Shown: positions 1 through 64,000 of the stretch, piece after piece | How positions within the stretch are numbered: the stretch's first letter is position 1 | How the letters are laid out: each line of letters begins with the position of its first letter | DNA from: Chamaesiphon minutus PCC 6605 | GTDB taxonomy: Bacteria > Cyanobacteriota > Cyanobacteriia > Cyanobacteriales > Chamaesiphonaceae | Length of the DNA: 64,000 nucleotides | NCBI RefSeq assembly: GCF_000317145.1 | Contig: NC_019697.1 | Span: forward strand, 5,468,886 to 5,532,885 | Direction: 5' to 3' | The notes under the pieces: model-generated | The model's database searches: none | What the model was told of the DNA's origin: nothing | The model's input: the letters and a program-made list of their open reading frames with translations, nothing else | Program-made: the position numbers and the translations under genes

Positions 1-963
1 ATGGCGGGTAATAAATGAATTTTCATATAATATTTCTCCATCTGATTGGCGGGTATGGATTAGTTTACACCAATTGACCTTCATTGCTGGCTGGGAGTCC
101 CTTAGAGGAATTCCATTCACATATTGATAGCTATATAATTCGCTTGAATTGCTGTTCCACTGTTTCACTTCTAGCTTTTTCACCTCGCCAATACCATCCA
201 AGTATTTCAACCAATCATAAACAGCAGTATGAGACGTTTCTAAACAGGTAAAGATAAAGTTCATTCCCGACGCTATCACCTGTTCACACATTGGTTGGTG
301 ACTGTAGAGGTCATCTCCGAGTAGAGTGATTGCTTGTCCTTGGAATTCTGGGGCATGAGTTTTGAGCCATCGTTTAGCTGCTGCCACTTCGCAGTCCTGC
401 TTCTGGTGACCATCTTGAGGTGTGATGAATTCCGGAGCTAAGGAAATTACTTGAGATTGCCCAGGCGCAACTATTACAGGCAAAATGGCACTGTGGAAGT
501 AAGTTACTGTGCCATTTTTGTGGGTACGGCTCGAACAGCATTTACAGTTGAGTTTGTGCGAGTCAAAATACTGAGTTCCATCCAGCGCAACTAGTAATCC
601 ACCGAGATATTCAAACGGTTTCAAGTGACCTTCTCGTCTTAAAGACTGATAGACGTGATTGAATACTCCAAATAGTGCTGTGGCTGAAATTTCATCCAGG
701 ATATTCCGAATTTGCGGCACTGTTGGGATTTTAATCATGCCAAACAGTGTCTGAGCATTGCTTTTGCCCTGATTGCTATTCATGTGCCGCTGATGTTCTA
801 AAAAGGATTCGCTTTGCATGAAAAACATCGAAAATGCTCCCAACACAGCATCTCTGATGGTGTATTTAGTGCCATTGCTGGCAAGGCGCGGATCTTTCAT
901 CTGAAGAATTGCTCGGTTCAGATAGACTATCAATACCCCAAAACTCAGCTTCATTGGCTCCAT
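1..963 (-). CDS. DDE-type IS transposase, cut by the window edge
   Basis: An open frame of 321 codons runs from ATG at 963 (a second ATG lies at 954) to the left edge without a stop, so only the N-terminal part is visible. The motif ALDGTQYF, then a cysteine-rich CKCC and later LGDDLYSHQPMC, resemble the first and second acidic blocks of a DDE/RNase H-fold transposase of the kind common in cyanobacterial and proteobacterial IS elements (perhaps the ISNCY group). The family assignment is from memory of motif style. No terminal inverted repeat could be recognised in the 250 bp between the start codon and the next gene. The element is probably complete beyond the edge, because no frameshift is seen. 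Confidence 0.75.
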   Translation of the reverse strand, partial: MEPMKLSFGVLIVYLNRAILQMKDPRLASNGTKYTIRDAVLGAFSMFFMQSESFLEHQRHMNSNQGKSNAQTLFGMIKIPTVPQIRNILDEISATALFGVFNHVYQSLRREGHLKPFEYLGGLLVALDGTQYFDSHKLNCKCCSSRTHKNGTVTYFHSAILPVIVAPGQSQVISLAPEFITPQDGHQKQDCEVAAAKRWLKTHAPEFQGQAITLLGDDLYSHQPMCEQVIASGMNFIFTCLETSHTAVYDWLKYLDGIGEVKKLEVKQWNSNSSELYSYQYVNGIPLRDSQPAMKVNWCKLIHTRQSDGEILYENSFITRH

Positions 964-1221
964 TCTGCTTCTCTTTTTGAAGTCTCTCTATTCTCCTGCT
1001 CACCCTACCAAGTTGTCAAAATCTGAATTTGGAATTGCTGAGTAGATAAAGATCGCGCTTTAATTGTAGAAGTTTAGTACCAAGTATTAAGCGATGGCCG
1101 ACAACATTTAAGTCACAAATGATACAATGACTTCAGTGGATCTCAAATATGAAGAGTCCCGATCGTCATTGCTACATTAATAGTCGCAAGCTATTAATTC
1201 ATAGTTTATCATTCATTATTT

Positions 1222-2661
1222 TTGATTTTCCCTTTGAAATTTCGACATTCTAGCAGTGCCGAAGGCACATCTCACTCCTCTCTTTTATATAGTTTAGCTC
1301 TTGGGAGCCTCGGTGTTGCCATTTTTTCTGGATATTGGTTTTGGTTTCGTTCTCAATCGAGAGCGCAGCCAAATTTACCACCATTATCTCAAGATGAGTC
1401 GATCCAAGTCTATTTCAATCACGATCGATCGGTAGAGTTTACCGAACCTTATCGCCGAAAAACTAGGCGTGGCATAGATTTGGCCGCAAAATTAATTGCC
1501 GCGATCGAGTCTTCGCAGTCGCAAATCGATATTGCAGTACAAGAGTTTAAGTTACCCAATATCGCTCAAGCTCTAGCAGCAAAATCGCAAGCGGGAGTCA
1601 AGGTTCGCATCATTCTCGAACACAATTATAGTCGGAGTTTGAGTGAATTGACCGCCGCCGAGATCGATGGTTTGACAGCAAGAGCGCGCGATCGATATGG
1701 AGAATATCAGAAATTAGTAGACATCGATGGTAATGGGACTCTTTCGCAAGAAGAGATTAACCAGCGGGATGCGCTCGCGATCCTCCGCAATGCCAAGATT
1801 GCGATCCTCAACGATACTGCGGATGGTTCTAAGGGTAGTGGCTTAATGCACCACAAATTTATGGTGGTAGACGGACGTCGAGTGTTGGTAACGTCGGCAA
1901 ATTGGACGATGAGCGATGTTTATGGCGATTTTCGACATCCAGAGAGCGAGGGCAATCAAAATAATCTGGTACAGCTCGAAAGTAGCGAATTAGCAGCAGC
2001 GTTTACAAATGAATTTAACCTGATGTGGGGCGATGGCACCCCTAATAATTCCAGCAGCCAATTTAAGGCACGTAAACCCGCGCGGCTACCATTTGAAGTA
2101 TCAGTTGGCACGACGCGCGTCTCGGTGCAATTTTCGCCGACTTCTAAGCAACAGGCATGGGAAGATAGTAGTAATGGCTCGATCGGCAAGTGGCTCGGTA
2201 GTAGCACGCAGCAGGTAGATTTAGCCTTATTTGTCTTTTCCGAGCCGGGATTAGCGAGTATTTTGCAAGCGCAGTCGCAGCGAGGGGTAAAGGTACAGGG
2301 ACTGATCGATCGTGAGTTTGCTTATCGCGATTATAGTTCGGCGTTGACACTGATGGGTGTAGATGGCCGGAATATCTGTCAAGCGGCGACAACTAGCGCG
2401 CAGCCACTGGCGACGATTGGCATACCGACTTTACCGACTGGCGATTTACTCCATCATAAATTTGCAGTTATCGATCGACGTACCGTAATTACAGGTTCGC
2501 ATAATTGGTCGAATGCCGCCAACTATAGTAATGATGAAACTCTATTAGTCATTCAAAATAATCCTACCGTCGCCGCACATTTCGATCGCGAATTCGAGCG
2601 ACTTTATGAAGGTGTTGTTGTCGGACTCCCGGCACGACTGAAGAGTAAGCGTTGTGGGTAA
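1222..2661 (+). CDS. Phospholipase D-like protein with an embedded EF-hand loop
   Basis: This 479-residue protein has two HxK(x4)D motifs: H210-K212-D217 in MHHKFMVVD and H411-K413-D418 in LLHHKFAVID. Each is followed by the SANW or SHNWS signature of PLD-superfamily phosphodiesterases. One transmembrane helix at about 20-42 suggests a membrane-anchored or exported enzyme. Between the first strand and the first HKD motif sits a textbook calcium-binding EF-hand loop (D167, D169, N171, T173, S175, E178). The start is TTG at 1222; no ATG lies near, so the start is uncertain. The substrate (phospholipid or nucleic acid) cannot be told. The gene stands alone and is followed by heptamer repeats. 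Confidence 0.85.
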   Translation: MIFPLKFRHSSSAEGTSHSSLLYSLALGSLGVAIFSGYWFWFRSQSRAQPNLPPLSQDESIQVYFNHDRSVEFTEPYRRKTRRGIDLAAKLIAAIESSQSQIDIAVQEFKLPNIAQALAAKSQAGVKVRIILEHNYSRSLSELTAAEIDGLTARARDRYGEYQKLVDIDGNGTLSQEEINQRDALAILRNAKIAILNDTADGSKGSGLMHHKFMVVDGRRVLVTSANWTMSDVYGDFRHPESEGNQNNLVQLESSELAAAFTNEFNLMWGDGTPNNSSSQFKARKPARLPFEVSVGTTRVSVQFSPTSKQQAWEDSSNGSIGKWLGSSTQQVDLALFVFSEPGLASILQAQSQRGVKVQGLIDREFAYRDYSSALTLMGVDGRNICQAATTSAQPLATIGIPTLPTGDLLHHKFAVIDRRTVITGSHNWSNAANYSNDETLLVIQNNPTVAAHFDREFERLYEGVVVGLPARLKSKRCG

Positions 2662-2673
2662 GGGGTAGGAAGT

Positions 2674-2767
2674 AGGGTTGAGGGTTGAGGGTTGAGGGTT
2701 GAGGCTTTAGGGTTGAGGGTTGAGGGTTGAGGGTTGAGGCTTTAGGCTTTAGGCTTTAGGCTTTAGG
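2674..2767. repeat. Heptamer tandem repeats (GGGTTGA and GGCTTTA units)
   Basis: About thirteen consecutive 7-bp units lie just after the PLD gene. They begin as GGGTTGA units, are interrupted by single GGCTTTA units, and end as four GGCTTTA units. They resemble the short tandemly repeated repetitive (STRR) heptamers known from cyanobacteria. No coding or binding function is visible. A degenerate run in the opposite orientation (CCTAAAG-like) lies at 2922-2957, just before the next gene. Confidence 0.85.
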
Positions 2768-2961
2768 TCGATCGGGATTTTTAAGATCGCGATTGAAACT
2801 ATCGATCGGATTAAAGAATATAATTAAGGCCAAATTTAGCTCGAAGCATCATTCGAGCTAGACGCTAGAATCATCTATACAGACTTTCTTCCATCTAAGC
2901 CGATAGATATTCTTTACCTAAAGCCTAACGCCCAAAGCCTAAACCCTAAATCCTAAACCAG

Positions 2962-3645
2962 ATGCACCTAATTATGTTCGACTTAGATGGCACTTTAGTT
3001 GACAGTAATCCGGTTGACTCCCAGTGTTATTTACAAGCATTAGTTGATGTGTTTGGCTTCGATCTCGATAAGATCGATCGAAATTGGGGGAATTACCCGC
3101 ACGTTACGGATGCAGGTATTTTACAAACACTTTGTCAGGTAGAATTAGGGCGCGTACCGACGGCGATCGAGATTGGTGATTATCAATGCCGATTCTTAGA
3201 ATTACTAGTCCTTGCTGTCAGCCAAAAATCGCTACAATCGATCGAAGGTGCCAGCGAGATTTTAGAGTATTTGAGTATGGATGATAACTACGCGATCGCC
3301 TTAGCAACTGGCGCGTGGAAACAAACAGCAGACTTTAAGCTTCAACAAACTAGACTAGATGGCATAATTTCACCGATGGCTTATGCCGATGATGCCCACG
3401 CACGGGTAGAAATCATGAAATTTGCCGAGCGAAGATCGCTCGAATTCTACCGACAGTCTCAGTTTGAAACAGTGACTTATATTGGGGATGGCGTCTGGGA
3501 TGGAATCGCATCAAAACAATTAAATTATAATTTCATCGGAATTGGAACGGGAAAACGAGCTGTAGATTTACTTGCAACTGGCGCGCGATCTGTCTTTCCA
3601 CACTATCTAGATATCGGCGGAATTATGTCTGTACTCTCTACCTAA
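2962..3645 (+). CDS. HAD-superfamily hydrolase (phosphoglycolate phosphatase-like)
   Basis: This 227-residue protein starts with the HAD motif I, FDLDGTLVDS (catalytic D6 and D8). It has a helical cap insertion at about 20-90, motif II in ALATGAW, and a C-terminal IGDGVWDG that serves as motif IV. It is a soluble phosphatase or phosphatase-like enzyme. The substrate is not evident, and no neighbouring pathway gene points to one. Its length is normal for the Gph/PGMB subgroup. The start at 2962 is the first ATG and places the catalytic aspartate at the expected distance. Confidence 0.85.
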   Translation: MHLIMFDLDGTLVDSNPVDSQCYLQALVDVFGFDLDKIDRNWGNYPHVTDAGILQTLCQVELGRVPTAIEIGDYQCRFLELLVLAVSQKSLQSIEGASEILEYLSMDDNYAIALATGAWKQTADFKLQQTRLDGIISPMAYADDAHARVEIMKFAERRSLEFYRQSQFETVTYIGDGVWDGIASKQLNYNFIGIGTGKRAVDLLATGARSVFPHYLDIGGIMSVLST

Positions 3646-3683
3646 ATAGTAGTATTGCTTAAATTATTATCAAATAATAGCTA

Positions 3684-4529
3684 ATGACTTTAAACTATCA
3701 GATCTTGTCTCAGCTTTCTAGTTGGAAAGATCCACTCATTCCGGTAATTGCTGATGATATCGGTCGAATTGCGTGGAATACTTTTCTCGCGCTAGTACCG
3801 TTAACTTTGAGCTTTTTCTTATTCTACAAACCTCGATCGCGAGTATTTTGCTGGAGTACTTATATTTTACTGGGCTTAAGTTTTGTTGTCGGTATTAAAA
3901 AATACAATGATGGGAATTTACTTGTAGCTTTAGAAAGAATCGTATTCTCTTTATGGGGCGTCAGACTGGTTTTTATCGCAATTGCACTTGGCGCGATCTC
4001 CATATTACTTATTCTCGATCGACGGTTGCGAGATCCGCGAGAGCGCAAACAGTCAATTTTTTGGTGGATCGGCTTATTTTTATTTGTGGTAATTTTACCA
4101 AATGCTCCATATATCCTGACTGATATCATCCATTTTTACGATGCAGTTCGCGAGATCGCTTCAGCCTGGATGATTACTTTAGTTATCGTACCGATTTATA
4201 TTATCTTTATCGGTACGGGTTGGTTTTCTTATGTATTCTCACTGGTTAATTTAGATGTCTATTTTAGTAAGAATCATTGGGAACGCTACGTAAATATTAC
4301 TGAATTAAGTCTACATGTATTATGTGCGATTGGGATTTATATCGGTAGATTCTTGCGTTTTAATAGCTGGAGCTTGGTTACCCAACCCAAACATTTTCTC
4401 AGCATTCTCCCCGGCGAATTAATCGGTAAATTTCCCTTGGTTGTAATTCTCTTAACTATCGCTATTATTGCGGGTTTGTACGCGCTCTGCAAACCTCTCG
4501 TTGCCAAGTCTTCGCTCTATCGAGAATAA
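3684..4529 (+). CDS. DUF1361 multi-pass membrane protein
   Basis: A 281-residue integral membrane protein with about seven hydrophobic helices. The motif LPNAPYILTDIIHF in the middle is the hallmark of the DUF1361 family. The function is unknown. The gene follows the HAD hydrolase by 38 bp on the same strand, so co-transcription is possible, although short repeats separate most genes in this genome. The 3' end is followed at 4533-4572 by CCTAAAG heptamers. Confidence 0.8.
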   Translation: MTLNYQILSQLSSWKDPLIPVIADDIGRIAWNTFLALVPLTLSFFLFYKPRSRVFCWSTYILLGLSFVVGIKKYNDGNLLVALERIVFSLWGVRLVFIAIALGAISILLILDRRLRDPRERKQSIFWWIGLFLFVVILPNAPYILTDIIHFYDAVREIASAWMITLVIVPIYIIFIGTGWFSYVFSLVNLDVYFSKNHWERYVNITELSLHVLCAIGIYIGRFLRFNSWSLVTQPKHFLSILPGELIGKFPLVVILLTIAIIAGLYALCKPLVAKSSLYRE

Positions 4530-4532
4530 GCT

Positions 4533-4572
4533 ACACACCTAACACCTAAAGCCTAAAGCCTAAAGCCTAAAA
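4533..4572. repeat. CCTAAAG heptamer run
   Basis: Four to five copies of the heptamer CCTAAAG (reverse of CTTTAGG) lie immediately after the DUF1361 stop codon. This is the same unit found at 2674, 10114, 44067 and 53027, here on the other strand. Confidence 0.8.
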
Positions 4573-4683
4573 CCCGCTCCATTGACCTATGTTGTGGATG
4601 TTGCTAAGACGATCTTTAGATTTGAACACTATTCCGACCTAAATATAGTAGAATACAGTAGATATATTTTTAGAGGCAACGTC

Positions 4684-5745
4684 ATGACGGTCAGCCAACG
4701 GGTGACAAGATCGATTCTTCGTAGGAGACAGGCGATCGCAGGAGTAATTATTGGTGCGGGTTTGAGCCTAAATTTGGCAGCTTGTGGCAACAGTAGTAAC
4801 ACTTCCCAGTCTGGTACGGGACAAAAGAAGGATGTCGAAATTACCCTCGTTGGCTATGCGGTACCCAAAGCCGCTCACGATGTAATTATTAGAAAGTTTG
4901 CCGCCAAATGGCAGCAAGAGCAAAACCAGAAAGTTACCTTCAAGCAAACATATGGTGGTTCTGGCTCGCAAACCCGCGCTGTAATTGATGGTTTACCTGC
5001 CGATATCGTGCATTTAGCGGTGGGTAGCGATGTCGATAAACTAGCCCAATCTTCTCTGGTAGCACCAGATTGGCAGAAGAAGTTACCCAATAATGCTATT
5101 GTCGCGCGTAGCGTCGTCGCGATCGTCACCCGTCCTGGCAATCCCAAGCAAATTAAATCTTTTGCAGATTTGGCTCGTCCCGATGTCAAATGGGTAACCG
5201 CCAACCCTAAAACCTCTGGCGGTGCGCGGTGGAATTTCTTAGCATTGTGGAATAGTGCGATTAAAGCTGGCGGAAATGAAGCTAAAGCTGCCGAACTTGT
5301 AACTAACGCCTTCAAAAACGTCGTCGTGCAGCCTAAAGATGCCCGCGAAGCAACTGACGCTTTTGCCAAACAGGGACAGGGTGATGCTTTATTAAACTAT
5401 GAAAATGAGACTATTTTTGCCAAAGAAAGAGGTCAAGCACTCGATTATGTAGTGCCGGATGTGAATATTTCGATCGAAAGTCCAGTGGCAATTGTCGATA
5501 AAAATGTCGAGAAACATGGCAATCGCGAAGTCGTCGAAGCTTTTGCCAGGTATATGTTTTCGCCCGAATCGCAAGCCGAATTTGTGAAGTTAGGTTATCG
5601 CCCAGCAGCGACCATTGCAGATCCGCGCTTCCCGCAGGTGAAAACGCTAACTACTATCGCCGAATATGGCGGTTGGAATGCCGTCCAGAAGAAATTCTTT
5701 GAGGATGGAGGTGTTTACGACAAAATTGAAGCTGGTAAGAAATAG
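4684..5745 (+). CDS. sbpA: Sulfate ABC transporter substrate-binding lipoprotein
   Basis: This protein of 353 residues is exported to the periplasm. A lipoprotein signal with lipobox LAAC (C34) follows an RRR-rich n-region. The mature part carries the sulfate-binding family signatures: FKQTYGGSGSQTRAV, GLPADIVHLA, NPKTSGGARWNFLA and LLNYENE. It should deliver sulfate (or thiosulfate) to a CysTWA permease, but no cysT, cysW or cysA lies in the window. I chose ATG 4684, which follows the purine-rich AGAGGCAACGTC, over an in-frame TTG at 4582, because the signal peptide begins there. Confidence 0.9.
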   Translation: MTVSQRVTRSILRRRQAIAGVIIGAGLSLNLAACGNSSNTSQSGTGQKKDVEITLVGYAVPKAAHDVIIRKFAAKWQQEQNQKVTFKQTYGGSGSQTRAVIDGLPADIVHLAVGSDVDKLAQSSLVAPDWQKKLPNNAIVARSVVAIVTRPGNPKQIKSFADLARPDVKWVTANPKTSGGARWNFLALWNSAIKAGGNEAKAAELVTNAFKNVVVQPKDAREATDAFAKQGQGDALLNYENETIFAKERGQALDYVVPDVNISIESPVAIVDKNVEKHGNREVVEAFARYMFSPESQAEFVKLGYRPAATIADPRFPQVKTLTTIAEYGGWNAVQKKFFEDGGVYDKIEAGKK

Positions 5746-5772
5746 TTAAAGCATCCGATACCAATAGCCTAG

Positions 5773-5817
5773 TAGTATACCGCGTAAAAATAGTAACTAG
5801 ATTTACGCCGTATACTA
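5773..5817. terminator. Palindrome between convergent genes, possible bidirectional terminator
   Basis: An inverted repeat with arms TAGTATACCGCGTAAA and TTTACGCCGTATACTA (one base skipped) surrounds a 13-bp loop. It lies between the convergent sbpA and DUF2330 genes. Neither arm is followed by a long T run, so it may be a weak terminator or a dispersed palindrome. Confidence 0.5.
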
Positions 5818-5838
5818 TTAATCTATTTAAAGCGACAA

Positions 5839-7224
5839 TTATTTATCGTTCCAAACATTCCGCCAAAATGGAGTCGTTCCTTCGGCTTTTTTAGGCTGAG
5901 TAATCGAGAAGTCCATCTTAGTGTAGATATCGCGAATACTCCAGCCAGTAAGATTGGCTAAAGTGCCTGCTTCTTGCTCTAATCTCGCTTGGAGAGACTG
6001 TTTGTATCTTTTGCCAGCATCACAACTAAGATTACCTTTAAATGGATGACGCATTACATAACGACCTTGGAAATTTTCTTGGTTTCCAGTTTCTTGAAAC
6101 ATTAAATCTTCAGGAAATTTGTTGCGAGTATAACGAACGTGAACGCGCGTGATAAAAGTATTGCCAAAAGCGATCGGGCGACGAGAACGAATTGACGGTT
6201 GGCTCGATGGATCGCTATTCCCTTCCCAGAATACGCCAGCTTCTCTCAATTCGGTTTGATTTGGCGGGTCGCTCGAACAAGGATCGCAGTTAGATACATT
6301 CCAAGCATATTCCAAGAAGGCAACTTTCTTCTGTTCGCGCTCGTAGATTCGTTGAAATGTTGCTTTATAGAAATCTCCAAATTCTGACTTAACAAACTCT
6401 GGCACTGATTTATCAGTTGGGATTTTTACAGTTCGATAATTAGTCAGTTCGACTCGTCCTTTGGGAGAAAGTACATATACGACCAAATCTTGCTCGCCGC
6501 GAGAATTAATCATCCCCAAGCGGATCGGGAGCATAAATTTAGGGGATTCGTAAGCGATCTGAAGCGGACGTAATAGTTGATAGCCCGATTTGTCGAATTC
6601 TTGGAGGTCGATTTTGGCGACAAAGAATTTGAGTTTTTGTTTGATATATGGACTTAATAATTCACTTGCACCTTTTGGAATATTGTAGCCATTTTGCCGC
6701 AGCCATGTTTCTAATCCGTCGGATTGTTTGGCACTAAGAATGACAATATCATATTCATTTACTTTAAACGTATCTTCAACTGTTACGCCTAAATTTCCTT
6801 GAGCTTTTCTAGCTCTTTGGATAGGTGCAGCCGCTGACGGTACTGCTCTAGTGTCGGTTGCTGATTCATTCAATCGTGTATCCGCACAAGGATCGGGGTC
6901 GAAATATTCGACTAGTCGCGGTTGACTGAAGGCATCTAATTTTTCGATCGTGGTGCGTTTGCCCACATGGACTTGTTCTTTTTTAATTGCGACTGGAACT
7001 GGTACCACCATCGCAAAATCTTTGATTGCTCCTTGAAAATCATTCGCCATTGTCAGGATGGTTCGATCGCCATTACGAGCGATGATTACTTGCGATGCTT
7101 TATTAAATAGTTTAGCATCAGCTCCACCGACATAGAAGCCGCAAAAAGCCAGTGCTTGAGTCGCGCAGGCAAGAACGAGAATACATGCAAGGCAGAGGCT
7201 AATAATAATTTGAGATATCTTCAT
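5839..7224 (-). CDS. DUF2330 exported protein
   Basis: A 461-residue protein with an N-terminal signal peptide (hydrophobic residues 5-25, cleavage near ALAF). The family motif FCGFYVGGADAKLFN follows, then ILTMANDFQG and FAMVVPVPV, which mark DUF2330. The function is unknown. The protein is likely periplasmic or surface-located. It lies 149 bp downstream of an RnfD-like membrane protein on the same strand; I recall this pairing in other cyanobacteria, but I cannot verify it here. Confidence 0.85.
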   Translation of the reverse strand: MKISQIIISLCLACILVLACATQALAFCGFYVGGADAKLFNKASQVIIARNGDRTILTMANDFQGAIKDFAMVVPVPVAIKKEQVHVGKRTTIEKLDAFSQPRLVEYFDPDPCADTRLNESATDTRAVPSAAAPIQRARKAQGNLGVTVEDTFKVNEYDIVILSAKQSDGLETWLRQNGYNIPKGASELLSPYIKQKLKFFVAKIDLQEFDKSGYQLLRPLQIAYESPKFMLPIRLGMINSRGEQDLVVYVLSPKGRVELTNYRTVKIPTDKSVPEFVKSEFGDFYKATFQRIYEREQKKVAFLEYAWNVSNCDPCSSDPPNQTELREAGVFWEGNSDPSSQPSIRSRRPIAFGNTFITRVHVRYTRNKFPEDLMFQETGNQENFQGRYVMRHPFKGNLSCDAGKRYKQSLQARLEQEAGTLANLTGWSIRDIYTKMDFSITQPKKAEGTTPFWRNVWNDK

Positions 7225-7373
7225 TAGGGGATAGGGGATAGTTGATAGTGGATCGGGGATAATCGATCGCTATTACATGGATCTGTAGGGGCGGGTTTAT
7301 GAGATCGATGCCATTTTTACGGAAGATTTCAAACAAAACCGCCATCCCCCACTAGTAATCGATCGATCTAAAT

Positions 7374-8189
7374 CTAAATTTTAGATATTTTTAACTCACT
7401 AGAAGATTGCCATTCAAATTGTGAGGCCAATCGAAGTTTGTCCAGCAAAATAGTTAGTGGTGAGATGACAAATAAGGCAATAAATACAGCCTCATTAATA
7501 TAAAAATAGTTACGGAGAATAAATGTCAAACAGGCGATGGCGATCGCCCAGACGATCCGAGTCGATCGAGCGTTGGGAATCGAGCGTGGATCGGTAATCA
7601 TAAATAGCGCAAATAATAATAACGAACCGCTCATTAGTTTATGAACGCAGACATCCCACGTCCATCCCAGCCAGATATTTCTGGCAACTTCTAATAAAGC
7701 ATAACTCCCAAAAAAAGCAACGCTGGTATCCCATCTACCGACACGATTGAGGACGATGCCGCCCAAACCGAGAAATAGTAATAAATACCACCAATCATCA
7801 CCCCATTGTCCTGGAGAAACCCAGGCATCAGGTGTCAAGATGAGAGCGGCCATAATACCAAAATTAGCTGGATTGAACCAGTGCTTTTTGTTGCTTGTAA
7901 AGATGAATTTACTAGCGACCGCGAGTACTCCAGCTAATACCATCGTACTCACTCGATCGGCACGTAATAATAATGACAAACCTAAGCTGGTAATTAGAGC
8001 ACTTTTAAGAGTGGGTAAAGGATTTTTAGTAGGCTCAAACAAGCCTGTCAATACTAGCTGAGTCACACAACAGCTAGTAATTAAACTTAATATTAGTTCT
8101 GGTTTAATCGACCAATCCCTGGCAATAATACCCAACCCCAGAAAGGTACCTAAAAATACGATTTGGTAAACTCGCGGATCGCTAAACAT
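7374..8189 (-). CDS. RnfD/NqrB-like integral membrane protein
   Basis: An integral membrane protein of about 271 residues with eight or so hydrophobic helices. Typical RnfD/NqrB pieces are visible: KNPLPTLKSALITSLGLSLLLR, a KHWFNPANFGI motif, and FMITDPRSIPNARSTRI near the end. In Rnf/Nqr complexes this subunit carries flavin and moves ions. Here no other Rnf subunits are present, so it is probably a stand-alone homologue. ATG 8189 was chosen; an in-frame TTG at 8258 would add 23 residues. Confidence 0.75.
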   Translation of the reverse strand: MFSDPRVYQIVFLGTFLGLGIIARDWSIKPELILSLITSCCVTQLVLTGLFEPTKNPLPTLKSALITSLGLSLLLRADRVSTMVLAGVLAVASKFIFTSNKKHWFNPANFGIMAALILTPDAWVSPGQWGDDWWYLLLFLGLGGIVLNRVGRWDTSVAFFGSYALLEVARNIWLGWTWDVCVHKLMSGSLLLFALFMITDPRSIPNARSTRIVWAIAIACLTFILRNYFYINEAVFIALFVISPLTILLDKLRLASQFEWQSSSELKISKI

Positions 8190-8279
8190 ATTTTCGATCG
8201 AGATGACGCTGCCATTCAAGATACAAGCTCTAGCGATCGAGTTCCCGATATTTGACAAATAACTTTAGAATCTAAAACA

Positions 8280-9245
8280 TTAATAAATCTCGTCCCCAGG
8301 CAAATAATTTTTAGCAGGGAGAGCTGCGGCATTTAAAAATTGGAGCTGCTGGTATAACATACCAACCAGGGGCAATTCTACACCTCGATCGTGGGCAAAT
8401 TGGAGCGGCGTGCCGAACATTGCCGCGATTTCTAAGGGTCTACCTGAGTCGTAGTCAATTTTCATACTCGTGCGATAGGGCTTCATCTTAAGGGTATATG
8501 CCAGCATTTGCTCGATAAACTCCTCACTAATATCGCGATCGCACGCACTAGCGGCTAGTTTCACCTCGTGCATGAGTTGTGCCACTAGCACGCTAGTATG
8601 GGGATCTGCCATCAATCGATCGGTAGTAGCATTGAGGACAACTGACAGCCCATTGTAGGGGATATTCCAGACCAGTTTTTGCCACCGGACGAGGAGAAGA
8701 TCTGCACACAGAGAAATCGCCACACCAGCATTCCGAAAATCGGTGGCGATCTCAGCCATCATTTGCGTAATTGGCGTGGCTTGGTAGCCATCTGCATAGG
8801 CACCCAGCTTGATTTCACCATAGTCGAGATGGTGGATGCGTCCGGGGGCAACTTTGTTGGAGCAGATAAAACACAATCCACCGACAATTGCACGATCGGG
8901 TAAGATTTTAGCGATTGCGGCTTCAGTCCCCAACCCATTTTGGAGGACGAGAATGACCGAATCAGATTTGACTAAATTTGGTAAGATATCGGGCAAGAGC
9001 CGATTGTGAGTAGTCTTGAGACAGATAACGATGACATCGCAAGCAGGCATTCGACAAGCCCTGTCATAAGCATTGACAGATGGTAAAGTGAAGTCACCAT
9101 CGATCGATTCAATTACCAGTCCCGACTGTTTGACATGCTGGTAATCGCTGTTGAGCAAAAAATGTACGTCCAAACCAGCCCGTTGGAGTTTGGCTCCATA
9201 AAAGCCTCCCAGCGCACCCGTTCCGACAATTGCGTAAGTTTTCAT
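8280..9245 (-). CDS. panE: 2-dehydropantoate 2-reductase family protein
   Basis: This 321-residue enzyme begins with the Rossmann motif YAIVGTGALGGFYGAKL for NADPH binding. It continues with ICLKTTHN and LVLQNGLG, typical of ApbA/PanE ketopantoate reductases. In the C-terminal domain the catalytic lysine is in RWQKLVWN, and the DYDSGRPLEI segment is also characteristic. It would reduce ketopantoate to pantoate in the pantothenate pathway, although many paralogues act on other 2-oxoacids. An in-frame ATG at 9311 lies inside GGGGATT-type repeats; the start at 9245 gives the canonical N-terminus. Confidence 0.85.
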   Translation of the reverse strand: MKTYAIVGTGALGGFYGAKLQRAGLDVHFLLNSDYQHVKQSGLVIESIDGDFTLPSVNAYDRACRMPACDVIVICLKTTHNRLLPDILPNLVKSDSVILVLQNGLGTEAAIAKILPDRAIVGGLCFICSNKVAPGRIHHLDYGEIKLGAYADGYQATPITQMMAEIATDFRNAGVAISLCADLLLVRWQKLVWNIPYNGLSVVLNATTDRLMADPHTSVLVAQLMHEVKLAASACDRDISEEFIEQMLAYTLKMKPYRTSMKIDYDSGRPLEIAAMFGTPLQFAHDRGVELPLVGMLYQQLQFLNAAALPAKNYLPGDEIY

Positions 9246-9459
9246 ACTCGTGGATTGGGGATTGAAGATTGGGATCGGGGATTGGGGATTGTCTATTTTT
9301 TTAGGTGGCAAGTGAGTCGCGTGCTAACTTGTCGATCCTATCTCGAACTATGATGGAGAGCAAAGCTGGTTGTAAAAAATTCGACCGTTACTCTCGATCG
9401 AAATAACTAGAACAAAGCGGCATAAGTTTAGATTACTAACTCTCCACTGTCTTATCTTG

Positions 9460-9551
9460 ACGCACACAACCTCCCGGTCGTTGGCGGAGCCTTCCCGAAG
9501 GGATCTGCGTCGCTGTCTCGCATAATCCGGGAGGTTTCCTCCCGGCTGCTC
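9460..9551. repeat. Palindromic dispersed repeat with a CGTTGGCG core
   Basis: The block carries GACGCACACAACCTCCCGG, then a core TCGTTGGCGGAGCC...GGGA at 9478-9503, then GCATAATCCGGGAGG and TTTCCTCCCGGCTGC. Outer arms (CTCCCGG and CCGGGAG) pair. The same modules recur at 51543-51720, where a second palindrome is inserted. The core recurs in two tRNA genes near 18 kb and in a coding sequence near 51.8 kb. Confidence 0.75.
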
Positions 9552-9596
9552 CCCGCTCCCCGCAACATAGTATTAATTTACGCCAAAGACTTAGTT

Positions 9597-10115
9597 ATGG
9601 CTGACGCAAGACAAGACAACATTAACTTAGCCACGGAAACTCATCTAGCTCATCATGCACCGAAATTGAAACGGATGCGCCAGCTCAGTCAATTACTCGA
9701 TGGTGCGATCGCCATTCCCGGTACCAAGAGACGCATCGGTATCGATCCGATTTTAGGCTTAATTCCTGGCGGTGGCGATACAGTCAGTGCGGCGTTATCC
9801 GGTTATATTATTATCGAAGCCGCACGGATAGGTTTACCTCGCGAAGCATTGATGAGAATGGTCGGAAATATCGCGATCGATACTCTAGTTGGTACAGTAC
9901 CAGTATTGGGCGATGTTTTTGATGTATTGTCTAAAGCCAACATTCGCAACATGCAAATTGTAGAAAGTCACATCCAAGCACCCCCAACCAATAGTGCCAA
10001 AACCGATAAATTATTTATCGTATTATTAATAGTCCTCCTCATTTCGTTCGCTCTAGCCATGGGCATCGCCACTGTTGCCTTCTGGAGTTTTGTGGCTAAT
10101 TGGATTAGGGGATAG
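9597..10115 (+). CDS. DUF4112 membrane protein
   Basis: This 172-residue protein shows the DUF4112 pattern: LLDGAIAIPGTKRRIGIDPI, LIPGGGDTVSA, and VGTVPVLGDVFD. Two to three hydrophobic helices (about 55-80, 100-120, 140-165) place it in a membrane. The function is unknown. It stands between heptamer-repeat regions and shows no operon partner. Confidence 0.85.
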   Translation: MADARQDNINLATETHLAHHAPKLKRMRQLSQLLDGAIAIPGTKRRIGIDPILGLIPGGGDTVSAALSGYIIIEAARIGLPREALMRMVGNIAIDTLVGTVPVLGDVFDVLSKANIRNMQIVESHIQAPPTNSAKTDKLFIVLLIVLLISFALAMGIATVAFWSFVANWIRG

Positions 10116-10187
10116 GCTTTAGGCTTTAGGTTTTAGGTTTTAGGCTTTAGGCTTTAGGCTTTAGGCTTTAGGCTTTAGGCTTTAGGC
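10114..10187. repeat. GGCTTTA heptamer array
   Basis: About ten 7-bp units, mostly GGCTTTA with GGTTTTA variants, begin at the stop codon of the DUF4112 gene. The strict 7-bp period and near-identity of the units indicate slippage-type amplification. Confidence 0.9.
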
Positions 10188-10291
10188 AATGGAGAGAAGG
10201 GCTACCCACTCCCCCTATCCCCTATCCCCCCAGCAAGGCTTGCGGTAAAATTGAATGGAAAGTTCTCTGTAAGGCAGTGTAGGCGATCGAT

Positions 10292-10828
10292 ATGGTAGAA
10301 GAATCCGCAGAAAATGTAGCTCCCGCAGCCGCAGGGAAAAAAGCTAAACCAGCCGCAGAGGAAGCACCTGCAACTGACTCCGCTGCGCCAAGCGAAGCCG
10401 GGAAACCGCCCAGTGGCGAAAAAAAGGTGCCTCCCAAGAAGGAAAAACCACCCGCAGTTGAAGCCAAACCCTTTACTGAATTTATTCAGCAAGATTACAT
10501 TCCCGCCCTCACCCAAGCCCTGGCAGATAAAGGGGTCGCCGATCTCCAGATTGCGCTAGAGCGGGCGAAAATCGCCATTAAGGGCTATGAAACCGAGCCA
10601 GAGTGTTCTCAAGTTATCGGTCGGTGGAGTGACGGCAACCGCCAATTTAACGTCTATTTATTCGAGGATAATATTCAGAGCGCGCGGGCATTTTCCTGTG
10701 CCGATGGCAAGCATCAAGCCAGCACGCTCGAAGCCTTCTTAATCGACGAGCGCAAAGTTACCCTCGATCTGATGGTTTCTGGCGTCGTATTGCGGCTCAA
10801 CAGTCAAAAGTGGTTGACCAGAAATTAG
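10292..10828 (+). CDS. DUF2996 protein
   Basis: A 178-residue cyanobacterial protein. Residues 1-60 are low complexity, rich in Ala, Lys, Pro and Glu. The conserved domain follows at about 65-178, with FTEFIQQDYIPAL, IGRWSDGNRQFNVYLFED and a VLRLNSQKWL ending. That is the DUF2996 pattern. The function is unknown; related proteins are confined largely to oxygenic phototrophs. ATG 10292 is the first start. The low-complexity tail may be a flexible linker. Confidence 0.8.
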   Translation: MVEESAENVAPAAAGKKAKPAAEEAPATDSAAPSEAGKPPSGEKKVPPKKEKPPAVEAKPFTEFIQQDYIPALTQALADKGVADLQIALERAKIAIKGYETEPECSQVIGRWSDGNRQFNVYLFEDNIQSARAFSCADGKHQASTLEAFLIDERKVTLDLMVSGVVLRLNSQKWLTRN

Positions 10829-11026
10829 CCAGATATCGCGATCGCGCATTCGCTGGGTCTAAACAAAGATGAAGCACCCTTCCAGCTCGATCGCCGCTCC
10901 TGTTAAAATTGAATGAGTACGTGGTGTTTTTTATCGATAAATAAATTGCACCCGTTTTGACTTTTCTGCGTGTCAGCCTCATCGCGACAGAGCGAAAGCG
11001 ACCGCAATCTGGATCGGCTATTAATT

Positions 11027-11758
11027 ATGACGGAAACTAGTACCCAGTCACTGCGCTCTCGCCAACACCACTTAATCGATCGACTTGCCAATGCGATCGA
11101 AACCGTCTGGGCACAATACCTAGATCTGTCCCCCTATCATCTACCCTCAGAATTGGGATATGTTGAAGGGAAATTGGAAGGGGAAAAACTAGTCATCGAA
11201 AATAAGTGCTACCAAACCCCCCAATTTCGGAAACTGCATCTGGAACTGGCGCAGGTAGGCAAGAATTTAGATATTCTCCACTGCGTGATGTTTCCGCATC
11301 CTGAATACGCTCTGCCGATGTTTGGCACCGATATCGTTGCGGGACGGGGACAAATTAGTGCGGCAATTGCCGATTTATCACCACTCAATAGCCAACGGAT
11401 CTTGTCCGATAACTATCGCCTGCCTCTACTGTTATTACCCCAACATAACTTCAGTCAGCCGCGTGAATTACCAGACTGGGCGGATATTTTTTCAGAATTT
11501 TGCTTTTTCGTGCGTCCCGCCAACCCTGAAGAAGAACAATGGTTTCTAGATCGCGTCATTGCGATGCTCACGATCCACTGTCAGCAAGCAGCGATGGCAA
11601 CCCCTGTCAGCAATACCGAACGCGCCGAAATTGTCACTGCTCAAAATTACTACTGCACTAAGCAACAGCAAAACGACAAAACTCGTCGCGTCTTAGAAAA
11701 AGCTTTTGGTACGGAATGGGCAGAAAATTATATGACGACGGTGTTGTTTGATAGTTGA
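11027..11758 (+). CDS. pcyA: Phycocyanobilin:ferredoxin oxidoreductase
   Basis: This 243-residue cytosolic enzyme reduces biliverdin IX-alpha to phycocyanobilin with ferredoxin, supplying phycobilisome and phytochrome chromophores. The sequence [12 protein letters not shown] then [12 protein letters not shown] and [11 protein letters not shown] is the PcyA signature. By spacing, E73, H85 and D102 correspond to the catalytic E76, H88 and D105 of the Synechocystis enzyme. ATG 11027 gives the usual length; an upstream in-frame start at 10970 has no support. A GATAGTT heptamer run begins at the stop codon. Confidence 0.95.
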
Positions 11759-11973
11759 TAGTTGATAGTTGATAGCAATCCTATTTGAGTTCCTCGCAGT
11801 AAAGTCAACTTGTAGGGTCGGTGGATGGTGGTACCCGCCCTCTAGGGACTACGCTTCTCCTTTAGGATTGCTATATTTAGGTTGGATTGAGGCACGAAAC
11901 CCAACATCACCAACCTCAATTTTTGCCCGCCGATCGATGGGAGCGCGCGCAAGCGATGCAATCGCTAGTGAAA

Positions 11974-12888
11974 TTATGCTGGTGCTAGCCAGAGGACTAA
12001 ATTCCGCAGATAAATGTGCAGATCGGAGATCGCTTGGGGTTCGGTTTGCATCGTATTTCCAGGAGCCTCTGTGACAAAACTAGGGCAACCCATCTTGGTA
12101 TCCCAGTTATAGTCACAAAAGTGATGAAATGTGGATTCGGCTACCGCTCGTCCCAATAAATGACCTCGCTCGTCTAGTTCGCGATCGAACGCAACGATTA
12201 AGTTAAACTGACGATCTGTGACTAAGCTTTTGCCTGTGGCGATGACACGAGCATTGCTATGGGTGGGGACTCCCACAGCACCCTCGTGAGGATGGGCGGG
12301 CAAGAATTCAATCCGTCCAGTTCGGGCGTGCGGATTGACGAGCAGGGGATGTACTGGCTCTGGCACTGCGATCTGCTGATAATCGCCATTGCGCCCAGAA
12401 TGGTAGTTTGGATAGGAAATGGCGATTGTATCTGAATCGTCAATACAGTGGCGAGTGGGATCGGGATCGGGATTTTTGGTATGGAAAAAATGTGCCGCAC
12501 CGATGCCTGCCAAATTGCACAGCGAACTACCTAAGTCCATATGGTCGCGGGTCGTGAGGATGCCCCCGCCTTGCTGTCTAAATCTGGAAATGCCTTCACA
12601 ATCTCGATCTCCGATCCCATTGCCCACATCGACGGCAAACAGCCACAGTTCGTCAAACCGTTGGCTCAGTTGCTCGGAACGAGAATCGCGAGCGAGGTTA
12701 CTCAAAACTGGGTCGTTACCATCGGCATCCACTTGGCGATCGCGCGCGACAACCTCACATAATGGATTGCCGATTTCATCTTTGAGGGAGGTGAGATACC
12801 GCTCCAATAACGAGAAGCGGGCAATGCTCCAGTCATCGGTAGTGGTGGCGATCGTGGTTTGTAGTAAAATCCGGATGGGCTGTTTCAT
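11974..12888 (-). CDS. Hypothetical protein, class I glutamine amidotransferase-like fold suspected
   Basis: A 304-residue soluble protein that I do not recognise as a named family. The stretch FDELWLFAVD...ISRFRQQGGGILTTRDHMDLG resembles the beta-strand, glycine-rich turn and nucleophile-elbow region of ThuA or GATase-like folds. The usual Cys is replaced by the acidic or His neighbourhood TRDHMD, and HPHEGAVG lies in the second half. Many Asp and His residues are present. It stands alone between pcyA (convergent) and a TPR gene. Confidence 0.6.
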   Translation of the reverse strand: MKQPIRILLQTTIATTTDDWSIARFSLLERYLTSLKDEIGNPLCEVVARDRQVDADGNDPVLSNLARDSRSEQLSQRFDELWLFAVDVGNGIGDRDCEGISRFRQQGGGILTTRDHMDLGSSLCNLAGIGAAHFFHTKNPDPDPTRHCIDDSDTIAISYPNYHSGRNGDYQQIAVPEPVHPLLVNPHARTGRIEFLPAHPHEGAVGVPTHSNARVIATGKSLVTDRQFNLIVAFDRELDERGHLLGRAVAESTFHHFCDYNWDTKMGCPSFVTEAPGNTMQTEPQAISDLHIYLRNLVLWLAPA

Positions 12889-12930
12889 GATATTTAACGC
12901 TGCTTGGAGTTACCGTCCCTCTATGTGAAA

Positions 12931-13491
12931 CTATCCCCGCTTGTTATAGTAATTCTTACCATATTGAGGATTGAGTTCGAGTGCTCGATCGTAATCGGCG
13001 CGCGCACCTTGGTTGTCGCCCAGATCGTATTTAGCTAGCCCCCGATTGTAATAAGCATTATCATACTTCGGATTGAATTGGATCGCTTTGTCATAATCGG
13101 CGATCGCCGCTTGTTTATCGCCCAACCTATATTTAGTGATGCCCCGATTATTGTAGGCATCAGCGTAGGTAGGAATCAGTTCGATCGCTTTATCATAATC
13201 CGCGATCGCCTCTTGGGGTTTGCCTGCATCATCTTTGGCATTACCCCGACTGATGAAAGCCTGCGCGTAGCTAGGATCGATCTCGATGGCACGATCGAAA
13301 TCCGCGATCGCGCCTTTAAAATCCTCGGCTTTGTATTTCTCGACACCTCGATCGTAGAATGTGACTGCGGATTTATCGGTTTGAGCGATTTGCACTACCG
13401 ACTGAGTTGGTGGGACGATCGCTTTAGCTCTCAAGGGGAAAACCCCTTGAACGAGAAGTAGACTAGAGACGATAAAGATCTTAGTTTTCAT
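12931..13491 (-). CDS. Exported TPR-repeat protein
   Basis: A 186-residue protein with a signal peptide (residues 1-25), then four complete TPR units at about 43-180. Each has the pattern AIADYDKAIEL..YADAYNNRG. It is likely a periplasmic or lumenal protein-interaction scaffold. The repeats are near-identical, which is common in cyanobacterial TPR expansions. No partner gene is evident. Confidence 0.85.
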   Translation of the reverse strand: MKTKIFIVSSLLLVQGVFPLRAKAIVPPTQSVVQIAQTDKSAVTFYDRGVEKYKAEDFKGAIADFDRAIEIDPSYAQAFISRGNAKDDAGKPQEAIADYDKAIELIPTYADAYNNRGITKYRLGDKQAAIADYDKAIQFNPKYDNAYYNRGLAKYDLGDNQGARADYDRALELNPQYGKNYYNKRG

Positions 13492-14026
13492 GTCTTTTGA
13501 TGATGACAGTTATAAATTATGTTGCCCTAGTTGGGACAATTATTATGCTTTATGCCGATAATTACCGTCAATTTCGCAGCTAACTTTCCTTGAAGGTAGT
13601 CTACCCAGACGCATCCCCTCACGCGCGAGATAGCCGTGCCAAAGGTCAAACAGGCTTGGGTACTGGCACAATTAGCATTACTGTTGAAGTTCCTTTAATT
13701 TGAATCAATCGATCGGCAATTTTGTCTCCTTGGCATGAATGCGGGAGGATTCTAACCGGAAATGCTGCGCAATGCTGTTTAACCGAACAGAGTTTAAATT
13801 GCTGGGATGGTTGCAAGAGATTATCTTTGAGTTGATTGTCGAGCATCGCTAGCTTGTATTTTTGGAGTGAGTCTTATAAATCTTTTAATTGAATCCGAAT
13901 CGCCTTATACCAAATCTAAAAAGTCTAACAACAGATAAATCTCTAGAATCTGCTCCTCCCCTTTATAAGAGGAGGTTGGGAGAGGTAGAGATGTGTAGCA
14001 GTAATTTAAATAATTGGTATTATCGA
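13492..14026. other. Gene-poor interval
   Basis: No convincing gene lies in these 535 bp. A 66-codon minus-strand frame at 13646-13846 (MLDNQLKDNLLQPSQQ...) has no recognisable domain or ribosome-binding site. I treat it as doubtful, although a partial remnant of a small protein cannot be excluded. A short hairpin CTCCTCCCC...GAGGAGG lies near 13950-13975. Confidence 0.5.
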
Positions 14027-14060
14027 TAAAAACCCCTATCTCCATGGCGAGATAGGGGTT
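14027..14060 (-). terminator. Rho-independent terminator of the TROVE operon
   Basis: Read on the minus strand, stem arms AACCCCTATCTC and GAGATAGGGGTT (12 bp) enclose a 6-base loop and are followed by TTTATC. It lies 23 bp after the TROVE stop codon, in the right orientation to end the tRNA-array, 550-residue protein and TROVE transcript. Confidence 0.8.
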
Positions 14061-14082
14061 GAGGGAAATTAAAATTTCTGGG

Positions 14083-15699
14083 TCATAATTCACCGCTAGC
14101 GATCGATTGAATTAATCTGGGCGTACTCGGATCGAAGCCAGCAATATCCCAAGAATTAGGATCTTTGGGATCTACCAACGATATATTATTTGGTACTAAG
14201 GAGATATAAATCGCTTTAGCTTCGGGATTCACTTGCTGACGATATTCTGCTAAAGCTTGAGAGGGGTGTTGATTTCCCGCCCAGCTTTCACAGTCAGTCC
14301 AAAAACAAATTACATCGGCATAAAAGTTATTTTTAATCATCCACTTGTAAGCACTGCTGGCATCAGTACCGCCAAAGTTGAGATCGCTAGCTTTCTGCAT
14401 TGCCGAGCTAAATGAGTCGCTGCGATTAATTTTCAAGTCGATAAAATTGGTTGAAAACCCACGAATTGCGTAGTTTTTTTCTGCTTTTGCCGATGTTAAC
14501 GACATGGTAGTGGCAATTTCGCAACAGGTGAGATTAATCGAACTTACGGAGTAGTAAGACATCGAACCAGAAATATCGACAGCGTGCATAAACACTTTGC
14601 CAGTAGGCTCGATCGCATCGAAGGACATTTCTAAAGCTGTTTCTAAAATATCGACGATCCGAGGTACCGGAGTCCAAGTTTTGCTACTTTTCCCCAAACT
14701 ACCGCCAGAGCGATAAGTTTTGAGTGCTTTTAAAACATCGATCGGGTGGATGCGTCCTTTGCATAAGTGTTCTTTACTATTGAGGATTGCGGCGACTCTG
14801 TTGAGATTTTTATTGGACTTCTTGGAGTAAGCCAAGATCCCAATTTCGGTTAAGGAACCGAGGTTTCGCAATAAGGCACCGATCGGCATATCTTCAAATA
14901 ACAACTGCCAAGCACCGAGATCCATTTTGCCAACGGGTGCAGCCATTTCATGAGTCAAGCGACCCTGAGAAATTGCCGTCTGAGTGTGCTCTGGATTGCG
15001 TTTTAACCATTCGTACCACCAGATTTGATTTAACGCATCTGTAGGCGATTTTGGAGGCAATTCCTCCCACCCATTGGTTACCCATTTAAACAATAAATCG
15101 CGATCTTCGGTTTGCGGTTTGGCATGGAACAATCGTAAGGCATCGCGATTGGAAAAACCGTGGCGTTGTTGATATTTCAACAATTGATAAGCTAGAGCTT
15201 TGGTATCGCCCTGCAACAACCAATTTTTACCAGCTTCGCGGACAATTTTACCGAAACCGCGCACGGATTTGGTATAACTCATCCACTCATAAAAGTGGCT
15301 AGCTGTCCGCACGACTTGTGGAAATATCGCTTGAAATGCTTTCTTGGCAGCGGGACTTTCGCCCATCGAGAGTAATACTAATGCCCAAATTGGCGCACTA
15401 TTATTAATCGATCGACCATCGGAAGCATAAGCGATTTCCTGTGCCACTCGATCGGGATCTTCAGCGATCGCTTTTTCCAAAACATCGACAAAATCGTTGG
15501 TTAATTCCCATTTGGTTGCGTAGTAACTACCGTTACCAGTTCCGATTAACAAGCACCGACGCAATGTTCGCCACATGCCAGCTCGGAACATATAACCACC
15601 GGATTTACCTTGAATCATTTCTGATTCGCGTCCGGGAATTGGTTGGGTTTGGGGTGTATTTTGGGTTTGTTTATTTCCGAAAAAGAATTGATAAGTCAT
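14083..15699 (-). CDS. rsr: TROVE-vWA RNA-binding protein (Ro60/Rsr family)
   Basis: This 538-residue protein has the two-part architecture of Ro60. A helical TROVE ring spans about 27-345 (GGYMFRAGMWRTLRRCLLIGT, then WALVLLSMGESPAAKKAF and FYEWMSYTKSVRGFGKIVR). A C-terminal von Willebrand A domain has a complete MIDAS: D375, S377 and S379 in DISGS, T445 in GGTDAS, and D469 in FWTDC. Ro60 orthologues bind Y RNAs and the ends of misfolded RNAs, and in bacteria work in RNA quality control and with exonucleases. It is the last gene of a minus-strand series that begins with a tRNA-like array, 280 bp after an unknown 550-residue protein. That context suggests its RNA partners are encoded upstream. 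Confidence 0.92.
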   Translation of the reverse strand: MTYQFFFGNKQTQNTPQTQPIPGRESEMIQGKSGGYMFRAGMWRTLRRCLLIGTGNGSYYATKWELTNDFVDVLEKAIAEDPDRVAQEIAYASDGRSINNSAPIWALVLLSMGESPAAKKAFQAIFPQVVRTASHFYEWMSYTKSVRGFGKIVREAGKNWLLQGDTKALAYQLLKYQQRHGFSNRDALRLFHAKPQTEDRDLLFKWVTNGWEELPPKSPTDALNQIWWYEWLKRNPEHTQTAISQGRLTHEMAAPVGKMDLGAWQLLFEDMPIGALLRNLGSLTEIGILAYSKKSNKNLNRVAAILNSKEHLCKGRIHPIDVLKALKTYRSGGSLGKSSKTWTPVPRIVDILETALEMSFDAIEPTGKVFMHAVDISGSMSYYSVSSINLTCCEIATTMSLTSAKAEKNYAIRGFSTNFIDLKINRSDSFSSAMQKASDLNFGGTDASSAYKWMIKNNFYADVICFWTDCESWAGNQHPSQALAEYRQQVNPEAKAIYISLVPNNISLVDPKDPNSWDIAGFDPSTPRLIQSIASGEL

Positions 15700-15812
15700 G
15701 ATTTTTAACTTCCTTCAGCCCGTTGGGGCAATGTTATGAAAGTGGATAGTGGATAGTGAATAGTAGATCGTAGTTGGTTTCTTGATTAGTTAACTGTTAC
15801 TTCGATCGACCA

Positions 15813-15923
15813 AGCGGTTAGAAACCGCTCCTCATGATGCAAAGTCCGCCTGCGCGGACTAGTTTATTAGTCCACGTAGCGGCTTGCGCTCGTCCGGGAA
15901 CCCGAACGGAGCGCATCCGCAAG
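15813..15923. repeat. Cluster of three strong hairpins between the two TROVE-operon genes
   Basis: Three palindromes lie in a row: AGCGGTT/AACCGCT at 15813-15829, AGTCCGC/GCGGACT at 15843-15860, and a long one at 15883-15923 with arms CTTGCGCTCGTCCGGG and its near-complement. They resemble palindromic extragenic repeats common in cyanobacteria. A structured RNA bound by the neighbouring TROVE protein is an alternative reading that only expression data could settle. Confidence 0.6.
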
Positions 15924-15979
15924 TAGAGCACCTTTTCAAGACACAATCGTTGGCGGTTCCATAGGTAACAAACACAACA

Positions 15980-17632
15980 TTAATCCCAGCGATCGAGTTG
16001 ATAATTAACCTGCAAATTATCGCTAGTAGTTACGCGCAACAGAATAAGATCCCAAGTGCCGCCTTTTTGCAAACCAATTCCACAAGCTGTTGCTTCGTCT
16101 TTGCCTGCTAACACCGCATTTTGAGCGTAAGCTTCCATCGTCGATCGAATGCTATGGTATTCACTTTTGAGTGATTCAGGAAAAAATCCAGCACCTTTTT
16201 GGTATTGTTTATCCTTGGCATTTTGCAGGAGCAAAAATGCTTTTTCTCCTTTATGGGCAAACTTTTCAGCATCTTTCCATAATGAAGGCTGAAGGACGAT
16301 CGCCGTTACGGGGCAATAAGTATTGGAGCGTAAATTCCATGCGTTAGGAGACGAACCATTTGCATAAAAATACCAAGTGACTGGATTGCGATCCTCTAGC
16401 ATATCCCATTGAATAATGGGTGGAGCTTCGGGATTTGTGGCTGTCACCAATGCCATATAAGCTTGCTGACTGGCGGGTACAAAATACTCGATCGTTTTAG
16501 CCGTCGGTAAAATAGTGCGAGCGAACTTTTCCCACGTCATTACGATCGATGGAAGATCGATCTGTTGCTGGGCTTTGGTTGTAGCCGTTTGGAGATGGCC
16601 GAAAATTCCTTTGGATTCGACCTTTGGCGCGGTGGGATGTGGCATCCAGAGAGCCTGAAGATCTTCCAGCTTGGCAAATCGCCGATCTAATGCACCTGCG
16701 GTTTGGAGCTGTGCGACAATCTTCTCAGCTTGAGCAATATTCCCCGCTTTCGGCGGTGCTTGAGGGCGAAGATATTGCAACGGGTTCATTTTGGCATTAA
16801 ATCTGTCCGCAATCTGTTGAAATGTCAGCTCATTCTGGATATCTTCGAGCAGAGTACCAATCATTCCGCTGCGGATATGACAATAGCCTGGAGGCGCGTT
16901 CGCCACAGCCAACCAAGTCAGATTTTCCCGCAGGCGCGAGTTCCGCACCGATTGGCGTTGCTGTTGCAGATCCAAAAACCATTTGGCAATCCCCAGACAT
17001 GCTTCCGATCGATAGAGCTGGGCGTTGGAGAGCAAGGAGTATGCTTGTGTTGCCACTTGCAATGAAAAATCTGCCAAGCCACGCACGAGCATTTGATATT
17101 CTTGCCGCTTTTGAGCTAACGTCTGGTAAGTCGAATAAATTGGTGTAGACTTAAATACCAAATCTTCACCAGGAACGACCGAAAAATGCTCCCAGATGCC
17201 AGTTACCGGAGTACCCCAAGTTTGCAGATCCGAAAGAAATACATTGTCTATTGCCGCTTCCGCAACAACTGATGCCAACTTACCGACGGCTGGCGCATAA
17301 ACTTCGGGGACGAGTTTGGGATTCCACATTACCGGAGTCGTTTTGCCATCTGGATCGATCGTGACAATGCCACCATATCGCGCGACAAACTGCCAACAGC
17401 TATTACAAGTATGGTTTTGACGGAAATCTGGGGGCATTGCCGACAGGAAGATGGAGAACAGCTCGGTGGTAGCAGTGGTAAATAGATTTACCTTACCCTG
17501 TCGATCTTGAGTCACGGTGCGGAATTGCTCTCGAATGGACTGGCGAAGCAGATTGGAGTAATGACAGATCTCTCGATTTGGGTGCTTATCGATCGAGGGT
17601 TGAGATGAGCGAGAAGATTCAGAAAGAGACAT
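15980..17632 (-). CDS. Unknown 550-residue protein between the tRNA-like array and the TROVE gene
   Basis: I do not recognise this family. The 550-residue protein has no signal peptide or membrane helix. A CxxC pair is visible (HTCNSCW, C76 and C79), close to a W and an aromatic-rich segment, and may bind zinc with other Cys or His residues. The middle (about 180-330) is helical and glutamine-rich. The C-terminal third holds WYFYANGSSPNAWNL, PEAPPIIQWDM and GIGLQKGGTWDLILLRV. It starts about 70 bp after the last tRNA-like RNA (17704) and precedes the TROVE gene on the same strand, so the three are likely co-transcribed. A role in handling the RNAs or as a TROVE partner is inference from position only. 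Confidence 0.8.
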   Translation of the reverse strand: MSLSESSRSSQPSIDKHPNREICHYSNLLRQSIREQFRTVTQDRQGKVNLFTTATTELFSIFLSAMPPDFRQNHTCNSCWQFVARYGGIVTIDPDGKTTPVMWNPKLVPEVYAPAVGKLASVVAEAAIDNVFLSDLQTWGTPVTGIWEHFSVVPGEDLVFKSTPIYSTYQTLAQKRQEYQMLVRGLADFSLQVATQAYSLLSNAQLYRSEACLGIAKWFLDLQQQRQSVRNSRLRENLTWLAVANAPPGYCHIRSGMIGTLLEDIQNELTFQQIADRFNAKMNPLQYLRPQAPPKAGNIAQAEKIVAQLQTAGALDRRFAKLEDLQALWMPHPTAPKVESKGIFGHLQTATTKAQQQIDLPSIVMTWEKFARTILPTAKTIEYFVPASQQAYMALVTATNPEAPPIIQWDMLEDRNPVTWYFYANGSSPNAWNLRSNTYCPVTAIVLQPSLWKDAEKFAHKGEKAFLLLQNAKDKQYQKGAGFFPESLKSEYHSIRSTMEAYAQNAVLAGKDEATACGIGLQKGGTWDLILLRVTTSDNLQVNYQLDRWD

Positions 17633-17703
17633 ATCGTACCTGCATTATTGTTAAAGTTTTAATGGATATTTTACAAATGAGATCGGCTGGAGGCGATCGA
17701 AAA

Positions 17704-17828
17704 TCAGCAGAGTGGGATTTGCACCCACATCTTTGCCTTGGCGATAACCCTCGTTCTGTCGTCCTTTTCAGGCAATTAAAGTCGAGCAAGGATAAAAGCG
17801 ATGTTTTATCTAGTTAAACTATCTGCCG
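17704..17828 (-). ncRNA. tRNA-like RNA A with ~50-nt insert in the anticodon arm
   Basis: A 125-nt RNA. Acceptor arms CGGCAGA/TCTGCTG pair over 7 bp, with discriminator A. The D arm is GTTT-loop-AAAC, with A18-G19 in place of G18-G19. The T arm is GTGGG-TGCAAAT-CCCAC, so position 55 is G. Between D and T arms lie about 50 extra nt, with the hairpin CCT-GAAA-AGG followed by the core GGACGACAGAACGAGG and GTTATCG. If the insert is removed before GCC, a Gly(GCC)-like anticodon arm TCGCT/GGCAA with one mismatch can be drawn, but this is uncertain. It is not a standard tRNA. Confidence 0.75.
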
Positions 17829-17832
17829 TTGG

Positions 17833-17857
17833 TTACTAATTTATGCAAAATTAGTAA
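17833..17857. other. Perfect hairpin between tRNA-Glu and tRNA-like A
   Basis: A perfect inverted repeat, arms TTACTAATTT and AAATTAGTAA with a 5-base loop, sits directly against the 3' end of the interrupted tRNA-Glu. It is AT-rich and lacks a T tail. It could be a processing signal or a remnant terminator. Confidence 0.6.
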
Positions 17858-17953
17858 TACTCCCAAGGGGAATCGTTGGCGAAGCCTCTCCGAAGGAGAT
17901 ACCCCTATTTTGGTGTAGAAAGCACCGTGTCCTAACCGTTAGACGATGGGAGC
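17858..17953 (-). tRNA. tRNA-Glu(UUC) with a repeat inserted in the T-loop
   Basis: A 96-nt gene. Acceptor GCTCCCA/TGGGAGT pairs with one G-U, discriminator A. The D arm has a normal GG, and the anticodon loop CTTTCTA gives UUC (Glu). The T stem AGGGG/CCCCT is intact, but the loop is 31 nt instead of 7: the dispersed repeat TCTCC...CCAACGA (17873-17899 on the plus strand) sits inside it and forms its own hairpin. The gene is probably defective as a tRNA unless the insert is tolerated or removed. Confidence 0.75.
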
Positions 17954-17993
17954 AAATTGGATATAGAGAGTCATAAATGCTCTCACTGCCTCG

Positions 17994-18082
17994 CTAGGGA
18001 TCGTTGGCGTAGCCTCTCCGACAGGAGAGACCCACAACCGATCGCTTATCAAGCGATTACTCTGCCATTGAGCTACACTTCC
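17994..18082 (-). pseudogene. Truncated tRNA-Ile(GAU) with the same T-loop insertion
   Basis: The 5' part is sound: GGAAGTG acceptor strand, D arm GCTC/GAGT with normal GG, anticodon stem ATCGC/GCGAT with loop TTGATAA (anticodon GAU), and 5' T-stem GTGGG. Directly after T54 the dispersed repeat begins (18001-18028 on the plus strand). After it only CCC of the T stem remains, and no 3' acceptor strand follows. It is therefore a pseudogene. The insertion point matches that in the neighbouring tRNA-Glu. Confidence 0.7.
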
Positions 18083-18112
18083 AGAAATAACCAACTCTGG
18101 TTAGGAGTCGGA

Positions 18113-18185
18113 CGAGATTGACGGGATTCGAACCCGCGACTTTCCGCTAGACAGGCGGACGCTCTCACCACTGAGCTACAATCCC
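18113..18185 (-). tRNA. tRNA-Asp(GUC), copy 1
   Basis: A standard 73-nt tRNA gene: acceptor GGGATTG/CAATCTC (one G-U), discriminator G, D arm with GG, anticodon stem TCCGC/GCGGA with loop CTGTCTA (anticodon GUC), and T arm GCGGG-TTCGAAT-CCCGC. No CCA is encoded. It is almost identical to the copy at 18382-18454, and the spacers upstream of both are also similar, showing segmental duplication. Confidence 0.93.
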
Positions 18186-18227
18186 AAATATAGTTTTGGG
18201 GAATTGCCAATTCTCAAACGAATTGGA

Positions 18228-18352
18228 TGAAACTGGTAGGAATCGAACCTACGACCTCCCGCTTAGAAGGCGATAACCCTTGTTCTACGTCCCCGAAAGG
18301 CAAAAAGTGAAGAAGGATGTTTTAGGTGCTCTATCCACTGAGCTACAGTTCC
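18228..18352 (-). tRNA. tRNA-Arg(UCU)-like RNA with ~51-nt insert in the anticodon stem
   Basis: A 125-nt RNA with acceptor GGAACTG/CAGTTTC and discriminator A, D arm GCTC-AGTGGATA-GAGC with normal GG, and a canonical T arm GTAGG-TTCGATT-CCTAC. Anticodon loop CTTCTAA (UCU) is followed by GCGGG. The matching 5' strand CCCGC is split as CC and CGC by about 51 nt that contain the core GGGGACGTAGAACAAGG and GTTAT. If the insert is removed, a perfect tRNA-Arg results, so an intron-like insert is one reading. It shares the insert, but not the A18/G55 change, with RNAs A, C and D. Confidence 0.75.
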
Positions 18353-18381
18353 AGAAATACCAACCCTGATTAGGAGTTGGA

Positions 18382-18454
18382 CGAGATTGACGGGAGTCGA
18401 ACCCGCGACTTTCCGCTAGACAGGCGGACGCTCTCACCACTGAGCTACAATCCC
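18382..18454 (-). tRNA. tRNA-Asp(GUC), copy 2
   Basis: A standard 73-nt gene, identical to copy 1 except for the T-loop, which reads TTCGACT instead of TTCGAAT. Acceptor, D arm, anticodon loop CTGTCTA and T stem are intact. The neighbouring spacer (CCAACCCTGATTAGGAGTTGG-like) resembles that of copy 1, supporting duplication of an Asp-plus-spacer unit. Confidence 0.93.
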
Positions 18455-18458
18455 AAAT

Positions 18459-18579
18459 TAGGTGGGGCAGGAATTGCACCTGCGATGGCTAAACCTCGAT
18501 AATCCTCGTTCTACGTCCCTGATGGGCAAGTGAGCGAATAAGGAATAAAATAGCTGCCTTACTACTTGGCTACCCACCT
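18459..18579 (-). ncRNA. tRNA-like RNA C with ~50-nt insert in the anticodon arm
   Basis: A 121-nt RNA with a perfect acceptor stem AGGTGGG/CCCACCT and discriminator A. The D arm is GCC-loop-GGC, with A18-G19. The T arm is GCAGG-TGCAATT-CCTGC (G55). The insert carries the hairpin CCC-ATCA-GGG followed by ACGTAGAACGAGG and ATTATCG. Outside the insert GCTA and TAGC can pair as the anticodon stem, but no loop with U33 can be formed. It begins only 5 nt after tRNA-Asp copy 2 ends in the array. Confidence 0.75.
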
Positions 18580-18594
18580 AGATGATGATTTGAG

Positions 18595-18718
18595 GTAGCG
18601 AGGCGGGAGTTGCACCCGCATTTCCGACGATGCGAGGGGGGATTCGTTAAAAGCGATAACCCTCATATCTGCGCCCCTTGCGGGTAAAAATGGTACTTTG
18701 CTATTAAGCTACTCGCTA
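18595..18718 (-). ncRNA. tRNA-like RNA D, first RNA of the array
   Basis: A 124-nt RNA with a perfect acceptor stem TAGCGAG/CTCGCTA. The D arm is GCTT-loop-AAGT with A18-G19. The T arm is GCGGG-TGCAACT-CCCGC (G55). The insert holds CCC-GCAA-GGG (a GNRA tetraloop hairpin), then GCGCAGATATGAGG and GTTATCG. A loop CTTTTAA resembling Lys(UUU) follows, but a second stretch of about 18 nt separates it from the likely 3' strand CGG. Total length is kept close to the other three. It is the promoter-proximal member of the array. Confidence 0.72.
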
Positions 18719-18986
18719 CATGTGGTTTGAATTTAATGCGGTTGGTTAAGTCTTCATCTCGGTTGCTCCTGTTGTGTTTGTTTCCATGTACACAGAATAG
18801 CCTCAGAGACTAACCCGAAGCTAACTCGAGATCGAATCGCTAGAACATATACCAGATAAAGATTTTAGACTTAGGGGAAAAGTTTCACCCAGGGGATACC
18901 CCGAACTTTGCCACGGAATTTGCTGGGGTTGACTTGTAGGATGACTTAGTTTCTGGCTAAAAATCGGCACCAAGGCGATCGAAACT

Positions 18987-19607
18987 ATGAGTAATCAAAA
19001 GTTAGCAACACAATATAGAGCCGACGAAAAACGGCTATCGCTCGGTTGTATCGCTTGGATTCTGGCGATCTTAAGTATTCCAGCAGCCCTCATCGGGAGT
19101 TGGGGGTGGAGCTATCTCAATGGCAAAGGGACTGCGTTAATCGCGCTAGATGCGAGCAGTGGTAAATATCTCTGGTCGGCGGCGATAGGTAACGATTTCT
19201 CTCGGTTGCAAAGTCTGATGACAGCAGAGCGATCTGGAATCTATCTTTTATGTCTGAAATATGGCAAAGTCACAGAGGTTGACTCTATAATATTTTCGCT
19301 CGATCGCCAAACTGGTAAACCAATTTGGTATGCGCAATATCCCAATCGAGTAGGTAGCAGTTTGGAAAAACGAGATCTAATTAGTAACTCCAAAACTGTC
19401 TATGGAGTATTACAAAATCGTTCGGACAATGGTAGTATCGGCTGGGAAGATGCTGTTGTCGCGATCGCCAATACCGATGGCAAACAACGCTGGCAATGGA
19501 AAACTAAGTTTAGGCTGTATGAAGAGACGCTCGCCGTCGATGAGGAGCGATTCTTCATTCTTGCATCAGTGCCGCGCTGGCGATTGCTGTTTGGCGCGAT
19601 CGATTAG
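18987..19607 (+). pseudogene. Truncated PQQ-type beta-propeller protein
   Basis: This 206-residue frame has one N-terminal membrane helix (about 22-45). Three blades of the PQQ/pyrrolo-quinoline propeller type follow, with ALDASSGKYLW, SLDRQTGKPIWYAQ and AIANTDGKQRWQW. Such proteins normally have six or more blades. Here the frame stops after the third, and a hairpin-rich stretch follows at once. It is likely a 3'-truncated gene, although a short product may still be made. ATG 18987 is the only good start. Confidence 0.6.
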
Positions 19608-19667
19608 CTAGAATATCTACTAGGTGCGTATTTAAGATCTGGCGGCACCGTTTGACGCCAGAGATAG

Positions 19668-19718
19668 CCCCCACTCTGTCAGGAAAACTAACTCCTGACG
19701 TTGTAGAGGAAGTGGGGG
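19668..19718. repeat. Nested hairpin after the truncated propeller gene
   Basis: Outer arms CCCCCACT and AGTGGGGG enclose inner arms GTCAGGA and TCCTGAC. A cruciform of this shape next to a truncated gene recalls the subterminal palindromes of IS200/IS605-type elements, but no transposase remnant is recognisable. A terminator role is also possible. Confidence 0.5.
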
Positions 19719-19833
19719 ATTGTAATAATTTCTCCCGATCCGGGAATACTTGACGTAGCATTAAAGCAGTAGCTTCCAATCGACGGCTCATTCGTTTGAG
19801 TGCAAATAACGTAGCAAAAAGGACTATTTTTGT

Positions 19834-20415
19834 ATGGCAGTCTCATTAGCCAAAGGGCAGCGTGTATCTCTAGAGAAAATCGCTCCAGGATTGACCGAAA
19901 TTTTCGTTGGGTTGGGTTGGGATGTCAAAGCGGTAGATACAGGGGTAGATTTCGATCTCGATGCTTCTGTGTTCTTACTCGGCAGTAACGAGAAATTGAT
20001 TTCTGACAAACATTTCATTTTTTATAATAATCTCACCAGTCCAGATGCCTCAAAATCTGTCGAACATACTGGCGATAATCTCACTGGTGCAGGCGATGGC
20101 GATGATGAGATGGTTAAGATTAACTTCAAACAAGTTCCGGCGGAAGTAGATAAGATTGTCGTTGCAGTGACAATTCACGAAGCTCAAGAACGCAAGCAAA
20201 ATTTCGGTCAAGTTCAAAACGCGTTTGTTCGCATCGTCGATCTCCGAACTGAAAAAGAAGTCGTGCGTTATGACTTGGTAGAAGACTACTCCACCGAGAC
20301 AGCTCTGATTATGGCCGAACTCTATCGCAAAGATGGTGAATGGCGACTCAATGCCGTTGGGGCTGGTTATCAAGGCGGTTTGCAAGCATTACTCGATCGG
20401 TATCAACCAAATTAG
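19834..20415 (+). CDS. terD: TerD-family protein 1
   Basis: This 193-residue protein has the TerD calcium-binding fold: GLGWDVKAVDTGVDFDLDASVFLL, the acidic loop GDNLTGAGDGDDE, and IVVAVTIHEAQERKQNFGQV. TerD proteins bind Ca2+ through these acidic loops and belong to tellurite and general stress-response systems. The gene opens a four-gene Ter neighbourhood (terD, terD, metallopeptidase, terC). It has an AAAGGA-type ribosome site before ATG 19834. Confidence 0.92.
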   Translation: MAVSLAKGQRVSLEKIAPGLTEIFVGLGWDVKAVDTGVDFDLDASVFLLGSNEKLISDKHFIFYNNLTSPDASKSVEHTGDNLTGAGDGDDEMVKINFKQVPAEVDKIVVAVTIHEAQERKQNFGQVQNAFVRIVDLRTEKEVVRYDLVEDYSTETALIMAELYRKDGEWRLNAVGAGYQGGLQALLDRYQPN

Positions 20416-20459
20416 GGGATAGGGGATAGGGGATAGGGATTAGCCTTTAGGCTTTAATT

Positions 20460-20590
20460 TTTAAGATTAGATTGCTCGCTAGCAACCTAATCTTGTAAAT
20501 CTTTGAATCCTATAAATCCTGATTAGGCTTTAGGATTAGATTACTCGCCAGTAACCTAATCCTGTAAATCTTTGAATCCTGTAAATCCCG
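20460..20590. repeat. Two tandem copies of a ~60-bp AATCCTGTAAATC repeat
   Basis: Two copies in a row of a unit containing AGATTRCTCGCYAGYAACC, TAATCYTGTAAATCTTTGAATCC and TRTAAATCC lie between the two terD genes. Single copies of the same family occur near 40540, 47640, 53115 and 61170, usually ending in CCCGATCGG, so it is a dispersed repeat that was tandemly duplicated here. Confidence 0.7.
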
Positions 20591-20623
20591 ATCGATAATC
20601 AATCAACTTAGGAAGAATCATTT

Positions 20624-21232
20624 ATGGCAATAAGTCTGCAAAAAGGACAACGAATTTCATTATCTAAAGAAGCACCAGGACTGAGCAAAATTATTTGCGG
20701 ATTGGGTTGGGATGTCATCAAACCTGCTGGTGGTGGATTTTTTAGTAATTTTGGTAACAAAGCAGGTCAAGAGTACGATCTCGATGCTTCGGTAATTTGC
20801 CTCAGTGATAATGGCAAGTTAACTGATAACCAAAATATCATTTACTTTGGCAATCTCAGTCATCCTTCAGGTGCGATCGTCCATCAAGGCGATAATCTCA
20901 CTGGTGCAGGTGACGGAGATGATGAAATAATTATTATCGATTTGGCACGGATTCCTTCTAGTATTACTAAACTAGTATTCGTGGTAAATATCTATGATTG
21001 TCAAGCTCGCAAGCAAGATTTTAGTAAAATTGAAAATGCTTTTGTGCGCCTAGTTAATGTCGCAAATAATCAAGAATTGGCGAGATTTAATCTCTCTGGT
21101 CAAGATTATCAAGGGATGACTGGTATGATTCTAGCTGAGGTCTATCGTCACAATGACGAATGGAAAATGGCCGCGATTGGCAATGGTGTTAGTGTCAATG
21201 GGCTGGGCGAACTAGTCAAATCTTATATCTAG
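20624..21232 (+). CDS. terD: TerD-family protein 2
   Basis: This 202-residue paralogue of the preceding gene has the same landmarks: GLGWDVIKPAGG, YDLDASVICL, GDNLTGAGDGDDE and NIYDCQARKQDFSKIENAF. It differs by a glycine-rich insertion GGGFFSNFGNKAGQ after the first strand. It is a Ca2+-binding stress protein of the same Ter system. An AGGAAGA ribosome site precedes ATG 20624, and a terminator-like hairpin follows at 21250. Confidence 0.92.
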   Translation: MAISLQKGQRISLSKEAPGLSKIICGLGWDVIKPAGGGFFSNFGNKAGQEYDLDASVICLSDNGKLTDNQNIIYFGNLSHPSGAIVHQGDNLTGAGDGDDEIIIIDLARIPSSITKLVFVVNIYDCQARKQDFSKIENAFVRLVNVANNQELARFNLSGQDYQGMTGMILAEVYRHNDEWKMAAIGNGVSVNGLGELVKSYI

Positions 21233-21249
21233 TTATATCTTCAAAAAAC

Positions 21250-21285
21250 TGACCTAGCACTTTAATTTGTTAGGTCAAATTTTTA
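21250..21285 (+). terminator. Terminator after terD 2
   Basis: Arms TGACCTA and TAGGTCA enclose a 14-base AT-rich loop and are followed by AATTTTTAATTT. The hairpin sits 18 bp after the stop codon. Confidence 0.6.
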
Positions 21286-21346
21286 ATTTAGTTTAATATA
21301 GTCATTGCCTAATCATTGAGGTATCGATAATTTATCACTTTGATTG

Positions 21347-21456
21347 CTAAGTAGATAGGTATAATTAAATTTAAAATATCGTGTAGGGTGGGCAGTGCCC
21401 ACCAGCCAGATCTCAGGCATAATCTATTTTATAAATAATTAGACCTATCTACTTAG
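21347..21456. repeat. 110-bp element with 14-bp inverted termini (MITE-like)
   Basis: Terminal arms CTAAGTAGATAGGT and ACCTATCTACTTAG are perfect inverted repeats bounding 110 bp with no coding potential. The centre holds the palindrome TGGGCAGTGCCCA. It fills most of the 310-bp gap between terD 2 and the metallopeptidase. The remainder of the gap (21540-21595) is a run of ATCAACTATCAATT repeats. Confidence 0.6.
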
Positions 21457-21595
21457 ATATTTATGGCATATCTCATTAAATTGAGAATGGCTATAATCTA
21501 TTCTTTTATTGTAGATGGTGGGCAGTACCTAACCTAATTTTACTATCAATTATCAACTATCAATTATCAACTATCAATTATTCACTATCCACTAA

Positions 21596-22327
21596 ATGTA
21601 TCAGCGATTAAATCTCAAAAAAAGTATCAACAGAGATCGTCTTCCAATTTGGGAAAGAATCGATCTGACACGTCCTCATAAACCGAAGTGTTTTAGTTGT
21701 CGATTGCGGATTCAACCTAATTGGCGAATTTGTCCGCAATGTGGGTCGAATTTAAGCGATCGTCAGCCCAAACAGCCGCATTGTATTTGGGTAAATGCTT
21801 GCTGGGCAGCTACCGATTCTGACACAGAATCGATGCTTTTAGAAATACTTAAAGATGTCTTTGCTAAAGTTTTTAGTGCGTTTAGAAGTATTAATGTTTT
21901 TCTCACTTCAGATCCGCCAGATGCCCAAGAATGGGGCGAACGATTTACCCATGTTGGCTTGATTTTAGAGCAAGAGCCTGTGGATTATTTAGGTGTTGCT
22001 AGTTTCCATCCAGGTGGCGTTACAGATCGGGCGATCGTGCGGCTAGACCAAATTATTAATACTGCCGAACGCGCTCAATTGTCGTCTAGTCAATTATCAA
22101 ATTTGATTGCCAATACGATCGCCCATGAAATCGCCCATACTTTAGGATTAGATCATTCAGAATTGCCCGCAGATGTGATGAATGATGGACTAGATCATCG
22201 CATTCACAGTTTGATGCCACCTTCGTTTCATGCCGAACAAATTACGCAGATGAACTACGCTATTTACCAGCATCAGAAATCTTTTCAGGCGCATCTTCTC
22301 GCTGAGAAAAACCCCAAGCAAAAATGA
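21596..22327 (+). CDS. Zinc-ribbon metallopeptidase in the Ter cluster
   Basis: A 243-residue protein in two parts. Residues 33-53 form a CxxC(x11)CxxC zinc ribbon (CFSC and CPQC). Residues 75-230 hold a metzincin-type site, HEIAHTLGLDH (three His and the general-base Glu), followed by ADVM as a likely Met-turn. The fold would be matrixin-like. No signal peptide is present, so it acts in the cytosol. It lies between terD and terC; metallopeptidases are among proteins linked to Ter systems in comparative-genomics work. Its 3' end overlaps the convergent terC gene by 68 bp. Confidence 0.8.
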   Translation: MYQRLNLKKSINRDRLPIWERIDLTRPHKPKCFSCRLRIQPNWRICPQCGSNLSDRQPKQPHCIWVNACWAATDSDTESMLLEILKDVFAKVFSAFRSINVFLTSDPPDAQEWGERFTHVGLILEQEPVDYLGVASFHPGGVTDRAIVRLDQIINTAERAQLSSSQLSNLIANTIAHEIAHTLGLDHSELPADVMNDGLDHRIHSLMPPSFHAEQITQMNYAIYQHQKSFQAHLLAEKNPKQK

Positions 22328-22964
22328 TGCCGATCGTGGCAACTGTCAATACTTCGGGAATCTCCAGATCGGGGTATACTGCTCTGACCAATAGCTTCAG
22401 TCCGACTAATCCTACCGTAATATAACCCGCATCTTCGAGATGAGTATACTCATCCAACCACTTAATAAATAATCCGGCCATAAATCGGAGAATAATAATG
22501 CCGATCGTGGCACCACTAATCACTAACCAAGTATCGGTCGATACGGCAATTGCTGTGGCCACACTATCTAAAGAAAAAGCCAAATCGGTAATTGCGATCG
22601 TCGGAATTGCTTGCCAGATACTCGTGAATTGTGGCCCATGATGTTCGCCATCTTCATCTGTCTTGGAGCTAAAATATTGAAATACCAACCAGAGTAAATA
22701 AGCCGCACCCAGCACCTGAAATTGCCAGTAACGGACTACCCACGTTGCCGCCAAAATTAGCGTCATTCGCAAGATATAAGCCAGAATTAAGCCGATATTT
22801 AATGCCTGACGGCGTAATTTATCATCCGCTAATCCTTGAGAAATAGACGCTAGGGCGACAGCATTATCAGCCGATAATACTGCTTCGAGGGCAACTAGCA
22901 CTAAGAGCAGCATTGGTGTAGAAGCACCAATTTCTACTGGAGCATCGAGCAATTTGTCAATCAT
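22260..22964 (-). CDS. terC: TerC-family integral membrane protein
   Basis: This 234-residue protein has seven hydrophobic helices and both TerC hallmarks: the EAVLSADNAVALA motif in helix 1 and DLAFSLDSVATAIA in the second half. The paired acidic residues are thought to form a metal-ion path. TerC proteins act with TerD-like proteins in tellurite resistance and metal homeostasis, and some assist metallation of exported or membrane proteins. It is convergent with the metallopeptidase. Confidence 0.92.
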   Translation of the reverse strand: MIDKLLDAPVEIGASTPMLLLVLVALEAVLSADNAVALASISQGLADDKLRRQALNIGLILAYILRMTLILAATWVVRYWQFQVLGAAYLLWLVFQYFSSKTDEDGEHHGPQFTSIWQAIPTIAITDLAFSLDSVATAIAVSTDTWLVISGATIGIIILRFMAGLFIKWLDEYTHLEDAGYITVGLVGLKLLVRAVYPDLEIPEVLTVATIGIIFAWGFSQREDAPEKISDAGK

Positions 22965-23116
22965 CAGATGGTTACAACTTAACTTGTACTATTGAGGTAA
23001 CTATGTATTTAGAGTACCCAGGTAAGTTGTCGAACATTTCAATCGCGTATGAGATTTGTGGAGAGCGGGGAGTGGGGAGTGGGGAGCGGGGAGCGCAAAT
23101 CGCTCCCCGCCCTACA

Positions 23117-23905
23117 CTACTTCTGCTCCAAACTGCGGCGTAGCTGACTGCTAGCAATATCGATACAAGTAACGACGACGAGTAAAACTAACATCATGGT
23201 TGTGGCTTTATTATATTCAAAACCGCGAATGTAATTGACTAATTCAAAGCCAATTCCCCCGGCTCCGACAACTCCTAAGACGGAAGCGGCGCGGATGTTA
23301 TATTCAAACATATACAAGGTATAACCCAATAGCAATGGCATGACCTGCGGCATGACTCCATATTGAGCGATCTGGAACCAAGATGCACCGCTAACTTGCA
23401 AAGCTTCTAGGGAATAACGATCGACAGATTCGATCGCGGTTTGGTAAAATTTGCCCAGGTAACCGACAGTATAAATGCCCAGCGCGAGGGTACCCGCAGG
23501 TGCGCCCAATCCAGTGGCGGCGACGAATAGTAACCCCAAAATAATTGATGGGATCGATCGCACGGCATTTTGGATAAAATTAGCACCCCAACGCAACCAC
23601 CATGGGACTAAATTATTTGCCGATAATACCGCGATCGGGAGGGAAATAATCGCCCCAATCGTCGTTCCCCACAAGGACATCTGGATCGTTTCTAATAATT
23701 TCTCCCAGGCAACATCGAGAATAGATAGATCTGGTGGAAATAATCGCGAGATAAAATCGGCGATGTAACCACCACTGTCTCTGAGAGATTTCAGATCTAC
23801 CTGTAAACCTCTCCACGCCCAACTGTAGACAATAATAACTGCCAGGAGAATTAAGATCTTGACTATCGATTGAGCTGTCGCCGTGCTCTGGTACTTAACT
23901 TTCAA
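23117..23905 (-). CDS. phnE: Phosphonate-type ABC transporter permease
   Basis: A 262-residue permease with about six helices. The binding-protein-dependent permease loop is visible in EALQVSGASWFQIAQYGVMPQ. The C-terminal ASVLGVVGAGGIGFEL is characteristic of PhnE. It forms the membrane channel of the phnDCE importer for phosphonate, phosphite or phosphate. It starts with TTG and overlaps phnC by 11 bp, so translation is probably coupled. No C-P lyase genes lie nearby. Confidence 0.9.
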   Translation of the reverse strand: MKVKYQSTATAQSIVKILILLAVIIVYSWAWRGLQVDLKSLRDSGGYIADFISRLFPPDLSILDVAWEKLLETIQMSLWGTTIGAIISLPIAVLSANNLVPWWLRWGANFIQNAVRSIPSIILGLLFVAATGLGAPAGTLALGIYTVGYLGKFYQTAIESVDRYSLEALQVSGASWFQIAQYGVMPQVMPLLLGYTLYMFEYNIRAASVLGVVGAGGIGFELVNYIRGFEYNKATTMMLVLLVVVTCIDIASSQLRRSLEQK

Positions 23906-24689
23906 TTAACTGCTCGAATTGTGCGCTGAGATTTTGACTGCTTCCATGATAAACGACCCGACCCCGATCGACAATAATTGCAGTCTGGGCATAAGTACTA
24001 GCCAAAGCTAAATCGTGCAAAACGGTAACGATCGTCATCCCTTCACTATGTAAATGGGCAAGATTTTTCATCACCTGTTGAATTGCCATAATATCCAATC
24101 CAGTGACTGGTTCGTCAGCTAATAAAATCTGTGGCGATCTCATTAAAGCTCTGGCAATTGCCACGCGTTGTTGTTGTCCGCCGCTCAGTTGGCGCGTCGG
24201 TTGACTGGCAAATTCAGCCATTCCCAATCGATCGAGTAATTCGAGCGCATTTTGCCGCTCGCTGGCTGGAAATCCCCTTAATGTCTGCCAACCTGAAAAC
24301 CCACCTAATTTGCCGCACAAGACATTATCGAGGGCGCACAGTTGTGGAATCAAACCGCCGCCTTGAAACAACATCGCCAGGGGTTGACGCGCGCGATCGC
24401 GGGTACTCGGCGTCATCGGGACATCATTCACCAAGATACTTCCCGATTTTAGCGGCATTAATCCCGCGATCGCGCGTAATAGACTAGATTTACCCGCACC
24501 ATTCAATCCCAAAATGGCTACAAATTCACCTTGTTCGATCTCACAGTCGATGCCATCCAAAATCGGTCGATTGCCAATTTTTGCCCGACTGACTGCCGCT
24601 TGAGATCTAATTGCCGAACCAAGATTTGGCAATTTTGCTCTCTGTTTATCGATGTCAATCGAACTTAGTTCGCTACTGATTGTACTCAC
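23895..24689 (-). CDS. phnC: Phosphonate-type ABC transporter ATPase
   Basis: A 264-residue ATPase with Walker A GLNGAGKSS, Q-loop in AMLFQGGG, signature LSGGQQQRVAIARAL and Walker B ILLADEP. The first 40 residues are a non-conserved extension, so a later start is possible, but no better ATG is seen. It energises the phnDCE importer. It overlaps phnE downstream and follows phnD by 253 bp; that gap contains TAATTGA repeats and no gene. Confidence 0.9.
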   Translation of the reverse strand: MSTISSELSSIDIDKQRAKLPNLGSAIRSQAAVSRAKIGNRPILDGIDCEIEQGEFVAILGLNGAGKSSLLRAIAGLMPLKSGSILVNDVPMTPSTRDRARQPLAMLFQGGGLIPQLCALDNVLCGKLGGFSGWQTLRGFPASERQNALELLDRLGMAEFASQPTRQLSGGQQQRVAIARALMRSPQILLADEPVTGLDIMAIQQVMKNLAHLHSEGMTIVTVLHDLALASTYAQTAIIVDRGRVVYHGSSQNLSAQFEQLIES

Positions 24690-24942
24690 TATAAATTAAT
24701 TGATAATTGATAATTGATAATTGCGGATGCACCCACGCCTTTGTTCTCCGACAGCTAAGCGCACCAAGCAGATAACTGGGTTGTTGGGGTGATGCTATAA
24801 ACCCCTGTTAAGAGATAAGACCAGACAGCACACCAAGCAGGGGGATTTCCACTAATTTCGCTTCTAACTAGAGATGTGTATATACGGTAGCTTTCTGAGG
24901 GGGAAACCGGATTTAAAGTCCCCCCTATTCTCTATCCTCTAG

Positions 24943-25893
24943 TTACGGTTTCATCCCGGCTTGCTCTAGCGCGACTTGGGTCGGTTTGAGGTGCGAATTG
25001 TTGACTTTTACCAATTTGGTGGAATTGTAAAGAGCCGTAAATAATCTATTATTGGCAGGCTCATTTAATTTCATCATCGCTGCAATTAGCTTGTTGCGAT
25101 CGCTAACAGAAACATCATCATCGATGACAATACCGTGCGCGGGAACGCCAGAAATACTATACAGCACGCGTAAATTGCTAGCTTCGGCAGCCGTAATATA
25201 GGGCGCACCCAACGTATACTCCGATACTGCGGCGACATCAGCTTGATTTCTCAATACGGCTTGAAGGGCTTTATCGTAGCTGCCACCGTAGGTGACTTGC
25301 CCGAAGAAACCATTCAAGCGATCGCGATTGGGGATGAGTTTTTGTTGTACTAATTCCGCTACGGGAAAGATAAATCCCGACCCAGAGGTGGGCGAGGTAA
25401 ATGAGATCCGCTTGCCTTTGAGCTGGCTCAGAGTTGCTTCTCCTTGCCCAGACTTAAGAGGACTATTTTTGGAAACTACAAAAATAGATTTGTAAGTATG
25501 TCCGCCAGAATAATTAGAGCGCACTTCTGCCAAATACAAACTGGCGTTAGCTAATTCTCTGGCTTTGAGGGCGGAGCGACTGCTCAAAAAGGCTACATCA
25601 GCGCGATTGGCACGCAAGGCTTCGACTGCTGCGGTCTCATCGGCAATCACCGCTTCGACAGGCTGTTGCAACTCTTTACTAAGAAATGCTGTCACTGCTT
25701 TGGCCTTAGCCTCTAAGTCGGTCGTGCCCGATCTAGTGGGAAAGACAATTTTGAGGGTCTGAGCTTGGGCTTGTGCGGGAGCTAGACGCAGGTTGGTGGC
25801 GATCGATTCGCCGATCGATCGACTGTTCATTGTTGCTACTCCAGCTAGAATAGTCGCTCCAATGCCGATCCCAAATTTGAGGTGCTGATTCAT
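24943..25893 (-). CDS. phnD: Phosphate/phosphite/phosphonate-binding protein
   Basis: A 316-residue exported protein with a signal peptide at 1-43 (cleavage near AQAQ). The mature domain has the PhnD pattern: LKIVFPTRSGTTDLEAKA, VIADETAAVEALRANRADVAFL, and the ligand-binding SFTSPTSGSGFIFP. It is the periplasmic receptor of the phnDCE importer. The specificity cannot be told from sequence; cyanobacterial homologues often prefer phosphite or methylphosphonate. It is the first gene of the transporter series. Confidence 0.9.
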   Translation of the reverse strand: MNQHLKFGIGIGATILAGVATMNSRSIGESIATNLRLAPAQAQAQTLKIVFPTRSGTTDLEAKAKAVTAFLSKELQQPVEAVIADETAAVEALRANRADVAFLSSRSALKARELANASLYLAEVRSNYSGGHTYKSIFVVSKNSPLKSGQGEATLSQLKGKRISFTSPTSGSGFIFPVAELVQQKLIPNRDRLNGFFGQVTYGGSYDKALQAVLRNQADVAAVSEYTLGAPYITAAEASNLRVLYSISGVPAHGIVIDDDVSVSDRNKLIAAMMKLNEPANNRLFTALYNSTKLVKVNNSHLKPTQVALEQAGMKP

Positions 25894-26038
25894 CGCTCGT
25901 TGTTAACTGTCTGATTCAAAATCTAATTATTGACATAATATCTCATTACTTGTCAAAACTGATAGGTATATTTGCTAATTTGTTTTGTCGAGTCTTTATT
26001 ACATAAAAGTTACAAAAATTGAAAGATCCAAGTTAGAG

Positions 26039-27425
26039 TTAAAGCCAGTTACCAACCAAGACAAACGACGCCCAGTAATACGGATGCGGATATTGCTGGC
26101 GAGTCTTTCGTTGAGCCAGTTGCAACGCTTCGGCTTTACTCACTCCATTCGATTGAGTCAGACTACTATAAAAGTTTTGCATCAACTTCGCCGTAGATCG
26201 ATCGTCAACCGACCACATCGAAGCCAAAGTACTCGCCGCACCGCTGCGAATCGCGGTACCTGCCATGGAGCTTTGCTGAGGTAAAATCTCGACCGACTAA
26301 TTCAGTCGATTTGGGAAATAGTGACTTAATCGCCCTGACTTCAGCCGCAGCATGGGTTAATGGTTCGTAAATCTCGCCGCGTTTGCCATTTGTCGCGCTA
26401 GCAGCATTACCAGTCAAACCGCCAATCAAAATGCCAGAATCTTTGCGCGTAGGCTGCTTGGCACCTAATATTTGCAGTCCTGGGCTAACTGAGACTGGAT
26501 AACGATCGATTAAAAATTCTTGACGCGATCGATCGGATAATGCCGCTACGGGGATATTTTGCAGCGCGCCATCCATCACGAATACTAGTTGTTTGGTGGC
26601 GGGAGTGAGATCCGGTTGGGCGGGACGAATTAACCAATCGTAAAGTTGGGCAGCAGCAACATCGTTCCAACCATATTGAGGTTGATTTAAATTCTGCTGA
26701 AAACTGGCGATCGTTTTTTCCAATTCGCTCCGCGAGACACGGACGATAAATCGTTGAAATTTATGATTAGGCAACCGTAGGATTACTTCTAATCGATCGG
26801 CCAAAATTACGGGATAAAGTACCACCGCACCAGCATCTTCAGCAAATCGCTCTACAGGTTTATATTCACTGAGTTGACACTGTAAAAAGTTTTCTAACTC
26901 TACTAGTTTGAGAGCATTGACTCGGTCGATAATTTTGCTCAAATCTGGTTTTTGTTGGCGCAGACTCAGATCGATCGCTTCGCGATACAATGGCTCGACA
27001 TTATCCCGCAGTGAGAATTGAGCATCGGGATTGACAATTTGCAGATTGCGACGGGTTGTAGTGAGTGCCACAATCGCTCGATCGTATGCGGCTTGGGATG
27101 CGCTAAAATCTGGCTGACTTTGATGCTGCAAGATTCGAGCAAATTGCCATTCCCACTGATATTGGCGATCGGTTCCTGGTGTGGTGGCGAGGGAAATTGC
27201 CCGTCGGGTAAATTCTCTAGCTGGCAACCACTGTTGCTGTTGCTCGTAGAGCCAGCCTAGCGTCCCTGTAGCATCGGTTAAAGTTGATTTTCGATCTGGG
27301 TGTCGCGATCGATCGATTACGTCGGTTAGCAGTGATTTAGCAGCAGTCCATTGAGGTAGATTGGTGAGCACTAGACTCCGCGCTAGATTAATCCGGTGGT
27401 TCGCGCCTAGGGATAATACCCCCAC
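26039..27425 (-). pseudogene. CHAT-domain protein, internally deleted and frameshifted
   Basis: An N-terminal frame (27425-26205) holds residual TPR sequence and the front of a CHAT protease domain (QLVFVMDGALQNIPVAAL, ILIGGLTG, AAAEVRAIKSLFP, TELVGRDFT). The C-terminal CHAT end (AIRSGAASTLASMWSVDD ... PYYWASFVLVGNW) continues in another frame at 26266-26039. The about 100 residues expected between them, including the HxATHG histidine and the SACxT cysteine, are missing. The protease is therefore inactive. A possible signal-peptide start (MTKTRTIISFLF) lies upstream of 27425 in a further frame. Confidence 0.8.
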
Positions 27426-27638
27426 CAGAAAACAAAAAAGAGATAATAGTCCGGGTTTTGGTCATCGATCGGATTGCACTGCTGAGTTAATTTTTCCTGA
27501 GAAAGTATATTGTAAACTACAGCAACTACTTGGAGTCTCAAAATATGGATAGAATCTCCGATCGATTGGATAAATGGCAAAAGGAGAATGCAGAAAATGC
27601 TAGCTGTTTTCGATCGATCGTGCCAGATAGGATCGAAT

Positions 27639-30497
27639 CTAGACGTAATTAAAATAGCCTCCAGTCAGACTCAATTCTGATGTATTTTCGACAATGCCAA
27701 TTAATTCTGGTTGACCGAAAAGATTATTGTTAATAGCGGTACCAGTAGGTACTGTACTAAGGGAATAGTCGGTAGCTTTACCTTTAAGTTGAATGACATC
27801 ACTACTAGCATCAAAACCGACGATCGTGGCATAGTCGTTGAGACCGTCATTAGTACTGTTGGCGTCATTATAATAAACTTGCTGGCGATCGCCTAAGATG
27901 AAGCGATTGCTACTGCCTGAATGCACGAGTGTGTCGATTTCACCTTTCCCCGCCGTATCGCTGCAAGGATCGACACCGACGAGCGGATTGCTACTGTTTC
28001 CGCCAAGCAAGAGATCGTTACCACTCGTACCTAAATTAGATCCGACTTTGACTGTCGCTGAGTGAGTGCCAGAGCTGGCGAATGTCATCTCTAAGCGATT
28101 GCCGATGAGATTATAACTATCGGCACCTGTCGCCATGAGGTTAGTATTGGCAGATAAATTGAGATCGAGCGAGATTTTACCTTCGCCATTAAAAGTGTAA
28201 TCGAGATTTTGACCGTCGCCTGCGACTGAGATTAGTTCGGCGCGTTGTGGGAGTGCGACAATGTGGGTGACGTTATCGGCAGCCGTGCCGAGATTAATAG
28301 TATAGTTACCACCAGTTTTGGTTAGAAATACTGAGTCTTTGTCGAAGGCATAATAACTACCAACATTTTTAATTGGCTTGCTAGCTCGAATATCTAAGGA
28401 GAATTTACCGACGCCAGCAGTATTACTATCTGGCATAACTTTTGCGGTAATTGTATCGCCAATCCGCTCGATCTTAATTGCGGATTTTTGAAATGTCCGC
28501 AGCCGATTTTGAGCATCATCGAAGGTCACAAATTCGGTACCGTCGGCGGCAGCTTTGGCGATAAAATTATCATAAATTGCTGGATCGTAAGCAGGATCGG
28601 CTCCAGTCGCGCCGTATTCATGCCAAGCAAACTCAATTATCGGTTTGTGTGCGGAGCTTTTTAACCGATCGTATTCTCGATTCCAGAGTGCGGCAGTTTG
28701 AGTATTAGTTAAATTGAGATAGCCGATCGCATTATAATCGAAGGAAATATTCGGCGCGAAATAAACAGCTTGAGCTGTCGGATCGAGAAATCCAAATGCG
28801 TTATTATAAGCGGTGCCAACCCCGGTATAGTATTGGAAATAATTGTCGAGTTGTTTGTTTAGTGCTAGACTATCGGGGTTGCCTGGGGTGGCCGCGCCAG
28901 TGACGGGGATACCTAATTGTTGGGCGATAATATTTTTAGATTGGTTAAATTCAAATTCAATCTGGCTGGGAGTTAGATTGCTGGGATCGTTGGGATGGGT
29001 ATATGAATGAGTCCCAATTTCATTTCCTAATGCCAACCAGCGTTGATAAATTGGTTTCATCACATTCCAATCAGTCGATTCGCCGAGTTCCGGATCGTTA
29101 CCGATGTTGATAAAGTGAGTTCCGACAAATCCATACTTAGTTTTCCAATTTGTCAGTACGTCGGCGAGTTGAGATGTGACTGTTGGTGCTATTGCCGAAA
29201 ACCTGGACAGATCCACATCGTCACGAGAGAGAAATAAACTATTATTCCGAGTTAGATCGAGACTGATGCGCGTTGCATCGCGATCGACGATCGAGCCGAT
29301 TGCTTGCGCGACAATATTACTATCGGAAAAGATCGCTCCATCTGCAAAATGAACGTTTTGACCGCCTGCGATCGTGGCGACGATCGCATTATAATTGGCA
29401 CCATTAACTATCTGCTCGGCGAGGATCGTGCCTGGGGTACCGAACGGACTATAAGCAGCAAAAGCGATACCTTTGTCGTAATTCAGGAGCTGCTCGCCAG
29501 CGGTATATCCAGGCGCAAGGATATTATTATCAACATCCTTGGCGGTAATAACTGCATTGACAATACCACCGCCAGCAGTGCGTTGTACCCCCAGTAAATT
29601 TTTCATCCGACTGTAAGGATCGCCAGCTAGTGCGGCTCCAGTTTCATCATTAGTCATGAATTCACCAGCGGCAATTATCCCGATCCCGTACTTAGCCACT
29701 GCTTGAGTCAGCGAACTTTCGATCGCACTCAGATCGTCATTATTAACATTAGTAAATGAGGGGAAAACTAGCGCATCGTAATTTACTAACTTACTCAAAT
29801 CTTTGAGATCGCTTTCGGTAAGTAAATCGAATGGTACCCCAGCAGCGATCGCTTGACTTTGAGCGGCAGCGAATAACTGACTGTAAGCTTTTTGGTCAAA
29901 AAAGTTATTTGCAGAAGTCTGCGAATACACGATTGCGATCCGGCGATTGGGATTCGTTCGTACTGGCAAATCTGTATTGCTAATCGTCAAACTATTACTT
30001 GCATAATCGCCCGGTAAAAAAACGCTATCGTTAACATCGATATAGGCATCAATTTCCGCCCGGTCGACCATCATCAGTGCTGTCGGAATGGCAATTTCGA
30101 TCGTCTTCCCATCTTGAGAGCGGGCAAAATCTAAGCGGGCGATCGGATTTTGGCCTGCGGCACCATTATATAAATAAGGCGTACCATCGGTATCAAGATT
30201 GACACTATATTCCGCCCCAACCGTCAAGCCAAAAACTTGGTAGCCAGTCGCTTTATTTCGATCGGTATTCAACCAAATCGTAGTATTCGCCCCGATCTGT
30301 TCGCTAGTGGAATCGATTGCCAATACATAACTATCGGCGGTCTTTTTACCATAGACGCGATAACCTGCTACTTGCAAAATGGGTAAAGCATCCAATCGAT
30401 CGAGCGGTTTCCAATCTGTGAGATTGCCGTCTAGGGCAATATTTCCATAGGTATTTTTGGGTAAAAAGTTGGAACTCGGATCGAGCGATTCTGGCAT
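27639..30497 (-). CDS. Secreted polysaccharide deacetylase-like protein with RTX-type C-terminus
   Basis: This 952-residue protein has no signal peptide. Residues 1-190 resemble a DOMON-like or CBM9-like beta domain (LDGNLTDW). Residues 190-420 form a domain with RIAIVYSQ and an amidotransferase-like fold. Residues 450-690 have a NodB-like deacetylase pattern (NEIGTHSYTHPND, then TGAATPGN). The C-terminal 150 residues carry GTSGNDLLLGGN and DTLVHSGSSNRFILGD, as in calcium-binding RTX-like export domains, so type I secretion is likely. Substrate and activity are inferred only. The acidic strand normally seen before the NodB site is hard to place. Confidence 0.75.
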   Translation of the reverse strand: MPESLDPSSNFLPKNTYGNIALDGNLTDWKPLDRLDALPILQVAGYRVYGKKTADSYVLAIDSTSEQIGANTTIWLNTDRNKATGYQVFGLTVGAEYSVNLDTDGTPYLYNGAAGQNPIARLDFARSQDGKTIEIAIPTALMMVDRAEIDAYIDVNDSVFLPGDYASNSLTISNTDLPVRTNPNRRIAIVYSQTSANNFFDQKAYSQLFAAAQSQAIAAGVPFDLLTESDLKDLSKLVNYDALVFPSFTNVNNDDLSAIESSLTQAVAKYGIGIIAAGEFMTNDETGAALAGDPYSRMKNLLGVQRTAGGGIVNAVITAKDVDNNILAPGYTAGEQLLNYDKGIAFAAYSPFGTPGTILAEQIVNGANYNAIVATIAGGQNVHFADGAIFSDSNIVAQAIGSIVDRDATRISLDLTRNNSLFLSRDDVDLSRFSAIAPTVTSQLADVLTNWKTKYGFVGTHFINIGNDPELGESTDWNVMKPIYQRWLALGNEIGTHSYTHPNDPSNLTPSQIEFEFNQSKNIIAQQLGIPVTGAATPGNPDSLALNKQLDNYFQYYTGVGTAYNNAFGFLDPTAQAVYFAPNISFDYNAIGYLNLTNTQTAALWNREYDRLKSSAHKPIIEFAWHEYGATGADPAYDPAIYDNFIAKAAADGTEFVTFDDAQNRLRTFQKSAIKIERIGDTITAKVMPDSNTAGVGKFSLDIRASKPIKNVGSYYAFDKDSVFLTKTGGNYTINLGTAADNVTHIVALPQRAELISVAGDGQNLDYTFNGEGKISLDLNLSANTNLMATGADSYNLIGNRLEMTFASSGTHSATVKVGSNLGTSGNDLLLGGNSSNPLVGVDPCSDTAGKGEIDTLVHSGSSNRFILGDRQQVYYNDANSTNDGLNDYATIVGFDASSDVIQLKGKATDYSLSTVPTGTAINNNLFGQPELIGIVENTSELSLTGGYFNYV

Positions 30498-30963
30498 GAT
30501 AGCAAGCTGGAAAAATCTTCGCGAGTATTTTGGACATTCTCAAGAGCGATTGGATACTCTAATATACGTATAAATACTGACACTTGGATTAGACCATAAT
30601 CTCTCGCTGCCTGTCTGCGATCGATATCACTCTGCACTATGTGCGATCGCGGCGATCTCGATCTATATTTTGTCGTAGTGTGAGTTTATAGACATATAGA
30701 TCTAATTTCGATCGTCAGGAATTAGGATAAGTAAAGTCGAATATTGACACTGATACCCCTTGTTGCCCTTACCCCGCTAGATCCTGGGCTTTTGCCCTCT
30801 CTGTCTGTTGTCTGGCTGCCACGATCGAATCGAGCCTCGACCGCACGCAATTATGGTAAAATGATAATCATTCCCATCTCACCAGCGATCGTCAAAAGTT
30901 TAAAATCTCGTTGTCAATTGCCAAAGTAACTAGCCATCTCTAACCTACTGCGAAAGAAAACTG
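30498..30963. other. Intergenic region with divergent promoters
   Basis: This 466-bp space separates the divergent deacetylase-like gene and the COG0523 gene. It holds a Zur-like palindrome at 30860-30872 and several CGATCG sites. No gene is apparent. Confidence 0.6.
30860..30872. promoter_or_regulatory. Zur/Fur-type operator before the COG0523 gene
   Basis: The perfect palindrome AATGATAATCATT (6-1-6) lies 92 bp before the COG0523 start codon. It matches the core TGATAATNATT of bacterial Zur boxes. COG0523 metallochaperones are frequent Zur targets, so repression by zinc is a reasonable inference. Confidence 0.65.
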
Positions 30964-31962
30964 ATGAATACTCTGGAAAACCTACCGACATCGACCGTAC
31001 CAGTTACCGTTTTGACGGGATATTTAGGCGCGGGAAAAACTACATTGCTGAACCATATTTTGACATACGAGCATGGTAAGAAAGTAGCTGTAATTGTTAA
31101 TGAATTTGGTGAAGTAGGCATTGACAATCAACTGGTTGTCAGTACCGACGAAGAAATTTTTGAGATGAATAATGGCTGTATTTGTTGTACGGTACGGGGC
31201 GATTTGGTCAGAATTATTGGGAACTTGATGCGCCGTCGTGATAAGTTCGACCATTTAGTCATTGAAACAACTGGGTTGGCCGATCCTGCACCAGTAATCC
31301 AAACCTTTTTTGTCGATGAAGACGTGCAACTAGAAACGCGCCTAGATGCTGTAGTAACCGTGGTAGATGCCAAACATATCCACCTGCATTGGGATGCAGA
31401 TGAAGCTCAAGAACAGATTGCTTTTGCCGATCGAATTTTAATCAATAAAACCGATCTAGTTACGCCAGCAGAATTAGACGAGCTAGAGAGAAAAATTCGG
31501 AACATGAATGCGATCGCCAAAATTTATCGCACTCAAAATGCCATCGTCGATATGGATACGATTTTGGGAGTTGGCGGTTTCGATCTCAACAATGCGTTAA
31601 CGATCGATCCAGATTTCTTGGGCGAAGAAGCGCACCAGCACGATGAATCGGTAGGATCGATCGCACTAGTAGCACCAGGCGCGATGAATATTCAAAAAAT
31701 TGAAGCTTGGCTCGGAGAATTACTGCCAACCCAGGGTCAGAATATCTTTCGGATGAAAGGGATTTTAAATATCCAGGGACAAGATCGGCGGTTTGTATTG
31801 CAAGGCGTACATATGTTGATGGACGCGCAACCAGATCGGGCATGGCGGGCGGATGAGGAGCGCAAGAATGAATTAGTATTCATCGGACGCGATCTCGATG
31901 AAGCCAAGTTGCGTAAAGATTTCAATAAATGTTTAGTTGCTTCAGGGAAGGGATTTGGTTAG
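30964..31962 (+). CDS. COG0523 (CobW/ZNG1-type) GTPase metallochaperone
   Basis: A 332-residue GTPase with P-loop [12 protein letters not shown], the metal-binding GCICCTVR (CxCC motif), ETTGLADP as switch/Walker B, and base-specificity NKTD. A C-terminal CobW_C domain starts near 225 ([16 protein letters not shown]). The HQHDE cluster at the junction may add metal ligands. It likely transfers zinc to client enzymes under zinc limitation, fitting the Zur-like site upstream. The next gene begins right after its stop codon, so the two form an operon. Confidence 0.9.
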
Positions 31963-32982
31963 ATGGCAAAGTCAAAATCCAGTCAACGCAAACTGAAACT
32001 AGTATGGCAAGCACAACTTGCCGAATATATTACCTCGATCGCCTGTGCTAGTGACGGTACTGTGGTTGCTAGCAGCGCGGCGGGGGAAGTTGCCTACTGG
32101 GAAAACCAGCAACTCACCATGCTGTTAGCTGCCAATGGAGCGAGTGTAGATAGCCTGTCTTTCGACGCGAGCAGTCGATATTTGGCAGCAGGCGGACAGA
32201 TGGGCGATGTGCGGGTGTGGGATTGTGGCCATGGTAGTCCCAAACTATTGCTGTCACTAGCTCACAAATCGATTTGGGTAGATGCGATTGCTTGGCATCC
32301 AAGCGAACCTTATTTAGCATTTGCGGCTGGTAGATTCGTTCAAATCTGGAACATAGCCAATCGAGAATTAATTACAACTTTAGATTTCGATCTTTCCACT
32401 GTCTTCGATCTTGCTTGGCATCCCGCCGGGACTCATTTGGCTGTAGCTGGCAACTTAGGAGCGCGAATTTGGCACAGTCGCGATTGGGATGAAGAACCAG
32501 AATACTTGCCCGCAAACAATGCGATTAAGCATCTAAACTGGTCGCTTGGGGGCGACTTTCTGGCTGGGGCGACACTGGATCGTTGTTTGGTAATTGCTTC
32601 GAGCGATGACTTCTCATCTACTTGGACGATGAGAGGTTTTCCCACTCGGATTCAACAATTAGCTTGGATCGATAAATCTCGATCGACAGTAGCGGCAATT
32701 AGTGCCGAGATGTTGGTCTTGTGCTCGTATGCAGATGGCACTTGGCAAGCTACGCCCCTAGAGTTTCATCGAGACTTTATTACCACAATGTCCATTCATC
32801 CCACATATCCCTTAATTGCAACTGCAAGTGTAGATGGAGAGATTGCAATTTGGGAACCAGACTTGGGCGCGATTGGCTCTTTTAACGATAACAACGTGGA
32901 GTTTACTCAAATTAATTGGCATTCAAACGATCGGATGTTGATAACAGGTAGTAATCGAGGAGAAGTTAAGATTTGGAGATAA
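31963..32982 (+). CDS. WD40-repeat protein, co-operonic with COG0523 GTPase
   Basis: A 339-residue protein made of about seven WD40 units, with motifs such as GDVRVWDCG, AWHPSEPYLA, ARIWHSRDW, GEIAIWEPD and GEVKIWR at the end. It is a single cytosolic propeller with no extra domain. It starts at the base following the COG0523 stop codon. This tight coupling suggests it scaffolds or regulates the metallochaperone or its client; that is inference. Confidence 0.88.
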   Translation: MAKSKSSQRKLKLVWQAQLAEYITSIACASDGTVVASSAAGEVAYWENQQLTMLLAANGASVDSLSFDASSRYLAAGGQMGDVRVWDCGHGSPKLLLSLAHKSIWVDAIAWHPSEPYLAFAAGRFVQIWNIANRELITTLDFDLSTVFDLAWHPAGTHLAVAGNLGARIWHSRDWDEEPEYLPANNAIKHLNWSLGGDFLAGATLDRCLVIASSDDFSSTWTMRGFPTRIQQLAWIDKSRSTVAAISAEMLVLCSYADGTWQATPLEFHRDFITTMSIHPTYPLIATASVDGEIAIWEPDLGAIGSFNDNNVEFTQINWHSNDRMLITGSNRGEVKIWR

Positions 32983-33334
32983 AACTTCTAATATGTCGCT
33001 CGTTTGTGGATTGTTGGTGGGGACGGGCAGGTTTTATTTAAGTTTAATTACACGATTGAATTTAATAGCATAAACCTACCATTTAGATCTGGCTGAAATC
33101 GAGCGATTATTCGCGAATAAAATTACTAATCGATCGTCGGGGCGGGGTTATGCAAACAAATATTGTCGGGAGATCGATACCTAACTAAAAACCCGCCCTC
33201 CCCAGCAGATTGCATCGATTTTACAGCGATCGAATTTGGAATTTATCGATCTCGTCTTATAATCGACAGATCTAGATCGTGAAGATGTGTTAAAACAGAA
33301 GTTTGCCCCATTGCAAACTACCAGCTCGATTCTT
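32983..33334. other. Intergenic region before uvrA
   Basis: I see no gene or clear operator in these 352 bp. They are AT-rich with scattered CGATCG sites. The uvrA promoter should lie here. Confidence 0.5.
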
Positions 33335-36187
33335 ATGTCTTCAACCGACCGAGACACTATTCGCATCCGTGGTGCCAAACAACACAACCTCAAGAATATT
33401 AGTTTAGAGCTACCGCGCGATCGCTTAATCGTGTTTACAGGTGTCTCTGGTTCGGGTAAATCGTCCTTAGCATTCGATACCATCTTTGCCGAGGGACAGC
33501 GGCGATATGTAGAGTCGCTGAGTGCTTATGCGCGGCAATTTTTGGGACAATTGGATAAACCGGATGTCGATGCGATCGAGGGTTTGAGTCCGGCAATCTC
33601 GATCGATCAAAAGTCTACTTCTAATAATCCTCGATCGACTGTCGGCACGGTCACCGAAATTTACGATTATTTTCGGTTATTATACGGTCGCGCGGGTACG
33701 CCCCATTGTCCGCAGTGCGATCGATCGATTGCCCCGCAAACCATTGATGAAATGAGCGACAGAATTCGCGCGCTCCCCGAACGAACTAAGTTCCAGATCT
33801 TAGCTCCGATCGTCCGAGGTAAGAAAGGGACGCATCAGAAAGTAATATCTAGTCTGGCATCTGAAGGCTTCGTGCGGGTGCGGGTAAATGGCGAGATTCG
33901 CGAATTAGCCGATCGCATTGTCTTAGATAAAAATCAACATCATACAATCGAAATTGTGGTCGATCGATTGGTGAATAAAGAAGGTATCGAATCGCGACTG
34001 TCGGATTCTTTAACTACTTGTTTGCGGCATGGGGAAGGGATTGCCGTTATTTCAATTATTACCGACGAAGGTGCAGAAACAAATCCAGATTTACCGACAG
34101 AATTAGTCTTTTCTGAGAAATTTGCGTGCCCCGAACATGGCGCGGTAATGGAAGAATTATCGCCGCGATTGTTCTCATTTAACTCTCCATACGGGGCTTG
34201 TCCGGCTTGTCACGGCATCGGTAGCTCGCGCACCTTCGATCCAGACCTAATTATTCCCGATCCGTCAGCGGCTATTTATCACGCGATCGCGCCTTGGTCC
34301 GACAAGGATAATTCTTATTATTTATCTCTATTATATAGTTTGGGTCAAGCCGCCGGATTTGCCCTCGATACTCCCTGGCAAAAACTCACTCCCGAACAAC
34401 GATCGTTAATTTTAGAGGGTCGGGACGAGCCGATTTGGATGGAAGATATCGGCGAAAATCGTCGCTTTCGGGGAGTGATTAAAATTCTCGATAGGCAATA
34501 CAATGATGCCTCAGAATTGCAAAAGCAAAAGCTCGAACAATACCTCACAGATCGACCGTGCGAAGCATGTGGAGGCAAAAGATTAAAAGCCGAAGCTCAA
34601 TCGGTAAAATTAGGTCAATATGGTATCCTCGATTTTACTAGTGCCGCGATCGATGAATGTTTGGACAGACTCGATCGGCTAGTATTGACCGAAAAACAAC
34701 TCAAAATCGGCGAATTAGTCCTCAAAGAAATTACCGCCAGACTGCAATTTTTGCTTAACGTTGGCTTAGATTATCTCACACTCGATCGCGCCGCGATGAC
34801 CCTCTCTGGTGGCGAAGCGCAGCGAATTCGCCTCGCAACTCAAATCGGCTCCGGTTTGACAGGCGTCTTATACGTTCTCGACGAACCGAGTATCGGTTTG
34901 CACCAACGCGATAACGGACGACTCTTAAACACCCTGACTAAATTGCGCGACTTAGGTAATACCCTCATCGTCGTCGAACACGACGAAGATACCATTCGCG
35001 CCGCCGATCATTTGGTCGATATCGGTCCTGGTGCGGGCGTACATGGTGGTAGTATCGTCGTTGAGGGAGATTTGAAGGCACTGCTCGAATCCGAAGACTC
35101 GATCACAGGAGCCTATTTATCTGGACGCATAGGCATCGAGACTCCAGCACAACGACGGGAAGGCAACGGACGCAGTTTAATTCTCAAAAATGCCAACCGG
35201 AACAACCTCAAACATCTCGATGTCGATTTTCCGCTCGGTAAACTCGTCTCAATTACAGGCGTATCCGGCTCGGGCAAATCTACCCTCGTCAACGAACTCC
35301 TCCACCCCGCACTACAGCACCATCTCACCAAACGGGTACCCTTTCCCAAAGATGTCGATGAGTTGCAAGGTATTAGCGCGATCGATAAGGTTATTATCAT
35401 CGATCAATCCCCGATCGGACGCACTCCGCGATCGAATCCCGTCACCTATACAGGCGTATTCGACACCATCCGCGAAGTCTTCACCCAAACCATCGAAGCC
35501 AAAACGCGCGGTTATAAAGCGGGACAGTTTTCCTTCAACGTCAAAGGCGGACGCTGTGAAGCCTGTAGCGGACAAGGGGTAAACATCATCGAAATGAATT
35601 TCCTCCCCGATGTCTACGTGCAATGCGACGTCTGCAAAGGCGAACGCTACAACCGCGAAACCCTCCAAGTTAAATATAAAGGTAAATCGATCGCCGATGT
35701 CCTGAATATGACCGTCGAAGAAGGCTTAGGCTTCTTTGAGAATATCCCCCGCGCCGCTACCCGCCTCCAAACCCTCGTCGATGTCGGCTTAGGCTACGTC
35801 AAACTCGGACAAACCGCCCCCACCCTCTCTGGCGGCGAAGCCCAACGCGTCAAACTCGCCACCGAACTTTCCAAACGCGCCACGGGTAAAACCTTATATT
35901 TAATCGACGAACCCACCACCGGACTCTCATTCTACGACGTCCACAAGCTCCTAGACGTGCTGCAAAGACTAGTAGACAAGGGTAATTCCATTATTGTCAT
36001 CGAACACAACCTCGACGTGATTCGCTGCTCCGACTGGACGATCGATCTGGGGCCAGAAGGTGGTAATAAAGGAGGAGAATTAGTCGCAGTGGGAACACCG
36101 GAACAGGTGGCGAAAAATCCTAAGTCGCATACTGGGAAATATCTCAAGCAAGTGTTAAAACAACATTCAGCAACGGTGAAAGCTTAG
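33335..36187 (+). CDS. uvrA: Excinuclease ABC subunit A
   Basis: A 950-residue nucleotide-excision-repair ATPase that dimerises and loads UvrB on damaged DNA. Two ABC modules are visible: Walker [10 protein letters not shown] in each half, signatures [12 protein letters not shown] and [12 protein letters not shown], and Walker [11 protein letters not shown] and [10 protein letters not shown]. Zinc fingers CPEH...CPACHG, CEACGG and CEACSG...CDVCKG are intact. I chose ATG 33335 (MSSTDRD); an in-frame TTG at 33287 would add 16 non-conserved residues. The gene is alone. Confidence 0.97.
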
Positions 36188-36264
36188 AGTGGATGTCGAT
36201 CGACGGAATCGATCGAGGATCGGATTAATTTCATGTATGATGGAATGAGAATGACTGAGTACGC

Positions 36265-36603
36265 ATGGCAAAACTGAGCTTAAAAACAGCCCAAACAATT
36301 TGGGATTTACAACATCAGCTTTTATAAATTATCGATACAGCACGAACTATCGAACTGTCACTGTTTGAAGCTTTTGGAGAAACCGAGCGAACAATCCCAT
36401 ACTTAGATGAACTCCAAAGCATTGCTCAACAAGCAACGGAAAGGTTTTCTCGATTTTCTACACTGCAAATTAGAGTCGCAAATACTCAACCACCTATTCC
36501 AACGGATCTCCTAGAAATAGTAGCTAGAGCGATTGAAAGTACTCAGCAAAAAATTCCCGCTTTAAAACGTAGTAACCAAGAAACTATTCAGGAGTTTGAC
36601 TGA
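36265..36603 (+). pseudogene. Small hypothetical gene with an in-frame TAA
   Basis: A 112-codon frame begins at ATG 36265 and ends at TGA 36601, but codon 21 (36325-36327) is TAA. Both sides read as plausible protein: LKTAQTIWDLQHQLL before, and a helical segment LFEAFGETERTIPYLDEL after. No alternative start follows the stop codon. It is either a freshly broken gene or a sequence error. It lies 2 bp before the next small gene, so the two formed a pair. The family is unknown. Confidence 0.55.
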
Positions 36604-36605
36604 TC

Positions 36606-36785
36606 ATGAAAAAACAACCGATAATGCCAGATCCATCAGTAGATCGCCGACTGCTCGATAACATGCGTCAAGCTCGACTCAGTTTTGAAGAAGTCGATCT
36701 ACAAGTAGAAGAATTAATAGCTAAATTTGATGAACTGATTCGTCAACAAAAGTTACAACGCATTAAGCAGAAGCAAAAAAACTAG
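36606..36785 (+). CDS. Small 59-residue helical protein
   Basis: The frame ATG 36606 to TAG 36783 encodes 59 residues, MKKQPIMPDPSVDRRLLDNM and onwards. The product is charged and predicted helical, ending in a lysine/glutamine-rich tail. It starts 2 bp after the stop codon of the broken small gene, so the pair was probably translated together. A toxin-antitoxin-like arrangement is conceivable, but no known family is recognised. Confidence 0.55.
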   Translation: MKKQPIMPDPSVDRRLLDNMRQARLSFEEVDLQVEELIAKFDELIRQQKLQRIKQKQKN

Positions 36786-37041
36786 CTAATCGATCGAGTA
36801 CTAAGCATATTGACTGACAATACTCGATCGACCTATCTAAAAGACAGATTATTTAGTTAATAAGATCGATTCGAGCGAATTCATCAGGCGATTCCGCAAA
36901 GCGGACACTACACGAACGAGAAGATTAAATATAATTCAAGTTTATCAGCCTCGCATATTTATCACCTAAAATCTAAATATTGGGAACTTTTGTAAACTTA
37001 TTCACTTCAATGCGTGAGTCTAACCCCTATCTGCTAATTTT

Positions 37042-38049
37042 ATGGGTGGAAAATTATTCAATCGCGGTCGGATCGATCGAGATCGCTATTTAGACATCGA
37101 AGCTGACATTCGTACCTATCTCGATCGATATTTGGGCAGCGATCGCTATCGCATTCCCCGCTATTATGGTGATAAACCAGATTTTGGCGACTTAGATGTT
37201 ATCGTTTGCCTCGATCCTGGCGATAATTGGCAACAAATTCGCCAGACGATCGTTAACGACTTGGGTATTGTCGAAGTTAAAGCTGCTGGGAGCGTTTTCT
37301 CGACTCTATATCGAGATTTTCAGGTCGATTATTTTACCGCTCCTTCGCCATATTTTGAAAGCACTTATAATTATCTATCCTTTAACGATCTGGGCAATCT
37401 CATCGGTAAAATCTGCCGTCGCTTCAATCTTAAATACGGCGAGCGGGGACTGAGCTATGTATACCGTTATCATAATGGTAATTTTCAAAAAGAAATCGAA
37501 TTAACCCAAGATTTCGCGGTTATTTGTCGGCTATTGGAACTGGACTATGGTAAATGGCAAGCTGGCTTTGCCAATATTACCGAAATTTTTGAGTGGACGA
37601 TCGCTTGTCCATATTTTTCGATCGCACCATATATCGATCGATCTACTTCTTTAGAGCGGCGCGTCAAGGAGCGATCGACTATTCAAAGTTTTCTCGACTA
37701 TCTCGATCGACATCAAATTACGAAAAAATACCAATATCTCGATAATCGCGACGATTATCTACCGTGGATTGCTGCTAATTTTCCTACAGCTAATTTACTC
37801 GATCGCATTGCTGCGGCTACCGCTGCTGCCGAACGGTCGGAACTGGTTAAAGCTAAATTCAATGGCGAGATAATTATGAAGTTATTGCCGCATCTAGCAG
37901 GTAAGGAGTTAGGACATTTTATCGTCAACTTCAAACAACAATTTACTAATTTTGAAGAGTTTATAATTGTGACAGAACTTCACGAAATCGAGCGAAATAT
38001 CTTAGAATTCGCGCGTTCAGATCGTGAGACATCCTCAAAGTATAACTAA
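37042..38049 (+). CDS. Putative nucleotidyltransferase-fold protein
   Basis: A 335-residue soluble protein. The segment YGDKPDFGDLDVIVCL has the DxD arrangement of the polymerase-beta nucleotidyltransferase superfamily, and the third acidic residue may be D in FQVDYFTAP about 50 residues later. The usual helix-capping GS before it is replaced by YGDKPDFGD. The rest is helical and unrecognised. It resembles phage and bacterial stand-alone NTases of unknown substrate. No partner antitoxin is seen beside it. The fold assignment is by motif only. Confidence 0.6.
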   Translation: MGGKLFNRGRIDRDRYLDIEADIRTYLDRYLGSDRYRIPRYYGDKPDFGDLDVIVCLDPGDNWQQIRQTIVNDLGIVEVKAAGSVFSTLYRDFQVDYFTAPSPYFESTYNYLSFNDLGNLIGKICRRFNLKYGERGLSYVYRYHNGNFQKEIELTQDFAVICRLLELDYGKWQAGFANITEIFEWTIACPYFSIAPYIDRSTSLERRVKERSTIQSFLDYLDRHQITKKYQYLDNRDDYLPWIAANFPTANLLDRIAAATAAAERSELVKAKFNGEIIMKLLPHLAGKELGHFIVNFKQQFTNFEEFIIVTELHEIERNILEFARSDRETSSKYN

Positions 38050-38389
38050 GCTCTAGAAAGCAGCATTCAATAAATTAGCAAAAAAGGGCAAAAGATCGAT
38101 TGGTATGGATATCTGCGAAAATATCACGATTGGCTCGATCGAGCGAATTTAATTCTATCTATAGTTAGATTTTTTGCTTTGTTTGAATTAAATCTTGACG
38201 CTCGATCTTCCAAATATTAGTTAATCTCTCTCAAATCCATCGATCGATCGCATTGACATTTGTGGGTATTTCGATCGAGAAACTATCGATCGCGATCCCA
38301 AATCATGTATTAAAATTTGCTCGATCGAAACTCACTTAGGGCAATTTCGTTAGAATATGTGAGAAGACTATGGTGAGAGACTTTTCGCA
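38050..38389. other. Intergenic region before the tocopherol genes
   Basis: These 340 bp are AT-rich with many CGATCG sites and no open frame of note. A possible -10 (TTAGAATAT, near 38350) and a GGTGAGAGA ribosome site precede the methyltransferase start. Confidence 0.45.
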
Positions 38390-39244
38390 ATGAGCAATCA
38401 ACTGTACCAACAAATCCAAGAATTTTATGATGCTTCGAGCAATCTGTGGGAAGGAATTTGGGGCGAACACATGCACCACGGATATTATGGTAAAAATGGC
38501 ACGCTCAAACTAGATCGTCGTCAAGCACAGATCGATCTCATTGAAGAAGTTCTCAGTTGGTCTGGTGACTTCAGCACAAACCGACCCCACGACATCCTCG
38601 ATGTCGGTTGCGGGATTGGCGGTAGTAGTCTCTATTTAGCCGAAAAATTTGGTGCTAGGGTCACCGGGATTACGCTCTCCCCCGTGCAAGCTAATCGCGC
38701 CAAGGAAAGAGCGCGCGCGGCAGGTTTGGCAGCCAAGACAGACTTTCAGGTTGCTAATGCTCTAAATATCCCGTTTCCCGACCATAGTTTCGACCTGGTG
38801 TGGTCGTTAGAAAGCGGCGAGCACATGCCAGATAAAGTGAAATTTTTGCAAGAGTGTCATCGCGTCTTAAAGCCAGGTGGCAAACTGATTTTTGTGACGT
38901 GGTGTCACCGTCCCATAACACCAGAAACGCCGCTCACCGCTGAGGAGCACAAGCATTTACAAGATATTTATCGGGTTTATTGTTTGCCGTATGTGATTTC
39001 GCTGCCTGAATATACCGAGATGGTAGAAAGCTGTGGTTTCAAAGATTTGCGCGTCGATGATTGGTCTACCGCCGTCGCTCCATTTTGGGATGTGGTGATC
39101 GATTCGGCGATTACCCCACAGGCCATTTTTGGGCTGTTCCAGGCGGGTTGGAAAACGATCGAGGCTGCCATGTCATTGAAGCTGATGAGCGATGGTTATC
39201 GGAGCGGATTGGTAAGGTTTGGTTTAATTGCGGCAACTAAGTAA
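38390..39244 (+). CDS. Gamma-tocopherol methyltransferase-type enzyme
   Basis: A 284-residue SAM-dependent methyltransferase. The N-terminal WGEHMHHGYYG is typical of the tocopherol/MPBQ-type C-methyltransferases. The SAM site is ILDVGCGIGGSS, followed by GITLSPVQANRAKERA and LVWSLESGEHMPDK. It likely methylates gamma- to alpha-tocopherol in the plastid-like pathway. The next two or three genes (HPPD, cyclase, phytyltransferase) belong to the same route, which supports the call. Confidence 0.82.
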   Translation: MSNQLYQQIQEFYDASSNLWEGIWGEHMHHGYYGKNGTLKLDRRQAQIDLIEEVLSWSGDFSTNRPHDILDVGCGIGGSSLYLAEKFGARVTGITLSPVQANRAKERARAAGLAAKTDFQVANALNIPFPDHSFDLVWSLESGEHMPDKVKFLQECHRVLKPGGKLIFVTWCHRPITPETPLTAEEHKHLQDIYRVYCLPYVISLPEYTEMVESCGFKDLRVDDWSTAVAPFWDVVIDSAITPQAIFGLFQAGWKTIEAAMSLKLMSDGYRSGLVRFGLIAATK

Positions 39245-39427
39245 GCTCAAAATAATCTATCGATTGACGAACATCTACTATTAAATGTCGTCTCTCGATT
39301 AAGTGTTAGTATCGCTCGAAATTATTCTCTCAAAGAGGGTATACTTATATCCTCTTTCATAAACATCATTTTTTAAGCCAGGTTTAAGCTTCAATCCCTT
39401 TTGAAACGTGCATTAGAATTTGACTTT

Positions 39428-40480
39428 ATGGAAATAGACTGCATTCATTTCTGTGTTGTAGATGCGACCCAAACATTAGACTTATTAGTCGATCGAATGG
39501 GACTGCAAAATCTCAGTCGGTGCGCTCGCGAACATACCATCGAGTATCTAGTCGGTAACACTAATTTATTATTTTCGATCGCGTCTCCTCTTAATGCAGC
39601 TAGTCCCGTCGCTGACTACCTCAAGCTCCATCCCTCTGGCGTCAAAGATGTGTCATTTAGGGTAGGCAATCTAGAGGAAATTAGGTGCAAGCTATCGCAT
39701 TTAGGGATCGAAATCATCGATCGATCGAGTGAAGACGACAAGCGAGAATGGTTGAGAATTCAGGGTTGGGGTGCGATCGAGCATACCATTATCCAAGCTT
39801 CAAAATCTGCATCCGAACAGACACCAGAACTAAATAACACAATATCTGGTATCGACCATATCGTCTTAAATGTTGCGGCTGGTGAATTAGAACCCGCAGT
39901 AAATTGGTATCGAGAGCTGTTTGGTTTTGAGGTACAGCAAACATTCGATATTCAGACCCATAAATCGGGACTGGCAAGTAAAGCTCTAATTAGTGATTGT
40001 GGCAAGATTAGATTTAATATTAACGAACCAAGTTCGACTAATTCGCAGATTCAAGACTTTTTAGATCTCAATCGTGGTTCTGGTATTCAACATATCGCTT
40101 TGCAAACTCACGATATCTTGACCTCGATCGATCTCATGCACCAGCAAGCAGTAAACTTTTTACCAATTCCGCAAACTTATTATACCAAGTTGCAAAGTAG
40201 GGCTAAAACAGAACAAAATCTATTATTAACCGATCGCGAGTGGCAACAACTCGAACAGCTCCAAATATTGATGGATTGGTCTACATCGACACCTGAAGAG
40301 ATACTTTTGCAAATATTTACTCAACCGATCTTTGAGTCTCCAACCTTCTTCTTTGAAGTCATAGAGCGTCGCAATCGCGCCAAAGGATTCGGGCAAGGTA
40401 ATTTTCAAGCCTTATTTGAAGCAATCGAGGAATACAATACAAACCAGGATTTAGAGGGTTTTCGGGATGTTCGGGATTAG
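39428..40480 (+). CDS. hppD: 4-hydroxyphenylpyruvate dioxygenase
   Basis: A 350-residue non-haem iron dioxygenase that makes homogentisate for tocopherol and plastoquinone-like head groups. The second vicinal-oxygen-chelate domain carries the iron ligands in GIDHIVLNV (His), GIQHIALQ (His) and FFFEVIERR (Glu). The C-terminal GFGQGNFQALFEAIE closes the site as in the family. I chose ATG 39428; an in-frame TTG at 39401 would add 9 residues. The first domain is divergent, as usual for cyanobacterial HPPD. Confidence 0.9.
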   Translation: MEIDCIHFCVVDATQTLDLLVDRMGLQNLSRCAREHTIEYLVGNTNLLFSIASPLNAASPVADYLKLHPSGVKDVSFRVGNLEEIRCKLSHLGIEIIDRSSEDDKREWLRIQGWGAIEHTIIQASKSASEQTPELNNTISGIDHIVLNVAAGELEPAVNWYRELFGFEVQQTFDIQTHKSGLASKALISDCGKIRFNINEPSSTNSQIQDFLDLNRGSGIQHIALQTHDILTSIDLMHQQAVNFLPIPQTYYTKLQSRAKTEQNLLLTDREWQQLEQLQILMDWSTSTPEEILLQIFTQPIFESPTFFFEVIERRNRAKGFGQGNFQALFEAIEEYNTNQDLEGFRDVRD

Positions 40481-40596
40481 GTTGTTTGTGGGATGCGAAA
40501 ATGGTCATAATTTCTGACATGCACCAGTACCCTTAACCTAATCCTGTAAATCCTGATGCCGACAGTGGAGATAGCGAGTATTTCCGATCCGGCAAT

Positions 40597-41841
<1,245 letters not shown>

Positions 41842-41869
41842 CTATCCCCTATTCCCTATTCCCTATCCC

Positions 41870-42769
41870 CTAATTCACAAAGCAGGCGATCGGGAAAATT
41901 AAGTATTCCCAGAAGAATAGTTTCCAGATAAATTGATAGAAGTCTGCGATCGATTCTTTTTTGTCGAGATCGACATCTTGAGAACGCCACCAGAGTAGGC
42001 CGAGTAGAATAGTATGAGAAATAATCACAAACCAAGTATTAATGCTCGATGGTAACAAGATACCCGCTGAGATCGTGCCTAGATAGGCGATCGTAATTGC
42101 CCAGCGCGTAAAATTGAAAACTGTTAACTTACCTAAGACAATGGTGAAAGTTTCAATTTCATACTTCCGATCGCCTTCGAGATCGGGCACATCTTTAAAT
42201 AATGCAATGGCAATTGTAAATACTAGAATAAATAGCGTTAATACCCAAATACTTGGCGGTATACTATCTGCACCTGTCAATAGTCGATCGAAATGCAAGA
42301 ACAACCCTAAATTAACGATACAGCCCCTCACCGTTAAAATACAAATAGCAGCAAGTAATGAGTATTGTTTAAATCGAATTGGCGGCACCGAATAAGCAGT
42401 TCCGATCGCCAAACTTAGCGCGACAGTTGCAAATAACCATTTACCTAATAAAGCAGAAATCGAGATCGCTAAAATACCTGTAACTGTGACGATCCCCGTT
42501 CCTTGCGCAATTGATAATTTACCACTAGCTAGGGGAAGATCTGGCTTATTGACTCGATCGATCTCGACGTCATACAGTTGATTCAAACCAACGATATAAA
42601 TATTTCCCAATATACAAGCAATCCAAGCTCCCACCAGTTGACCGATACTCAGCCATGAGATCGGGCTATGAGTAGTCGCGATCGCGATCGTGTAAAGTGC
42701 TAATACACTCAGACTGGTACCAATAATTGTATGGGGACGCGAGAATTTCCAGAGCTGTGTTAGATACAT
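41870..42769 (-). CDS. hpt: Homogentisate phytyltransferase
   Basis: A 299-residue UbiA-family prenyltransferase with about nine helices. The first Asp-rich motif is NQLYDVEIDRVNKPDLPLA, and the second is DVPDLEGDRKYEIETF. Together with the family-typical LWKFSRPHTIIGT start these mark the HPT/VTE2 branch (slr1736-type). It joins homogentisate and phytyl diphosphate in tocopherol synthesis. It lies upstream of the cyclase, separated by the heptamer array. Confidence 0.92.
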   Translation of the reverse strand: MYLTQLWKFSRPHTIIGTSLSVLALYTIAIATTHSPISWLSIGQLVGAWIACILGNIYIVGLNQLYDVEIDRVNKPDLPLASGKLSIAQGTGIVTVTGILAISISALLGKWLFATVALSLAIGTAYSVPPIRFKQYSLLAAICILTVRGCIVNLGLFLHFDRLLTGADSIPPSIWVLTLFILVFTIAIALFKDVPDLEGDRKYEIETFTIVLGKLTVFNFTRWAITIAYLGTISAGILLPSSINTWFVIISHTILLGLLWWRSQDVDLDKKESIADFYQFIWKLFFWEYLIFPIACFVN

Positions 42770-42982
42770 TGGGGGTGTGGGGCGAGGGGACTGGGAGAGG
42801 GGGAGAGTGGGGAAGAGGGCGATAAATTAATTGTAATTGAAGAAAACTAGGCTTCGGTTGAGCTAGTTCTGCGATCGGGTAAAACTCAAGATGCGAGGTA
42901 GGATATCCGTAAGCTTTACCCTACCTGACTCGCGTGTGGGGAGTGTCAAAATATAAATAGTTCCAAAAGTGTTTTAGATATT

Positions 42983-44065
42983 GTGTCGATCGCAATTGAG
43001 TCTAGTTCCGCTGCACGATCTACAACCGAACCCAGACTGTGGATGCCAGAGCAGGTATTATTTACACCTGCTGCCATCCAAGAACCTTGGGGACAACAAA
43101 TATTAGCCCGTACTCAGTCTTTAAATCTACCCATTAAAATCCTGTCCCACAACCGTTTGACTGGGCTGCGGGGCGAGAATGAGCGCGAAACGTATCAGAT
43201 TTCCAAACGTACTTTAGCTGTAGTTACAGCCCCTCCGAGTAGTTTCAAACTTAGCCCTATTCCGCCTTCTGCTGATTGGCAATTCCACCTCGCCGAAGGC
43301 TGTCCAGCGCACTGTCAGTATTGCTATCTAGCAGGTAGTTTGCAAGGGCCGCCAGTGATTCGTGCTTTCGCCAATCTGCCGCAGACTTTGGCTAATTTGG
43401 CAGCTTACGAGAAATCGGGCGAAGCCACCAGTTTTGAGGTGAGTTGTTATACCGATCCGTTAGGCATCGAGCATCTTACAGGCAGCTTAGCTGAATGCAT
43501 CCGTTATTTTGGTACCCGAAAAGAGGGATATTTGCGCTGGGTGTCCAAATTCGATGCTGTCGAGCCGCTGCTAGATTTGCCTCACAACGGTCATACCCGC
43601 TGTCGATTCAGTGTCAATGCCGTGCCTGTTTCCGGTCGATTTGAGGGCGGTACGGCACCCGTAGCCGCCAGGTTGCAAGCGTTACGGAAGTTAGCATTGC
43701 CTCCAGCGCGGGGTGGTGGCGGTTATCCCGTCGGATTGGTCATCGCACCGATTATGCCGATTGAAGATTGGGAGTCGCACTATACTCAGCTATTAGATTC
43801 GATCTCGACAGCTTTAGATTTCGATTGCGATCTGACATTCGAGCTAATTTCGCACCGTTTTACCCCCGGTTCTAAGGAGACGCTATTGGAATGGTATCCC
43901 CAAACGAAGCTAGATATGGATGAGTCACGACGGAGTGTCAAACGCAATAAGTTTGGTGGCGTTAAGTACGTCTATGAGGCTGACATCATGAAACAGTTGC
44001 GCCGTTTCTTCGAGCGGGAGTTGTCACAGCGATTCCCTCATGCCAAGCTTCTGTATTGGACTTAG
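42983..44065 (+). CDS. Spore photoproduct lyase-family radical SAM protein
   Basis: A 360-residue radical SAM enzyme. The cluster motif is CPAHCQYC, spaced CxxxCxxC, in AEGCPAHCQYCYLAGSL. The later VSKFDAVEPLLDLPHNG and LISHRFTPGSKETLLEWYP match the SplB-like family found in non-spore-formers. The cyanobacterial homologue has no established substrate; repair of UV photoproducts is possible but unproven. GTG 42983 is the likely start. GGCTTTA heptamers follow the stop codon. Confidence 0.85.
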   Translation: MSIAIESSSAARSTTEPRLWMPEQVLFTPAAIQEPWGQQILARTQSLNLPIKILSHNRLTGLRGENERETYQISKRTLAVVTAPPSSFKLSPIPPSADWQFHLAEGCPAHCQYCYLAGSLQGPPVIRAFANLPQTLANLAAYEKSGEATSFEVSCYTDPLGIEHLTGSLAECIRYFGTRKEGYLRWVSKFDAVEPLLDLPHNGHTRCRFSVNAVPVSGRFEGGTAPVAARLQALRKLALPPARGGGGYPVGLVIAPIMPIEDWESHYTQLLDSISTALDFDCDLTFELISHRFTPGSKETLLEWYPQTKLDMDESRRSVKRNKFGGVKYVYEADIMKQLRRFFERELSQRFPHAKLLYWT

Positions 44066-44066
44066 A

Positions 44067-44110
44067 GGATAGGCTTTAGGCTTTAGGTTTTAGGCTTTAG
44101 GTTTTAGGCT
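44067..44110. repeat. GGCTTTA heptamer run
   Basis: About six units of GGCTTTA/GGTTTTA/GGCTTGA begin right after the SPL-family stop codon. A run of ATTACC hexamers follows at 44174-44203. Confidence 0.85.
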
Positions 44111-44310
44111 TGAGGCTTTGAGTAGAGGTGAGAGGACAAAGGATCGACCGTTTTGGAACGCAGTTCCAACTTTACCGATTACCGATTACCCATTACCCAT
44201 TACCCTCTCTCTCCACTGGCGGATAAACGGGTACCCCCATCGAACGAGGGAACTAGGGCTAAAGCTTTGTAAGCTGGGGTTAATCATCTACAGGTGGAGA
44301 TTGAGAATTT

Positions 44311-45141
44311 ATGGCGAGTGAAAGACAGATTCAGGATAAACGCGAATCAACTCAAGAAGACTCGATTGAAAATGGAGCTGCTCAGCAAGAACTAGCCGAC
44401 GAAACTAAAGCCAAGAAAAAATCTGCAACTTCTACAAAATCGACAGATTCGCAATCAACAGATGACTCCGAAGGCTCGGCACAGATTGCGTCACTCTCGC
44501 AAGCATTACAAGGTGATTTGAGTACACTCGATCCCGATACGGCCTTAGAAACGATCGATACATTTCATAGTTTACTTAAGCAGTCCAAACAGCCCGAAGC
44601 AAAAGAGCTTGCTAGCGGACTAAAAGATCTACAAAAACTTTTGAAGCGGAAGGAGCCAAGCGGACACGAACTTGGGGATCTTATCGTTCATCTGGGAGAG
44701 CAAACAATCGAGATTGCTGGTGATGTCGATAAAGGACTTAAAACACCTTTGCAACAATTAGGTAAACAACTGACCAAAATCGGTCGCTCGTTATCCAAAG
44801 CTGAAGATTCCGAGCAGCTTGAAGATTTAGATGCGCTGGTCGATACTCTCAAGCAAGAACCAGATAAAATCGATACCAAAGCTTCAGTCGGTACGATCGA
44901 TCGCTGGTACGATTTGTTACACAAATCCGAAGATGAAAGTCTCGAAGAACTTGCCAGCCAACTCAAAGAACTCAAGCAGCTTTTGAAAGGAAGTAAGTCT
45001 AAAGGTGCAGATTTGAGTGAGAAACTCATCCACATGGGCGAGCAAACTACCGCCGCTGCTGCTAATGCCGGACGCGGTTTTAAAGGTGCGATCCAGAAGT
45101 TAGGTAAAGCGTTGACAGCCTTTGGTAAATCGCTATCTTAG
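44311..45141 (+). CDS. Hypothetical protein with two helical repeats
   Basis: A 276-residue protein of unknown family. Residues 1-60 are charged and low complexity. Two related units of about 90 residues follow: each runs from TLDPDTALETIDTFHSLLKQ (or KIDTKASVGTIDRWYDLLHK) through a LKDLQKLLK (or LKELKQLLK) helix to GEQT and a glycine-rich LGKQLTKIGRSLS (or LGKALTAFGKSLS) end. Signal peptide and metal motifs are absent. A strong terminator follows, so it is an independent gene. GGTGGAG precedes ATG 44311. Confidence 0.75.
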   Translation: MASERQIQDKRESTQEDSIENGAAQQELADETKAKKKSATSTKSTDSQSTDDSEGSAQIASLSQALQGDLSTLDPDTALETIDTFHSLLKQSKQPEAKELASGLKDLQKLLKRKEPSGHELGDLIVHLGEQTIEIAGDVDKGLKTPLQQLGKQLTKIGRSLSKAEDSEQLEDLDALVDTLKQEPDKIDTKASVGTIDRWYDLLHKSEDESLEELASQLKELKQLLKGSKSKGADLSEKLIHMGEQTTAAAANAGRGFKGAIQKLGKALTAFGKSLS

Positions 45142-45171
45142 CATTTAAGTTTAAATCTCCTTATGTAGAAC

Positions 45172-45210
45172 TTATCGCCTAAATATTAGGCGATAAATTA
45201 TATTTTTTGA
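45172..45210 (+). terminator. Terminator after the helical-repeat gene
   Basis: Arms TTATCGCCTAA and TTAGGCGATAA (11 bp, perfect) with a 3-base loop are followed by ATTATATTTTTTG. The hairpin lies 31 bp after the stop codon. Confidence 0.8.
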
Positions 45211-45369
45211 CTAATTGAAGCTTAATCCTTTACTCTTATTTTGCTCTTTCCAAAGACAGATATTTACAATCCGTCGTTAGAGAGATGAGTTGCGAGCGTG
45301 GATATATTATCTTAGATAAAGATGGTTTATTAACAAGCAACTATCTTTAATTAGAAAGGAGAACAACAA

Positions 45370-46407
45370 ATGTCTATCGCTCTTGATGATTCAAAACGTA
45401 CAGCGATCGCCTGTAAACTAGCTGGGATGAAAGAAGTTCAAAACCTGCTAATTTCTAACGAAGAGAAGCTAATCTCGGCTTGTGACGACCAGGAAATCCG
45501 CGATCGGTTTGGCAAGATGTTAGATGACGATCGCAAAAATCTCGGTATTTTAGATACTGTAATGGTTCAGTATGGGGTCATGAGCGAACCCAAAGAAACA
45601 ATTACAGAAATGGTTAAACAAATTGAAGAGCTGATGGCAGGTTCCGAGCTGACTGTCTACGAAAAAGCAGCTCAACACGAACTACTAAAGCATCAGCAAT
45701 TCATGGCTGGAGTTTTGGTACATAAGGCAGGACAAGTAGTTGGTGCTGATGTCGAAGCTGCTATTGCACCTTTGAATACCATTAACTTTGAAAATCGCGC
45801 TCATCAAGAACAACTCAAGGGCGTACTCGAATTATTAGGCGTTCGCGAACTCACCGGACAAGAAGCAGACCAAGGTTTGTGGGCGCGCGTTCAAGATTCG
45901 ATCGCGGCATTCTCTGGAATCGTCGGTAGTGCGGTAACTCAAACTAGTGACAAATCTGACATGAATATTGAAGATATAATTCGTGCGGATCACAACAAAG
46001 TGAACATGCTATTCATGCAAATTGACAATACCAACGATCCTCAGAAAATCGAAGAATACTTCGGTCAAATCTACAAAGATTTATCCGCACATTCTGCCGC
46101 AGAAGAGGAAGTTGTCTATCCAGCAGTCCGTCCGTTCTATGGCGATACCCAAGAACTATATGACGAGCAGGCAGAAATGAAGCAAATGTTAGAAGAAATC
46201 AAAGCGATGAGTCCTTCTGACGGCAGTTTCAAAGCCAAGGTCGAAACACTGAAAAAAGCAGTAGTCGAGCATGTTGGCCAAGAAGAAAGCGAAATGTTTG
46301 CAGCGATTCGCAACAACTGTAGCGATGACCAGTGCGAACAAATGGCTACTCAGTTCAAAACTGCAAAAGCCAAGATTCAAGAGCAGGCAATGGCTCGCTC
46401 CAACTAA
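45370..46407 (+). CDS. Hemerythrin-domain protein
   Basis: This 345-residue protein has an N-terminal helical region of about 200 residues resembling a ferritin-like four-helix bundle (FENRAHQEQLKGVLELLG). A C-terminal HHE hemerythrin domain follows at about 198-345: DIIRADHNKVNMLF, HSAAEEEVVYPAV, and VVEHVGQEESEMFAA supply the His, Glu and Asp ligands of a di-iron site. It could sense or scavenge oxygen, NO or iron. A clear AAAGGAG ribosome site lies before ATG 45370. Confidence 0.88.
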   Translation: MSIALDDSKRTAIACKLAGMKEVQNLLISNEEKLISACDDQEIRDRFGKMLDDDRKNLGILDTVMVQYGVMSEPKETITEMVKQIEELMAGSELTVYEKAAQHELLKHQQFMAGVLVHKAGQVVGADVEAAIAPLNTINFENRAHQEQLKGVLELLGVRELTGQEADQGLWARVQDSIAAFSGIVGSAVTQTSDKSDMNIEDIIRADHNKVNMLFMQIDNTNDPQKIEEYFGQIYKDLSAHSAAEEEVVYPAVRPFYGDTQELYDEQAEMKQMLEEIKAMSPSDGSFKAKVETLKKAVVEHVGQEESEMFAAIRNNCSDDQCEQMATQFKTAKAKIQEQAMARSN

Positions 46408-46713
46408 AGTTTGAACTTGGGGACACTGTTGGATGAATAGTTCAAACCCTCGCCTAGCGAGGCTCGTCAAGTAGCCAATCTTACACATACTCCTCACTGC
46501 AAGATTTAGCGACGAGAATTTGGATAAAACATTCAACAATCCCCTTTATTATTTCTAACTAAACCTGGCAATACCTTCAGGAATCGATTGGTTATTTTAG
46601 GTGTAGTTACTAAAAATAATCGCTCTGCCACGCCAGGATTTTTAGTTGTAGGCGTTCTCACACTTAACTCGATCGTAGGACTGGATGGAAAGTTTTCCTG
46701 ACAGTCCTTTTTA
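46408..46713. other. Intergenic region between convergent genes
   Basis: No gene is seen in these 306 bp. A short palindrome GCCTCGCTAGGCGAGG (minus-strand reading) lies near 46452-46468. Confidence 0.45.
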
Positions 46714-47562
46714 TTATCTAACGTTAGTTATTCGTGGCCAATTGCGTTCGGTTGCCTCATCTGCGGGAAATAGACATTCGAGCCGCAGTTCCTGAAGCGT
46801 AATGTCATACGGAGTACCTAATGTCGCGATCGTCGAGAAGAATTTTAACTCCAAATCATCGCGCCGGAGATGAAGGCTCAATAGCAAGGCATGTTGAGCA
46901 GTGCTACGCCGCTCAGTTTGCCAGATTCGCTCGATATCTGGATCGCTGATAAGTTCGTTTAGTAATGTCATAGAAGAATCGCTGTCCCGTTCGAGTAAAG
47001 TTTCTCGGTGCAGTCGTTGCAATGCGTGACTGGCAATGCTCTCCCAGTTGACAATAAACGGACGCAGCCCCTGCGAATGAAACATCACCCGCAGGATATT
47101 AATTTTGCCGTCTGCATAAAAGATGCCGTGCAGTCGTTCGGGAGCGATAAATGCACCGAGCAATCGAGTCGCACCTTGATTTGTCAGGAGTAAATTCCAG
47201 TATCGATCGATCGCAAATGCTGGATATGGATCGTGTCGATCTAGGATCAGATCGAGCGCTTTGCGCACTTGGATCGTCTCTGGAGCCGATAAATCCGTCT
47301 CGGTATGAATCGGCGCATATCCAGCGGCTGATAACAGCAGATTTTGCTGTCTAAGCGGAATCTCTAAGACGGTTGCCAATTGCAATACCATCTCCTGACT
47401 GGGTTTAGCGCGTCCCGATTCGAGAAAACTGATGTGACGTTGGGAGACTTCGCTAGAGAGCGCGAGATCGAGCTGGCTGAAATTGCGTCGATCTCGCCAT
47501 TGTTTGAGTAGCATTCCAAATGAGTTTATTCGATCGTCGAGCGCAGTTAGCTGTTGTGGCAT
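46714..47562 (-). CDS. XRE-family regulator with MmyB-like ligand-binding domain
   Basis: A 282-residue transcription factor. A helix-turn-helix at about 10-65 (FSQLDLALSSEVSQRHISFLESG) is followed by an MmyB-type PAS-like domain (AIDRYWNLLLTNQGATRLLG, LRDDLELKFFSTIATLGTPYDITLQELRLE). This MmyB architecture is common in bacteria that control unknown stress or metabolic genes. I chose ATG 47562; upstream in-frame sequence to 47661 crosses GGATTGC heptamers. The divergent neighbour is a DUF2834 gene that it may regulate. Confidence 0.85.
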   Translation of the reverse strand: MPQQLTALDDRINSFGMLLKQWRDRRNFSQLDLALSSEVSQRHISFLESGRAKPSQEMVLQLATVLEIPLRQQNLLLSAAGYAPIHTETDLSAPETIQVRKALDLILDRHDPYPAFAIDRYWNLLLTNQGATRLLGAFIAPERLHGIFYADGKINILRVMFHSQGLRPFIVNWESIASHALQRLHRETLLERDSDSSMTLLNELISDPDIERIWQTERRSTAQHALLLSLHLRRDDLELKFFSTIATLGTPYDITLQELRLECLFPADEATERNWPRITNVR

Positions 47563-47762
47563 GGCAAGACAGGGGAATTGAGGATTGAGGATTGCGGATT
47601 GCGGATTGCAGATTGGAAGACACAGGTTAGCACCGATAACCTCATCCCGTACATCCTGCAAATCCTTAAATCCCGATCGGATTTTTGATTACCTGACAGG
47701 TAATTGTTTTAATTATCCCCTTTTGCCAAGATTGTGACATACCGAATTGAGGTTAGCCAAGT

Positions 47763-48140
47763 ATGTCAACGTCAACGAATATCTCGACAACACGCTCATT
47801 CAACTCCCTCAAAACACTTTATCTAATTCTGGCGATCGCGGGATCGATTGCACCCTGGTATTGGTTGCTACAAGAGCCAGCAGCACTATTGTCGCCAACA
47901 TTATTTTTACAACGCACGTTTGCAAATAATATTACAACTGCTTTGGCGAGCGATCTGCTCATTAGTGCCAGCGGCTTCTTTATTTTTGCCTCGATCGAAC
48001 TCAAACGCTTAGGGTCTACTGCTTTGGGAGTTTTACTGTATGTCGGACTGACATTTGGCATCGGGCTTTCTTGCTCTCTACCGTTGTTTCTATATCGTCG
48101 AGAACTAATTCTAGAGCGAAATACAGTCAGCAAGTATTAA
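47763..48140 (+). CDS. DUF2834 membrane protein
   Basis: A 125-residue protein with three hydrophobic segments (about 18-36, 60-78, 85-105). The pattern TLYLILAIAGSIAPWYWL, LFLQRTFANNITTALASDLLIS and GLTFGIGLSCSLPLFLY matches DUF2834. The function is unknown. It is divergent from the XRE/MmyB regulator at 200 bp, a common arrangement for a regulator and its target. The frame continues after the stop codon with another hydrophobic stretch (see 48141-48293). Confidence 0.8.
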   Translation: MSTSTNISTTRSFNSLKTLYLILAIAGSIAPWYWLLQEPAALLSPTLFLQRTFANNITTALASDLLISASGFFIFASIELKRLGSTALGVLLYVGLTFGIGLSCSLPLFLYRRELILERNTVSKY

Positions 48141-48293
48141 CGAATTAGCGACCTGTTAAGGCAGCGATTTGCTATCGAGTCGTCAAGATTACAAAAACAG
48201 TTTACAAATACAGGACTATTGCTAGCAGCAGCATGGTTGTTATGGGGTGTTGGTATTAGTTTAGTAATTGGTTACTGGGCATCTCGCCAATAA
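48141..48293 (+). pseudogene. In-frame continuation encoding a membrane-helix fragment
   Basis: After the DUF2834 stop codon the same frame stays open for 50 codons to TAA 48291. It ends with a hydrophobic helix (LLLAAAWLLWGVGISLVIGYW). No ATG, GTG or TTG suits as a start. It may be the 3' remnant of a small membrane-protein gene, or the tail of an originally longer protein. Low confidence. Confidence 0.35.
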
Positions 48294-48331
48294 AGTTGCG
48301 CAGATTTACCCATAGCAGATCGAAGTACTAT

Positions 48332-48364
48332 AAAAAAAGCCTATCTAGTAATAACTAGATAGGC
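48332..48364 (-). terminator. Rho-independent terminator of petBD
   Basis: On the minus strand, arms GCCTATCTAGT and ACTAGATAGGC (11 bp, perfect) with loop TATT are followed by TTTTTTTATAG. It lies 23 bp after the petD stop codon. Confidence 0.9.
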
Positions 48365-48386
48365 AGATCGCATGAATAAAACCGAT

Positions 48387-48869
48387 TTAGAATAGACCTA
48401 AAGTCAAAGATTTATCGATCGGCATAGTTGCACCGATACCCAAATAGATAGTGAAGACAGTACCGAAGAGGAATACTGCCATCGCGACGGGACGACGGAA
48501 AGGGTTTTGGAACTTGTTGACGTTTTCCAAGAAGGGAATTACCAACAGACCTAAGGGAACGCCAGCCATGCAAGCGATTCCTAAGAGTTTGTTAGGCAAT
48601 ACGCGCAAGAGTTGGAATACAGGCCACAAATACCACTCAGGCAAGATTTCTAGCGGCGTAGCAAAGGGATTTGCAGGTTCGCCAACTAGAGCGGGGTCGA
48701 GAATGGCTAAAGCTGTACAGCAACCGATCGTACCGAAGATCACGACAGGGAAGATGTAAAGTAGGTCATTCGGCCAAGCTGGTTCGCCGTAATAGTTATG
48801 ACCCATACCTTGAGCTAGTTTTGCTCTAAGAGCTGGATCGGAGAGATCCGGTTTTTTGAGAGTTGACAT
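48387..48869 (-). CDS. petD: Cytochrome b6-f complex subunit IV
   Basis: A 160-residue thylakoid membrane protein with three helices. [30 protein letters not shown] and the PEWY-containing [15 protein letters not shown] (quinol-oxidation site) are diagnostic. It corresponds to the C-terminal half of mitochondrial cytochrome b. It follows petB by 140 bp in the same direction, and a strong terminator closes the unit. Confidence 0.98.
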
Positions 48870-49009
48870 AGTTAATTAAGGACGTAAATTTTGGTTATTT
48901 AATTAATGTCTCAATGAGAACATCTGTCCGATCGGGTTGATATGTCTGGACGAGCGTGGAGTAGACTAAATGTTTACCACCATCGTTCGTCCATCTTCAT
49001 TATCCCAAT

Positions 49010-49678
49010 TTACAAAGGTCCAGAGATCCCTTGTTTGCGAATCATGATGAAATGTAACAGCATGAATACCGCAATCAACCAAGGCAGTACAAAAGTATGT
49101 AAACTGTAGTAACGAGTCAAAGTTGCTTGACCGACGCTAGAACCGCCACGGAGAAGGTCAGCCATCGCTACACCAACTACCGGAATTGCTTCGGGTACGC
49201 CAGAGACGATTTTGACTGCCCAGTAGCCGATCTGATCCCAAGGTAGAGAATAACCAGTTACGCCGAAACTAACAGTTAGAACTGCCAAAATTACGCCAGT
49301 AATCCAGGTGAGTTCGCGAGGATTTTTGAATCCACCAGTGAGATACACGCGGAAGGAGTGGAGGATCATCATCAATACCATCATGCTGGCACTCCAGCGG
49401 TGGATGGAACGAATCAGCCAACCAAAATTGACTTCCGTCATGATTTTTTGAACCGAGTTGAAGGCATCAGCTACAGTTGGCGAATAGTAGAAAGTCATCG
49501 CAAACCCAGTTGCAAACTGGATTACGAAGCATACTAGGGTGATCCCACCAAGACAGTAGAAGATATTGACATGGGGTGGAACGTACTTACTAGCAATATC
49601 ATCAGAGATTGCTTGGATTTCGAGACGTTCGTCAAACCATTGGTAGGTTTTACTATTTGTGACTTGCTTGGTAAACAT
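49010..49678 (-). CDS. petB: Cytochrome b6
   Basis: A 222-residue thylakoid membrane protein with four helices. Haem ligands lie in [18 protein letters not shown] and in SLHTFVLPW with LLHFIMIR. C42 in FYCLGG corresponds to the cysteine that covalently holds the extra haem c. The length and the MFTKQV start match cyanobacterial PetB. It heads petB-petD and is divergent from ctpA, an arrangement seen in many cyanobacteria. Confidence 0.98.
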
Positions 49679-49920
49679 TGACGGGTGCCGTGCTTCTCTC
49701 TAATGTCGTGTTATATATTATAACGCCAGGAGGATGGTAGATCCTATGGCTCAAGATAATGACTGGGTAAGATTTACTGTCGGGTAGAACAGGAGGCTGT
49801 TCGGGACACAACTGATACCAAATATGCCCAAAATTGTTTAATTTAGTAATATTCGGTGGTAAGTTACTCATTTTACCTCTACAAAATTTAACACACCTCG
49901 AAAGGAGAGTGGTATCGATC

Positions 49921-51132
49921 GTGAGAGCTAGTTTTTGGTTTGGTTGGATCTTGAGTCTGCAAATGGCTCTATTTTGGCTCTGGGGTGTCCCTTCAGCCGC
50001 TGCATTTACACCAGAGCAACAATTAGTGTTGCAAGCTTGGCGGACAATTAATCAGGCTTATTACGATAACAGCTTCAATCATCAAAATTGGTGGGAGGTA
50101 CGCGATCGCACCCTCAAGCAGCAAATTCCGAACGAGGAAGCCGCTTATACAACCATTACCAAGATGATTGCGACTTTGGACGAACCCTTTACACGGTTGT
50201 TGCGCCCGGAGCAATATCGATCGCTCCAAGTGAATACTGCCGGAGAATTGTCTGGAGTGGGCTTACAAATCGGCGTGAAGGCAGGTAGCGACGCGATCGA
50301 AGTAATTGCCCCAATCGCTGGTTCCCCAGCCGCACAAGCGGGAATTTTGCCCCACGACATCATCGTTCAGATCGATGCTACTCCCACATCCGAACTAACG
50401 CTCGATACTGCGGCTGTCAAAATGCGCGGTGCGACGGGTACAAATGTCAGTCTGATGGTGCAAACAGCCGACAATTCGCCGCGCGAGGTAATTTTAGTCC
50501 GTCAAAAAATCGAACTCAATCCCGTGACCGCCGAGCTACATACCGAAAACGGTCGCAAAATTGGCTATCTGCGCCTAGCACAATTTAGTGCTAAAGCCGC
50601 GCAAGAATTAGCCGATAAGATCGATCGCTTCAAACAACAAGGCGTCGTTGGCTACGTGCTAGATTTACGCAACAATCCCGGTGGATTGGTGCAATCTGGC
50701 GTCGAAATTGCCCGTCAATGGCTCAACGAAGGAACGATCGTCTACACTGTCGATAGACGCGGCGCGATCGATGCGATCGATGCGACAGGTACCGCCCTGA
50801 CCGATGCTCCACTGGCTATACTAGTAAATGAAGGTACTGCCAGTGCCAGCGAAATTCTTGCTGGAGCCTTACAAGATAACGGACGCGCTACCCTCGTCGG
50901 TACAAAGACATTTGGCAAAGGTTTGATCCAATCTCTATTCGATCTCCCCAATGGTAGTGGCTTAGCCATTACCGTTGCTAAATACGAAACTCCCAACCAT
51001 CACGATATCCACAAATTAGGCATTACACCCGATCGAGTCATCCCGACGCCCCCCATTTCGATCGCAGCCGCAGCTACAGATAAAGATACTCAGTATCTCG
51101 CAGCCGTGAAGGAGTTAGGAGTTGGGAGCTAA
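49921..51132 (+). CDS. ctpA: Carboxyl-terminal processing protease
   Basis: A 403-residue S41 peptidase. A signal peptide (about 1-30, ending AAAF) takes it to the lumen or periplasm. A PDZ domain follows at about 95-180 (GELSGVGLQIGVK, PAAQAGILPHDIIVQID). The catalytic core has NEGTASASEILAGAL (nucleophile Ser) and TFGKGLIQS (general-base Lys). CtpA matures the C-terminus of photosystem II D1. GTG 49921, 14 bp after AAAGGAGAG, is the better start; a TTG at 49834 would add 29 residues. Confidence 0.93.
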   Translation: MRASFWFGWILSLQMALFWLWGVPSAAAFTPEQQLVLQAWRTINQAYYDNSFNHQNWWEVRDRTLKQQIPNEEAAYTTITKMIATLDEPFTRLLRPEQYRSLQVNTAGELSGVGLQIGVKAGSDAIEVIAPIAGSPAAQAGILPHDIIVQIDATPTSELTLDTAAVKMRGATGTNVSLMVQTADNSPREVILVRQKIELNPVTAELHTENGRKIGYLRLAQFSAKAAQELADKIDRFKQQGVVGYVLDLRNNPGGLVQSGVEIARQWLNEGTIVYTVDRRGAIDAIDATGTALTDAPLAILVNEGTASASEILAGALQDNGRATLVGTKTFGKGLIQSLFDLPNGSGLAITVAKYETPNHHDIHKLGITPDRVIPTPPISIAAAATDKDTQYLAAVKELGVGS

Positions 51133-51136
51133 TAGT

Positions 51137-51158
51137 CTTATCTAGCGATAAGTTTTTT
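51137..51158 (+). terminator. Terminator of ctpA
   Basis: Arms CTTATC and GATAAG with loop TAGC are followed by six T residues, directly after the ctpA stop codon. Confidence 0.75.
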
Positions 51159-51209
51159 GCTCGATCGATAGTTACGAATTACATCACATTAAATCAAAGT
51201 AATAATCTT

Positions 51210-51416
51210 ATGATGGATGCACAAAGTCTACAGGAACGGATCGCCCAAGTGGAGAGCAAACGCGGAATGTTGTTAAGATACCAAGCCGATCCGACATTAA
51301 GTAGTTTGTCGATCGATATCGACCAAGCGTTAATTGAAATTGACGATCTCATGGCTGAGTATCAAAGAACTTTTCCCAGTGGATTCGTGGGAAAAGGGGC
51401 AGAAGGAATCGACTAG
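51210..51416 (+). CDS. Small hypothetical protein (68 residues)
   Basis: A 68-residue acidic helical protein (LQERIAQVESKRGMLLRYQ, then LIEIDDLMAEY). No known domain is recognised. A likely start is ATG 51210 or 51213. Codon use and composition match neighbours, and it stands alone after ctpA. Moderately confident that it is a gene. Confidence 0.55.
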   Translation: MMDAQSLQERIAQVESKRGMLLRYQADPTLSSLSIDIDQALIEIDDLMAEYQRTFPSGFVGKGAEGID

Positions 51417-51542
51417 GGAAACAACATCGGGCAGATTGCATAACAAAGCCCTCACCCTTACCCCACTAATGAAAATTAATTATTCGTCAAAGTTTAGGGT
51501 AGGGGTAATGTCTTGACAGAAACACATCCTTCTCCACTCTTC

Positions 51543-51720
51543 GCGTAATTTCAGTCGCTGTCTTGTCGGTTTTTTTATTCGGAGGTTCCCTCCGAATAAA
51601 AAAACCGATCTCTTGTTTTGCATAATCCGGGAGCGGCGCATCGACAAAGGAGGATCCTCCGAGTTGTGTGCGTCAAGAGAGGAAACCTCCTGGCTGCGAG
51701 CCGCTTCATGAATTACCCCT
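51543..51720. repeat. Nested palindromic repeat
   Basis: The outer element matches the one at 9460-9551 (GTCGCTGTCT, GCATAATCCGGGAG, CTCCTGGCTGC, and GTGTGCGTCAAGA). Between GTCGCTGTCT and GCATAATCCGG sits a near-perfect palindrome at about 51564-51606 (arms CGGTTTTTTTATTCGGAGG and CCTCCGAATAAAAAAACCG). The insert is absent from the 9.5-kb copy and present, in other surroundings, at 62318. It fills most of the 328-bp gene-free gap from 51417 to 51744. Confidence 0.75.
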
Positions 51721-51744
51721 AACCTGAATTTTGTAGATATCACT

Positions 51745-52656
51745 TTATCCAGTTGCGCCGAGCAACCAGACACCCATTATCATCAAACTGACAAAACCCC
51801 ATTTCAGCGGTAACTTACGATTGGTTTCTCGTTGGTGCAGCCTCTCTGTAGGAGAATCGAGCCGTCGTCGAAAGATGGCAATTAATAGAGACAATCCAAA
51901 CGCATAAGCAGGCGTAGAAGCCTCGATCGCCGAAACTAATACTGGCACCCCTAATTTTACGGCAAGTTGTCCCGTATATAGAGCGGCTAAATTTAGTAAC
52001 TCGATCGCGAAAAATATGGGTAGAGCCTGCTCGATCTTGGAGAAGTCTCGAACTAGAGTCGAGCGTACTGCTGGTATTGCCAAGCAAGCTAATCCACTGA
52101 TAATCATCCCAGCGGTGATACTTAAGAAAGCTCCAAAAAAGTCAGTGCGATCGAAGATATATTTTTCGATCGTCATCACAATTGTCAGTAATCCAGAAGC
52201 GACCGACATTAGATAAAGCGTATGCCATCGACCGCTAAAATTATCGATCGAACATAACCCGATCGAGGCAATTATTAGCAAGGCAATACCGATATAGTTA
52301 TTGCCCGTAATAAAATATCCAAATAGCCAATAACTAATAATAACTAAAAAAATTGGCGTCAGGTTCCAGTATGCTGATACCGTCCCAGAATCACTGCCAT
52401 CTAATGCTCGAAAATAGAAATATTGACTGAGCTGAATAATTGCTCCAGTCGTCAAACAGAGTGCGAGTAAATCCCAATGGGGAATGACGATCGGGATATT
52501 TAATAGCGGCAACAGTAAGAAGATTCCAGCCGAAATACCAGAACTGGTAACAACTCCCAACCACGGCTTACTAAAAATATTATCTACACAATGTTCGTCG
52601 AGAACATGCACGATCGCCCATAAAAATGAGCTGAATAAAGCGTATTGAATCCACAT
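51745..52656 (-). CDS. EamA/DMT-family transporter
   Basis: A 303-residue protein with ten predicted helices arranged as two EamA halves (helices near 2-20, 33-55, 62-85, 95-110, 118-135, then a second set from 145). The substrate is unknown. Near the C-terminus the residues SPTERLHQR are encoded by a copy of the dispersed CGTTGGYGnAGCC repeat (51829-51855), in frame within a cytoplasmic linker before the last helix. The function otherwise seems intact. Confidence 0.82.
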   Translation of the reverse strand: MWIQYALFSSFLWAIVHVLDEHCVDNIFSKPWLGVVTSSGISAGIFLLLPLLNIPIVIPHWDLLALCLTTGAIIQLSQYFYFRALDGSDSGTVSAYWNLTPIFLVIISYWLFGYFITGNNYIGIALLIIASIGLCSIDNFSGRWHTLYLMSVASGLLTIVMTIEKYIFDRTDFFGAFLSITAGMIISGLACLAIPAVRSTLVRDFSKIEQALPIFFAIELLNLAALYTGQLAVKLGVPVLVSAIEASTPAYAFGLSLLIAIFRRRLDSPTERLHQRETNRKLPLKWGFVSLMIMGVWLLGATG

Positions 52657-52882
52657 GCAGACAGCTAAGACTAGGCAGAAGACATCAAAGATGTGGTGGG
52701 TGTCTCACCTTGTCCCCAATGACTGAAGATAACAAATTGTCTTCTATTCGCGCCTAATCTCTAGCTAAGTTTATACTCACAATTTTTAATGACTAATCTT
52801 ATGCTAACACAGCGGTCGAGCTTGGCAAATGAGAATAGTAGTAGAATTGACTTAGATAATTTTCCGATATAAATCGCGATCG

Positions 52883-53026
52883 ATGGAAACTACTAAATTA
52901 ATTCCGGTTTTAGGTACTGCGGCTTTTGGGTTACTGATTGTTGTGACGTTAGGGATAGTCTATCTAACTTTATCGGGTTGGCGCGATCGACAACGGCGCG
53001 AGCAAGATCGGCGGGCGAACCGTTAG
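52883..53026 (+). CDS. Small single-helix membrane protein (47 residues), NdhP-like
   Basis: ATG 52883 to TAG 53024 encodes 47 residues: METTKLIPVLG, one membrane helix (AAFGLLIVVTLGIVYLTL), then a basic tail GWRDRQRREQDRRANR. This shape is that of small photosynthetic or NDH-1 subunits such as NdhP. The resemblance is from memory and needs a search. The stop codon overlaps the first GGGGTTA repeat unit that follows. Confidence 0.6.
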   Translation: METTKLIPVLGTAAFGLLIVVTLGIVYLTLSGWRDRQRREQDRRANR

Positions 53027-53101
53027 GGGTTAGGGGTTAGGGGTTAGGCTTTAGGCTTTAGGCTTTAGGCTTTAGGCTTTAGGGAATAGGGAATAGGGAA
53101 T
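53027..53101. repeat. GGGGTTA then GGCTTTA heptamer array
   Basis: Three GGGGTTA units are followed by five GGCTTTA units and by GGGAATA units, all 7 bp. A copy of the AATCCTG-type dispersed repeat follows at 53113-53164. Confidence 0.88.
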
Positions 53102-53186
53102 AGGAGAGACAGATTAGTACCGATAGCCTCATCCCGAACATCCTAATAGATCCGCTAAATCCTGATGTATGGAGAGGAATGAAGTA

Positions 53187-55952
53187 ATGGATTTAATTTT
53201 GTGCCATACTACGGCAGACTTTGACACATTAGGGGCAGCGGTGGGGTTGGCGCGATTATTGCCTGGAAGTAGGATCGTGCTGACTGGTGGCGCGCATCCG
53301 ACGGTGAGGGATTTTTTGGCACTATATCGGGATGAGTATCCTCTGCTGGAGCGGCGTTCGGTGGTACCAGCGGCGATCCGCTCGGTGAGTCTTGTCGATG
53401 CTCAACAACGCGATCGCGTGGGCAAGGCGGCGGAATGGTTGGAGTTGCCCGATTTGAAGGAGATTGTAGTTTACGACCACCATTTGGGGCAAGTATCCGA
53501 TATTCCGGCGACGCGGGCGGAGATCGAGCCTGTGGGGGCGACGACGACGTTAATTGTCGAGCGATTGCAACGGGCAAATATCGTGCTGACGATTGCGGAA
53601 GCGACGGTGATGGCTTTGGGCATTCATGTGGATACTGGTTCGCTGACGTTTGAAATGAGTACGCCACGGGATGCGCTGGCGTTGGGTTGGTTGATGCAGC
53701 ACGGGGCAGATTTAGCGGTAGTCAGTGAGTACGTGGAGCCAGGATTGTCGCCGCAGTTGCAATCATTATTGCAGGTGACTCTCAAGGAGATGCAGTCTGC
53801 CTCAGTAGGCGGGAAAAAGATTGGCTGGGTGCGGCTGGCAACCGAACAATTCGTACCGGGATTGTCTAGTCTGGTATCTCAGATCCAAAACATCGACTCG
53901 GAACTGAGTGTCGTGGTGCTAGCTCATGAAGTTTTAGCCTCAGACGGTGACAATCGGGTGACGATTATCGGTCGATCGCAAATTCCCGAAGTGGATCTGC
54001 GGGTATTATTTAGTTCTATCGGCGGCGGCGGACACGCTGGAGCCGCTTCGGCAAGCCTACGGGCTATAGACATCAAAACGACACTCGATCGACTGATGGC
54101 GGCGATTTTAGCAGCAATTCCGCAGCCGCTGACAGCGAGAGATCTGATGTCTGCACCGATTCGCACGCTCCGCCCCGATACAACAATTGCTGAGGCACAA
54201 CGGATTTTACTTCGTTATGGGCACTCTGGTTTACCGATCGTCGCTGCGCCACCACAAGAGCAATTAGTCGGCATTATTTCCCGTCGCGATCTCGATATTG
54301 CCTTACATCATGGTTTCAGTCATGCCCCAGTCAAAGGCTACATGACGAATCAGGTACGCACGATCGCGCCCGATACCACCCTGCCAGAAATAGAAGCCTT
54401 GATGGTAACTTACGACATCGGCAGATTGCCAGTGCTAGCCGATGGCAAGTTGGTAGGCATTGTTACCCGTACCGATGTCTTGCGATCTCATCAACACCAT
54501 CAGATGCAATCCAACGCCACTAAACCAGCCCCACCCGATCTTGCTCCCCTCCAAGGAGGGGCTGGGGGTGGGTTCCGGCAAATCTCCCCCCCATCAAATC
54601 TCCACCAACTCCAAACCCAGCTCGTACCGCAACAATGGGAATTGTTGATGAAAGCTGCCCAATTTGCCCAGCAGTGGGGCTGGCATCTCTATCTCATCGG
54701 CGGTGCCGTGCGCGATTTATTATTATCTGAAACAGGAAGTTTATTAATTAAAGATATCGACTTGGTAGTCGATGGCTTCCACCAAGCCGCTGATGTCAGC
54801 GCGGGGGTGAAACTTGCCACCGCACTTCAGGAATTTTACCCAGCGGCGCGGTTAGATGTTCACGGCGCATTTCAGACTGCGGCATTATTATGGCATGACG
54901 ATCCTGAATTTGACTCATTAGGCATCGATATTGCCACTGCACGCACGGAATTTTATCCTTATCCCGCCGCAAATCCCGAAGTTGAAGCGAGTTCGATTCG
55001 GCAAGATTTGTACCGTCGCGACTTTACGATTAATGCGATGGCATTGCGACTGACAGCAGCGACAACGCCACCATTACTAGATTTTTTTGGTGGCGTCGGC
55101 GATTTACAAAACCAACTAGTGCGAGTTTTACATCCCAATAGTTTTATCGAAGATCCGACGCGGATTTTTCGAGGAGTAAGATTTGCAATTCGCTTGGGGT
55201 TTCAGCTCGAAACTCAAACCGCCGATTATATTCGGTATGCCATTAGTAGCGGTGTTTACGATCGCACCGCCCAAGCAAATCCCAAAACTCCCGCTCTCCA
55301 AACTCGACTCAAAACCGAATTAAAATATCTTCTCCAAGCACCTTACTGGCGATCGGCTCTAGAGTTATTATCTGACTTGGGTGCGTTGCATTGCATTCAT
55401 TCGACGCTGAAATTAGAACCAGAATTAGTCCGCCAACTTGAGTTATTAGAACGGTGTTTGCGCAGGTTCGACGCTCCACGGCAGCTCTACCACAGTCAGC
55501 CACAACTCATTCACTGGCAACTACGATTAGAAACAATCATTGCTACTCTAGCACCAGCATTTCGACAGCCAGTCGCTAAAAATCTTCAATTACCTGAAGA
55601 TACGATCGAGCGGTTAGCGAATTTAGATCGATCTCAAACGCAAATCTTGTCCTCATTACCAACATTCGATCGAGTCAGTCAAGTGGTGCAATTATTAAAA
55701 CAATTCGATTTACCAATGCTGATTTTAATTGCCGTGCAGTGTCGCGACAAAACTATTCGTCGTCAAATTTGGCGATATTTGATAGTGTGGGCACACATTC
55801 AACCACCATTAAATGGTAACGATCTGCGTCGATTGGGTTACAAACCAGGCCCCCAATATCGCCAAATATTAGCTAATTTACTAGCAGCAACTTTGGATGG
55901 AGTAGTTATCGATCGAGCTAGTGCTGAAGCATTTCTTCAAAGGGATAATTAA
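53187..55952 (+). CDS. DHH phosphoesterase-CBS-tRNA nucleotidyltransferase fusion
   Basis: A 921-residue multidomain protein. Residues 1-310: DHH/DHHA1 phosphoesterase (HTTADFDTLGAAVG, VYDHH, GGGGHAGAAS). About 310-440: two CBS domains. About 490-927: class II CCA-adding/poly(A) polymerase head and RNA-binding domain (LIGGAVRDLLL, DIDLVVDG, RRDFTINAMAL, DPTRIFRGVRFAIRLGF). It likely adds or repairs the tRNA 3' end, with the DHH part possibly trimming RNA or cyclic dinucleotides. A GGAGAGG ribosome site favours ATG 53187 over 53169. The CBS-NTase linker contains a CCCCTCCaaGGAGGGG palindrome-derived PLQGGAGGG. Confidence 0.88.
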   Translation: MDLILCHTTADFDTLGAAVGLARLLPGSRIVLTGGAHPTVRDFLALYRDEYPLLERRSVVPAAIRSVSLVDAQQRDRVGKAAEWLELPDLKEIVVYDHHLGQVSDIPATRAEIEPVGATTTLIVERLQRANIVLTIAEATVMALGIHVDTGSLTFEMSTPRDALALGWLMQHGADLAVVSEYVEPGLSPQLQSLLQVTLKEMQSASVGGKKIGWVRLATEQFVPGLSSLVSQIQNIDSELSVVVLAHEVLASDGDNRVTIIGRSQIPEVDLRVLFSSIGGGGHAGAASASLRAIDIKTTLDRLMAAILAAIPQPLTARDLMSAPIRTLRPDTTIAEAQRILLRYGHSGLPIVAAPPQEQLVGIISRRDLDIALHHGFSHAPVKGYMTNQVRTIAPDTTLPEIEALMVTYDIGRLPVLADGKLVGIVTRTDVLRSHQHHQMQSNATKPAPPDLAPLQGGAGGGFRQISPPSNLHQLQTQLVPQQWELLMKAAQFAQQWGWHLYLIGGAVRDLLLSETGSLLIKDIDLVVDGFHQAADVSAGVKLATALQEFYPAARLDVHGAFQTAALLWHDDPEFDSLGIDIATARTEFYPYPAANPEVEASSIRQDLYRRDFTINAMALRLTAATTPPLLDFFGGVGDLQNQLVRVLHPNSFIEDPTRIFRGVRFAIRLGFQLETQTADYIRYAISSGVYDRTAQANPKTPALQTRLKTELKYLLQAPYWRSALELLSDLGALHCIHSTLKLEPELVRQLELLERCLRRFDAPRQLYHSQPQLIHWQLRLETIIATLAPAFRQPVAKNLQLPEDTIERLANLDRSQTQILSSLPTFDRVSQVVQLLKQFDLPMLILIAVQCRDKTIRRQIWRYLIVWAHIQPPLNGNDLRRLGYKPGPQYRQILANLLAATLDGVVIDRASAEAFLQRDN

Positions 55953-56001
55953 TAGATAGACATTTATTAGTTTCGGATTATTTATGCCCCTGCGATAGCT
56001 C

Positions 56002-57765
56002 CTATCGATGACTTACCCAATCTTTAAATAATTGCCGTTGTCGATCTACAGTATTTCCCAATCCCTGCAAGTGATATTTTTGAGGTTGAGGCTTTGCTAG
56101 GACGATCGGAAGTGTCATCAATCGATCGCCATGAAAAATAGTCAGATTAATTTGTTGTCCTTCTTGATATAATTTCAGTCGATCGACAAGCTTTTCAGCA
56201 GTTACTTTAAAACCATCAATCGCGAGTAATTCATCGCCAGGATCGACTCCAGCTAAATATGCGGGCGAATTGGCAGCTACCGATTTAATTGTCTCTTTCC
56301 CGCGATCGCTATTGACAGTTATCCCCAAATATGGAACAGTGACTTCATCAGATTTCAACTCCAATCCGAACGGATTTAAGTAATCATTAAATGGCAATTC
56401 TTCGATACCATGAATATATCGATCGTAAAAATCTGTAAGATCTCGCTCGGCGACTGATTCGATAATATTTTTTAATTGTGTCTCGGTAAAACCAATTTCG
56501 GCTTTGCCAAACTGTTCCCACATGGCAACTAAAACATCGTCAAAAGATTTTGCACCATCAGTGCGATCGCGAATGAGTAAATCTAGTAATAATGTTACCA
56601 TCTCACCTTTGAGATAGTAAGACATTTGAGAATTAGAACTATTCGCATCCGGGCGATATAATTTAATCCACGCATCAAAACTCGACTCGCTCAATGGTTG
56701 CACCAATCGTCCTGGTGTCGTTTGGTAACGGGTAATCTCTTTACTCAGTTCGGCTAAAAATTCTTGCTCGTCATAAATTCCTGCGCGTCGGGGAATTATC
56801 AGATCGTAATAACTAGTCGTACCTTCGCTAAACCATAGCGATGGTGTATAATTTTCGCCTTCATAATCAAATTTTTCGAGCGCAGCCGGACGAATGCGTT
56901 TGACATTCCAGAGATGGAAAAATTCGTGCGCGACTAACTGCATAAAGCGATTGTGTTTCTCGCTCCCTTTAAATCCAAAGCGGGGATACAAAAGCGAGCA
57001 ACAATTTTTGTGCTCTAATCCGCCACCGCCACTTGGCGACAGATGCAGCAAGAAAATATAGTGTTCGTATGGCAATCCACCAAATATTTTTGCTTCGACT
57101 TCTACGATTTTCTTAATATCTGCGATCGCGATTTGCGGATCGAGATTACCTTCACCCCAAACGACTAGTTGATGAGATTTATCTAGTACGGTAAAGTCGT
57201 AAATCTGCTGATAACCAATTTCAAATGGGCTATCGACTAAAGTATCAAAATCGTTTGCCAGGAAAGTTTGCGGGCTAATTTCGGGTAATGGTGTGGTAAT
57301 TTGCCAATCGGGACGAGCGGGAATAATCTTAATCTCGATCGGACAGTATTCATATCCGGGAATATAAAAACATAATGCGGCTGGATTAAAATAGCCATGG
57401 GTGGCATCCAAATGATTCGTCCGCACGGTTAATTCGTTCGCAAATATCCGATAGTTAATGATTATTTCGCTACTACCACCTGGCTGGATTTGCCAATGAT
57501 TTTTAGCAGCTTTGACGACATTTAATTTTTGCCCATCGCTTGTTAATGCACTAAAATCTTGTAAGTGTCGGACATATTCTCGCACCAAATACGAACCTGG
57601 AGTCCAGGCTGGCATTTTGATATCTAGTAGCTCGCCATGCCAATTACTAACTATCAACTTCACCTCAAACAAATGAGTTTGTGGCTGAGACATCGCAATT
57701 TGATAAGCCAGTTTTGGCACATAAATCGGCGTCACCGGGGTTATAGTTTCTACAGCTTGAGTCAT
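56002..57765 (-). CDS. M61-family metallopeptidase with PDZ domain
   Basis: A 587-residue protein. An N-terminal beta domain lies at about 10-170. The zinc site is HEFFHLWNVKRIRP with the distal Glu in WFSEGTTSYYD. A PDZ domain at about 470-570 (YLGITVNSD, SPAYLAGVDPGDELLAIDG) completes the glycyl-aminopeptidase-like M61 architecture. No signal peptide is visible, so it is probably cytosolic. The substrate is unknown. Confidence 0.92.
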   Translation of the reverse strand: MTQAVETITPVTPIYVPKLAYQIAMSQPQTHLFEVKLIVSNWHGELLDIKMPAWTPGSYLVREYVRHLQDFSALTSDGQKLNVVKAAKNHWQIQPGGSSEIIINYRIFANELTVRTNHLDATHGYFNPAALCFYIPGYEYCPIEIKIIPARPDWQITTPLPEISPQTFLANDFDTLVDSPFEIGYQQIYDFTVLDKSHQLVVWGEGNLDPQIAIADIKKIVEVEAKIFGGLPYEHYIFLLHLSPSGGGGLEHKNCCSLLYPRFGFKGSEKHNRFMQLVAHEFFHLWNVKRIRPAALEKFDYEGENYTPSLWFSEGTTSYYDLIIPRRAGIYDEQEFLAELSKEITRYQTTPGRLVQPLSESSFDAWIKLYRPDANSSNSQMSYYLKGEMVTLLLDLLIRDRTDGAKSFDDVLVAMWEQFGKAEIGFTETQLKNIIESVAERDLTDFYDRYIHGIEELPFNDYLNPFGLELKSDEVTVPYLGITVNSDRGKETIKSVAANSPAYLAGVDPGDELLAIDGFKVTAEKLVDRLKLYQEGQQINLTIFHGDRLMTLPIVLAKPQPQKYHLQGLGNTVDRQRQLFKDWVSHR

Positions 57766-57842
57766 CTGTTAGGGGATAGGGGATAGGGAATAGAGGATAG
57801 GGAATAACATCCTACGTCTTAGATTAAGTGCTTGGTGTAAAC

Positions 57843-57910
57843 CCAGGGTACCCACAAGGGACACCCCTACAGATTAATTGTGTAGGGGTGCCCCTCGTGG
57901 GTACCCTCAG
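57843..57910. repeat. 25-bp inverted repeat (GGGTACCCAC...GTGGGTACCC)
   Basis: Arms GGGTACCCACAAGGGACACC and the near-complement GGTGCCCCTCGTGGGTACCC flank an AT-rich centre. A related copy, invaded by another palindrome, occurs at 62300-62415. An ATCAATT repeat run follows up to the HetZ-like stop codon. Confidence 0.75.
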
Positions 57911-57946
57911 ATCTACTACCAGCTATCAATTATCAATTATCAATTA

Positions 57947-59077
57947 TCAATTAGCTCTAAGTTCTTGGGCTGCTAAATAGATTTGACTCCACTCTCCCAT
58001 TACTTGATTGGTTTTAATTTTGAGAGATTTAGCGATCGCTTCAACCGAAGTTCCGGCTTTTAATTCCATCAAAATTTCTCGTTGTTTTGGTTCTAAGCTA
58101 TCGCAAAATTTTGTCCACCGTTCGGGCGTCAAGCCTAAGTTGTGTTCTTTTAAAGAGATCTGCAACCATTGAGAAACTAGCTCGGATTCTGCTTTAATCG
58201 CAAAAACTTTGAGCGTATGGTAGTTGATCTTTTCGCGGAGTCGATAGACTTGCTTGATATCCATTTTCAAGGCGATCGCGATCGATTCTGGTGTTTTACC
58301 TTGGAGATAAAGTTTCAACCATTCGCCAGCTTCGGGGCTGACATTTTCGACTAAATAATCATAAAGTGATTCTTTGACGCGATTGCGAGCGATTTGAGTT
58401 TCTTCCCAATCTTGTTGTTGGTGATAATTTTCTTGAGCTTGTTTGTCTAGCAAACTGAGTGTAGAATCGCTATCGCCGATGATTTCGTCAGAGACGATTT
58501 TGACGAGATCGCTTTGCGGTACATTGGTGACACCGCCTTTTTGGGCGCGCCGCAAGTAGTTGACAAAGCGGTGGGCGAGCAATGGTTGATTGCGAACTGG
58601 GCGCAGGCAATACTCTTCGATACTAGCAAATAATAAAGTATCGCGCAGCCGAGGATTTTTGGTACATTTGCCGATCCAAGCTATTTGCTGTTGGATATAT
58701 TTATCACTTTGGAGCAATTCTTGGACTACTTCTTGCAATACATCGACAACTTGCCGCTGACGATCGTTACTCAGTGTCAGCCATGCCCGAATTTTATCGC
58801 GCAGTACTGCCAATCCGCCCAATCGCTGCATCAGGTTTTTATAGGCGCGTTCTGGTGGCAATCCTAAGTAGCGTTGAATCAAAATCCGCAACCGATAATC
58901 CATCGCTCGATCGACAATCTTAATATGCTCGGCATCTAGCGTTTCGAGCCGCTCTCGATCTTCTCCCAGCAACCAATTGAGAATACTACCTTGAGTCGTA
59001 GCGTTTTGCCCACTACATTCTGTGGCGATCCGGGTTTCCCATTGGGTAGCGATTTTATCTACGATTACCTTCGTCAT
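57947..59077 (-). CDS. HetZ-related protein
   Basis: A 376-residue cytosolic protein. The central part (LGLPPERAYKNLMQRLGGL, TNVPQSDLVKIVSDEII) resembles the HetZ family of cyanobacterial regulators, probably the HetZ-related protein 2 branch found also in non-heterocystous species. The C-terminus (PKQREILMELKAGTSVEAIAKSLKI) looks like a sigma-region-4 helix-turn-helix. ATG 59077, preceded by AGGAG, is preferred over an upstream start at 59140. A role in cell differentiation cannot be assumed here. Confidence 0.68.
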   Translation of the reverse strand: MTKVIVDKIATQWETRIATECSGQNATTQGSILNWLLGEDRERLETLDAEHIKIVDRAMDYRLRILIQRYLGLPPERAYKNLMQRLGGLAVLRDKIRAWLTLSNDRQRQVVDVLQEVVQELLQSDKYIQQQIAWIGKCTKNPRLRDTLLFASIEEYCLRPVRNQPLLAHRFVNYLRRAQKGGVTNVPQSDLVKIVSDEIIGDSDSTLSLLDKQAQENYHQQQDWEETQIARNRVKESLYDYLVENVSPEAGEWLKLYLQGKTPESIAIALKMDIKQVYRLREKINYHTLKVFAIKAESELVSQWLQISLKEHNLGLTPERWTKFCDSLEPKQREILMELKAGTSVEAIAKSLKIKTNQVMGEWSQIYLAAQELRAN

Positions 59078-59735
59078 TTGACTGTTGCTCCTGTCCCCTC
59101 GGTTAAAATTAAGATGGCGATCGGATTGGCTCCAACCCAAACTATAGCTGACAATCTGTCCTAAACGGGGCGGCTGAATGGCTCGATCTAGATCTACTCA
59201 TTAGAATCTAGTTACGCTTTGGAATCGGTACGATGTCGGGGTATCATTACAGAATTGCCGCTGCTGTAATTAGTTCCAGCTCTGCTCTAAAATTTATACT
59301 TAGAGCTTTGGCTTCGCCGATTGATTGTTGAGTGTCTACATAAGCAAGTGCTAGGGGATGATTTTTGATTTGACAGCAGCTAAATTGCCGATTGAGATGA
59401 TAAGTCCAAACACCATTTGCTAGATTTGTGATGTCAACAGATGATTGGGCTGCTCGATCGAGAATATGCGCCTCTAACTACCAAATATCTTTAGTTAAGG
59501 TGCCCAATAGTTATTAGCTAGCTATAGTCTAACTAATTTAATCTTGCGCTCGATCGACCAAAGGCGATCGAATTGGTGCCAAAAAGTAACTAAAAAGTCG
59601 CTAGATAACTTGCAATTAGCTATCTTACGACTTTTGAACCCACTGATGTCGGTTTTTTACTAAAACGAAACGATCGTAGTCTTCTCCGCCACCCCAGCCC
59701 ACCCCTTCTAAAGGGGTGGGCTGGGGTAAACCAAC
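59078..59735. other. Gene-poor interval with a 17-bp perfect palindrome
   Basis: No gene is apparent in 658 bp. At 59691-59727 arms ACCCCAGCCCACCCCTT and AAGGGGTGGGCTGGGGT are perfectly inverted around CTA. The same G-rich motif appears inside the DHH-CBS-CCA coding sequence at 54546-54570. The palindrome lies just after the Get3d stop codon and could form the 3' hairpin of that transcript. Confidence 0.6.
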
Positions 59736-60833
59736 CTAAAACGAAATAATCAAAAATCCATTCTGAAACTTGGCTCCAGTAACACTCGAACCCTTCAGCG
59801 GCGGCGGTAACAAAATATTCCGGCGTTGATCTCCGGCCTCGATCGTCACCTCTGGACCCGATTGAGTTAGCTTTACTTGTGTTTTATCAAAACCGGGCAA
59901 ATACAGCCTTACCTCGCGCTTGGGGACGTCGATCGTTATCGGTTTGGGTGCCGTTACAGCTTGACTAAAATCTGGCAGGGCATCGGTTAACGGCTGCCAA
60001 TCGTCGCCGATTCGGTTGGGGATAGCCGAGACTCCCAAGGGGTCGAATTCGGCAGCTAGAATGTCTGTCAGCGTACCGCGATTGACAATCGCCCCGCCAA
60101 TGGTCAAGCCCGACTGCTGAGCACTGCCCCATAAATATTTGCCTGTCGCAATTGCGGCTGGCTCGTCAGTAACTACGATATAACCCGCCACTCGCTGAGG
60201 ATTGCCGATCGCGTCTTGACTCTTGGAGAGGAAGTTATTTGCTTCCTGCATTGGTGCTGAAACCGCAGTTTCCCCCGTCCAAGCGATCGTTAACATTGCC
60301 GCCATCGCAGGCTGCATAATCGGTGCGACAGTCCGCCACAAATCTGATTCTTCGACGACCGCGACAAAGCGACGGAGATACCAACTGAGACTATCGGCCA
60401 TTCCCGCCATCCGCAGCGTCGTCAGATCGCCAGTACCATCGTAGACGATCGTGTCATACTTGCCACTAGCATCATACTGTCGCAGGGCATTGAGCGCGAT
60501 CGCGCTATCCATCCCTGGTAAAATTGCCAACTCTTGGCCGTAAACATTGCGTAACAGTGGCGATCGTAAGTAGCGCGATTCAATTTGTTTGACTTCTTCC
60601 CAACCCCGCTCGATGGCGACAGTTGCCGAAATTAAGACTACTTCGAGATTTGCGCCAATCGATTGAGGTTTATCTGTGAGGGGAACACCCAGCAAGATCC
60701 CCGTTGCAGGCGTAGGATCTTGACTGACAAATAATACCCGCCGACCCAGGTTAGCTTGTTGTTTGGCGGCGGCGATCGCCACAGTAGTCCGACCGGAACC
60801 GCCTTTACCAAGGAAGGTGAGAATTTGGGGCAT
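59736..60833 (-). CDS. Get3d-type ArsA/Get3 ATPase
   Basis: A 365-residue P-loop ATPase. The deviant Walker A GKGGSGRTT, the Switch-like IVYDGTGD, and a C-terminal alpha-crystallin-like domain (about 285-365: REVRLYLPGFDKTQVKL ... FQNGFLIISF) match Get3d, the ArsA/Get3 homologue of photosynthetic organisms. It may handle hydrophobic clients; its client in cyanobacteria is not settled. It starts 1 bp after the stop codon of a DUF2862 gene, so the two form an operon. Confidence 0.85.
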   Translation of the reverse strand: MPQILTFLGKGGSGRTTVAIAAAKQQANLGRRVLFVSQDPTPATGILLGVPLTDKPQSIGANLEVVLISATVAIERGWEEVKQIESRYLRSPLLRNVYGQELAILPGMDSAIALNALRQYDASGKYDTIVYDGTGDLTTLRMAGMADSLSWYLRRFVAVVEESDLWRTVAPIMQPAMAAMLTIAWTGETAVSAPMQEANNFLSKSQDAIGNPQRVAGYIVVTDEPAAIATGKYLWGSAQQSGLTIGGAIVNRGTLTDILAAEFDPLGVSAIPNRIGDDWQPLTDALPDFSQAVTAPKPITIDVPKREVRLYLPGFDKTQVKLTQSGPEVTIEAGDQRRNILLPPPLKGSSVTGAKFQNGFLIISF

Positions 60834-60834
60834 A

Positions 60835-61029
60835 TTATTCTACAACTTTGAGTTCATCTTCAAAAAACCAGGTACTAGTTTTATCTTCAAATTCAACGAC
60901 GGCACCGACACCGCTACCATCGGTCATTTTGAATTCTTTAACTGTCCCTACTTTACCTAGTTTACTCACAACGCCATTAGATACGCGATCTCTGAGGCGA
61001 AAAACTTTGACTTGTTGACCGATTTCCAT
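60835..61029 (-). CDS. DUF2862 small protein
   Basis: A 64-residue protein with the DUF2862 pattern: VKVFRLRDRVSNGVVSKLGK, VGTVKEFKMTDGSG and a WFFEDEL ending. It is probably an SH3-like beta barrel. The function is unknown. It is the first gene of a two-gene operon with Get3d (1-bp gap). Confidence 0.88.
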   Translation of the reverse strand: MEIGQQVKVFRLRDRVSNGVVSKLGKVGTVKEFKMTDGSGVGAVVEFEDKTSTWFFEDELKVVE

Positions 61030-61275
61030 TGAGCTTAAATTTTATTGATATAATTTCTCCATTCCACAGTGTACCTGAATTCTAGGCTCAGATTAACCCC
61101 GAATCTCGATCGGTTTGCCAAAGCGGGGAATGGGTGGATGGGTGGATGGGTGGATGAATACATAGTACCGAAAACCTAATCCTGTCAATCCTTGAATCCT
61201 CAAATCCCGATCGGTCTGAGGTGATTAAATATGCCAGACTAAAGAGTATCTCATCACTTGGAGCTAACTTATCTG

Positions 61276-62004
61276 ATGACTACCAGACGTAATTTCCTCT
61301 ACTTACTCGGCACAGGTACGACAAGCACTTTGCTGGGAGTCACTAATGCTAGTTGGGCAGTGCCTGTGGCTCCTACAGCAGCCGCAAAGGATGTGTTTGC
61401 CCTGCCGCCCCTAACTTACGATTACAAAGCCTTAGAACCCCATATCGACGCAGCCACGATGAAATTTCATCACGACAAGCATCATGCGGCATATGTGAAA
61501 AATTTGAATGCAGCAGTAAATAAATATCCCGAACTTAAGACCAAATCTGTCGAGCAATTACTAACCAGTCTGAGCGCATTGCCCAAGGATATTCAAACTA
61601 CAGTTAGGAATAACGGCGGCGGACATTACAACCATACGATGTTCTGGCGAATTATGGGGCCAAAGGGTGGTGGTATGCCTACAGGCTCGATCGCGACTGC
61701 TATTAATTCTCAATTTGGTACGTTCGACACTTTCAAAACCCAATTTAATCAAGCGGGGACGAAATTATTTGGCAGTGGTTGGGTCTGGCTGGTAAGTGAT
61801 AAAAATAAGCTCAAAATTATTACTACACCCAATCAAGATAGTCCGATCTCTCAAGGTTTATATCCGATTATGGGTAACGATGTTTGGGAACATGCCTATT
61901 ATCTCAACTACCAAAATCGTCGTCCTGAGTACTTATCGGCTTGGTGGAACGTAATTAATTGGACGGAAGTAAATAAACGGTTTGCACAAGCACAGAAAAC
62001 CTAG
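61276..62004 (+). CDS. sodA: Exported Mn/Fe superoxide dismutase
   Basis: A 242-residue enzyme with a Tat-like leader (TRRNFL, then a hydrophobic stretch to SWA). Metal ligands are seen in MKFHHDKHH (His), GHYNHTMFW (His) and [10 protein letters not shown] (Asp and His). The [11 protein letters not shown] with MGPKGGG context favours Mn over Fe. It detoxifies superoxide in the periplasm or thylakoid lumen. ATG 61276, after GGAG, is preferred over TTG 61258. Confidence 0.9.
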
Positions 62005-62028
62005 ATCTACACGAGCAACAAGAGCGAT

Positions 62029-62235
62029 ATGAATAGTGACGAACTAGCCAGATATATCGAACAAACAGGCGGAATGGGTAAATCTTGGTTATTGGTACAG
62101 CTACGCTTGCAAAAGTTAGCAGAAGCAAGGCCCGATTTATCAACAGAAGAATATCTTCATCGCATTGAAGATATTCACGCAGACATGATGAATCTCGGTG
62201 AATGGTGGGTAGGTATTGAGAACGAGGTATTTTAA
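62029..62235 (+). CDS. Small hypothetical protein (68 residues)
   Basis: A 68-residue acidic protein (ELARYIEQTGGMGKSWLLVQ, then EEYLHRIEDIHADMMNLGEWW). No known domain is recognised. It lies 24 bp after sodA on the same strand and may be co-transcribed. Codon use agrees with a real gene. Confidence 0.6.
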   Translation: MNSDELARYIEQTGGMGKSWLLVQLRLQKLAEARPDLSTEEYLHRIEDIHADMMNLGEWWVGIENEVF

Positions 62236-62299
62236 TGAAGGCAGATGGTAGTGAATAGTGAATAGTGGATAAAAGACTAGTGCTTAGTAGAGATAGTCG

Positions 62300-62415
62300 G
62301 GTACCCACAAGCGGCGTTTTTATTCGGGGGTTCCCCCCGAATAAAAAAACGACAAGACAGGGGCACCCCTACGCAATTAACCCACAAGGGGTACCCCTTG
62401 TGGGTACCCTGGGTC
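62300..62415. repeat. Invaded copy of the GGGTACCCAC inverted repeat
   Basis: Outer arms GGGTACCCACAAG and CTTGTGGGTACCC match the element at 57843. Inside the left arm sits the palindrome GTTTTTATTCGGGGG...CCCCCGAATAAAAAAAC with CGACAAGACAG beside it, the same small element found at 51564, here reversed. It lies in the 313-bp gene-free gap 62236-62548. Confidence 0.75.
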
Positions 62416-62548
62416 GAAACTAAGCACTAGTAGTCTACGGCGTAAATAAGGTTACTATTTTGGGAGACTTTGAGACGGGGAGAAAGAAACGGTACCCTCA
62501 TTTCCGCTGCTTAATACTAGTATATTTGAGCTGGTGCAAGATGTGAGA

Positions 62549-63994
62549 TTACCAATCTTTTTGATTGACGGTCTTATAAGCTTGTTCTTTTTCCACCCAA
62601 TCGCGACCGAGTTTGATAGTTACATCAGAATAAAGATTGCCAGAACTATCGACTTTGGTTTCGCCAATTCCTAATATTTTAGATAATCCTTCGGCAACTT
62701 CGGGATTACCTTTTTGAGCGATAAATTGACTGATAGCTAAATCTTCTTTAATCTTGGGTGCGGCATCGAGATGGACGTTTTGATAACCAGCTTTATTCAA
62801 TCGTTTGATGAGTCTGGCAGTAGCATCGGGGAAATGACTGGTATCTTGAATCTTCACACGCAGCGTTTCGACTTTCGGCTGCTCTAGAGTGAGCGTACCG
62901 CGATCGAAGTAACGTGCCATCATATTTTGAATCCCTTTTTCATCGGGGAGCCAGTAGCTCGTGCCGTGCTTGCCGTCGCCGTTATAGTCACCTGGCATCA
63001 TCAACATTTGCATTTTTGATTTGCCATTTTGCATCGAAAAACTACCGAGTGCGAGTAATTCTTCGACGGTGAGATTGGTATCGACGTGAGATTGAATCAC
63101 AGAAAATAGTTGAGGAATCCTAGCGATCGTCATTGGGTTGAGCGTTTGCTCCATTAAGGCTTTGACTACCATTTGCTGGCGTTGCATCCTACCGATATCG
63201 CCGTTGGCATCGTTACGATAGCGTAGCAATCCCAAGAGTTTCGTGCCATCGAGATGTTGTCTGCCAGCCTTGAGATTGATATAGAAATGTTGAGAGTCAT
63301 CTTGATACTTGATATCTTTGGGGACGGTAACAGTTACGCCACCCAGTTCGTCGATCAGTTTGGAGACTCCCTTATTGTTGAGGCGAATATAACGATCGAT
63401 CGCCACACCGCCAAGCACCTTGCTGACTTCTTTAGCCGCTGCGGCTGGGCCACTTTCACGATCTACAGCATTAATTTTCTCGGTACCGTGTCCGGTACGT
63501 TCGATCTTAGTATCGCGGGGAATTCCTAAGAAAACCGTCCGTTTGGTTTGAGGATCGAAGCGGAGCAACATGATTGTATCTGACAAACCATCGAGGGAAT
63601 CAACTTCTGCATTGTAGCCAATTTTTTTCTGTTCGTTGCCGCTAGCTGTCTTGACATCTGAAAGATTAGTTTTGATCCCTAGCAACAAGATATTTACAGG
63701 CTTAGAGACTTCTGGTACCTGTAATAAACTCCGCGAGAAAGCTTCCTTATTTTGATTGAAAAACGCAGCATCTGCGGCAGACAAAGCGCGTTGTTGGAGT
63801 GGTGCCGAAGTCAGCGATACCGCTAAAAAAGCCCCAGCAGCAGCCGAACACGCTCCAATACTTCCCAACCCCAGCCACAACCATAGCGGTACTTTACGAC
63901 GCTTTTTAGCTGGCTGACGGCGAACCATCTGTGGGCTGGGTTTACTCGATTTGCGGCGTTGCCGATCTACTTTTCTAACTTCCACTTTACTCAC
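62549..63994 (-). CDS. LytR-CpsA-Psr (LCP) family protein
   Basis: A 481-residue membrane-anchored enzyme. A cytosolic basic tail (1-33), one helix (35-55), then the LCP domain at about 95-310 with LLRFDPQTKRTVFLGIPRDTK, KINAVDRES and ELGGVTVTVPKDI. The C-terminal LytR_C-like domain at about 375-470 includes VKIQDTSHFPDATARL. LCP proteins attach glycopolymers to cell-wall peptidoglycan. The GTG start at 63994 is 6 bp from the window edge, so a longer N-terminus cannot be excluded. Confidence 0.9.
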   Translation of the reverse strand: MSKVEVRKVDRQRRKSSKPSPQMVRRQPAKKRRKVPLWLWLGLGSIGACSAAAGAFLAVSLTSAPLQQRALSAADAAFFNQNKEAFSRSLLQVPEVSKPVNILLLGIKTNLSDVKTASGNEQKKIGYNAEVDSLDGLSDTIMLLRFDPQTKRTVFLGIPRDTKIERTGHGTEKINAVDRESGPAAAAKEVSKVLGGVAIDRYIRLNNKGVSKLIDELGGVTVTVPKDIKYQDDSQHFYINLKAGRQHLDGTKLLGLLRYRNDANGDIGRMQRQQMVVKALMEQTLNPMTIARIPQLFSVIQSHVDTNLTVEELLALGSFSMQNGKSKMQMLMMPGDYNGDGKHGTSYWLPDEKGIQNMMARYFDRGTLTLEQPKVETLRVKIQDTSHFPDATARLIKRLNKAGYQNVHLDAAPKIKEDLAISQFIAQKGNPEVAEGLSKILGIGETKVDSSGNLYSDVTIKLGRDWVEKEQAYKTVNQKDW

Positions 63995-64000
63995 GGTTTA

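Follow-up and report, generated by a model that had tools for sequence, protein, structure and literature searches.

Cyanobacterial tRNA genes can carry group I introns, which sit as inserts in the anticodon arm. The bacterial Y RNA YrlA, encoded beside the gene of the Ro60 protein Rsr, combines tRNA-like D and T arms in a permuted order (T arm, then D arm), with a stem at the place of the anticodon arm. A tRNA array is also known from Anabaena PCC 7120, whose trn operon comprises 26 tRNAs and is repressed by TrcR (PMC10272220). The window analysed here, a stretch of 64,000 nucleotides from Chamaesiphon minutus PCC 6605, carries on its minus strand an array of tRNA-like RNAs (18718-17704), a 550-aa ORF (17632-15980) and a 538-aa ORF (15699-14083). 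The initial annotation had described this same-strand placement, with which our coordinates agree, and had proposed the RNAs as ligands of a TROVE protein and the 550-aa protein as their processing factor or partner.

The assignment of the 538-aa ORF (14083..15699, minus strand) to a TROVE/Ro60 protein with a vWA domain was borne out by Pfam (PF25045, 1.1e-40; PF05731, 5.1e-16), by alignments and by the MIDAS-type motifs DISGS (375), GGTD (443) and TDCES (468). Over almost its entire length the protein aligned with Xenopus Ro60 (1yvp, 1.2e-73) and with D. radiodurans Rsr (2nvo, 1.1e-68), and Xenopus K170, R174 and H187 corresponded to identical letters in the alignment. The strong terminator that had been claimed was recovered by folding as an intrinsic terminator on the minus strand (14028..14058), with a stem starting at 14058 and a T run ending at 14028 (70-nt stretch at -22.4 kcal/mol); it is absent from the consensus-scan listing. 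The 550-aa and TROVE ORFs are separated by a 280-nt gap containing an inverted repeat (15843-15860). A promoter scan gave 5 sites in total versus 8.5 expected, none being listed on the minus strand, and no TrcR-like operator was seen by eye 5' of the array, either in the window or in the loci of relatives.

A conserved folded module of about 55 nt was found in the anticodon arm of four units of the array, in which every unit lies on the minus strand. The first (c1, 18595..18719) is a tRNA-like RNA in which the variable region is long and the module shortened (about 18702-18648); it scores 35.7 bits with the Rfam tRNA covariance model and 24.7 bits with R2, and has a counterpart in genomes G090 and G164. 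The second (c2, 18459..18580; tRNA model 44.1 bits, R1 72.9 bits) is a tRNA-like RNA that holds an anticodon-loop module (18553-18491) and retains the outer stem GCUA/UAGC. In c4 (18228..18352; R1 75.1 bits) the module (18326-18265) lies between positions 28 and 29, and the sequence of an Arg-UCU-type anticodon loop, CUUCUAA, is retained, while the tRNA-like RNA c8 (17703..17829; tRNA model 39.8 bits, R1 65.4 bits) carries its module at 17801-17736. The Rfam tRNA model fitted three insert-bearing units (18579-18459, 17828-17704 and 18718-18595) and gave partial fits at 18082-18022 (30.9 bits) and 18294-18228 (26.1 bits, below the cut-off of 29). The only ARAGORN calls in the window were two tRNA-Asp(GUC) genes without module, at 18378..18455 (Rfam tRNA 67.3 bits) and 18110..18186 (69.3 bits). 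Two further units are interrupted by the same interspersed repeat (family D6). In the decayed unit at 17985..18082 it accompanies the 5' part of a tRNA-Ile(GAU) and the 3' end of a tRNA-Gln, both of which are intact in the relative L002/L014; at 17862..17947 it breaks the T loop of a tRNA-Glu(UUC)-like unit, and a similar insert was also present in L002 and L003.

The module consists, in order, of a stem (AUCCUU/AGGGUU), a second stem (UUC/GAA), a hairpin (GCC..GGC) and a nearly invariant UUAUCG, and its segments CCUUGUUC and GGGUUAUC may resemble short stretches of human Y RNAs, a likeness that carries no weight in the reading below. Both-sided changes were observed in 8 of 12 pairs; out of 500 shuffles, none matched four of the five covariation measures and one matched the fifth. 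A T arm was present in 138 of the best 150 covariance-model matches, and 133 of these 138 units had a seven-pair acceptor, a test which is weak taken alone because swapped flanks still yield an acceptor in 27%. Among the 120 units with all arms, 38 matched neither of the two geometries tested. In addition, 22 RNAs located downstream of TROVE carry the module with neither a D arm nor a recognisable anticodon hairpin, and these D-less RNAs showed covariation in 9 of 21 pairs (0/500 shuffles on all five measures).

In 76 TROVE loci, a regular-expression search returned 222 module matches, 203 upstream of TROVE, 19 downstream and none on the opposite strand; the match in locus L034 is a low-complexity false one. 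The best 150 covariance-model matches were distributed similarly, with 142 in TROVE loci (133 upstream, 9 downstream and 0 on the opposite strand). The median distance from TROVE to the nearest upstream module was 101 nt, and the median number of modules per locus was 3. Loci L034, L049 and L149 had no convincing module, the contigs of the first two ending at or near the TROVE gene start. The proteins around TROVE were not conserved, the commonest downstream ORF families occurring in 24/76 loci.

This association extended across genomes. Among 388 genomes of the order, the module covariance model detected the module in 100, and TROVE was present in 108, with both in 97, the module only in 3, TROVE only in 11 and neither in 277 (Fisher p 2e-74, a statistic that ignores kinship). 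At the genus level, the module was spread over 53/149 and TROVE over 55/149. Six of the TROVE-only genomes have TROVE fragments alone (30-202 residues), two (L106 and L136) contain the module according to model R2, and the rest correspond to two partial genes and one TROVE at 32% identity; the R2 rerun covered the TROVE-only genomes. The module-only genomes (G084, G335 and G344) gave weak matches (E 3e-4 to 2e-3), and in G128 the stretch around the module had no TROVE match. In a phylum sample of 292 genomes, which overlaps partly with those of the order, the module was found in 25, TROVE in 28 and both in 24; G421 has both, though its TROVE is 34% identical. Taken together, these genome comparisons lend strong support to an association of the odd tRNA-like RNAs with TROVE. 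The initial annotation was to be abandoned if its parts never co-occurred elsewhere, a test that array and TROVE passed since both are present in those 97 genomes and, in the loci examined, are adjacent and on the same strand. Its proposal of the RNAs as putative TROVE ligands is supported in part, as regards co-occurrence, adjacency and shared strand.

A Y-RNA reading is supported by the anatomy of the RNAs, their co-occurrence and co-orientation with TROVE, the covariation and the RNAs next to TROVE that lack a D arm, and we consider it likely that the array makes Y-RNA-like partners of Ro60/TROVE, namely tRNA-shaped RNAs with a shared anticodon-arm module. The module would serve as the Ro60-binding handle, while the tRNA body may recruit tRNA-acting factors for end processing, CCA addition, modification and perhaps nucleases, each locus thereby yielding several different tRNA-shaped Y RNAs. 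Their role could lie in RNA quality control, or they could act as decoys or sensors for tRNA-cleaving enzymes. A specific form of the latter, in which tRNA look-alikes bound by Ro60 form an inducible panel that decoys or senses anticodon nucleases, is put forward tentatively and is rather unlikely. Each look-alike would show a different anticodon loop on a non-translating body to nucleases coming from phage defence, phages or competitors, and Ro60 would store or dispose of the cut RNAs.

The module might instead be intron-like, its excision joining the halves into ordinary tRNAs of a stress-induced array, with Ro60 assisting or being regulated. In the 75 units with an insert between positions 28 and 29, U33 is always kept, and in silico removal of the insert led ARAGORN to call a tRNA in 74/75. 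None of the 75 was called unspliced; as they stand, they lack the uninterrupted cloverleaf of a functional elongator tRNA, and ordinary tRNA annotation is therefore likely to miss them. Also in favour of this reading, a gene that probably encodes a CCA-adding enzyme lies upstream of the array in 7/76 loci. However, excision from the 22 D-less RNAs could not give a tRNA, because the D arm and a recognisable anticodon hairpin are missing, and their possession of the module indicates that it is more than an intron of tRNAs. Moreover, the module supplies its own CG at positions 29-30 in 74/75 units irrespective of isotype, strict insertion into the anticodon loop also occurs (7/120 units with all arms), and 18/75 units carry AGG (10), AAA (2), ACU, AUA or a stop anticodon (UUA in 3, UCA in 1). 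No Rfam group I intron match was listed for the array up to E 5. No RtcB match was obtained in 79 cyanobacterial loci at E 1e-4, although a distant RtcB could be missed because a single phage RtcB query was used; the own genome gave a single weak match (28% identity), far from the locus. Excision of the module is thus judged improbable.

It is very unlikely that the arrays represent phage-type tRNA clusters in decay, struck by a mobile repeat, with TROVE a mere passenger. The tRNA-Asp stretch does resemble phage tRNA-Asp (370 phage records, 356 at 80-90% identity), two window units are broken by the repeat, and in Streptomyces phage BoomerJR, G245 and G421 the TROVE gene has tRNA genes around it; yet the modules have a single orientation, mostly a single tRNA region and compensatory changes across families, and are lacking in 277 of the 280 genomes without a TROVE match and, by an exact pattern that divergent copies would escape, in viral contigs.

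The 550-aa protein (15980..17632, minus strand) is an accessory, phage-borne family without recognisable fold. It matched phrog_1735 (7.5e-102), a Pfam search to E 0.1 gave no family, and its AlphaFold2 model (mean pLDDT 88) gave a best Foldseek E of 0.26, with none below 0.001. It was found in 3/291 genomes of the order, all of one genus, and in 1/76 loci with a TROVE match, which led us to reject a three-part operon as a general system and the protein as a general partner or processing factor. That it processes or partners the tRNA-like RNAs in a three-part machine is very unlikely: the order from array to 550-aa gene to TROVE start, present in the window, recurs complete in G090 and as array plus 550-aa gene in G164, but the protein is confined to 3/291 genomes of the order and has no fold match, and among 84 phage, viral-contig and plasmid loci of its family an RtcB match was near 5 and a tRNA near 14.

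We thus return to the array as a source of Ro60 partners. Its RNAs are probably Y RNAs in unpermuted tRNA form, with an anticodon-arm module, normal tRNA ends and several per locus. If so, tRNA mimicry by Y RNAs would exist in two topologies, the cyanobacterial form being widespread with several partners per locus, and the culturable Picosynechococcus sp. PCC 7002, which carries the system, would make bacterial Ro60/Y RNA function testable. In that strain the TROVE gene is on plasmid pAQ7, with module RNAs upstream of it (L250:3541-3945). No prior description of module RNAs was recognised in titles and abstracts, although Chen et al. 2014, on bacterial Y RNAs, or the 2020 review might contain one.

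Like the Anabaena PCC 7120 trn operon, the locus is a cyanobacterial tRNA array beyond the housekeeping tRNAs; in the portions of that report consulted, such inserts are unmentioned and TROVE is absent from the main text (PMC10272220). The module differs from group I introns in its length of about 55 nt and its presence in RNAs without an anticodon arm. The protein resembles Ro60 and Rsr (1yvp, 2nvo) in its full-length TROVE and vWA regions with MIDAS-type motifs, whereas its gene adjoins a multi-copy array of tRNA-shaped RNAs and no RtcB match was found near the loci examined. Identity with the Rfam YrlA family (RF02553) was rejected: the gathering score of 69 was reached in 0/41 genomes tried, sub-threshold matches, due mainly to T and D arms, occurred in 28/41 genomes versus 9/14 control genomes, and the best match (50.6 bits) was spread over two adjacent units, using their T and D arms. 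Inspection by eye showed no likeness between the module and the stem that binds Ro in Rfam YrlA. Nevertheless, as for YrlA, the module RNAs are encoded next to Ro60, have a stem at the place of the anticodon arm and contain a tRNA-like domain, with D and T arms present and Rfam tRNA matches running across the inserts. In contrast to the permuted YrlA, they follow the normal tRNA order, end in an acceptor stem, form arrays and in many cases retain an anticodon loop.

On the minus strand, the window carries eight tRNA-like units arranged as an array (18719-17703), a 550-residue ORF (17632-15980) and a 538-residue TROVE ORF (15699-14083) followed by a terminator, so that every element of the single-strand arrangement proposed in the initial annotation is present in this genome (3 contigs, 6.76 Mb). 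Two of the eight units are plain tRNA-Asp, two (Ile/Gln and Glu) are disrupted by an interspersed repeat and the remaining four (c1, c2, c4 and c8) contain an insert in the anticodon arm, referred to here as the module. The covariance model R1 derives from eight inserts found in three genomes; it gave 65-75 bits for three of the four window inserts, which are themselves training sequences of R1. The c1 insert is a shortened form (24.7 bits with a second model, R2), and the anticodon loop of c4, CUUCUAA, is that of Arg-UCU. The interspersed repeat, TCGGAGAGGCT.CGCCAACGAT, occupies 17997-18021 within the 3' portion of the Ile-like unit and, in the Glu-like unit, the T loop at 17869-17893; a Glu-unit insertion of similar kind also occurs in loci L002 and L003, and L002 has intact tRNA-Ile and tRNA-Gln at the place of the Ile/Gln fusion. 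A TerD-domain protein and a second ORF (20624-21232) of similar appearance are found beside the locus at 19834-21232.

Judged from its sequence, the 538-residue ORF is a full Ro60/Rsr homologue. It contains the TROVE and Ro60-vWA families above their cut-offs, and aligns with Xenopus Ro60 (1yvp) over residues 16-530 (1.2e-73) and with Deinococcus Rsr (2nvo) over residues 14-537 (1.1e-68). The motifs DISGS, GGTD and TDCES, which we take to form the MIDAS, are present, and identical letters stand opposite Xenopus Ro60 K170, R174 and H187 (numbering derived from the alignment), presumably the RNA-binding residues.

The fold of the module was studied on an alignment of 150 matches, which was fitted to the covariance model and is biased towards it. 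Standard pairs amounted to 95.8% in the stems AUCCUU/AGGGUU, UUC/GAA and GCC/GGC, with changes on both sides in 8 of the 12 pairs. Among 500 shuffles, none reached the observed value on four measures and one did on the fifth, and every covariation measure fell when the pairing partner was slid. As to the tRNA body, a T arm accompanies 138 of the 150 matches, and a seven-pair acceptor was found in 133 of these 138 units versus 27% when flanks were swapped between loci. When the D arm was required as well, 120 of the 150 units were complete, 18 being without D arm and 12 without T arm. In 75 of the complete units the anticodon hairpin is retained and the module is inserted between positions 28 and 29. 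This class is defined by pairing of 29-31 with 39-41; U33, which is no part of the definition, is present in all 75, positions 27-28 are both paired with 42-43 in 67, and positions 29-30 are CG in 74. In 7 other complete units the outer stem is intact and the module sits in its loop (strict five-pair rule), and 38 match neither insertion rule. The 75 units display 22 anticodons.

The position of the module was analyzed in the fetched TROVE neighbourhoods of relatives, where R1 matched 246 times in 78 sources at E 0.01 or better. A regular-expression count at 76 TROVE-match loci led to 222 hits, 203 upstream of TROVE, 19 downstream and none on the opposite strand; 142 of the best 150 covariance-model matches were at TROVE loci, again distributed as 133 upstream, 9 downstream and none on the other strand. 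From the end of the nearest upstream module to the TROVE gene the median distance is 101 nt, and the median number of modules at loci with hits is 3. Four loci were negative by regular expression (L049, L136, L144 and L149), the module being found by the covariance model in L136 and L144, and the hit in L034 is a false, low-complexity one. Thus, among the 76 loci, neither method gave a convincing module in L034, L049 and L149; the L049 contig stops at the start of TROVE and the L034 contig 170 nt upstream of that point. Apart from TROVE, none of the ORF families is general, the next commonest occurring in 24/76 loci. A probable CCA-adding enzyme gene, named from sequence, precedes the array, with the same orientation, in 7/76 loci, adjoining it in L135, L039, L098, L043, L101 and L040 and about 2.4 kb off in L142.

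Across the 388 genomes of the order, the module was detected in 100 (R1, E up to 0.01; 53/149 genera) and TROVE, under the same genome handles, in 108 (E up to 0.001; 55/149 genera). Both were found in 97 genomes, the module only in 3, TROVE only in 11 and neither in 277, counts that are uncorrected for kinship. The module-only genomes (G084, G335 and G344) all have weak matches. The TROVE-only genomes comprise six with TROVE fragments of 30-202 residues, two with partial TROVE genes (G352 and G353, whose fetched stretches lack the module), one with a divergent TROVE (G245, 32%) and two (G197 and G232) in which R2 found the module at the loci; this R2 recheck covered the TROVE-only exceptions alone. 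Among 292 genomes sampled across the phylum, some of them shared with the order set, 25 had the module (R2), 28 TROVE and 24 both, with G094, G245, G403 and G419 TROVE-only, G128 module-only, and G407, G518 and G421 as positives outside the order. The exact module pattern was recovered in 17 stretches of the species-genome collection, every record title being cyanobacterial, and in none of the viral contigs. The initial annotation had made its case depend in part on co-occurrence of array, 550-residue family and TROVE in other genomes: this holds for the module and TROVE but not generally for the 550-residue protein, found in 3/291 genomes of the order, all of one genus.

The 550-residue protein matches phrog_1735, of unknown function, a widespread phage protein family, and its family was present in 458/50,697 phage records and 10/72,556 plasmids. 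Its predicted structure is confident and had no match in the PDB. No consistent link of the family to RtcB (5/84) or tRNA (14/84) was seen at phage, viral-contig and plasmid loci, Rhizobium phage RHph_X66 having a homologue directly after RtcB. Most likely, the gene came from a phage and inserted between the array and TROVE. C76, C79 and H149, invariant in an alignment of the window protein with 43 viral proteins (44 sequences), may form a metal site in phrog_1735. Between the 550-residue and TROVE genes, CRISPR-DR28 has one match (15838-15861, 35.4 bits, cut-off 35) corresponding to one inverted repeat, and no CRISPR array was seen there.

The module might be spliced out like an intron, leaving an ordinary tRNA. 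The best evidence for this is that ARAGORN called a tRNA in 74 of the 75 units of the 28/29 class once the module was deleted in silico. Splicing appears unlikely, since loop-inserted units exist, the CG at 29-30 belongs to the module and, above all, the module is found in RNAs that lack an anticodon arm, which is our main argument that it acts in place, without simple removal. Such RNAs, of 87-117 nt, lie 12-392 nt past the matched TROVE end in 22/76 loci, a search that required the acceptor GGCGGG../..CCCGCC and that other acceptors would escape; none was seen in the window. They begin and end with the acceptor strands, between which the module comes first and the T arm last, most having one more hairpin in the middle; 17/22 are followed, at no more than 14 nt, by at least four consecutive T. 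The smallest, in L097, consists of acceptor, module and T arm only. When 19 of the 22 were aligned, three being left out as nearly identical and the acceptor uncounted because the alignment splits it, 97.7% of pairs were kept in module, extra hairpin and T arm, with both-side changes in 9/21 pairs and 0/500 shuffles reaching the observed values on all five measures.

TROVE genes near tRNAs are also found in a wider setting. The divergent ones of G245 and G421 sit within long plain tRNA arrays, with 21 ARAGORN tRNA calls and no module match better than E 4.7 in G245, and 29 calls and two module matches in G421, where a YrlA-like match of 38.4 bits (6521-6420 of locus L237) adjoins TROVE. Streptomyces phage BoomerJR has TROVE among tRNA genes, and Sinorhizobium phage Phosso has no annotated tRNA within 6 kb of TROVE. 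On plasmid pAQ7 of Picosynechococcus sp. PCC 7002, the TROVE gene is 66.9% identical and is preceded by three module matches (51.6, 25.8 and 18.0 bits, the last with E 0.03); they mark three module RNAs of tRNA shape, the last of them weak, in the interval that separates phnC from TROVE (L250:3541-3945). The gene table used for PCC 7002 has no RNA genes and says nothing on their annotation. This strain is culturable, and its locus gives a tractable test.

We regard the module RNAs as probable Y RNAs in a variant form. Judged by titles and abstracts, no description of them was recognised in the literature; Chen et al. reportedly placed probable Y RNAs close to Ro60 in a large number of species in 2014, and some of the cyanobacterial ones may be among them. 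The Rfam YrlA model (RF02553) reached its cut-off in 0/41 genomes, sub-threshold matches occurring in 28/41 versus 9/14 control genomes. The top match, at 50.6 bits, spans two neighbouring units, mostly their T and D arms. In PMC7790460, Y RNAs are described as bound by Ro60 homologues, Rsr of Deinococcus as tethered to PNPase by Y RNA, and competitive inhibition of an anticodon nuclease is raised as a possibility for YrlA. A decoy or sensor role agrees with the anticodon loops of the module RNAs, which are retained and varied, and a role in translation agrees poorly with the odd anticodons (A34 or stop anticodon) of 18/75 units. In the Rfam model, the tRNA-like part of YrlA is permuted, with the T arm ahead of the D arm, and both ends form a long stem at the place of the anticodon arm. 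Ro60 binds this end-formed stem. The cyanobacterial RNAs differ in where the chain starts and ends, having normal tRNA ends, and no sequence match is visible between the module and the YrlA stem. The module nevertheless occupies the same place relative to the D and T arms and, because the YrlA stem holds this equivalent place, we infer that the module would serve as the Ro60 handle and the RNA body as a tRNA mimic.
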